From assembly GCA_016212695.1 (NCBI GenBank), contig JACREX010000055.1, positions 1-34,917 of the forward strand: a DNA stretch of 34,917 nucleotides. Direction: 5' to 3'. Source of the stretch: Bacteroidia bacterium (lineage in GTDB: Bacteria; Bacteroidota; Bacteroidia; Bacteroidales; GWF2-35-48). Within the stretch, counting starts at the first letter, position 1; the number at the start of each line of letters is the position of its first letter. Positions 1 to 34,917 of this stretch are shown piece after piece. Under the pieces are notes generated by a model that was given only the letters and a program-made list of their open reading frames with translations, ran no database searches and was not told where the DNA came from. The position numbers were made by a program, and so were the translations under genes.

Positions 1-87
1 ATCATTAGAAACAAGCTTCTGTCAAGGATTTTTGCAGTAGTCAAAAGAGGAACACCTTATGCAGATTTATATAAATTTGCAGCATAA
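1..87 (+). CDS. C-terminal end of an IS110-like transposase (partial)
   Basis: The window opens inside a plus-strand frame that stops with TAA at 85-87 and encodes 28 residues ending in GTPYADLYKFAA. The pattern NKLLSRIFAVVKRGTPY...YKFAA resembles the extreme C-terminus of IS110/IS116/IS902-family transposases of Bacteroidota, which cut and join DNA with a DEDD plus serine active site. Neither catalytic domain is inside the window, so the call rests on the tail alone. IS110 elements usually lack terminal inverted repeats, and none is visible here. The right end of the element must lie downstream of 87, very close to or inside the next gene's 3' end. Alternative: an unrelated protein with a similar basic tail. 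Confidence 0.55.
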   Translation: MIRNKLLSRIFAVVKRGTPYADLYKFAA

Positions 88-117
88 ATTGTTAATAACT
101 TTAAAGGCTTTGACTTG

Positions 118-1686
118 TTATAATCCTATAATACGAAGGGTTGATTTGTGGTTATAAATATCCGGTATGAATTTTATAACGGTAATAGCCATTTCTTCAT
201 TATCGCTTTCAATGGCCTTTTCAATAGTATAACCTGCAATGATTTTAAGTTCATTTGGCTTTTCATTTGCCTGGGAATAATATAAATTGTAAAGGAAATC
301 AGCATTTTCGTTTAAAAGGAATCGCGCTGCGTCATTGCTGTTATTGACAGCCGCTAAAAATAAAAGAGGAACTCCCTGAGTAGATTTTTTAATCGTTTTT
401 AGCGAGGGTTCTTTTGCCGTTAATTTTGTCAGAGAATTTACAGCATTTTTCTGAATGGCATAAAAATAACAGTCTTTCAGATTATCTGCCGCAACATCTT
501 TTAATAAAACCTCAAGCACATCGCCTTGGTCAATATTTATAGCGGCTGCAATGGGCGAGCAGTTATTTTTATCAACAATGTCTAAATGAAATTTGTAGTT
601 TACGGCTCTTCTTATAAAATCAATATCATTTTGTTTGATTGCATTAAAAAAACTATCGGTAAAATAGAATTTAACGATTTTCTTTTCAGCCGCCAGGCTT
701 TGGTTGCCCGGTGCAAGATAGGATGCTATATACAGGTAAAAATATTTATCGAGAATATCCTCTGTCATGTATGCCAGAAAAGCATAAGCCTCTGCATTTT
801 TCTTGTCTTCGGCAAGGGCGGCTTCAGTATATTTTTTGGCAGATTCCAAAAATACCTGATCCGGGTAAATTTCTTTGTAGATTTTATATTTCCGTTTTGC
901 GGCATCAATATAACTGGCATTTTCTTTTTTATAAGATGTATATCCGGCAGTTGCAGACGGAGTAATGCATGATGTCCTGATCCAGTTTGCATTTTGCCAT
1001 GTATAATTGGCATTGATTTGCTCTTTTACACAATCAAGATATTTTAAATTTTCTAAAAACCGTATCTCATCGCTTTCGTAGAAACAATCTGCGCTTGCTC
1101 TCAGGTATTCATCTCTTGATTTTTCATTATCGCTTAAAATATCGTCTTTGATTTTACCCATTGTGGTCTGAAGATACCTGTTAAGTTCTTCTTCTGCTTT
1201 TTTCTTTTCTTCTTCAATTTTCTTTTTGGCATTTGCTTCCAGGGTGGCTTTCGTAATGGCTTTTCCCCCGGCAGAAATAAGCATATCTGCCATAGCGTTT
1301 CCTGTGGAAACTTTTGCTTTATTCAGAACGGATTCTACTTCTTTCCAAATCTTGTCAACGCTTGCGTCTATTTCTTTCTTTTTTTGTTCTCTTTGCCGGT
1401 CTGCTTCGCGGTTTATGTCATCCATTTTAGCCTGATAAAAACGTATGAGCTCTTCTGGATCTTTTGTAGTAAAATTAATTTGGGTGATTTGAGATAAATT
1501 GTTTTTATAATTTACCGTGCTGGAGTGCATTTGGTATAAACCAATTCCTATTTCTGCTCCGGAAACTACATTTTTATTAATCCCCAATTTGTCAATTGCA
1601 TATCCCTTTAAGTCAAACTGTGCATAGATAGACTGAAGCGGGAAAAGTAAAATTCCAATTATTAATATATTGTAAATATTTCTCAA
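118..1686 (-). CDS. Secreted ankyrin-repeat protein with coiled coil
   Basis: The 522-residue product starts with a signal peptide (hydrophobic ILIIGILLFPLQ, likely cleavage after SIYA, before QFDL). Residues about 75-195 are rich in Lys, Glu and Arg and read as a long coiled coil (KKKIEEEKKKAEEEL). Residues about 275-340 look like TPR-type helical pairs. The last third carries ankyrin-like repeats (DKNNCSPIAAAINIDQGDVLEVLLKD; GVPLLFLAAVNNSNDAARFLL). It is therefore probably a periplasmic or surface scaffold that binds proteins; no enzymatic motif is seen. A one-mismatch -7 box (TAATTTCG on the minus strand, 1709-1716) lies upstream. The C-terminus ends abruptly only 30 bases from an IS110-like transposase end, so its last residues could come from the insertion. 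Confidence 0.75.
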   Translation of the reverse strand: MRNIYNILIIGILLFPLQSIYAQFDLKGYAIDKLGINKNVVSGAEIGIGLYQMHSSTVNYKNNLSQITQINFTTKDPEELIRFYQAKMDDINREADRQREQKKKEIDASVDKIWKEVESVLNKAKVSTGNAMADMLISAGGKAITKATLEANAKKKIEEEKKKAEEELNRYLQTTMGKIKDDILSDNEKSRDEYLRASADCFYESDEIRFLENLKYLDCVKEQINANYTWQNANWIRTSCITPSATAGYTSYKKENASYIDAAKRKYKIYKEIYPDQVFLESAKKYTEAALAEDKKNAEAYAFLAYMTEDILDKYFYLYIASYLAPGNQSLAAEKKIVKFYFTDSFFNAIKQNDIDFIRRAVNYKFHLDIVDKNNCSPIAAAINIDQGDVLEVLLKDVAADNLKDCYFYAIQKNAVNSLTKLTAKEPSLKTIKKSTQGVPLLFLAAVNNSNDAARFLLNENADFLYNLYYSQANEKPNELKIIAGYTIEKAIESDNEEMAITVIKFIPDIYNHKSTLRIIGL

Positions 1687-1750
1687 TTTTAATATTCTGA
1701 CGAGAATGCGAAATTACTTTAATATATGGTTATATTTAATAAAAAATAGA

Positions 1751-1758
1751 TATTTTTG
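1751..1758 (+). promoter_or_regulatory. -7 box TATTTTTG upstream of the 1767 gene
   Basis: TATTTTTG matches the Bacteroidota sigma-A consensus TAnnTTTG exactly. No clear TTG (-33) element lies 19-21 bases upstream. The box ends only eight bases before the ATG at 1767, so the transcript would be leaderless or nearly so. Alternatively the true start is the adjacent ATG at 1770. Confidence 0.45.
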
Positions 1759-1766
1759 TAAAGTTT

Positions 1767-2267
1767 ATGATGTATTGGATTATAATATCTTTTTTTTTAT
1801 TTGTATGCAAAATTACCATTGCACAGGATCTTATTTTTAAAACAAATGGCGATGAGATAGAAGCAAAAGTGTTGGAAATAACGCCGGTCGAAGTAAAATA
1901 TAAAATGTTTAACTTTCAGGATGGACCAACATACGTTTTAAATAAAACCGATGTTTTTATGATTAAATATCCTAATGGACAAAAGGATGTTTTTTCAAAT
2001 ACAAATACCAAAAAAGACGATCCGGTTGCCAGCGGGTATATCAATGGATATCAACAACAGCAGGTGCAACAATCTGAACAAAACACATTAAAAGTAACCA
2101 ATATTTCAAATCCGAATTTTAAGGTTCTGCATAATGAAATCATCAAAACTACCTCCTCTAACAAGGAACAGATTACAAAACTTGTTAGCAGCATGGAAGA
2201 TGCAATCCTTAAAGATGATTTGAAAAAAGCATGGGAGCTTCTTGAAGAAATCAAGAAACAGAATTAG
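1767..2267 (+). CDS. Small secreted protein of unknown function
   Basis: The 166-residue product has an N-terminal signal peptide (WIIISFFLFVCKITIAQ, probable cleavage before QDLI). The mature start, a phrase like DLIFKTNGDEIEAKVLEITPVEVKYKMF, is a common opening of secreted Bacteroidota proteins of unknown function; it is followed by PTYVLNKTDVFMIKYPNGQKDVF, which looks like a small beta-sandwich of about 75 residues. The rest is a Gln-rich linker (QQQQVQQSEQN) and a helical tail. Two ATG codons are adjacent (1767 and 1770). It is divergent from the ankyrin-repeat gene, with 80 bases between the two starts. No catalytic residues can be recognised and I assign no function. Confidence 0.7.
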   Translation: MMYWIIISFFLFVCKITIAQDLIFKTNGDEIEAKVLEITPVEVKYKMFNFQDGPTYVLNKTDVFMIKYPNGQKDVFSNTNTKKDDPVASGYINGYQQQQVQQSEQNTLKVTNISNPNFKVLHNEIIKTTSSNKEQITKLVSSMEDAILKDDLKKAWELLEEIKKQN

Positions 2268-2352
2268 CCATTCTTACCAAACAAAGAAGGTAAACCCCCC
2301 GGTTGGCGGACAGGTTGGCAAAGTGAGCATAACATTAACGCGGTAAGAATGG
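2268..2352. repeat. Inverted 11-mers flanking a GGTTGGC direct repeat
   Basis: CCATTCTTACC at 2268-2278 is exactly complementary to GGTAAGAATGG at 2342-2352. The left copy begins on the first base after the stop codon of the preceding gene. Inside lie two copies of GGTTGGC (2301-2307 and 2313-2319) separated by GGACA, and a run of six C. The 63-base spacing is too long for a simple terminator. It could be a very small mobile or remnant element with terminal inverted repeats, but no target-site duplication is convincing. Confidence 0.4.
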
Positions 2353-2376
2353 TTACATTTTTTACGCCGGATAATA

Positions 2377-2418
2377 AAAAAAGGGTGGCAAAATATTCAG
2401 CCACCCTTTTCGTTTTTT
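2377..2418. terminator. Bidirectional intrinsic terminator
   Basis: AAAAGGGTGGC (2379-2389) pairs perfectly with GCCACCCTTTT (2400-2410) around a ten-base loop. The stem is flanked by A-rich sequence on the left and a T run (2413-2419) on the right, so it can end transcripts from both directions: the short plus-strand gene and the large minus-strand adhesin gene, whose stop codon it touches. Confidence 0.85.
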
Positions 2419-5400
2419 TATTCGAGTGTTATTTTTTTAATAATGAATTTATCAACTTTAGTAATCTTAATGAAATAATTACTCTTGCTGAATTTGCCTA
2501 AGTCAATGCAGTTGAAATACAAAGCCTTATCCAGGCGATAAATAACTCTTCCGAGAATATCAGAGATTTCAATCGAAGTGTTTTCTACATTCTCAATAAA
2601 TAGTACTCCCCGGGTCGGATTCGGGTAAATTTTTATAACAGATACTGTGGTAATATCACCGATGATGTTGTTAAAGTCAACATAAATAGTATCGGTAGTG
2701 TGGCATCCATTCGCATCGCTCACCACATACCAGTAGTCGCCAACGATTAATCCCGTAATGTCTTCCGTGGTGCTGCTGTTGCTCCAGATGAAATCATAGG
2801 GTAATGTTCCTCCGGTTACGGTCAGGTTGATGGCGCCGTCGGCAGATGTTGAACTGGAAGCATTGGTAACCGTGTCGGTAACAACAAGCAATTCCGGTTC
2901 ACTTATCAAAACAGAATCAAGTTTTAAACAAGCGTTATCATCCGTAATAGTGAGGTAATACATGCCGGGAGCAAGACTGAAAATATTTGGCGCTAAGCCC
3001 CCGTTTGACCATGAATAGGATAAGTTGCCGGTTCCTCCGGTTGCGCTAACACTTGCTATTCCGTCATCAAGGCCGTAACAACTGATGTCTGTTGCGCTTG
3101 CCGTAACCGAAATGGCGCCGGGCTGGGTAACTTCGGCAGAGTCGGTAACCGTACAGGCATTTCCGTCGGTAACTGTGATAAAATACCATCCTGCGCCAAC
3201 ATTGGAAACACTGGATGTATTATCTCCGCTGCTCCATGAATAGGACAAAGTTCCCGTTCCGCCGGAAGCAGTAGCACTAATTATTCCAAGCGTGTCACCA
3301 TAGCACAACAATGTAAATCCGGAAGCGGTAGTTACAATGGCGCCTGGTTCTTCAATAAGAACAAAATCAATTTTTGTACAGTTATTTCCATCAGTGATGG
3401 TTACATAATATGTTCCGGCCGGCAGGTTTGAAATAACCGCAGCGGTTCCTGAGTTTGACCAGAAATAGGAATAGGGTTCCGTTCCACCGGAAGGTGTAAC
3501 TGTGGCTTCTCCATCGTCTGCATTGTAACATGTGATATTAGTACCTGTAACGGTTGAAGTAATGCTGCATTCTGTCGGAGAGCCGCTCACCACGGCAAAG
3601 GGGCTGCAATTAGTTACACTGTCGCGGCCTATAAACCACATACCCGTGGTATCCTGAAATGCAGAATCCGAAGGAATGGTATCCCATGAAACGCCGTTAT
3701 AATGCGTTACATAACAACTGTCATGGTTGAAATCGTTCTGTTCCATATCCTGTGTCCATCCAACGCCCATACTGAAATTATAATCTGTCATATCTGTGGA
3801 TACGTCCCATGTATTGTTCACGATATTGTTGTTAATGGCAAGGTTTGCCCCGGTGTCACCCTGCGCAAAAACTCCCGGGTTGACCCTTACCGAGAACTGG
3901 CCGTATTCTGTAACGCTGTTCTGTCTTACAAACAACGGAGTATAGTTCGAAAGAGTACCAACCGGAAAGTTTACTATGCCGGAAGTGTCATTTACAAAAC
4001 GGTAGAGGCGTCCCGTGTCAGAGGTTACAATATAATTATCTTTGTCAAATCCTGTAATCTCGGCAAGGCTGTCGAGAATAAGCTTGTAGTCGCCAAGGTC
4101 AATTTTACCGTTATTCAGGGCCAGTTCTGTGTTCACCCTCAGGTCGCTTCCCATTTCAATCATACTGTTGGCCCGGTCAATCACAAGGGATTTTAGTTCC
4201 TGGGCATTGGGTGTAAAAGTAAGATTCGAGGTGAGAGCATTCACTCCGCCAATTACCAATGTGGCTTCAGCGCTGCCGCTTATGCTTCCGTTGTCTGCCT
4301 GGAAATCGCCGCTCACAACTAATGTATCCTTGTCAAGGACAATCTCGCCGTTCACTGCATACAGGTTACCATTCACCGTAAGGTCGCACCCGATAACAAC
4401 CGTGTTGGGCGGTTCAACGCTGACTGAAAGATCATTCACTTCTGCTGTACTGGCAAGGAAAATCAAGGTATCAATATTTCCCTGGCTGGCAATGATCATG
4501 TTGGCCTGTGGGCTGCCGATAAAGGCGGCATAATCAATCACAAGGTCTCCGTTGATAGTGAGTGTTGAATTGGCAATATTGATATTACCGGAAGTGAAAT
4601 AGAATGTATCAACCAGGGTGAGATTGCCGTTCAGCACAAGGTCGCTGGAATTGCTGTAAATCAAACCCGACAGGTTTTCATAATTCGGAATAAAGCTTAA
4701 AGTGTCCATAGAACCGTTGCCTGAGAATGCAAGCGTGAGAGCATCACTGCCTGCAAATTGTCCGTTTGGCGTGGTTTCAAAATTATTGTTTACATTAATA
4801 TTAATTGGTATTGAAGAAGTATCTGATAAATTTCCTATAGCACCATTTACAAGGTTTAATGTATTGTTAACATTTAATGTAAGATTGCTAGGCGGCCCTG
4901 ATTTGTATGGTGGACCAGTTGGCGCAACATCCAACATACCATTCAATATTTTAATATTGTTCACCGTAAGATTGCTGCCTATACCTACCAATCCCGAAGG
5001 AATTCCATTAAGCTTTGCTCCTGCCCTGTTTATAACCAATTCATTCAGCACTTCACCAGTTGGAGTAAATGAAAGGATACCTAAAGTGTCAGTTCCGCCG
5101 ATAATCATTGTAGCTGTTGCATTACCTGTTATTGTACCGTCCTCATTTGTCATGGTTCCGTTAAGAGTGATGGTGTCTAAAGATAAAACTAATTCGCCGT
5201 TTAGCATATACAGGTTTCCGTTGACAGTGAGGTTGCAGCCTAAAACTACTGTATGACCGCTGTCAACTCCAACAGTGAAATTGCTGATTGTGCACGCCGA
5301 CGGGTCGAACATGAGAGTATCAATATTTCCTGAACCAAGCAGCACAAGGTTTGCAAACTGGCTGGGAGAAAGCTGTGCATTGTCGAGAATCAGGTCGCCG

Positions 5401-8400
5401 GTTATGGTGAGAGTTACAAAATCATTCATCACCATGTCGCCGCTCTCGAAATGCAGGGAATCGGAAACTGTGAGGCTGGAGCCAAGTATTAGTTTGGAGA
5501 TGGTATCACGGGCAAAGGTTAGCGCCCCCAAGGTGTCATGACCGGCAGCAAAATTTAATGTATCAGTAACACCATGCCCGGCAATGTGAATATTGAAAAT
5601 ATCAGTTCCCACAAATTTTCCTGCCGTGCCTGTAATAAGGTCGCCGTTCAGGTTCAGGTTGATTTTCATGCCTAAGCTTTTCATAGGCCCAGAGGATGCA
5701 ACGCCCACCATACCATTCATATTAGTGGTATTGTTCACAGTCACATTCTTGGTATTGGTTGCTTTTCCGACAGGACCGTTAGCTATGATATTCAGCATAC
5801 CCGTATTTAATTTCAGCGAGTTTAAAGTAAGGTCGCTGCTCAGGTTCAGTACGCCCGAAGGAAGTCCGTTAACTTCTGTACCCATCCTGTTTATGATAAG
5901 CGAATCGAGATTTTCAAAACCGGGCTTGAATGCCAGGATACCGGCGCTGCCTGTTCCGTTCACAATAATATTTGCAGCAGGGCTTCCTTTGATCATACCT
6001 GTAACAGATTCAATGAATCCGTCAATTCTTAAATTGTGCTGCAGGTCAAGATTGCCGCTTAACAGCGAGAGTGTGTCGAAAACTGTAATGTTATTATCCA
6101 GGATTACGGACAGCAAGGTATCGCGGTTGATCAGAAGTTTGCCTAATACATTACCGGTGGGTGTGAATTTGATGGTATCAATATATCCGTTTCCGATGAA
6201 TGAAAGAAGGGCTAACGGGTTTCCTTCTATAAAGGCGGAATCAAGAGTTAAATCCTTATGTATTTCGAGAACTTTTATAGTAATGTTGCTGTGTGAAACA
6301 TGCATGGAATCTTTAACAATAAGCCGTGTTCCGAGTATAACATCCTGGTGCCTGGCGTAAATAAATTCGGAAAGCTGTTCTCTTCCCTGTGCAAAAGAAA
6401 TGGTATCCATCGTCCCGGTTTGCGATATATTCAGTGCAAAGTTATTTGCGCCGGCAAATTTTCCCTGGGCAGAAGTAATAATGTTTCCTTTCAGGTTGAG
6501 GTTTATCCTCGAAAGATTTTTCATGGGACCGGAAGAAGCCACGCCCACCATGCCGTTCATATTGGTTGTGCTGTTAACCGTAACATTTTTTGTATTGCTG
6601 GCTTTGCCTGCGGAAGTGTCTTCAGCAGCCAGGTTGAACATGCCGCTTTGGATGTCTAAGAAATTTAAGGTCAGGTCGCCTTCCAGCCCGATAATGCCGG
6701 AGGGTATTCCGTTGATATCCGGACCCTGCCTGTCAATTACAAGTGAGTCGAGAACATCGTACCCGGGCTTGAATGCAAGAATGCCGCAGGTATCAATGCC
6801 TTCGATCACTATAGAAGCAGAAGTGCTTCCCACAAAAAGGCCCCTGTTTTTTGTAATAGAACCGGAAATAGTGAGTGTGGTGCCTTCAAGAACAATTTCA
6901 CCTGAAGTAGTGAATACTGTGCCTTTCACTTGTATGTCTGAACCAAGAATTACTTGCTTCAAAGTATCCATATTTACGGTAAAGCGATTGAGAATATTCT
7001 GACCCGGAACAAATTCAAGGGTGTCAATTATACCATGACCTGAGAAGGCAAGGCTACTCGAATCGTTTCCAGCAATAAGTGCATCGCCAAGATTAAAATT
7101 GCCATTTACGATAAGCTCATTTCCGTTGAGCCATAATTCTGAGCCGCCGAAAACAAAGTTGCTGTCAACCCGTAAATCGGAAGCAAGGTTAAGAGGAATG
7201 CTTCTTGAGAAAATTAAAGTATCGAGCCTTCCGTGGCCTTTTTCAAAACGAAGGCTGTCAACATTGCCTGTTCCCAGAAAATGCAGGCAAGCATGTTCGC
7301 CTCCGCTCAATGTACCTGTGGGGCAAACAAAATTACCATTCACAAATAATGAGCCGTCGGGGAAATCGAAAGAGCCGTTGTATAAGTTTAAATCACCTTC
7401 AATAATCAGCTTTCCGCCAAGTGGAACATGAGTTGAATCGCCCATATTTAAGGTAAAATCATTAAGAACATTTCCGCCTGCGGGGTCAAATTTAAGCGTG
7501 TCGAAAATTCCTGCGCCGCTTAATATAATATTAGATGTATTGTCGGCGAAAATGAAAGCTGAGTCGAGCAAAAACCCTCCGTTAACACTGAGGTTGTGAT
7601 GATTTAAAATAAGTCTGTCACCTGAAAAGTTCAGTAAATTTGTAACAGAAAGGTCGGTGCCCATAATCAGCGATGAATCGCGGGTAACAAAAAGATTTCC
7701 GATAAGTTCACTGCCTGGCACAAAATTCAAGGTGTCAAGAATACCAGAGTCGCCGAATGCAAGACCTGAGTTAATGCTCCCTTTCAGCTTTCCCAGTCCG
7801 GTGATGAAGTCGCCATTAATTGTTACATCATTATTTGCCATGTCGAGAATGCCGCTGCTGAGGTCGAATCTGTCGCTCACAATAATGTCTTCACCAAGAA
7901 TAATTGTGTGATTCGGGTCCGAAAAATTAAATTCCACACTGCCGAAATTACCAGGACCAGTTCCTAATTTGAGGTCATTGGAAAGTGTATCGGCATTATC
8001 AGAAAGACGGACATTCAGATTTGTTGTAATGTCGTTGACAGAGAGGTTGCGGATTCTGCCTCCACGCATAAAAATCCAGCAGGTATCGGTAAGTGTCAAA
8101 AAAGCATTATTTGTAAGATTAATCCCGCCTGCAACAAGGTCAAGCTGGTTCTTTATCTGGATGCTTCCGTCAGAAATATTGATGATGTTAAACCTGTTAA
8201 TAATATTGTCGCATATAAGCTGGGCGCCTGGGCTAAGTGTGATGTCTGCAGCAGTGCCGCAGTCGAGTAAACCGAGATTAAAAGTGCCGCTTCCGATGAG
8301 ATGTCTTATATTCAGAACTGAATCAGCAGTAAGGGTTGTACCGGATGAAAGAGTTAAATCCCCCAGAGCGTTACAATCAATGTATCCAGCAGTTAATGTA

Positions 8401-8894
8401 CCGGCAGTTAGGCCTATTGTTCCCAGGCAGCTTATAAAGCCCGTATTTATTGTGCCGGCCCCGGTAAGGATTCCATTTACTTTTATTGAATCGCTGGTAA
8501 AATTTGATCCAGCCAGCAGGTTGATGTTAGTTGAAGCGCCGCAATCAATGAACCGGATTTGAAAAGTCCCTGACCCGCCAACACTCCCGAAATTAACGGT
8601 AATTTGGTTTGCAAGTCCTGTGAGATTTCCGTTTACCGTAATGGAGGAGTTGATGTTTACCGTAATATCTATATCAAGCGTAACATTGGTTCCGGCATTG
8701 ATCACTACATCTCTATTCGAAAAACTCGAACCAGGTGAGATACCGCCAACCCAGGTGTTTCCATCACTCCAGTTCCCCCCGGTGGGTTTTGCTGTAATTG
8801 TCACCCCAAAAGAAGAATTCACAAGGAATAACTGTAATACAATGATTGCAGCGAAATTTCTTAATAATGTCTGTTTAATAGTAAAAATTTTCAT
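2418..8894 (-). CDS. Giant T9SS-secreted repeat adhesin-like protein
   Basis: The 2158-residue product starts with a signal peptide (FAAIIVLQLFLVNSSFG). Residues about 30-1600 are Asn/Asp/Leu/Gly-rich short repeats (LTVNGNL, GSGNIDTL, FxPGxxxL) typical of parallel beta-helix surface proteins, with about 70-residue modules nested in a 280-residue period. About 1630-1770 is a globular segment with conserved Trp and Asp. Residues about 1775-2070 hold four SprB-type repeats (NITCYNADDGEATVTPSGGTEP; TYYVTITDGNNC). The last about 80 residues form a T9SS type A sorting domain (IYPNPTRGVLFIEN, ending KKITLE), which directs outer-membrane passage and surface attachment. It is transcribed alone, from a perfect -7 box at 8930-8937 to the terminator at 2377-2418. 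The ligand is unknown; adhesion or gliding/surface coating is inferred from architecture. Confidence 0.88.
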   Translation of the reverse strand: MKIFTIKQTLLRNFAAIIVLQLFLVNSSFGVTITAKPTGGNWSDGNTWVGGISPGSSFSNRDVVINAGTNVTLDIDITVNINSSITVNGNLTGLANQITVNFGSVGGSGTFQIRFIDCGASTNINLLAGSNFTSDSIKVNGILTGAGTINTGFISCLGTIGLTAGTLTAGYIDCNALGDLTLSSGTTLTADSVLNIRHLIGSGTFNLGLLDCGTAADITLSPGAQLICDNIINRFNIINISDGSIQIKNQLDLVAGGINLTNNAFLTLTDTCWIFMRGGRIRNLSVNDITTNLNVRLSDNADTLSNDLKLGTGPGNFGSVEFNFSDPNHTIILGEDIIVSDRFDLSSGILDMANNDVTINGDFITGLGKLKGSINSGLAFGDSGILDTLNFVPGSELIGNLFVTRDSSLIMGTDLSVTNLLNFSGDRLILNHHNLSVNGGFLLDSAFIFADNTSNIILSGAGIFDTLKFDPAGGNVLNDFTLNMGDSTHVPLGGKLIIEGDLNLYNGSFDFPDGSLFVNGNFVCPTGTLSGGEHACLHFLGTGNVDSLRFEKGHGRLDTLIFSRSIPLNLASDLRVDSNFVFGGSELWLNGNELIVNGNFNLGDALIAGNDSSSLAFSGHGIIDTLEFVPGQNILNRFTVNMDTLKQVILGSDIQVKGTVFTTSGEIVLEGTTLTISGSITKNRGLFVGSTSASIVIEGIDTCGILAFKPGYDVLDSLVIDRQGPDINGIPSGIIGLEGDLTLNFLDIQSGMFNLAAEDTSAGKASNTKNVTVNSTTNMNGMVGVASSGPMKNLSRINLNLKGNIITSAQGKFAGANNFALNISQTGTMDTISFAQGREQLSEFIYARHQDVILGTRLIVKDSMHVSHSNITIKVLEIHKDLTLDSAFIEGNPLALLSFIGNGYIDTIKFTPTGNVLGKLLINRDTLLSVILDNNITVFDTLSLLSGNLDLQHNLRIDGFIESVTGMIKGSPAANIIVNGTGSAGILAFKPGFENLDSLIINRMGTEVNGLPSGVLNLSSDLTLNSLKLNTGMLNIIANGPVGKATNTKNVTVNNTTNMNGMVGVASSGPMKSLGMKINLNLNGDLITGTAGKFVGTDIFNIHIAGHGVTDTLNFAAGHDTLGALTFARDTISKLILGSSLTVSDSLHFESGDMVMNDFVTLTITGDLILDNAQLSPSQFANLVLLGSGNIDTLMFDPSACTISNFTVGVDSGHTVVLGCNLTVNGNLYMLNGELVLSLDTITLNGTMTNEDGTITGNATATMIIGGTDTLGILSFTPTGEVLNELVINRAGAKLNGIPSGLVGIGSNLTVNNIKILNGMLDVAPTGPPYKSGPPSNLTLNVNNTLNLVNGAIGNLSDTSSIPININVNNNFETTPNGQFAGSDALTLAFSGNGSMDTLSFIPNYENLSGLIYSNSSDLVLNGNLTLVDTFYFTSGNINIANSTLTINGDLVIDYAAFIGSPQANMIIASQGNIDTLIFLASTAEVNDLSVSVEPPNTVVIGCDLTVNGNLYAVNGEIVLDKDTLVVSGDFQADNGSISGSAEATLVIGGVNALTSNLTFTPNAQELKSLVIDRANSMIEMGSDLRVNTELALNNGKIDLGDYKLILDSLAEITGFDKDNYIVTSDTGRLYRFVNDTSGIVNFPVGTLSNYTPLFVRQNSVTEYGQFSVRVNPGVFAQGDTGANLAINNNIVNNTWDVSTDMTDYNFSMGVGWTQDMEQNDFNHDSCYVTHYNGVSWDTIPSDSAFQDTTGMWFIGRDSVTNCSPFAVVSGSPTECSITSTVTGTNITCYNADDGEATVTPSGGTEPYSYFWSNSGTAAVISNLPAGTYYVTITDGNNCTKIDFVLIEEPGAIVTTASGFTLLCYGDTLGIISATASGGTGTLSYSWSSGDNTSSVSNVGAGWYFITVTDGNACTVTDSAEVTQPGAISVTASATDISCYGLDDGIASVSATGGTGNLSYSWSNGGLAPNIFSLAPGMYYLTITDDNACLKLDSVLISEPELLVVTDTVTNASSSTSADGAINLTVTGGTLPYDFIWSNSSTTEDITGLIVGDYWYVVSDANGCHTTDTIYVDFNNIIGDITTVSVIKIYPNPTRGVLFIENVENTSIEISDILGRVIYRLDKALYFNCIDLGKFSKSNYFIKITKVDKFIIKKITLE
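5679..6596 (-). repeat. Two copies of a 280-residue internal repeat of the adhesin
   Basis: The same 26-codon block (NTKNVTVN, N or S, TTNMNGMVGVASSGPMK) occurs at 6519-6596 (residues 767-792) and 5679-5756 (residues 1047-1072), exactly 840 bases apart. The surrounding modules also correspond (ILAFKPG, LDSLVI, NGIPSG or NGLPSG, DLTLN). A third, diverged copy begins near 5090. The peptides agree at 25 of 26 positions while 15 of those codons differ at a synonymous base, by hand count. Confidence 0.85.
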
Positions 8895-8929
8895 AATTAT
8901 ATGGATTTAGTTTTTGTTTTAATCTCATG

Positions 8930-8937
8930 CAAACTTA
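8930..8937 (-). promoter_or_regulatory. -7 box TAAGTTTG of the adhesin gene
   Basis: Read on the minus strand, TAAGTTTG matches TAnnTTTG exactly. The predicted start of transcription is near 8924-8926, giving a leader of about 30 bases before the ATG at 8894. A TTG lies about 25 bases further upstream, longer than the usual 19-21. Confidence 0.55.
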
Positions 8938-9038
8938 TAAAAATTTTTTGTTAATGGGAATTCAATAATTGGTATTTGTACCTATTTTTTATATCTTGCG
9001 TGAATTATTATTACTGCTTTTATAATTTATCTGGAGCT

Positions 9039-11372
9039 ATGAAAAAAAGCTTAAAGTTTACAATATTTTTTCTCACAATCGTATTGTTCGGAAATTTTGG
9101 AACAAATGCAGGCAATGTTGCAGACAGCCTGCTTTCTGTTTATAAAAATGCATCTTCTGATACTTCACGCATAAAAGCATTGATTGATATCGGGAATAAT
9201 TACAGGGGACAAAATCCTGATTCTGCCCTGTCATATTACAGAAAAGCATCCGGTTTGGCCGAAAAGGCTGGAAGCAAAAAATTCCAGGCGCTGGCTGTGA
9301 AAAATCAGGGAATTATTTTCGACCTTCAGCATGATTTTGACAAGGCAAGGGAAAAATATCTGAATGCATTGGAAATATATTCTTCAATACCTGATAAAGA
9401 CGGGATGGCTGCATGCCGTTTCAATATCGGGCTTTCGTATTACAACCAGGGCCGATATGCCGATGCAAATGCCTTGATTCAACAAGCCCTGGAACTTTAC
9501 AGAGAACTTAAAGAACCGGCAAAGCAGGCGCATTGTTATTCAAATCTTGGGAACATTGCCTTCCAGCAGGGAAATTATCCACAGGCTATTAACAGTTACC
9601 AGGAGGCCATGAAAAAATTTGAGGAAGCCGGAAATAGCAATGGAGTTGCTGACAGTTATAACAATATAGGGAATATTTATTACAGGCAGCGCAATTTTGC
9701 TCAAGCCGGCGATTGTTACGACAAAGCACTTTCAAAATACCATGAATCCGGAAATACAATGGGCGTGGTTCTTTGTTACAACAATCTAGGGCTTATCAGT
9801 AATGATCAGAAGGCATATAAGAAAGCAGTGGATTATTTTCAGAAAGCGCTCGAAATAAGCGAAAAATCGGGCAACAGAAAAGAGTTTGCCATTTGTTATT
9901 CCAATATAGGTATGGCATATTATTCCGGAAAAAATCTGAATAAGGCTATTGAATTTTTTAACAAAGCATTAGTGATTTGTGAAGAGACAGGCGATAAGCT
10001 GAAAACTGCCGTAACCCTGGGAAATATTGCAAAGATTTACAATACGCTTGGCGATTCTGTAACAAATGTTGTTGAGAAAAAGAAGCATTATTCCGAGGCA
10101 ATAAAATACGCCCTCCGTTCTGATAGTATTGCTGAAGGCATTGGCGCTTTGCACGAACGGCAACAGGCCTGCAGTAATCTTTCAGCTTCTTATGAAGGGC
10201 TGGGCGATTACAAAACTTCTTTGAGATATCATATCCTGTACACCACAATAAAAGACACCCTGGTGAATATGGAAACAAACCGGCTGGTTTCTGATATGAG
10301 CGCAAAATATGAATCCGAAAAAAAGGAGCTTCTCATTGGCAAATTATCGAAAGAAAAAGAGTTTCAGGTAGCTGAAAACAAGAAGCAGCGGATACTTATT
10401 TTTTCATTTATTGCAGGATTTATCATTATCGCTTTTTTCCTTATCATGATTTTCCGCCAGTATAAACAAATAAAAAAGGCAAATAAATTACTCGCTGAAC
10501 AAAAGCATGAGATTGAAGATAAGAATGAAGAACTGAATCAACAGAATGAAGAAATCCGTACGCAGAGAGACGAAATAGAAGTGCAGCGGGATCAGATAAC
10601 AAAAATTCATAGAGAAATAACAGACAGCATCCATTATGCAGAACGGATTCAGAAAGCTATTTTACCGCAACTTGAAGAAAACATCCCTCTTATTAAGGAC
10701 ATGTTTATCATGTTTAAGCCGAAAGATGTTGTGAGCGGAGATTTTTATTTTATGCGTCATATCGAAAGCTCCAATGTTCTTGTAGCGGCGGCGGCAGACT
10801 GCACCGGACATGGAGTACCCGGCGCCTTTATGAGCATGCTGGGTGTTACATTTCTGAATGAAATTTGTTTAAACCCGGAAATCCAACATTCAGGCGAAGT
10901 TCTTGATCTGCTCCGAAAATACATAATCACTTCCCTGCATCAAACTGGTAAATTCGGCGAACAGAAAGACGGTATGGATATTTCTCTTGTTGCCATTTTC
11001 ATTGATAAAAGAGAGCTTGAATTTTCAGGTGCCAATAATCCGTTATACCTTATTAGGGACAATGAACTGATAGAATACAAAGGGAATAAAATGCCAATCG
11101 GTATTCACGATAAAGCCAATCAGCCTTTTGCAAGCCAGTTAATCAAAATTCAGGATGGCGACTGCATTTATATGTCTTCCGATGGTTTTTCAGATCAGTT
11201 CGGCGGCGAGGACGGAAAAAAATATATGACAAAAAATTTCAAGAAATTCCTGCACTTAATTCATCAAAAACTAATGGATGAACAACGAATTTTAGTTGAA
11301 AAAGAATCCATAGACTGGAGAGGTAAGAATGAACAGATCGACGACCAGTTGGTGATGGGCATACGGTTTTAA
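9039..11372 (+). CDS. TPR-domain SpoIIE-family protein phosphatase (membrane sensor)
   Basis: The start is taken at ATG 9039, which has GGAG five bases upstream and opens a signal peptide (KKSLKFTIFFLTIVLFG); an in-frame ATG at 8976 would add 21 residues that spoil it. The 777-residue product has TPR repeats at about 60-400 (NLGNIAFQQGNYPQAINSYQ, SYNNIGNIYYRQRNFAQAGD), a transmembrane helix at about 451-473, a coiled coil at about 475-540 (KNEELNQQNEEIRTQRDEIE) and a PP2C-type SpoIIE domain to the end. The phosphatase shows DVVSGDFYF, AADCTGHGVPGAFMSMLG, SDGFSDQFGG and the terminal DDQLVMG, so the metal-binding Asp residues are kept. Such proteins probably sense an exported or periplasmic signal through TPRs and dephosphorylate an anti-sigma antagonist or similar partner. 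A near-consensus box TATCTTG (8992-8998), 20 bases after TTG (8969-8971), may drive it. Confidence 0.88.
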   Translation: MKKSLKFTIFFLTIVLFGNFGTNAGNVADSLLSVYKNASSDTSRIKALIDIGNNYRGQNPDSALSYYRKASGLAEKAGSKKFQALAVKNQGIIFDLQHDFDKAREKYLNALEIYSSIPDKDGMAACRFNIGLSYYNQGRYADANALIQQALELYRELKEPAKQAHCYSNLGNIAFQQGNYPQAINSYQEAMKKFEEAGNSNGVADSYNNIGNIYYRQRNFAQAGDCYDKALSKYHESGNTMGVVLCYNNLGLISNDQKAYKKAVDYFQKALEISEKSGNRKEFAICYSNIGMAYYSGKNLNKAIEFFNKALVICEETGDKLKTAVTLGNIAKIYNTLGDSVTNVVEKKKHYSEAIKYALRSDSIAEGIGALHERQQACSNLSASYEGLGDYKTSLRYHILYTTIKDTLVNMETNRLVSDMSAKYESEKKELLIGKLSKEKEFQVAENKKQRILIFSFIAGFIIIAFFLIMIFRQYKQIKKANKLLAEQKHEIEDKNEELNQQNEEIRTQRDEIEVQRDQITKIHREITDSIHYAERIQKAILPQLEENIPLIKDMFIMFKPKDVVSGDFYFMRHIESSNVLVAAAADCTGHGVPGAFMSMLGVTFLNEICLNPEIQHSGEVLDLLRKYIITSLHQTGKFGEQKDGMDISLVAIFIDKRELEFSGANNPLYLIRDNELIEYKGNKMPIGIHDKANQPFASQLIKIQDGDCIYMSSDGFSDQFGGEDGKKYMTKNFKKFLHLIHQKLMDEQRILVEKESIDWRGKNEQIDDQLVMGIRF

Positions 11373-11380
11373 CAGACTAA

Positions 11381-11509
11381 CTATACTATGCGTGGGATAA
11401 ATTTATACCTTTTACATTTGGTAATCAGTATTCAGTATTCGGTGATCGGTAATTCTGAATACCGTTTACCGATTACCAACAGTACAAATTTATCCCGTTT
11501 TATGTATAG
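11381..11509. repeat. Nested inverted-repeat element with heptamer units
   Basis: Three nested complementary pairs are visible: CTATAC (11381-11386) with GTATAG (11504-11509); GGGATAAATTTATAC (11394-11408) with GTACAAATTTATCCC (11482-11496), 14 of 15 paired; and an inner imperfect pair (11420-11442 with 11455-11477, about 18 of 23). The inner region reads as seven-base units: GGTAATC, AGTATTC, AGTATTC, GGTGATC, GGTAATT, CTGAATA, CCGTTTA, CCGATTA. It begins eight bases after the phosphatase gene. It may act as an RNA hairpin, but no T run follows. Confidence 0.65.
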
Positions 11510-11643
11510 CGATATTATATATACCTGAAAAAAATATTGATACAGGACAACTTTTCGAAAAAAAATCGTCTAAGAAAAAGAATACGAAATTGCATTATAT
11601 ATTTACCTGTTATCTAATCAAGATAAATTAATTATATTAACAT

Positions 11644-12060
11644 ATGAAACATCTTTTCCTTTTTCTTGGATTTTTTGTTATGCCAATAATTGCCTTTAAC
11701 CAGAACTGGATTCCATATTCGTCGAATGATAAGCTGAAGATCGAATACATGTATTCAGACTGTTATGATAAAACAAACGGAATAAACAGGCAAAATGTGT
11801 TGCTGCGGTACACAAACTTCACGAATACTACGTTGGAAATAACCCTGACAATAACGACTACATACACAAAAAATGATAAGGAATTTCAAACTCAGGGCGA
11901 CAAGCCTAAACTAACGGTTACTCTATTACCCGGACAGTCGCTTGAAGGAGATTGCCTCCAAAAAAACCGAACCCTGGTATTATTTTCCAAAATGCTTGAC
12001 ACAGGCGCTTCTGTTTTGAAGAATTTCACAATTGAAATTAATGACATAACCATAAAATAG
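11644..12060 (+). CDS. Small secreted protein, first gene of the 1601-residue protein's operon
   Basis: The 138-residue product has a signal peptide (KHLFLFLGFFVMPIIAF, probable cleavage near NQ) followed by a predicted all-beta domain with many Thr and Asn (YTNFTNTTLEITLTITTTYTKND). Two Cys residues (in SDCYDK and EGDCLQK) could form a disulfide. No family is recognised. It ends ten bases before the ATG of the 1601-residue T9SS protein, so the two are probably co-transcribed and may act together at the surface, for instance as an accessory or stabilising factor; that role is inference from spacing only. Confidence 0.7.
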   Translation: MKHLFLFLGFFVMPIIAFNQNWIPYSSNDKLKIEYMYSDCYDKTNGINRQNVLLRYTNFTNTTLEITLTITTTYTKNDKEFQTQGDKPKLTVTLLPGQSLEGDCLQKNRTLVLFSKMLDTGASVLKNFTIEINDITIK

Positions 12061-12070
12061 CAGATACTTT

Positions 12071-15000
12071 ATGAAACAGTTTATACTTTTTTTACTGATA
12101 TTATTACTTTGTTTTACTATCAATCGTGTGAAAGGGCAATGCGAGGTTACAGGATCAACCGCCGCAACAACTATTATATGCGGAAGTTGCACTTATCTGT
12201 CTGCATTCGGACAGGGACAGGGGCAAACCATCTTCAGCGAAAATTTCAACACCGGAACCTATGGTCCGGGATGGTCGTCAACACAACAAGCTATGTGGAA
12301 CAATCCCTGCAGTCCGGGCGGTGTTGATGGTACAACCCATTTATGGATGGGGAACTCCTCGCCTGTTCCGCGTTCTATATCCACCCAGTCTTATAACCTT
12401 ACCGGTGCCACTGCGGGCGTTTCAATTTGTTTTGATTTGATGTTCGCCGAGCAGGTTGGCGACGCAAGCGCAGCGCCCTGTGAAGGACCGGATGAGCCGG
12501 ACGAAGGCGTTTACATCCAATATTCCACCGACGGAGGGGCTACCTGGACAACTATTCATTTTTTTGACCCCAACGGAGGATATGATCCGGAACTGACCAC
12601 CTGGCACAATTGGTGTTTCGATCTGCCTCCCGCAGCAATTACTGCAACTACTTCATTTCGCTGGTTCCAGGATAATGATTCCGGCGCAGATTACGACCAT
12701 TGGGGAATTGATAACGTGGAAATTTATTTTAACGACCCGACCTACCAAATTATATGGCAGCATGACGGATGTAACCTTGGCGCCACAGGCGGCACGGATC
12801 CTACCCCGGTTTGTCCGACTACCACTACTCAATATACCGTTATTATGTCAAACGGAACTCTTTCCTGTACTGATGTTGTAACTGTTAACGTTGTTCTTCC
12901 TACCATTGATGTTGATGTGGCACAGGATACTACCTTATGCAGCGGTTCGTGCGTACAGTTTCAGGGTGATGCAAGCGTTATTGTCAGCCCGGCAAAAACC
13001 CCGACGTATGAAAACAACGAAGTCTCTATTGTAACCAGCGGCAACGCTTCAGTGAATATTAATATTACGGATCTTAATATGACGCAGGTTTTACCAGGCT
13101 CAATCACCCAGGTTTGTATAAATGCGTTTACTTTCAGCGGAACTCAGATATGCACAAATATTACGGGATGTAATTGTAATGGAACACCTATAAGTTTTGG
13201 AGCTACATGTAATTTAGATATTAGCAGTTTTAATGTTTATCTTAATTCCCCAACCGGCTGCCAGATATTACTTATTCCTCAATATGAAGCTACAGGAACT
13301 ATGTACCAGAATGTTTGTTTTATCCCTTCCGGAGGTCAGAATATCTCTAATCCGGGCTTCCCGACACCGGGCAACTGGAACCCCAATCAACCCTTTGATA
13401 ACCTTGCCGGATGCGTTGCCAATGGTGTGTGGTCAATGGAATTTAATGCCCCCGGAGGCCTTGGCTTTGGTATGGGTACATTCACAGGATGGTCCATCTC
13501 ATTTAACGATCCTGAAATTAGCTACACCGGAAATTTTTCATGGTCTCCCACTACCAATATGACAGGTTCAAATACGCTTACACCTATCGTTTGCCCTGCT
13601 GCAACTACTACTTATACCCTGACTGTGTCTGATACTGCCGGTTGCACCAGTGTTTCAGATGCCGCAACAGTAACTGTGAACCCCTGTACTTTCAATGTTA
13701 CCGTTAATTCTGCCACGATATGTTCCGGCGGCTGTACAAATATTACCGCTACCGTTTCCGGTGGAACAGCGCCACTTACATATACATGGAGCACGGGAGG
13801 ACTATCTGGTCCGGGCCCGCATAACGTGTGTCCCAGTTCCACAACCACATATACCGTTACGGTTACAGATGCCGGAAGCGCTACTACAACAGCATCGGGT
13901 ACAGTTACCGTGAATCCATTACCAACCGTGAACGCGGGAAATGATGTGAGTATTTGCAGCGGCAACAGCACAACGCTTACAGCCTCGGGCGCTTCAACAT
14001 ATTCATGGGACAATGGGCTTGGCGCAGGCAGCACGCATACCGTATCGCAGTCTTCAACTACAACTACAACCTATACTGTTACTGGTACCGATGCTAATGG
14101 TTGTACCAATACCGATCAGGTTACTGTTACCGTAAATAATGGCCTGGCACCAGTTATATCAGGATCATTAACATTCTGTACAGGGTCATCAACTACTTTA
14201 GATGCAGGATCCGGTTACACATCTTACCTGTGGTCAACAAATGCAACTTCACAGACTATTACCGTTTCTGCGGGAGGTACATATTCAGTAACCGTTACTG
14301 CTGCAAATGGTTGTACGGGCAATGCGTCTGTTACTGTAACTCAGAGTTCAAGCCTTAGTCCAACCATAACAGGGCCTCTGGTTTTTTGTGCCGGGACTTC
14401 TTCAACATTAGATGCAGGTTCAGGATATGCAACCTATTCCTGGTCAACCGGAGCCGCTTCGCAAACCATTAATGTAACGTTAAGCGGCACTTACTCGGTT
14501 ACTGTTACAGATGCAGGCGGATGCAGCGGTACGGATAATGTTTTTGTAACAGCCAATCCTAATCCTAGTCCTGCAATATCAGGTACATTGTCTATTTGTT
14601 CTGGCGATTCAACCGCTCTCTCGACAGGAACTTATACCTCTTATTTATGGTCAACAGGCGCTACCAGCCAGACGATTTATGCTTCAACAAGCGGCTCCTA
14701 CTCAATTACCGTAACCGATATTAACGGGTGCACAGGCTCAGATAACGTTAGCGTAACAGTTAATCCGAATCCGATAGTAACCATCAGCGGAAATTTAACA
14801 TTTTGCACAGGCAGTCCGACAATATTAGACGCAGGAGCAGGGTATTCATCCTATTTCTGGACTACCGGATCGATTTCACAAACAACCAGTGTTTCAGCCG
14901 GCGGTACTTATAGTGTGCTTGTGACAAATTCATACGGATGTTCGGATACTGCGGCTGTCAATGTAATTCAAAATACAAATCCGGCTCCGAATATAACAGG

Positions 15001-16876
15001 AGTACTCAGTTTTTGTGTAGGAAATTCTTCTACATTGGATGCAGGGACAGGCTTTTCTTCTTATGCCTGGTCAACCGGCGCCACCTCGCAAACTATAATT
15101 GTAACAACTACCGGAACATATACGGTAACCATAACTAATGCCAATGGTTGCAGCGGTACGGATAATGTTAATGTCATTGTACACCCGGATCCTCCCCCTG
15201 ATATTACCGGGAACTTATCTTTTTGCACGGGAAGTTCCACATCTCTCAGTGTCGGGCCCTTTGTTTCCTATCAGTGGTCAACCGGGGCAACCTCGCAAAC
15301 GATCACAGTAACAAGCGGGGGTAATTATTCGGTTACAATTACGGATGTAAACGGATGTAGCGGATCCGATGCCGTTACTGTAACAGAGAATGCAAATCCA
15401 TCGGCTTCAATCGCAGGGGTATTATCGTTTTGTTCCGGCGGTTCCTCTATATTGGATGCAGGAGCAGGCTTTTCTTCTTATGCCTGGTCAACAAATGAAA
15501 CAACTCAATCCGTCATGGTAACCACAGGAGGCAGTTATTCAGTAACTGTAACAAACAGCAATGGTTGCACAAATGATACAACAGTACAGGTTACCGTTAA
15601 CCCGCTTCCTGTTCCGGTAATCACCCCGGTAGGCCCTACTACATTTTGCCAGGGCGACAGTGTCGTTTTAATGGTTAATTCGTTTGCATCCTATTCCTGG
15701 TCAACAGGAGCCGCTTCGCAAATTATCATAGCATATAATACAGGCAATTATGTTGTGACGGTAACAAATACATTTGGTTGTACCGCCTCCACTTCTTTAC
15801 AGATAACTGTAAATCCAAGTATCAATACAAGCCTTTCCATTGATGTTTCACCTGCAGATACCGTCTGTACGGGTACAGAAGTATTATTTACAGCCCAACC
15901 AGTGAACCCCGGATCAACGCCTGTATATGAATGGAGGGTCAATGACGGAGTAACCGGTACGAACAGCCCTGCGTATTCAAACAGCATGCTGCACGACGGA
16001 GACACTATCACCTGCACCATGATTTCATCTGTAGCATGTGCAATAAATCCGGCAGTTGCGTCTGTTGTTATACATATTTATCCTTTTCCACCCATCCAGG
16101 TAAATGCAGATATTTTAAGCGGGTGCAAACCCCTGACCGTTCATTTCATAGAATCGTCAACCTGCGACGGCTGTACGTATCAGTGGACTTTCGGAGACGG
16201 GGGACTCAGCGGTTCGAAAAATCCGGTTCATATATATTTAAATGACGGATCGTATAATGTCGGTTTAACCGTTACGTATCATGGATGCGCCAGCAGCTTT
16301 TTTAATCCCGATATGATAACAGTGCATCCGAATCCGGAAGCAAATTTTTATCCTTTTCCTGTGTCAACAAGTATTTTCAGCCCTATTATCGAATTTCATA
16401 ATCTTTCATCCGGGGCGGATGCTTATAACTGGTTTTTTGGCGACGGTACAAACTCCAGCGCTTTTGAACCCATTCATTCTTACAAGAATCCCGGACAGTA
16501 CCATATAATATTAATAGCCGGGACACGATACGGTTGTAAGGATTCTATATCCGCTACAGTAGTCATCAACGAAGAATACACATTCTATGCTCCAAACTTT
16601 ATTTCTCCCGAGAGCAATGGAATAAATGATAACTTTTTTATATCGGGAATAGGTATTGATCCGCAAAATTTTTACTTAGCCATATATGATCGCTGGGGCA
16701 GCATATTATTCGAAACGAAAAATTTTAATATATCCACGCACCAGAGCGACGGATGGAATGGAAAAGACAAAAGCGGAAAAGAAGTAAAAAGCGGTACATA
16801 TACATGGTTCTGTTCTTATAAAAATATGTCCGGAAGGAAATATGAAAAAGCCGGGCCTGTCACAATTATTCGTTAG
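12071..16876 (+). CDS. Giant T9SS type B surface protein with Ig-like repeats and PKD domains
   Basis: The 1601-residue product has a signal peptide (FILFLLILLLCFTINRVKG). Residues about 53-223 form a jelly-roll/reelin-like domain (IFSENFNTGTYGPGW ... DHWGIDNVEIYF). About 320-483 resemble a proprotein-convertase P domain (VNINITDLNMT ... GWSISFND). About 540-1240 hold ten Ig-like repeats; eight are about 70 residues long with a fixed frame (SGSLTFCTGSSTTLDAG, SYLWSTGATSQTI, GTYSVTVT, NGC). At least two PKD domains follow (YQWTFGDGG; YNWFFGDGT). The end is a gliding-motility-type C-terminal domain, the T9SS type B signal (FYAPNFISPESNGINDNFFI, YDRWGSILFET, GWNGKDKSGKEVKSGTYTW). It is expected on the cell surface or released. 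Function in adhesion is inferred from the domains. Only nine bases separate its stop from that of convergent aminopeptidase P. Confidence 0.88.
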   Translation: MKQFILFLLILLLCFTINRVKGQCEVTGSTAATTIICGSCTYLSAFGQGQGQTIFSENFNTGTYGPGWSSTQQAMWNNPCSPGGVDGTTHLWMGNSSPVPRSISTQSYNLTGATAGVSICFDLMFAEQVGDASAAPCEGPDEPDEGVYIQYSTDGGATWTTIHFFDPNGGYDPELTTWHNWCFDLPPAAITATTSFRWFQDNDSGADYDHWGIDNVEIYFNDPTYQIIWQHDGCNLGATGGTDPTPVCPTTTTQYTVIMSNGTLSCTDVVTVNVVLPTIDVDVAQDTTLCSGSCVQFQGDASVIVSPAKTPTYENNEVSIVTSGNASVNINITDLNMTQVLPGSITQVCINAFTFSGTQICTNITGCNCNGTPISFGATCNLDISSFNVYLNSPTGCQILLIPQYEATGTMYQNVCFIPSGGQNISNPGFPTPGNWNPNQPFDNLAGCVANGVWSMEFNAPGGLGFGMGTFTGWSISFNDPEISYTGNFSWSPTTNMTGSNTLTPIVCPAATTTYTLTVSDTAGCTSVSDAATVTVNPCTFNVTVNSATICSGGCTNITATVSGGTAPLTYTWSTGGLSGPGPHNVCPSSTTTYTVTVTDAGSATTTASGTVTVNPLPTVNAGNDVSICSGNSTTLTASGASTYSWDNGLGAGSTHTVSQSSTTTTTYTVTGTDANGCTNTDQVTVTVNNGLAPVISGSLTFCTGSSTTLDAGSGYTSYLWSTNATSQTITVSAGGTYSVTVTAANGCTGNASVTVTQSSSLSPTITGPLVFCAGTSSTLDAGSGYATYSWSTGAASQTINVTLSGTYSVTVTDAGGCSGTDNVFVTANPNPSPAISGTLSICSGDSTALSTGTYTSYLWSTGATSQTIYASTSGSYSITVTDINGCTGSDNVSVTVNPNPIVTISGNLTFCTGSPTILDAGAGYSSYFWTTGSISQTTSVSAGGTYSVLVTNSYGCSDTAAVNVIQNTNPAPNITGVLSFCVGNSSTLDAGTGFSSYAWSTGATSQTIIVTTTGTYTVTITNANGCSGTDNVNVIVHPDPPPDITGNLSFCTGSSTSLSVGPFVSYQWSTGATSQTITVTSGGNYSVTITDVNGCSGSDAVTVTENANPSASIAGVLSFCSGGSSILDAGAGFSSYAWSTNETTQSVMVTTGGSYSVTVTNSNGCTNDTTVQVTVNPLPVPVITPVGPTTFCQGDSVVLMVNSFASYSWSTGAASQIIIAYNTGNYVVTVTNTFGCTASTSLQITVNPSINTSLSIDVSPADTVCTGTEVLFTAQPVNPGSTPVYEWRVNDGVTGTNSPAYSNSMLHDGDTITCTMISSVACAINPAVASVVIHIYPFPPIQVNADILSGCKPLTVHFIESSTCDGCTYQWTFGDGGLSGSKNPVHIYLNDGSYNVGLTVTYHGCASSFFNPDMITVHPNPEANFYPFPVSTSIFSPIIEFHNLSSGADAYNWFFGDGTNSSAFEPIHSYKNPGQYHIILIAGTRYGCKDSISATVVINEEYTFYAPNFISPESNGINDNFFISGIGIDPQNFYLAIYDRWGSILFETKNFNISTHQSDGWNGKDKSGKEVKSGTYTWFCSYKNMSGRKYEKAGPVTIIR

Positions 16877-16885
16877 AAAAAAATC

Positions 16886-18178
16886 TTATTTTTTCCCGGC
16901 CATCAGCATTTCAATATCACCGGCTTCTATCGGGATATTCTTCATCAGGTCAATAGGCTTATCGGCAACCACAATATCGTTTTCGATACGGATGCCGATA
17001 TTTTCTTCCTGTATATAGAGGCCCGGCTCGCAGCTCAGCACCATGCCTTTTTTGAAAACCACCTGCTTGTTGCCGACATCATGAACATCGAGCCCTATGA
17101 AATGAGAATTGCCGTGCATGAAATATTTGAAAAAAAGAGGTTTGTCTTTAGGCTGCTTATTAACGTCGGCCCGCGTAAAAAGGCCCAGGCCTATCATTTC
17201 TTTTTCGAGCAGTTTTTCAACCGCGGCATTCACCTTGTCTATGGTATTTCCTGGAACCAGTAAGTTTTTAGCTTTTTTTAAAACGCGCAACACCGCATTA
17301 TAACATTCTTTCTGCCGCTTTGTGAATTTTCCGTTAACGGGTATGGTGCGCGAAAGGTCGCCGGCATAATTTGCATATTCCGCGCCAAAATCAAGCAGCA
17401 GCAAATCGCCGTTTTTACATATTTTATCGTTATTGACATAATGCAGGATGCAGGTGTCTTTTCCCGATGCAATAATAGGCGCATACGAGTGTCCCGCAGA
17501 TCCGTTCCTTAAAAATTCATGTGTCATTTCTGCTTCCACTTCATATTCTGCAATGCCGGGTTTCACAAATTTTAACACCCTGCGGAAGGCTTTTTCGGTG
17601 ATATTGCAGGCGGTTTGCAGTAAAGCGATTTCTTCGGGTTCTTTTATGGCGCGCAATTCGGTGAGTACAGGGGCAAGCCGTTTATAATTGTGTATAGGGA
17701 AATCCTGTTTCAGTTTTGTTACGAAGCGTAATTCGCGATACGGCACATCCGTAGAATACTTGGGATTTTCATTCAGGGAAATATATACATTATCCACTCT
17801 CGACATCATGTCTTTGAGCGTGGATTCAAATTCACTCAGCCATTTTACTGATTTTATACCGGAAATATCCGTAACATCTTTCAGGGAATATTTATGGCCA
17901 TACCATATTACCATGCTTTCGCTGGCAAGCGCCGTGAATGCAACTTCGCGCAGACTTTCAACGGGATGATCAGGGCACAGGCAGAGTATGCATTTTTCCT
18001 GGTCGAGGCCGGTTAAATAAAACATATCTGAATTCTGCCGGAACAGGAAATTCTGGTCGCCGTTGCGGGGCATTTCGTCGTTTGAGTTAACGATGATCAA
18101 CGAATTGGGGTCAATTTTTTTCAGCAACTTTTTCCGGTTCTTAATAAAAAGGGATGGATTTATTTTTGAATATCTCAT
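16886..18178 (-). CDS. pepP: Xaa-Pro aminopeptidase (aminopeptidase P, M24B)
   Basis: This 430-residue cytosolic metallopeptidase removes the N-terminal residue from peptides with proline in second position. Residues 1-about 135 form the aminopeptidase P N-terminal domain (RNGDQNFLFRQNSDMFYLTGL). The C-terminal pita-bread domain keeps the dimetal ligands: the two Asp residues in DFGAEYANYAGDLSRT, the His in GNSHFIGLDVHD, and the Glu residues in SCEPGLYI and IGIRIENDI. Length and order match bacterial PepP (about 430-440 residues). It is monocistronic, with a perfect minus-strand -7 box at 18202-18209, and convergent with the giant surface protein gene. Confidence 0.95.
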   Translation of the reverse strand: MRYSKINPSLFIKNRKKLLKKIDPNSLIIVNSNDEMPRNGDQNFLFRQNSDMFYLTGLDQEKCILCLCPDHPVESLREVAFTALASESMVIWYGHKYSLKDVTDISGIKSVKWLSEFESTLKDMMSRVDNVYISLNENPKYSTDVPYRELRFVTKLKQDFPIHNYKRLAPVLTELRAIKEPEEIALLQTACNITEKAFRRVLKFVKPGIAEYEVEAEMTHEFLRNGSAGHSYAPIIASGKDTCILHYVNNDKICKNGDLLLLDFGAEYANYAGDLSRTIPVNGKFTKRQKECYNAVLRVLKKAKNLLVPGNTIDKVNAAVEKLLEKEMIGLGLFTRADVNKQPKDKPLFFKYFMHGNSHFIGLDVHDVGNKQVVFKKGMVLSCEPGLYIQEENIGIRIENDIVVADKPIDLMKNIPIEAGDIEMLMAGKK

Positions 18179-18201
18179 AACAAAAAATGATTTAAGTCAG
18201 G

Positions 18202-18209
18202 CAAAAGTA
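18202..18209 (-). promoter_or_regulatory. -7 box TACTTTTG of pepP
   Basis: On the minus strand the sequence is TACTTTTG, an exact TAnnTTTG match 23 bases upstream of the pepP start. No TTG is found at the usual distance, so the call rests on the -7 box alone. Confidence 0.45.
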
Positions 18210-18412
18210 AAATAATTTTAAAAAGCATGGTTTATAAAATTACAATTAATTGTTTTTCCCATTTTTAAAGGTATTGACAGGATTTTTATGTATAAATGCT
18301 AAGAAACATATTCCAATATACATATAAAAATTACTACTTTCGCTTTTTACTAAAAAATATCTGGCTAAAAAATATCTGGATTCTTCATAACAATTAATTT
18401 ATTTTATTTTTT

Positions 18413-19087
18413 ATGAGCAACTTTTTTACAACATCCATCGGAAAAAAATTAGTGATGTCGCTTTGCGGACTTTTCCTGGCCGTGTTTTTATTAGTGCATC
18501 TCAGTATAAATTCACTGCTTATTATTTGCGACAACCACACCTTTAATGTAGCGGCCAATTTTATGGCTAAGAACAAACTGATTAAGGTCGTTGAGATCGT
18601 TCTTTTTCTTGGCCTGTTTCTTCACATAATTTATGGAATATGGCTGCAGATCCAGAACTGGATGTCGAGGCCTGTGGGATATGTAAAGACCAACCACTCG
18701 CAGACATCGTTTTTCTCGAAATATATGATCCACACGGCCATTGTGATTTTTATTTTCCTTGTGTTACACTTTATGGATTTTTTCTTAAAAGCAAAATTTT
18801 TTAAAGACCAGATGCCCCCTGAAATTGGAGGATTAGAAGACATGGCGACTGCGGTTATCTTAAAATTTAAAATGCTTCCATATGTAATAATTTATATCGT
18901 GTGTATCTTTATTCTCGGATTTCACCTGTTCCATTCCTTCCAGTCGGCATTTCAGACGCTGGGACTGGATCATAAAATCTATACACCGATTATTAAAACT
19001 GCCGGTGTGATTTATGCGCTGATTATAATTATCGGCTACAGCCTGATCCCGCTGGTGGTTTATTTCACATTTCCCAATCCTGCGTAA
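18413..19087 (+). CDS. sdhC: Succinate dehydrogenase/fumarate reductase cytochrome b subunit
   Basis: The 224-residue membrane subunit has five hydrophobic helices and the SdhC b558-type opening (TTSIGKKLVMSLCGLFLAVFLLVHLSIN). Conserved His residues that can bind the two hemes lie in LVHLSIN, FLHIIYG, LHFMDFF and GFHLFHSFQS. It anchors the flavoprotein and iron-sulfur subunits and passes electrons to or from menaquinone. Fusion of the anchor into one polypeptide is typical of the type B enzymes of Bacteroidota. It is the first gene of sdhC-sdhA-sdhB; the upstream 234-base region is AT-rich with only a one-mismatch -7 box (TACTTTCG, 18335-18342). The direction of the reaction in vivo cannot be read from sequence. 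Confidence 0.95.
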   Translation: MSNFFTTSIGKKLVMSLCGLFLAVFLLVHLSINSLLIICDNHTFNVAANFMAKNKLIKVVEIVLFLGLFLHIIYGIWLQIQNWMSRPVGYVKTNHSQTSFFSKYMIHTAIVIFIFLVLHFMDFFLKAKFFKDQMPPEIGGLEDMATAVILKFKMLPYVIIYIVCIFILGFHLFHSFQSAFQTLGLDHKIYTPIIKTAGVIYALIIIIGYSLIPLVVYFTFPNPA

Positions 19088-19105
19088 GACAAAAAAACAC
19101 AATAT

Positions 19106-19154
19106 AAATCCTAAATCCCAAATCCCAAATCCTAAATCCCAAATCCCAAATTCA
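19106..19154 (+). repeat. Tandem heptamer repeat between sdhC and sdhA
   Basis: Six perfect-register seven-base units run from 19106 to 19147: AAATCCT, AAATCCC, AAATCCC, AAATCCT, AAATCCC, AAATCCC, followed by a decayed unit AAATTCA. The array ends six bases before the sdhA ATG and lies within the transcribed spacer of the operon, where it occupies most of the 73-base gap and leaves no room for a Shine-Dalgarno sequence. Confidence 0.9.
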
Positions 19155-19160
19155 TAAATT

Positions 19161-21080
19161 ATGGTAACACTTAATTCAAAAATTCCTGATGGGCCGCTTG
19201 CTGAAAAATGGTCAAGATATAAATCAAATTGCAGGCTGGTAAATCCTGCGAATAAGACAAAACTTGATATTATTGTTGTTGGAACCGGTATTGCAGGAGC
19301 GCCTGCTGCGGCTTCTTTAGCTGAGTTGGGTTATAATGTTAAATGTTTTTGCTTTCAGGATACCCCTCGAAGAGCACACTCTGTTGCCGCCCAGGGTGGC
19401 ATTAATGCAGCAAAAAATTATAAAAATGATGGAGACAGCGATTACCGGCTGTTTTATGATATGATAAAGGGTGGAGACTTTCGTTCGCGTGAAGCAGATG
19501 TTTACCGCTGTGCAGAAGTAAGCAACCAGGTAATAGACCAGATGACTGCTGCCGGAGTTCCTTTTGCAAGAGAATATGGCGGATTATTGACTACCCGCTC
19601 TTTCGGCGGTGTGCAGGTTTCAAGAACATTTTATGCATCGGGCCAAACAGGGCAGCAGTGTCTTTTAGGCGGCTATACCGCCTTATGTCGTCAGATTCAT
19701 CAAGGGAAAATAACAATGTATCCGCGACGTGAAATGCTTGAATTGGTTTTAGTTGATGGCAAAGCCCGTGGAATAATTATAAGGAATTTAATTACAGGAG
19801 AAATTGAAAGACATTCTGCACACGCAGTGGTTCTGGCAACCGGCGGTTATGGAACAATATATTATCTTTCAACTTTAGCTATTAATTGTAATGCCTCGGC
19901 TCAATATATTGCTTTCAAAAAAGGAGCCGGATGGGCTAATCCGTGTTTTATTCAAATCCATCCTTCATGTATTCCGCAATTAAATCTGTATCAGTCAAAA
20001 TTAACACTGATGTCAGAATCGCTTCGGAATGATGGAAGAGTTTGGGTGCCAAAGCAGAAAGGAGATAAACGACATCCAAATGATATACCTGAGGAAGAAC
20101 GCGATTATTATCTTGAAAGAAAATATCCCGCTTATGGCAACCTTGTTCCGCGCGATATAGGTTCAAGAGCTGCAAAAGAAATATGCGACGACGGCTATGG
20201 CGTTGGCGATACCGGGTTAGCCGTATATCTTGATTTCAGAGATGCAATTCAGGCGCAGGGTAAAAAAGTTATTGTTGGAAAATATGGTAACCTCTTTGAT
20301 TTATATGAACAGATGGCAGGAATCAATTCTTATGAAAGACCGATGATGATATACCCTGCAGGGCATTACACAATGGGCGGGTTATGGGTTGATTATAATT
20401 TAATGACAACTATTCCGGGCTTATTCGCGATAGGCGAATGTAATTTTTCAATCCATGGAGCAAACAGATTAGGCGCAAGTTCATTATTACAGGGCGCTGC
20501 TGACGGATATTTTGTACTGCCTGTTACAATTGGCGATTATCTTGCTGCAGATATTAAAACCCCAAGAATCCCAACTGATATTCCTGAATTTGATGCGGCT
20601 GAAAAAACCGTGAAACAAAAATTAGAACATCTTATTTCAATAAACGGCAAACAAACAGCAACATCATTCCATAAGCGTCTCGGTAAAATTATGTGGGATT
20701 ACTGCGGTATTAAAAGAAACGCTGATGGTCTTAAGAAAGCATTAGGTTTAATTGACGACCTTATAAAAGAATTTTGGAAAGACGTGAAAGTTTCAGGTGA
20801 ATTAAATGAATTAAATCCCGAACTTGTAAAAGCAGGAAGAATAGCTGATTTCTTAGAGGTTGCCAAATTATTATGCTCAGATGCTTTAAACAGGCAGGAA
20901 TCATGCGGAGCGCATTTTCGCGATGAATATCAGACACCCGAAGGTGAAGCTAAACGTAATGACGCTGAATATAAATATGTATCAGTTTGGGAATATCAGG
21001 GAGAGGATAATCTTCCCGTTTTAAATAAAGAAGAATTAAAATTTGATTTTGTTGAATTGAAGGAAAGAAGTTATAAATAA
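19161..21080 (+). CDS. sdhA: Succinate dehydrogenase/fumarate reductase flavoprotein subunit
   Basis: The 639-residue catalytic subunit interconverts succinate and fumarate using covalently bound FAD. The dinucleotide fold ([12 protein letters not shown], residues 39-50) is followed by [14 protein letters not shown], in which His73 is the expected FAD attachment residue. Substrate-site segments are present ([49 protein letters not shown]). The C-terminal domain contains the usual RxExCGAHxRxEY-like stretch ([13 protein letters not shown]). Length fits the Bacteroidota/type B family. It follows sdhC after a heptamer-repeat spacer and precedes sdhB by 15 bases. Confidence 0.97.
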
Positions 21081-21095
21081 ACCAACCTTATTTTT

Positions 21096-21845
21096 ATGAA
21101 ACTTACTTTAAAAATCTGGCGACAGGAAAATGCCAAAGCAAAGGGTAAATTTGAAACATACCAATTAGATGGCGTTTCTCCGGAAATGTCTTTTCTTGAA
21201 ATGCTGGATTATCATAATGAAAAATTAATACTGGAGGGAACAAATCCCGTAGCGTTTGATAATGATTGCAGGGAAGGAATTTGCGGTATGTGCGGTTTAT
21301 ATATAAATGGGAGACCGCATGGCCCTGACGAAGACAATACTACTTGCCAACTTCATATGAGAAAATTCAATGATGGCGATACAATTGTAATAGAACCATG
21401 GCGTTCGAAAGCGTTTCCTGTGATAAAAGATTTGATAGTTGACAGAACCGCATTAGATAAATTAATCATTGCCGGCGGTTATATTTCTGCCGATACAGGC
21501 TCTGCGCCTGAAGCTAATTCAATACCTATTCCCAAGCATAAAGCTGATTTATCTTTTAATGCCAATGAATGTGTCGGTTGCGGCGCTTGTGTTGCTGTCT
21601 GTAAAAATGCTTCGGCCATGCTTTTTGTTGCAGCAAAAGTATCTCACCTTGCATTATTACCTCAGGGTAAAATTGAAGCCAGCGAACGGGTATTGAAAAT
21701 GGTTAAGGAGATGGATAAATTAGGCTTTGGCAACTGCTCCAATACCGGAGCCTGCGAAGCGGAATGTCCGAAAAGCGTTTCCATTTCAAATATCGCAAGA
21801 CTTAACAGGGAATATATTTGCGCCGGGCTTACCCATGAAAATTGA
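21096..21845 (+). CDS. sdhB: Succinate dehydrogenase/fumarate reductase iron-sulfur subunit
   Basis: The 249-residue subunit carries electrons between the FAD and the membrane hemes. An N-terminal plant-type ferredoxin domain binds the [2Fe-2S] cluster ([10 protein letters not shown], then Cys in NTTCQLH). The C-terminal domain has [11 protein letters not shown] and [17 protein letters not shown] for the [4Fe-4S] and [3Fe-4S] clusters. The order sdhC-sdhA-sdhB matches other Bacteroidota operons. No clear intrinsic terminator follows; the next gene, rho, appears to have its own promoter at 21858-21887. Confidence 0.96.
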
Positions 21846-21857
21846 TTGATTTTTTTT

Positions 21858-21887
21858 TTGCTAAGTTCAACTTTATTACTATACTTG
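21858..21887 (+). promoter_or_regulatory. Putative rho promoter: TTG-N19-TATACTTG
   Basis: TTG at 21858-21860 is followed after exactly 19 bases by TATACTTG (21880-21887), one mismatch from TAnnTTTG. Spacing is as expected for the Bacteroidota primary sigma factor. Transcription would start near 21892, giving a leader of about 135 bases before the rho ATG, long enough for regulation; rho is autogenously regulated through its leader in other bacteria, but no specific leader element is identified here. Confidence 0.5.
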
Positions 21888-22028
21888 CACAAAATTCTGA
21901 GTTATTTCCAAGCAAGATTTTTATTTCCAGGTATTCTTCACCAGAAAATAATGGAAAAAACAAATAATTAAAAGATTACGCTTTTTACTATTTTTATATT
22001 TATTAATCAATTCTAATTTCCATATTCC

Positions 22029-23828
22029 ATGTACGACATTCTTGAACTGAACAACATGGTTGTTACAGAACTAAAAGAAATAGCCAAACAACTCAACATT
22101 AAAAAAGCCGAAACCCTTCGGAAACAGGACTTAGTCTATGCAATAATAGACAGCCAGGCCATGGTTCCCGTTAAAGAAGATTTGCATAAAAAATCAGATG
22201 AAAATCATTCCAAAAGACCCAGACACAGAAGAATAGAAAAGGTACAGGTAAGCGTTCCGAAAGTCGCGGAAGAAGAAAATAACGAATCTTCTATTGAAAC
22301 GATAAATCCTGCGCCGCTTTTTAAAGAAAAACAAAGTATTTTTAAAATTCAGGAAGACAGTAAGCCGGAAATTATTAATGAGGAAAAACAAACGATGGAA
22401 TTATCAAACGAAGAAGAACCCGTAAAAAAGGTGATCATGGATGATGTAAATCTTTTTGATCAGGAAAATATAGAGAATAAAGAAGAGCTGACCATTCAAG
22501 AGCAGCCGGAAATTCAAGAACCTGTTTCAGACGATTCCATTCACCAGGAACCGGAGTTTTTTCCCGTGGAATCTAAAATCGACCAGAAAGATGAGAAAGA
22601 TGAAATCAAAAAAAATATCGAAGATGATCTGAAAAAACTTTATATAGATACAAACCAAACCTATCAGAAAAAATATTTTGACAAGAGCAAATACGATAAA
22701 GTTTTTGATTTCGATGGGATCATAATAAGTTCCGGAGTCCTTGAAATAATGCCAGACGGATACGGGTTCCTGAGATCGTCTGATTACAATTATTTAAACT
22801 CGCCCGACGATATTTATGTGTCGCAGTCGCAGATAAAATTATTCGGCCTTAAAACGGGCGATACGGTTGAAGGCTCCATTAGGCCTCCGAAAGACGGTGA
22901 AAAATATTTCCCGTTAATAAAGATCGAAAAGATTAATGGAAGGAGCCCGGACATCATCCGAGACAGAATCCCGTTTGATCATCTCACCCCATTGTTCCCG
23001 AACCAAAAATTTAATATTACCGGCAAAAGAGGTACTATTTCAACACGTATCATTGATCTGTTTTCGCCGATCGGAAAAGGACAAAGAGGGCTTATTGTTG
23101 CACAGCCAAAGACCGGTAAAACTGTATTACTGCAAGAGATAGCCAATGCAATATCTGCCAATCACCCGGAAGTTTACCTGATCATTCTGTTGGTTGACGA
23201 GCGGCCAGAAGAAGTTACGGATATGGCCAGAAATGTAACCGCCGAAGTGGTTTCTTCAACCTTCGACGAACCCGCTGAACGCCATGTGAAAATAGCAAAC
23301 ATTGTTCTTGAAAAGGCAAAACGATTAGTTGAGAGCGGACACGATGTTGTGGTGCTGCTCGATTCAATAACCCGTCTTGCCCGCGCATATAACACAGTGG
23401 CCCCGGCATCGGGAAAAGTATTATCAGGAGGCGTTGATGCAAACGCCCTTCATAAACCCAAGCGTTTTTTTGGCGCAGCCAGAAATATTGAAGACGGCGG
23501 ATCGCTCACCATCATTGCTACCGCGCTTACAGAAACCGGCTCCAAAATGGATGATGTGATATTCGAAGAATTCAAAGGTACCGGCAATATGGAACTGCAA
23601 CTTGACAGAAAACTATCCAACAAGCGTATTTATCCTGCCGTGGATATCAATGCGTCCAGCACGCGTCGCGAAGAATTGTTGCTGCCAAAGGAATATCTTA
23701 ATAGAATTTGGATACTCAGGAATTACTTAGGAGACATGAACTCGCAGGAAACGATGACCTTTATGATAGACCGGCTTTCGAAAACCGCCACCAACGAGGA
23801 GTTCCTGATTTCAATGAATGATCAATAA
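22029..23828 (+). CDS. rho: Transcription termination factor Rho
   Basis: The 599-residue hexameric RNA helicase/ATPase releases RNA from polymerase. Residues 1-about 45 form the Rho N-terminal SAP-like domain ([20 protein letters not shown]). About 50-225 is a Glu/Lys-rich insertion without predicted fold. About 230-305 is the cold-shock RNA-binding domain ([15 protein letters not shown]). The ATPase core has Walker A (AQPKTGKT, about residue 358), Walker B ([16 protein letters not shown]) and the Q/R-loop region ending in [13 protein letters not shown]. coli Rho is 419 residues; the extra length is the insertion, which is known in Bacteroidota Rho and in Bacteroides thetaiotaomicron is reported to drive condensate formation. 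The gene stands alone with a likely own promoter. Confidence 0.97.
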
Positions 23829-23841
23829 CTGAGTCTGCTCT

Positions 23842-23871
23842 AAAAAGTACCAAAATCGGGCGGCTTTTTTT
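23842..23871 (+). terminator. Weak intrinsic terminator after rho
   Basis: AAAAAG (23842-23847) can pair with CTTTTT (from 23864), extended by ACC with GG pairs, and the stem runs into seven T residues (23865-23871). The stem is imperfect and AT-rich, so activity is uncertain. It lies 14 bases beyond the rho stop, between convergent genes. Confidence 0.35.
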
Positions 23872-23883
23872 ATTTGTTTCCGG

Positions 23884-24867
23884 TTACATATCGAGTAGCC
23901 ATGCAAAAATAAGCGGCGCAACGATAGATGCATCCGATTCAATTATGAATTTCGGAGTATCAATTCCTAATTTGCCCCAGGTGATTTTTTCGTTGGGAAC
24001 AGCGCCGGAATACGATCCATAACTGGTTGTTGAATCTGAAATCTGGCAGAAATAGCTCCAGAACGGAACATCGCGCCACCCTAAATCCTGGTACATCATG
24101 GGCACCACGCAAATCGGGAAATCACCTGCAATACCGCCGCCTACCTGAAAAAATCCCACTCCCTTTCCGGCAGAATTTTTTTTGTACCAGTCTGTGAGCC
24201 GCATCATATATTCTATTCCTGATTTCATTACTGAAGGCGTCAATTCTTCTTTTATGCAATAGGATGCAAAAATATTTCCCATAGTAGAGTCTTCCCAGCC
24301 GGGAACAATGATGGGCAGATTTTTTTCTGCAGCAGCCAGCATCCATGAATTCTTTGGATCAATTTCATATTCATTTACCAGGTCGCCTGACAATACCATT
24401 TTATACATGTATTCATGCGGAAAATATCTTTCGCCTTTATCCTGCGCTGTTTTCCACTGTTTATAAATATTTTTTTGAAGTTTCCGGAAAGCTTCTTCTT
24501 CAGGAATACAGGTGTCTGTCACCCGGTTTAATCCTTTCTCTAGTAAGGCCCACTCATCTTGCGGTGTAAGATCGCGGTAATGAGGAACTCTTATATAATG
24601 ATTGTGGGCAACTAAGTTCATGATGTCCTCTTCAAGATTAGCACCCGTACAGGTAATAATCTGAACTTTATCTTTCCGTATCATCTCTGCAAGAATGATT
24701 CCCAGTTCGGCCGTACTCATGGCTCCCGCAAGGGTGATCATCATTTTACCCCCTTCTTCCAGATGTTTTTCGTAGGCTTTTGCCGCGTCAACTAAGGATG
24801 CTGCATTAAAGTGCAAAAAATGCTTTTCAATGAATTGAGAAATTGCTTTTCTTTCTTTTGTTGCCAT
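23884..24867 (-). CDS. Deoxyhypusine-synthase-family protein (probable polyamine enzyme)
   Basis: The 327-residue product belongs to the deoxyhypusine synthase fold: NAD-binding segments (MMITLAGAMSTAELG; IITCTGANLEEDI), GVGFFQVGGGIAGDFPI, and the C-terminal YSGAVPNEKITWGKL with Lys299, which corresponds to the catalytic Lys of the WGK motif in eukaryotic enzymes, then ESDASIVAPLI. Bacteria lack eIF5A, the protein substrate of the eukaryotic enzyme, so this homolog more likely moves the aminobutyl group of spermidine or putrescine to a small amine, as homospermidine synthases evolved from this family do. It lies 61 bases downstream of agmatinase on the same strand, which supports a polyamine role. 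The precise product cannot be read from sequence. Confidence 0.88.
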   Translation of the reverse strand: MATKERKAISQFIEKHFLHFNAASLVDAAKAYEKHLEEGGKMMITLAGAMSTAELGIILAEMIRKDKVQIITCTGANLEEDIMNLVAHNHYIRVPHYRDLTPQDEWALLEKGLNRVTDTCIPEEEAFRKLQKNIYKQWKTAQDKGERYFPHEYMYKMVLSGDLVNEYEIDPKNSWMLAAAEKNLPIIVPGWEDSTMGNIFASYCIKEELTPSVMKSGIEYMMRLTDWYKKNSAGKGVGFFQVGGGIAGDFPICVVPMMYQDLGWRDVPFWSYFCQISDSTTSYGSYSGAVPNEKITWGKLGIDTPKFIIESDASIVAPLIFAWLLDM

Positions 24868-24873
24868 AATTAA

Positions 24874-24908
24874 TTTAGGATTTACGATATTAGATTTACG
24901 ATTTGTCT
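24874..24908 (-). repeat. Heptamer repeats between agmatinase and DHS-like genes
   Basis: Plus-strand seven-base units follow each other without gap: TTTAGGA (24874), TTTACGA (24881), TATTAGA (24888), TTTACGA (24895), TTTGTCT (24902). The array fills the spacer just upstream of the minus-strand DHS-like start codon and so lies in its leader or ribosome-binding region. Confidence 0.75.
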
Positions 24909-24928
24909 TATTTTTTCATTTTTTTTTT

Positions 24929-25768
24929 TTAAATAAACCTATATGACAGAATTTTATAAATCAGTTTTGCAGCCAGAAAGTCCGGAGCTTTATTATACAG
25001 GTTGGGACAAAGTTCCACGACGTCAAAACCAAGTATGTTGCACCGTTTATTTACTTTTCTGATTAATTTTAAAACATCGTACCATAAAAGGCCTCCCGGC
25101 TCGGGAGTACCGGTTGAGGGCATCTGTGATGGATCAAAGACATCGAGGTCTATGGTTATATACACGTTTTCTGTGAGGCAATCTATCACATTATTGATCC
25201 AGTCAGGGTCTTTGATAATTCTTTCGGCCAGAAACAGGGTGGATGGATTAATATATTTTTTTTCTTCAGCATCCATGCTCCGGATACCGGCCTGAACAAT
25301 GGGCAGCATTTCTTTTACCCTTGCCATTACACAGGCATGATTGTATTTACCGCCCTCGTATTCCTGCCTCAGATCGCTGTGCGCGTCGAGTTGTAAAACA
25401 GTCAGATTCTTGTATTTTCCAGCGTATGCTTTTATAGCGCCAATACTCACAGAGTGCTCGCCTCCGAGCGTTACCATGAATTTGTTTTTACTTAAATATC
25501 TTTTAGCTCTGTTGTAAACTGCATTCACCATCTTTTCCGGGGATGATTTCTCCCAAACCGGTTTAGCGGTGTAAATGCCCACTTTATAGACCTCGGAATT
25601 TGTTTCCGTATCGTAAAGCTCCATATTCGCAGAAGCCGCAAGTATAGCGGCCGGACCTTTATCTGCACCCTTGATCCAGGTGCTGGTACCATCATATGGC
25701 ACGGGTAATACAACAATTTCTGCCGTGTCGGACGAGGAGTATTTTTTTGGTATTCCGCAATAATTCAT
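24929..25768 (-). CDS. speB: Agmatinase (ureohydrolase family)
   Basis: This 279-residue binuclear manganese enzyme would hydrolyse agmatine to putrescine and urea. Ureohydrolase signatures are all present: LGGEHSVSIG with the first metal His, LQLDAHSDLR with the Asp-Ala-His-x-Asp ligands, HACVMARV, and TIDLDVFDPSQMPSTGTPEPGG with the last Asp pair. Length and the PSTGTPEPGG loop fit agmatinase rather than arginase, though guanidinobutyrase-like specificity is possible. It is upstream of the DHS-like gene on the same strand; together they suggest arginine to agmatine to putrescine to a longer polyamine. No arginine decarboxylase (speA) gene lies in the window. A perfect -7 box is at 25789-25796. 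Confidence 0.92.
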   Translation of the reverse strand: MNYCGIPKKYSSSDTAEIVVLPVPYDGTSTWIKGADKGPAAILAASANMELYDTETNSEVYKVGIYTAKPVWEKSSPEKMVNAVYNRAKRYLSKNKFMVTLGGEHSVSIGAIKAYAGKYKNLTVLQLDAHSDLRQEYEGGKYNHACVMARVKEMLPIVQAGIRSMDAEEKKYINPSTLFLAERIIKDPDWINNVIDCLTENVYITIDLDVFDPSQMPSTGTPEPGGLLWYDVLKLIRKVNKRCNILGFDVVELCPNLYNKAPDFLAAKLIYKILSYRFI

Positions 25769-25788
25769 TATATCATAAAAATTTTTAT

Positions 25789-25796
25789 CAAAATTA
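25789..25796 (-). promoter_or_regulatory. -7 box TAATTTTG of speB
   Basis: On the minus strand the sequence is TAATTTTG, an exact TAnnTTTG match, 20 bases upstream of the speB start codon. No -33 TTG is visible at the usual spacing. Confidence 0.45.
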
Positions 25797-26086
25797 AAAT
25801 TTTTTCTTTCTCATTATACTCCGGCTATATAAATTTTCGATACCTTGCCTGCCGGTAGCTACCGTGACACCAAATTTTCAAGGAATATTTTCTGACAACC
25901 GCTTAGATAAACGTGGAAATATTATCGGTTCCGTACGTATCGGCAGTAGGGGTAGTAGCATATACTAAAAACAGGAAACAAAAAAAGGATAGCGGTTTTT
26001 CTTGAATATCTTGCATCTTGTATCTTAAGAATGTTTAAATTTAAGCCCTCTTAAATTTTAGTATAAAATATTTAATAATCACAGCA
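25797..26086. other. Intergenic region with several short repeats
   Basis: This divergent spacer holds no gene that I can support. It contains CCTTGCCTGCCGGTAGC (25843-25859), overlapping the perfect 12-base palindrome CGGTAGCTACCG (25853-25864); a heptamer cluster CTTGAAT, ATCTTGC, ATCTTGT, ATCTTAA (26001-26028, with one shifted junction); and a hairpin of TTAAATTTAAG (26035-26045) with CTTAAATTTTA (26050-26060), 10 of 11 paired, 26 bases before the M16 start. The promoter of the M16 operon should be here, but no perfect -7 box is seen. Confidence 0.5.
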
Positions 26087-29029
26087 ATGAAAAAATATAG
26101 CTTTTTCGGGTTGCTTTTGTTCCTGATAGCATTTAATTCCTGCAGGGAATTGGCTGACCGGAAATACAGGGTAGAAAAATATATTGATAAAAACGGATAC
26201 CATTATGAAACCGTAACGGGAGATCCTCTGAATGCAAGAATTTATACTCTCGGTAACGGGTTGAAAGTATTTTTAACGATTAATAAAAACGAACCCCGCT
26301 TACAAACCTACATCGCAGTAAAAGCCGGTTCTATTTACGACCCGAAAGAGACCACCGGCCTGGCGCATTACTTAGAACACATGATGTTCAAAGGCTCTTC
26401 TAAATTCGGCACAAGAGACTGGGAAAAAGAAAAAGTTCTTCTTGATAAACTCTCTGAACTTTATGAACTGCACCGTAAGGCAAATAACCCGGAAGAAAAA
26501 AAAGCCGTTTATGCAAAGATAGACAGTGTGTCTGCAATTGCTGCAACCATAGCGGTTGCCAATGAATATGATAAGATGACCGGGATTATCGGCGCAAAAG
26601 GAACCAATGCATATACCAGCGAAGAACGCACGGTTTATATTAACGATATCCCATCCAATGAACTTGAAAAATGGCTTACCCTTGAAAAAGAAAGATTTTC
26701 TACCCTGGTGCTCCGGTTGTTTCATACGGAACTTGAAACAGTTTATGAAGAATTCAACATGGGGCAGGACGACGACGACAATAAAAGCTGGGAAGAACTG
26801 TATGCCTTGCTTTTCAAAAAACACCCATATGGAACACAGACCGTGATTGGCAAAGCAGAACATCTGAAAAATCCATCCATGATCAATATCCATAATTACT
26901 GGAACACCTATTATGTTCCGAATAATATGGCTATTGCCTTATCCGGCGATCTCGACTTTGATAAAACCATTAAAACCATTGACAATACATTGGGGCAATT
27001 AAAAAGGAAGGAAGTCAATAAGGTTATTCAGCCGAAAGAAGATCCTATTGAAAAACCCCGTGAAAAAACCGTTTTGGGACCAAACCCGGAGAATGTGCTG
27101 ATGGCATTCCGGTTTGCCGGAGATAACTCATATGATAAAAAAATGGTTACTATTATCAATGGATTATTGTATAACGGAAAGGCCGGCTTAATTGATTTAG
27201 ACCTGGTGCAAAAACAAAAAATACTCAGCGGCTGGTCATATTACAGCATGCACCGCTATTACAGCGAACAGATCATCGGCGGGGTTCCCAGGCAGGGGCA
27301 AAAACTTGAAGATGTAAAAGCCCTGTTTCTCGAAGAAATAAAAAAAATAAAGAATGGGTTTTTCGAAGACTGGATGATAGAAGCCGTGATCAACAATATG
27401 AAACTTCAGAAAATCCGCCAGCAGGAAAATAACCAACGGGCACATGCATTTGTTGAAGCGTTTACCCAGGGCGTGGAATGGAAAGATTATATAAAATTCT
27501 TAGACGAACTCGGAAAGGTGACCAAGCAGGACATCATGAATTTCGCAAAAAAATATTATGCAGACAATTATGCAATCATTTATAAACGGATCGGGAAAGA
27601 TCCTAATGTAGTAAAAGTTGACAAACCCGGGATAACGCCTGTGCCGCTGAACAGGGATGCGGAATCAGCCTATTTCAGGGAATTCAAAAATATAAAATCG
27701 GAACGCCTGACACCTGTATTTGTGGATTTTGAAAAAGATATTGCAAGGTCGTCGGTAAATCCGGGTACTGATCTGAATTATATCAAAAATTCCAACAACG
27801 AGTTATTCTCGCTTCAGTATATTCTCGATATGGGCAAAAACCACGACCGGAAATTACAGCTTGCATTCAATTATCTTCCGTTTCTTGGAACTAATAAATA
27901 TTCACCCTATGAGCTTCAGAAAGAACTGTTCAAATACGGCCTTTATATGAGTGTAAACGCCAATAACGAGCGATCGTATATTTCTATTTCAGGATTAAAA
28001 AAATCGTTTGAAAAGGGAGTTGAAATCCTTGAACACGTTATCTCAAGCCTCAGGCCCGATCAAAAAGCATATAATGATTATGTGGATGGAATACTCAAGG
28101 ACCGGGCTGATCAAAAACTTGATAAAAACACCATCCTCTGGCAGGCCATGTATAATTATGGAAAATACGGTTCATCTTCCCCTTTTACAAATATCCTGTC
28201 GAAAGATGAGTTGAAGCAGATTAAACCCAATGAACTTACAAACATCATCAAAGACGTTTTTAATTACAGGCACCGTATTTTTTATTTCGGCCAGACACCG
28301 CTTGAAGAAGTGAAAACTGTTCTTGAAATGCATCACAAGGTAGTTACCACCATGCTTGAGTATCCCCGCCCTGCAGAATTCACAGAGATGGAAACAGAGA
28401 AAAACAATGTGTATTTTGTAAATTACGATATGGTGCAGGCAAATATTATACTGATTGCTAAAGACCAGCTTTTCACTAAAGAAATATTGCCCATGTCTGA
28501 TCTTTTTAATGAATACTACGGGGGAAACATGGCATCGATCGTATTCCAGGAGATCAGGGAATCCAAGGCCCTTGCCTATTCTGCCTACAGTTTTTATGAC
28601 ACGCCCAACAGGCTTGAAAAATCAAACTACACAGTGGCATATGTAGCTACCCAGGTTGATAAGTTGAAAATTGCCACGGAAGCCATGCTCGGATTGATGA
28701 ATGATATGCCCAGGTCTGACAAATCGTTTAATGCAGCCACAGAAGCCATTTTGAAAAGAATTGAATCGGAAAGGATCATCAATGCCATGGTATTCTGGAC
28801 ATACCAGGCAAACTTAGACCGTGGAATTCTTTATGATATCCGTAAAGACACCTACGAAAAAATGAAAACCGCATCTATTGACCAATTGGCTGAATTTTTT
28901 GACAAGCATGTAAAAGACAAAAAATATACATTCCTGATACTGGGAAATAAACACAAATTAGATATCGCCGCAATGGAAAAATTAGGCAAAGTAAAACAAC
29001 TGAGCCTTGATGAAATATTTAATTATTAA
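26087..29029 (+). CDS. M16-family zinc metallopeptidase lipoprotein
   Basis: The 980-residue product begins with a lipoprotein signal (FFGLLLFLIAFNSC; Cys19 is the likely lipidated residue), so it is anchored to a membrane facing the periplasm or surface. Two homologous M16 halves follow, as in pitrilysin. The first half carries the inverted zinc motif HYLEH (His94, Glu97, His98) and the distal Glu in ELETVYEEFNMG. The second half (from about residue 560) lacks the motif, as expected for the inactive partner domain that closes the chamber. It probably degrades peptides. It starts an operon with the thiamine-binding protein (11 bases) and DUF3108 gene (14 bases); no functional link among them is obvious. 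Confidence 0.93.
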   Translation: MKKYSFFGLLLFLIAFNSCRELADRKYRVEKYIDKNGYHYETVTGDPLNARIYTLGNGLKVFLTINKNEPRLQTYIAVKAGSIYDPKETTGLAHYLEHMMFKGSSKFGTRDWEKEKVLLDKLSELYELHRKANNPEEKKAVYAKIDSVSAIAATIAVANEYDKMTGIIGAKGTNAYTSEERTVYINDIPSNELEKWLTLEKERFSTLVLRLFHTELETVYEEFNMGQDDDDNKSWEELYALLFKKHPYGTQTVIGKAEHLKNPSMINIHNYWNTYYVPNNMAIALSGDLDFDKTIKTIDNTLGQLKRKEVNKVIQPKEDPIEKPREKTVLGPNPENVLMAFRFAGDNSYDKKMVTIINGLLYNGKAGLIDLDLVQKQKILSGWSYYSMHRYYSEQIIGGVPRQGQKLEDVKALFLEEIKKIKNGFFEDWMIEAVINNMKLQKIRQQENNQRAHAFVEAFTQGVEWKDYIKFLDELGKVTKQDIMNFAKKYYADNYAIIYKRIGKDPNVVKVDKPGITPVPLNRDAESAYFREFKNIKSERLTPVFVDFEKDIARSSVNPGTDLNYIKNSNNELFSLQYILDMGKNHDRKLQLAFNYLPFLGTNKYSPYELQKELFKYGLYMSVNANNERSYISISGLKKSFEKGVEILEHVISSLRPDQKAYNDYVDGILKDRADQKLDKNTILWQAMYNYGKYGSSSPFTNILSKDELKQIKPNELTNIIKDVFNYRHRIFYFGQTPLEEVKTVLEMHHKVVTTMLEYPRPAEFTEMETEKNNVYFVNYDMVQANIILIAKDQLFTKEILPMSDLFNEYYGGNMASIVFQEIRESKALAYSAYSFYDTPNRLEKSNYTVAYVATQVDKLKIATEAMLGLMNDMPRSDKSFNAATEAILKRIESERIINAMVFWTYQANLDRGILYDIRKDTYEKMKTASIDQLAEFFDKHVKDKKYTFLILGNKHKLDIAAMEKLGKVKQLSLDEIFNY

Positions 29030-29040
29030 AACCTCAAATT

Positions 29041-29352
29041 ATGTCTGTATTATTGAATTTCGCCATGTTCCCGACCGACAAGGGACCGAGCGTAAGCGAA
29101 TATGTGAGCAGGGTTATTGAAATGATTGATAAAAGCGGGATAACTTATAAACTCACGGCTATGGGTACAATTATCGAAACCGATACATTGCCCGAAGCTC
29201 TTGCCATTGTTCAGAAAGCGTATGATATTCTCGGCCCTGTTTCAGAAAGAATTTATTCTACTATAAATCTCGATATCCGTAAAAATAAGTCGGGAAGGCT
29301 TGTGCAGAAGGTTCAATCCGTGGAACAAAAAATCGGGAAGGTTAATACCTGA
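29041..29352 (+). CDS. MTH1187/YqgV-family thiamine-binding protein (DUF77)
   Basis: The 103-residue product matches the small ferredoxin-like MTH1187 family across its length: LLNFAMFPTDKGPSVSEYVSRVIEMID, then SGITYKLTAMGTIIET and the helix LPEALAIVQKAYDIL. Members form tetramers and some bind thiamine or hydroxymethylpyrimidine-like ligands; the binding role is known for the family, not shown here. No signal peptide is present, so it is cytosolic, unlike its exported operon neighbours. It sits 11 bases after the M16 peptidase gene. Confidence 0.88.
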   Translation: MSVLLNFAMFPTDKGPSVSEYVSRVIEMIDKSGITYKLTAMGTIIETDTLPEALAIVQKAYDILGPVSERIYSTINLDIRKNKSGRLVQKVQSVEQKIGKVNT

Positions 29353-29366
29353 GTTATAATACCCGG

Positions 29367-30188
29367 ATGAATTTATATTGTAAATATTTTCTCCTGCTGA
29401 TGTTTTTTCCTGCAACGGCAACCACTTCAAATGCGCAATGTTTTAAAGAAAACACGGCATTTCAGTCGGGCGAAAAGCTGAATTTTTTTGTCTATTACAA
29501 CATGGCTTTTATCTGGGTTGATGCAGGCAAGGCTTATTTTAATGTGGACAAAACAACCCTGAACGGCAGGGCTGCATATTTTTTCGACAGCTATGGAATG
29601 AGCCTTCCCATGCACGACTGGTTCTTCAAGGTGCGGGAGCATTATCAGACCTATCTGGATTCCGCTACATTAAGTCCCATTAAATGCGAGCGCAAGGCTA
29701 TTGAAGGGAGTTATTGGGTCAATGAATTTTATTACTTCGATCATGAAAAAGGTAAAATTTATTCCACAATAGAAAATTCCAAGCAGAAAAAAAAGACGGA
29801 TTCCCTGAAATTGAATCCCTGCATTTTTGATGTATTGACCGCTATATATTACTGCAGAAACCTTGATTTTTCAAAATGCAAAATAAACGACAAGATACCC
29901 ATATCGATGGTGATAGACAATAAAGAGTATGCACTGTATGTGAGGTATAGAGGTAAAGAGATTATGGAAACGCGGGATGATACTAAATACAGATGTATAA
30001 AATTCAGCGCTCTGTTAGTTGCAGGAACCATATTCAGGGGAGGAGAAGAACTAACGGTGTGGGTAACTGATGATGAAAATAAAATTCCTATACTCATACA
30101 GGCCGATATTCTTGTGGGCTCCATTAAGGTTTACCTCTCCGGGGCCGAAGGGTTAAAATACAGGTTGTCATCGAAAATAAAATATTAA
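29367..30188 (+). CDS. DUF3108 family exported protein
   Basis: The 273-residue product has a signal peptide (YFLLLMFFPATATTSNAQ) and the DUF3108 pattern: FQSGEKLNFFVYYNMAFIWVDAGKAYF near the start, then YYFDHEKGKIYS, a central PCIFDVLTAIYYCRNLDF and a C-terminal beta-rich part (FSALLVAGTIFRGGEELTVWVTDDENKIPILI). The family is predicted to form a beta-barrel or lipocalin-like shell in the periplasm; its biochemical role is unknown. It follows the thiamine-binding gene by 14 bases and is the last clear member of that operon, with 73 bases before the next gene. Confidence 0.88.
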   Translation: MNLYCKYFLLLMFFPATATTSNAQCFKENTAFQSGEKLNFFVYYNMAFIWVDAGKAYFNVDKTTLNGRAAYFFDSYGMSLPMHDWFFKVREHYQTYLDSATLSPIKCERKAIEGSYWVNEFYYFDHEKGKIYSTIENSKQKKKTDSLKLNPCIFDVLTAIYYCRNLDFSKCKINDKIPISMVIDNKEYALYVRYRGKEIMETRDDTKYRCIKFSALLVAGTIFRGGEELTVWVTDDENKIPILIQADILVGSIKVYLSGAEGLKYRLSSKIKY

Positions 30189-30261
30189 AAGTTTTCGTTG
30201 AAAAAATACCTGAAACCGTATTCAGATTAATGAAAAATGCTTTCTTTGTAAAAATTTTCAA

Positions 30262-30666
30262 ATGAAATATTTTATTTTTTCCATATTATTCTTATACTCT
30301 TTGGCTAATTGGGCACAGCAGCCTGTAGATGCCAAGAACCTTGTAGAAAAAAAAGAAGTTTTCTATTACAATGGCGCGCCCTATTCCGGCCCCTGTTTCG
30401 AAAATTACCCAAGCGGAGCCAAGGGAGTAGAAGGCGCATACGAAAAGGGGAAGAAAGACGGCGCATGGATCTGGTATTATGAGAACGGCGCAAAAAAACG
30501 CGAAACCAATTACAACTCCGGAAAGATGAACGGACTCAGCATTATCTGGTACAAGAACGGGCAAAAACGTTCAGAAATAGTTTATGAAATGGGCCAGAAT
30601 GTAAAACAATTGCGCTGGGACGAAGAAGGAAATTTTCTGCCTCCACCTGTTTTCGGGCCACAATAA
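30262..30666 (+). CDS. Secreted YwqK/MORN-variant repeat protein
   Basis: The 134-residue product has a signal peptide (YFIFSILFLYSLANWAQ) and three to four MORN-variant repeats of about 23 residues (GVEGAYEKGKKDGAWIWYYENG, KRETNYNSGKMNGLSIIWYKNG). Each unit is a beta hairpin with conserved Gly and aromatic residues. Databases often name such proteins YwqK-type antitoxins, but this one is exported and has no toxin partner nearby, so that label should not be taken as function. A one-mismatch -7 box TTTCTTTG (30241-30248) lies just upstream. Confidence 0.8.
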   Translation: MKYFIFSILFLYSLANWAQQPVDAKNLVEKKEVFYYNGAPYSGPCFENYPSGAKGVEGAYEKGKKDGAWIWYYENGAKKRETNYNSGKMNGLSIIWYKNGQKRSEIVYEMGQNVKQLRWDEEGNFLPPPVFGPQ

Positions 30667-30725
30667 TAAAGTCTCAATTCTTGACTATTTCACATTCTCT
30701 AAAATAACAATTCATAATAACTCCG

Positions 30726-31175
30726 CTATTCCACCCACATGATCACTTTATCATTATTTATATAGCGGTTGATGTCTTTTGTTGTAGCTATAACAATAAG
30801 GTCTATGACCGGCAAAATACCGATACCGCCGCCCAGCGTTATGGCATAAACAACAGGCACCACGGGGCTTGTTCCAAGATACAGCCGATGCCCTCCGAGC
30901 GGACCGGTGAGAAGAATTACAACAATGGTCGTGAATTTGTTTTTATTTTTTTTCTGATGCGGCCTGCAGAACGGGTTTTTAAAAATATGCTTTCCGATGC
31001 GGATGTATTTTTGATCTTTTTCAAGGTCGGTTGCCAGAGAAATTATTTCTTCTGCTGAATACTCATCAATAATCACAAGCCTGTAGTTATCTGCGGTTGT
31101 GAATTCATTTGGAAATCCTTTAAACGGGAAGGCAAAAAAAAGAAACAGAACAGAGAGTAGAATTATCTTTTGCAT
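30726..31175 (-). CDS. TM2-domain membrane protein
   Basis: The 149-residue product has a signal peptide or first membrane segment (KIILLSVLFLFFAFPFKGF), about 60 polar residues, and a C-terminal TM2 domain: two hydrophobic helices joined by a short loop, with TGPLGGHRLYLGT and GGGIGILPVIDLIVI. The family is widespread and of unknown biochemical function. A basic patch (HQKKNKNKF) precedes the helices. It is convergent with the MORN-type gene (59 bases between stops, no clear hairpin), and the imperfect inverted repeat at 31229-31346 lies upstream. Confidence 0.85.
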   Translation of the reverse strand: MQKIILLSVLFLFFAFPFKGFPNEFTTADNYRLVIIDEYSAEEIISLATDLEKDQKYIRIGKHIFKNPFCRPHQKKNKNKFTTIVVILLTGPLGGHRLYLGTSPVVPVVYAITLGGGIGILPVIDLIVIATTKDINRYINNDKVIMWVE

Positions 31176-31228
31176 TTTATTTGAAAATTATAGTTACTAT
31201 TCGGGTGGTCTGTAAATTTCTGATACTC

Positions 31229-31346
31229 CATAGTTAATGGTTAATAGGTTGGGCTGCTAGTTTGGTCAATGGTAATTTGTTGATGGTATTTCCATATAAC
31301 CAAAGACCTATACCAAAACCAGTTGCTCAACCTTTCAACTCTATAC
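31229..31346. repeat. Long imperfect inverted repeat
   Basis: The segment 31247-31286 (begins GGTTGGGC) is imperfectly complementary to 31292-31332 (ends GCTCAACC), with about 80 percent pairing in the outer 20 bases by hand and a five-base loop near 31287-31291. Complementarity continues more weakly outward. The left flank contains heptamers AGTTAAT and GGTTAAT (31232-31245). It fills most of the 186-base gap between two minus-strand genes. Confidence 0.5.
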
Positions 31347-31361
31347 CCGAACAGATACAAA

Positions 31362-32123
31362 TTATAAAGTATGGTTTAATAATCTTCCCGAATCAACTAA
31401 TTTTTTGAGATGCCGGTTTGTAAGCACTGATTTGATTTTTTCAATATATTGCATACTGTGGGCATCGCTTCCTATAAAATCAATCATATCCGCATCAATT
31501 AATTTTTCAGTCATTTTTTTCAGATGGCCGCTTCCTTCATCGCAAAGCGAGACAATATTCATCTGGAACAGAACGTCGCGGTCTTTCAGTTTGATATAAT
31601 TCTCAAAATCGTGATACCAGTAGGTGTAACGCTCCACATGGGCAAGCACCGGCTTGTACCCTGCCACTGTGAGCTCAAAAATCACAGATAAAAAATTTTG
31701 CGGTTCATTGAAAAAAGGAAGTTCAATTAATATTTTATTGCCCGCAAAAGTAAGAACTTCTTTGTTTTTCAGTTTTTCGGCAAAATGGTCGTCAATATAA
31801 TATTCGGCGGCAGCTTCTATGGTAACCGGCAGGGCAGCTTCTTTTACCGCCTTTTTAACATCCGCAAGACCTGCCAAAATAATTTCAGGAGTGTTCCTGA
31901 ACGTGTCGCTCATCACATGCGGCGTGGTAATGATTTTTGAAAAGCCAAGAGAATGGATTGCAGTTATCAATTCCAGCGATTGTTCAACGTTTTTTACACC
32001 GTCGTCTACTCCCGGGATCAGGTGCGAATGCAGATCGGTAATTAATGTCGCAAGATTTGCAGGATCAGCATTTTTCCCTTTACCGAATATGTTTTGAAAC
32101 AGGCCCATGGAATTGTTGAACAA
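31362..32123 (-). CDS. CpsB/YwqE-type PHP phosphatase (capsule/polysaccharide)
   Basis: The 253-residue product is a PHP-domain metal-dependent tyrosine phosphatase of the CpsB/CapC/YwqE family. Metal ligands are visible in ITDLHSHLIPGVDDG (Asp30, His32, His34), IITTPHVM, AAAEYYIDDHF, LAHVERY and GSDAHS. In other bacteria such enzymes dephosphorylate the polysaccharide co-polymerase kinase. No such kinase lies in the window. It follows dTDP-glucose dehydratase after three bases on the same strand, which fits a polysaccharide operon. Residue 6 (ATG at 32108) begins MGLFQNIFGKG, the usual family N-terminus, and may be the true start; the protein would then have 248 residues. Confidence 0.9.
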   Translation of the reverse strand: MFNNSMGLFQNIFGKGKNADPANLATLITDLHSHLIPGVDDGVKNVEQSLELITAIHSLGFSKIITTPHVMSDTFRNTPEIILAGLADVKKAVKEAALPVTIEAAAEYYIDDHFAEKLKNKEVLTFAGNKILIELPFFNEPQNFLSVIFELTVAGYKPVLAHVERYTYWYHDFENYIKLKDRDVLFQMNIVSLCDEGSGHLKKMTEKLIDADMIDFIGSDAHSMQYIEKIKSVLTNRHLKKLVDSGRLLNHTL

Positions 32124-32126
32124 AGG

Positions 32127-33182
32127 TTATCTGTGTAAATATTGGTTGTCGTAATATTTTGAATACTCGCCCGAAACCACATTCATCAGCCATTGCTCAT
32201 TGGCGAGATACCAATCAACTGTTTTTTCAATGCCTTCTTCAAACTGCAGCGAAGGCGACCAGCCTAATTCTTTCTGAAGTTTTGAAGAATCTATGGCATA
32301 GCGCAGATCGTGGCCTGCCCGGTCTTTTACAAAAGTGATAAGCCTGGCAGAGGTTCCCGCCGGACGGTTTAATTTTTTATCCATCACATCACATAACTTA
32401 TAGATGAGGTCAATGTTTTTCCATTCGTTATTTCCGCCTATGTTATAAGTTTCACCGGTTTTCCCTTTATGGAAAATCACATCAATGGCGGCTGCATGGT
32501 CTTCCACATAGAGCCAGTCGCGTATGTTTTCTCCTTTCCCGTAAACCGGGATCGGTTTATTATTTTTAATATTATTTATGGATAGAGGAATTAATTTTTC
32601 AGGAAACTGGTTTGCGCCGTAATTATTGGAACAGTTGGATATCACTATGGGTAATTTATATGTATTGTGATATGCCCTTACGAAATGGTCTGAACTCGCC
32701 TTGGATGCCGAATACGGGCTTTGGGGATCATACGCTGTGGTTTCATAAAAGAATCCTTCATGTTCTAAGGAACCGTAAACTTCATCCGTTGAAACATGAT
32801 AAAACAGTTTCTCATCATGTTGATCTTTCCATATCGCTTTGGCGGCATTTAAAAGGTTGCAGGTGCCGATCACATTGGTTTTCACAAAAGCCATAGGGTC
32901 TGTTATAGACCTGTCCACATGCGATTCTGCAGCCAGATGAATCACGCCGTCGAATAAATATTTTTGAAACAAAGCGAAAATGGTTTCCGTGTCGCAAATG
33001 TCTGCCTTAATAAATTCGTAATTGGGCTTTTTATCAATATCTTTTAAATTTTCAAGATTACCCGCATATGTGAGTTTATCAAGGTTTACGATCTTATAAT
33101 CCGGGTATTTATTTACATACAGGCGCACAACATGCGATCCAATAAACCCCGCCCCGCCGGTGATAAGTATTGTTTTCATCAT
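32127..33182 (-). CDS. rfbB: dTDP-glucose 4,6-dehydratase
   Basis: This 351-residue short-chain dehydrogenase converts dTDP-glucose to dTDP-4-keto-6-deoxyglucose, the route to rhamnose and other deoxysugars of surface polysaccharide. The NAD-binding GGAGFIGSH is at residues 9-17. The catalytic region STDEVYG holds Thr132, Asp133 and Glu134, and the YxxxK pair is Tyr157 and Lys161 (SPYSASKASSDHFV). Length and the motif SNCSNNYGANQFPEKLIP are typical for RfbB/RmlB. The rmlA, rmlC and rmlD partners are not in the window. Two ATG codons are adjacent at the start. A perfect -7 box lies at 33211-33218. Confidence 0.95.
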   Translation of the reverse strand: MMKTILITGGAGFIGSHVVRLYVNKYPDYKIVNLDKLTYAGNLENLKDIDKKPNYEFIKADICDTETIFALFQKYLFDGVIHLAAESHVDRSITDPMAFVKTNVIGTCNLLNAAKAIWKDQHDEKLFYHVSTDEVYGSLEHEGFFYETTAYDPQSPYSASKASSDHFVRAYHNTYKLPIVISNCSNNYGANQFPEKLIPLSINNIKNNKPIPVYGKGENIRDWLYVEDHAAAIDVIFHKGKTGETYNIGGNNEWKNIDLIYKLCDVMDKKLNRPAGTSARLITFVKDRAGHDLRYAIDSSKLQKELGWSPSLQFEEGIEKTVDWYLANEQWLMNVVSGEYSKYYDNQYLHR

Positions 33183-33210
33183 ATTCTTGTAATTTATAAT
33201 TTTTAAAAAT

Positions 33211-33218
33211 CAAAAATA
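33211..33218 (-). promoter_or_regulatory. -7 box TATTTTTG of rfbB
   Basis: On the minus strand the sequence is TATTTTTG, an exact TAnnTTTG match, about 28 bases upstream of the rfbB start. The divergent plus-strand gene has its own perfect box 55 bases away, so this spacer looks like a compact divergent promoter pair. Confidence 0.5.
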
Positions 33219-33273
33219 GTTTATTTTATTTTTTCTGTCCTAACGGTTGGCGATAATTTTATGAATTAATTTT

Positions 33274-33281
33274 TAAATTTG
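33274..33281 (+). promoter_or_regulatory. -7 box TAAATTTG of the DUF3795 gene
   Basis: TAAATTTG matches TAnnTTTG exactly. A TTG occurs 24 bases upstream (33247-33249), slightly too far. The box ends seven bases before the ATG at 33289, which would make that start leaderless, and favours the ATG at 33319 as the translation start. Confidence 0.5.
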
Positions 33282-33318
33282 TGAGTTAATGAACAAACAA
33301 CCTCTTAACTCAAAATTT

Positions 33319-33666
33319 ATGAAAGAAATTCTTGCCGATAAAAATCTGATCGCTTACTGCGGGCTGTATTGCGGCGCCTGCGGGAAATATATAAAAGGTC
33401 GCTGCCCCGGCTGCAAAGAGAATACAAAAGCTGCATGGTGTCAGACACGCGCCTGCTGTATTGAAAATAAAATAGCAAGTTGTGCAGACTGTACCCAGTA
33501 TGAAAATGTTAAAGACTGTAAAAAGTTCCAGGATTTTATTTCCAGGATTTTTGCATTGATCTTTAATTCCAACAGACCGGCATGTATCGCCATGATTAAA
33601 GACAAAGGGTATGATGAGTTTGCAAAATACATGGCGCTGACAAAACAGCAATCTTTGAAAAGATAA
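33319..33666 (+). CDS. Cys-rich DUF3795 protein
   Basis: The start is placed at ATG 33319, because family members begin a few residues before the phrase LIAYCGLYCGACG and because the -7 box at 33274-33281 leaves almost no leader for the in-frame ATG at 33289 (which would add ten residues, NKQPLNSKF). The 115-residue product has at least ten Cys, grouped as CGLYCGAC, CPGC, CQTRACC and CADC, consistent with binding zinc or an iron-sulfur cluster. The family is of unknown function. It is convergent with the YdcF-like gene, six bases between stops. Confidence 0.82.
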   Translation: MKEILADKNLIAYCGLYCGACGKYIKGRCPGCKENTKAAWCQTRACCIENKIASCADCTQYENVKDCKKFQDFISRIFALIFNSNRPACIAMIKDKGYDEFAKYMALTKQQSLKR

Positions 33667-33672
33667 AAATAT

Positions 33673-34452
33673 CTACATATATCCGCAGATCTTATAAACC
33701 GCACAGCCAGCCAGTTCGTGGAGAAATACATTCCATGCTTCGAGAGCCTGAACATTGGGAAGAAGAAGGTGATCGGGATAGAACTTCCTGTGCCCGGCAT
33801 ATCTGTCTGTAACATACGGATCGGCAATAATGCCGGCTTTCCTGAAACAGCCTAAAGAGCGGCGCATATGCGAAGCCGAAGTGATCAATAAATACCTTGC
33901 CGGCAGGCAGGCAGGTTTTTTGTTCTTTCCCGTAAGTAATTTTGCAGTAAAAACAGCATTTTCGTGTGTATTCCGCGACACTGATTCCGTAAGAATGTCT
34001 TCGTCCGGAGCGCCAATATTTACTAAGTATTTTTTTAAAATTTCCGCTTCTTTCATGCCGGGTTCCTTAAGGCTTCCGGATCCGCTTGTTATAAGTATTT
34101 TTTTTATTTTATTCAGTTTGTATAATTCCAGGGTTTGCATAAGCCTGTCTACACTGCGTACAAAATTCACCCTGTCGTATTCTGAATCGAACGAGATCAT
34201 GCCGCCAAGAATAATACCGTAATCATAGGGTTCTTTTATCTCTTCTTTCTTCACAGCTTTAATTTCCCACGCCCTCATGAATTCGTCAATGATAAAAGAA
34301 TTTGAAAAAAACAGAAGCATGGAAAAGGAAGTGATAAGCGCTATTTTCTTTCGTTTTGGATTTTTGGTAAGAATAGAAAAAAGAAGAAAGAAAATAATCC
34401 AGATTACCGGGGAAATTAAAAAATCTAATATTTTGGACAGGATGAAAAACAT
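33673..34452 (-). CDS. YdcF/ElyC/SanA-family membrane protein (DUF218)
   Basis: The 259-residue product has two N-terminal membrane helices (FLISPVIWIIFFLLFSIL; IALITSFSMLLFFSNSFII) followed by a DUF218 domain: YGIILGGM, KILITSGSGSL, EAEILKKYLVNIGAPDEDILTE, SRNTHENAVF and LLITSASHMRRSLGCFRKAG. ElyC and SanA relatives are involved in envelope integrity in E. coli; the molecular activity is not settled. A segment PACLPAR just before LLITSAS is an in-frame extra stretch coded by a GC-rich word repeat (33895-33915) that family members normally lack. It follows the SpoIIE gene on the same strand by 32 bases, so the two are probably one operon. Confidence 0.88.
   Translation of the reverse strand: MFFILSKILDFLISPVIWIIFFLLFSILTKNPKRKKIALITSFSMLLFFSNSFIIDEFMRAWEIKAVKKEEIKEPYDYGIILGGMISFDSEYDRVNFVRSVDRLMQTLELYKLNKIKKILITSGSGSLKEPGMKEAEILKKYLVNIGAPDEDILTESVSRNTHENAVFTAKLLTGKNKKPACLPARYLLITSASHMRRSLGCFRKAGIIADPYVTDRYAGHRKFYPDHLLLPNVQALEAWNVFLHELAGCAVYKICGYM
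33895..33915 (-). repeat. CCTGCC word repeat inside the YdcF-like gene
   Basis: Twenty-one bases of alternating CCTG/CCGG words (minus strand CCTGCCTGCC, then TGCCGGCAAGG) code for PACLPAR in frame. The plus-strand start TACCTTGCC is shared with the intergenic site at 25841-25849. The length is a multiple of three, so the reading frame is kept. Confidence 0.65.
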
Positions 34453-34484
34453 TATTTATCTGTTTTTTTTAACGCGGGTTGGTT

Positions 34485-34917
34485 TCATGATATTTTTATT
34501 CCCATTACAGTAATATCATCTGTCTGTTCAAATTTTTCTTCGTAATTATTTTTCCAGTCTTCAATAGTCTTGTCAAGTATTTCCTTTTGTTCGGCCATTT
34601 GTTTATTACAATTTTCGGTTAGTAATTGTTTGAGTTTTTTTGAAAGAAACTTTTTTCCGCCGGGAGTCGGACCGCCAAACTGGTCTTCGTAACCATCGGA
34701 AGCAAGATATATTATATCGCCTGTTTGTAGCTGTATTACATGATTTGTAAATGGTTTCATGTTTTCATAGATTGCGACGGGCATTTTGTCTCCTTTAATT
34801 TCTAAAAGGTCATTAGTCATCAGACATTGGTCATTGGTTTCAAATTGCTTGTTTTTGCCAGTGACTATTGACGAATGACTAGTGACTATATAGAGCGGAT
34901 TGTTTGCTCCGGCAAAT
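34485..34917 (-). CDS. SpoIIE-family protein phosphatase, C-terminal part (runs off the window)
   Basis: The minus-strand frame is open from the window edge (first complete codon at 34914-34916) to its stop at 34485 and gives 143 residues. It matches the end of the phosphatase domain at 9039-11372: FAGANNPLY, KGDKMPVAIY, GDIIYLASDGYEDQFGG, then TDDITVMGIKIS with the conserved Asp pair. Between NNPLYIV and NDLLEIKG it has about 22 residues that its relative lacks; they are coded by a heptamer inverted repeat. The ATG at 34820 lies inside that insert and is not a start. The gene continues beyond the window, and the N-terminal sensor part cannot be described. It precedes the YdcF-like gene by 32 bases. 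Confidence 0.88.
   Translation of the reverse strand, partial: FAGANNPLYIVTSHSSIVTGKNKQFETNDQCLMTNDLLEIKGDKMPVAIYENMKPFTNHVIQLQTGDIIYLASDGYEDQFGGPTPGGKKFLSKKLKQLLTENCNKQMAEQKEILDKTIEDWKNNYEEKFEQTDDITVMGIKIS
34808..34888. repeat. Heptamer inverted repeat inserted in frame in a SpoIIE gene
   Basis: The left arm reads GGTCATT, AGTCATC, AGACATT, GGTCATT (34808-34835, then GG). The right arm reads GTGACTA, TTGACGA, ATGACTA, GTGACTA (34861-34888). The arms 34809-34837 and 34858-34886 are complementary at about 22 of 29 positions around a 20-base loop. All three parts are translated in frame on the minus strand. Confidence 0.8.

Follow-up and report, generated by a model that had tools for sequence, protein, structure and literature searches.

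Simple repeats in the coding sequence of phase-variable contingency loci are known to alter the reading frame when a single repeat unit is gained or lost. Palindromic repeats inside genes are known from Rickettsia: the Rickettsia palindromic elements (RPEs; Ogata et al. 2000, cited in PMC3767692 and PMC3733652) lie in frame inside open reading frames encoding plausible functional proteins and occur in many unrelated genes. REP elements, associated with RAYT transposases (GTAG/CGTC families), are short palindromes located between genes, with some inside ORFs (PMC3733652). The TAACTGA tandem heptamers of Beggiatoaceae, Cyanobacteria, and Bacteroidetes are lineage-specific, mostly intergenic, and occasionally found in ORFs (MacGregor 2015, PMC4679880).

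The window analyzed in this study is the entire contig C216, a stretch of 34917 bp whose right edge is the contig end, from a fragmented draft genome of 4.03 Mb in 259 contigs, in which genes were called by the longest ORF. A sequence-only reading of this window had proposed that an inverted heptamer repeat lies in frame inside a SpoIIE phosphatase domain whose frame stays open to the window edge. This was confirmed: the element occupies 34808-34889, and the minus-strand frame 34485-34916 remains open across it up to the edge. The phenomenon also proved wider than that reading had suggested. The site of the element is hereafter called loop C, defined as the beta-hairpin loop between GANNPLYI and LxEIKxDKMP. 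The features concerned are the following.

34485..34917, minus strand: 3' portion of a SpoIIE/PP2C phosphatase gene, covering the second half of the domain and truncated by the contig end at 34917; PF07228 matches the portion downstream of the insert (E 9e-10)
34808..34889, minus strand: in-frame heptamer-hairpin cassette, 82 bp, encoding (I)VTSHSSIVTGKNKQFETNDQCLMTND(L), identical or 81/82 in C17, C205, C221, and JACRAL010000011.1
34809..34837, plus strand: first inverted arm (arm 1), made of four GTCATTR-type heptamers and complementary to arm 2 at 22/29 positions
34838..34857, no strand: 20-nt spacer between the arms, from the sequence
34858..34886, minus strand: second inverted arm (arm 2), made of four GTCAYTR-type heptamers in minus-strand reading, from the heptamer scan and arm matching
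34890..34917, minus strand: 5' anchor codons F-A-G-A-N-N-P-L-Y, conserved in nearly all paralogs, a possible recombination anchor
34778..34807, minus strand: 3' anchor codons L-L-E-I-K-G-D-K-M-P; in the alignment, divergence among cassette-sharing paralogs starts about 2 nt past the cassette
8976..11372, plus strand: TPR-SpoIIE paralog without the cassette, the empty-site reference (Pfam SpoIIE, E 8e-15)
11046..11084, plus strand: empty form of loop C, YLIRDNELIEYKG (13 codons), in the first SpoIIE gene

The element has a period of seven, with four degenerate GTCATTR units per arm, and the 29-nt arms match at 22 positions, or at 26 when transitions are allowed. A heptamer scan of the window placed all four 19/21 matches within the element, with one unrelated 17/21 match at 32182, against a chance expectation of about 0.4 for matches of at least 17. 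Folded as single-stranded DNA, the element reached -9.9 kcal/mol (z -1.64), and 11 of 200 shuffles were equally good; the single-strand hairpin is of modest stability only. A comparison of the window with Rfam gave no RNA family match. The extra residues had been thought to be coded exactly by the repeat, which was not borne out: the filled loop has 34 aa vs. 13 aa in the empty first gene, where the short form reads, e.g., IRDNELIEYKG, so the net gain is 21 codons for an 82-nt element; rather than being added cleanly as a whole, the element partly replaces or overlaps native codons. Two other repeats were noticed in the window, namely an intergenic AAATCCC heptamer array at 19106-19159, representing another heptamer family of the genome, and a GC-rich in-frame repeat (KKPACLPARYL) at 33895-33925 within the gene 33673-34452, which is similar to the dispersed CCTGCCGGCAGGCAGG repeat.

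The assignment of the gene family is supported by PF07228 scores above the cut-off, the PP2C fold, and conserved motifs: SGDF, D-x-TGHG, DG, and DD, which hold the catalytic, metal-binding aspartates, are invariant in 69 aligned paralog domains, and the best fold match was SiaA-PP2C 6k4e (E 6e-22). The AlphaFold2 model of the C205 domain (pLDDT 88.5, pTM 0.86) is confident apart from loop A and the cassette, which sits between strands 186-189 and 215-218; loops A and C thus appear as low-confidence segments in an otherwise confident PP2C fold. The earlier proposal of a surface loop agrees with this model, which gives a low-confidence beta-hairpin loop.

About 62 SpoIIE genes (76 hits, some split) were found in the genome of the window and about 60 in the sister species; some 60 such phosphatase genes per genome, with varied sensor domains, is an unusually large set. 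Among the 36 loops of this genome that could be read across the site, loop C (GANNPLY to DKMP) varied from 12 to about 60 residues in length and was not a conserved loop of equal length throughout the family. Loop C is empty (about 13 aa) in some of the genes and filled in others with further in-frame palindromic or heptamer repeats: the longer forms include the present heptamer hairpin, TCAAGTTTGATG..CAAACTTCAAACTT, the palindromes GTAGAGACGGGGGAATCCCCCGTCTCTAC and GTAGAGACGGGACATGTCCCGTCTCTAC, CCAACTA/CCAACTG heptamers (QQEAVAVGSE..QLPTTNYQLPT), and GTCATTGCGAG..TCGCAATGAC. Similar inserts occur in two more loops of the domain, A (before FILFKPKDIVSGDF) and B (before QYAGANNP). In several paralogs, a candidate second heptamer site close to the C-terminus (VNSHLSM) was rejected, since it represents conserved helix coding and is probably no insert.

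The whole-genome search recovered four copies of the element at 99-100% identity, all four inside SpoIIE genes, each in a different paralog but at the same codon, on the same strand relative to the gene, and in frame; no full-length 82-bp element was found outside SpoIIE in this search. The carriers are the window gene, a gene on C17, a 773-aa TPR-SpoIIE protein on C205 whose frame is open through the cassette, and a propeller/Y_Y_Y-SpoIIE protein on C221 with an 858-aa open frame through it. Non-coding hairpins built of the GTCATTR unit are present at C37, C117, C172, and C6, but these intergenic hairpins are only partial relatives, with 70-89% identity. A search in 60 relatives yielded a single weak partial match outside this genome.

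A fifth copy lies in another SpoIIE gene on JACRAL010000011.1, where a second repeat directly adjoins it (LLEI-CHTELASHESTELVEVVELVEV-KADKMP). The MAG to which this contig was assigned has SDH genes just 65-68% identical to those of the genome of the window, but bases 1-141 of the contig are identical to the end of contig C164 of that genome. Horizontal transfer between species was rejected for this copy, as the 141-bp identity is typical of assembly overlap; on this overlap, the contig is treated as a misbinned one, probably belonging to the window's organism. On the same contig, the plus-strand frames at ~2121-2300 and 4140-4340 hold the in-frame repeats PSPKNQVPSPKSQD and KLQVPSLKSQVSSLKSQ in WD40-type signalling proteins; therefore, the phenomenon extends past SpoIIE. 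Two of the four copies are at contig ends, since C216 and C17 continue for just 28 and 9 bp past the element, and this, together with the apparent misbinning of the JACRAL contig, could be read as an assembly or binning artefact in which repeats were mis-joined to gene fragments. We regard this as the least probable of the explanations, because the C205 and C221 copies are contig-internal and lie in intact long genes.

Between any two genes the cassette differs at 0-1 of 82 positions, whereas the 3' flanks (up to 300 bp) differ by 8.8-36.5%, the contrast ranging from p 2e-3 for the closest pair to 6e-14 (Fisher). In other cassette types too, the loop DNA is more alike than the flanks, e.g., 99% vs. 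58%/85%. Identical sequence of this kind also bears on the idea that heptamer-like native codons (GACTAATGA) slipped and expanded at each site. Such local expansion is made conceivable by an empty ortholog-like loop in the sister genome that contains GACTAATGAATTA, a 9-nt match to the arm, but independent events would not yield the same 82-bp sequence, spacer, and irregular units in 4-5 genes. It could at most explain the founding event and is contradicted for the copies, so that its overall likelihood is very slim.

In the phylogenetic tree, which was built without the loops as a quick tree with many open forks, the cassette types were scattered. One four-gene clade with 99% support contains two heptamer loops, one CCAACT-type (QQEA) loop, and one empty loop (C116), and cross-species gene pairs at 95-99% support carry different, species-typical fillings, or one member is empty. 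Empty sites were found in paralogs, and the sister-species orthologs have a loop that is either empty or filled with that species' own repeats. A cassette already present in the common ancestor of the paralogs and held by constraint would be compatible with the sister position of C216 and C17 and the closeness of C205 and C221, which indicate that the sharing is partly by descent. Against common ancestry, the genes with heptamer loops form two separate clades, between which lie genes that are empty or carry another filling, the cassette identity is far above the flank identity with p down to 6e-14, and the sister-genome orthologs are empty or hold other repeats; an ancestral loop is accordingly contradicted and highly improbable. 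Some of the empty forms could be losses instead of ancestral states.

The concentration of repeats in SpoIIE genes was also seen with an inverted-repeat scan that is independent of the cassettes. The cassette BLAST is partly circular, because its queries were taken from SpoIIE, whereas the scan, applied to a 767-kb sample with simple ORF calls, is not. Inverted repeats scoring at least 13 had densities of 0.124/kb for SpoIIE genes (7 sites), 0.006/kb for other CDS (4 sites), and 0.377/kb for intergenic DNA (24 sites, several of them ordinary terminators), and the shuffles gave almost none. The SpoIIE loops, almost alone among coding sequences, carry hairpins at a density within about threefold of that of intergenic DNA. 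Loop tolerance in a huge family may suffice for this enrichment, without active targeting.

The fillings of loop C differ between the two species. The GTAGAGAC..GTCTCTAC palindrome has 10 sites in the genome of the window, all 10 within SpoIIE loop C, and a search of the sister genome did not find it there. Loop C of the sister species carries its own palindrome, CATCGCCCCATGGGGCGATG, and variants of it. Of the 19 CATCGCCCCATGGGGCGATG sites in the 6-Mb sister genome, six are in SpoIIE loop C (roughly 0.65% of that genome) and 13 are elsewhere, mostly in non-coding DNA. As this repeat is both dispersed and present in the loop, its distribution clearly indicates that a dispersed repeat has entered loop C in the sister species. 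In addition, CATCGCCCCATGGGGCGATG lies in frame in an IS200-like Y1_Tnp (RAYT-like) gene of the sister genome (G001, C129, L267:496-1047; PF01797, E 2e-7), and a variant palindrome is located directly 3' of this gene. The sample of the window's genome showed only a truncated RAYT-like C-terminus, at C222:13-141, and no RAYT tied to the heptamer element.

These observations give some weight to the main rival explanation, namely that each SpoIIE loop independently received a mobile palindrome, REP/RAYT-like or a MITE, that prefers such targets. The cassette edges are sharp in every comparison, the sister-species palindrome is dispersed outside SpoIIE, in and beside the Y1_Tnp gene, and a RAYT-like C-terminus is present on C222. 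Nevertheless, neither the 82-bp element nor the GTAGAGAC palindrome has copies outside SpoIIE in this genome, all copies have one orientation relative to the gene and occupy one codon, and no target-site duplication is definable, so that we consider independent insertion unlikely while ranking it as the strongest competitor. One codon, one family, one orientation, and identity despite diverged flanks make copying between paralogs the best explanation, and such copying accounts for the copies better than independent invasion does.

Based on this evidence, we suggest, with a probability of roughly 0.7, that loop C accepts repeats, that its cassettes came in from dispersed repeats, and that short-tract gene conversion then copied them from one paralog to another. 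Palindromic and heptamer-hairpin repeats of the intergenic kind have entered, in frame and several times, a hot-spot loop that is tolerant of extra residues and common to ~60 SpoIIE-type genes, as shown by the empty and filled paralogs and by the different repeats in sister-species orthologs. The founding entry might have occurred by RAYT/REP-type single-strand transposition or by template switching at hairpins, a weak step of the proposal. Copies of a founder cassette, with sharp edges, would then have been placed at the same codon in other paralogs, given the identical cassettes in diverged flanks and the lack of full copies outside SpoIIE in the genome search, likely by short-tract conversion anchored on the conserved flanking codons, and selection would retain only the read-through versions. 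Gene conversion as the copying mechanism is our inference from sequence comparison: in the 30 bp beside the loop, paralogs that share a cassette show little excess identity (+0.05 to 0.12 upstream and 0 to 0.08 downstream), so any conversion tracts would need to be very short, and targeted insertion would look similar. When the two domain halves were compared across loop C as a mosaic test, some pairs were strongly discordant (0.82 upstream and 0.47 downstream), for which unequal rates could account. The earlier claim that the repeats arrive in existing sequence therefore holds in part: entry into a tolerant loop is supported by empty paralogs, including C116, whereas the arrival here of the intergenic repeats themselves is not, since the full element is confined to SpoIIE (4/4).

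Concerning the reading frame, seven is not a multiple of three, and a pure heptamer array therefore gives the same seven-residue cycle in three frames. In pure TAGTCAT or CCAATGA arrays, every frame meets a stop within the seven-codon cycle, while stop-free arrays such as CCAACTA give an identical residue cycle in all frames; a stop-free unit is thus readable wherever it lands, and a change of one unit shifts the downstream frame. At five arm positions the cassette deviates from the heptamer consensus, and two of these departures (TCG for TAG and TGT for TGA), affecting both arms, fall exactly where the consensus would give an in-frame stop. The removal of stops as a sign of selection for translation is suggestive only, because non-coding relatives share the TCG variant, as at C37:4298. 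Two paralogs, C155:227-917 (L119) and C81:5198-5882 (L126), are frame-split exactly where loop C carries a CCAACTA heptamer tract; both domain halves are intact, but the frame differs before and after the array. This is what slippage or phase variation would give, hinting at possible phase-variable switches, a view that rests on one assembly per species; the splits may also be consensus errors in a draft assembly. A broader proposal, that the phosphatase loops form a diversification system in which cassettes are repeatedly taken in and copied among dozens of paralogs, giving species-specific repertoires, with heptamer tracts switching genes via the frame, is doubtful at present.

The locus offers a natural series in which one protein loop is empty, filled, or doubly filled, both within a genome and between sister species, which lets one ask how palindromic repeats enter genes and spread, and whether they alter protein function. 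We found no report, in a mostly open-access literature, of several repeat families filling one and the same loop across a large paralogous family. If gene conversion is the mechanism, a loop in a large family of bacterial signalling proteins would be evolving in concert, for which the same literature likewise gave no earlier report.

Among the known systems, the RPEs resemble the C205 and C221 cassettes in that a palindromic or hairpin repeat lies in an ORF with the frame kept. The two differ, since here the cassettes cluster in a single loop of a single paralogous family, the site is shared by several unrelated repeat families, and the copies look converted between paralogs; dispersal in many unrelated genes is not seen, with all four full copies in SpoIIE and inverted repeats at 0.006/kb in other CDS. 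Like REP elements, the sister-species loop palindrome is found mainly between genes and in part inside ORFs, and it also lies in and beside the Y1_Tnp gene; with its 19 copies, it matches the description of a REP as a 20-40 nt palindrome with many dispersed, mainly intergenic copies. The 82-bp element does not match it, being a degenerate GTCATTR heptamer hairpin without a demonstrated unpaired GTAG or CGTC foot and with no full copies outside SpoIIE. The seven-base units are shared with the TAACTGA heptamers, but those are arranged as direct repeats, most of them located upstream of start codons, whereas here inverted arms lie inside a conserved enzyme domain. With phase-variable loci, the shared features are the coding heptamer tracts and the two SpoIIE paralogs frame-split at such a tract; length polymorphism within a population is a feature of those loci, whereas here there is one assembly per species. 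Because it lacks the dispersal in many genes of an RPE and the dispersed copies of a REP, the element is filed as neither, yet it works like an RPE and is built like the tandem heptamers.
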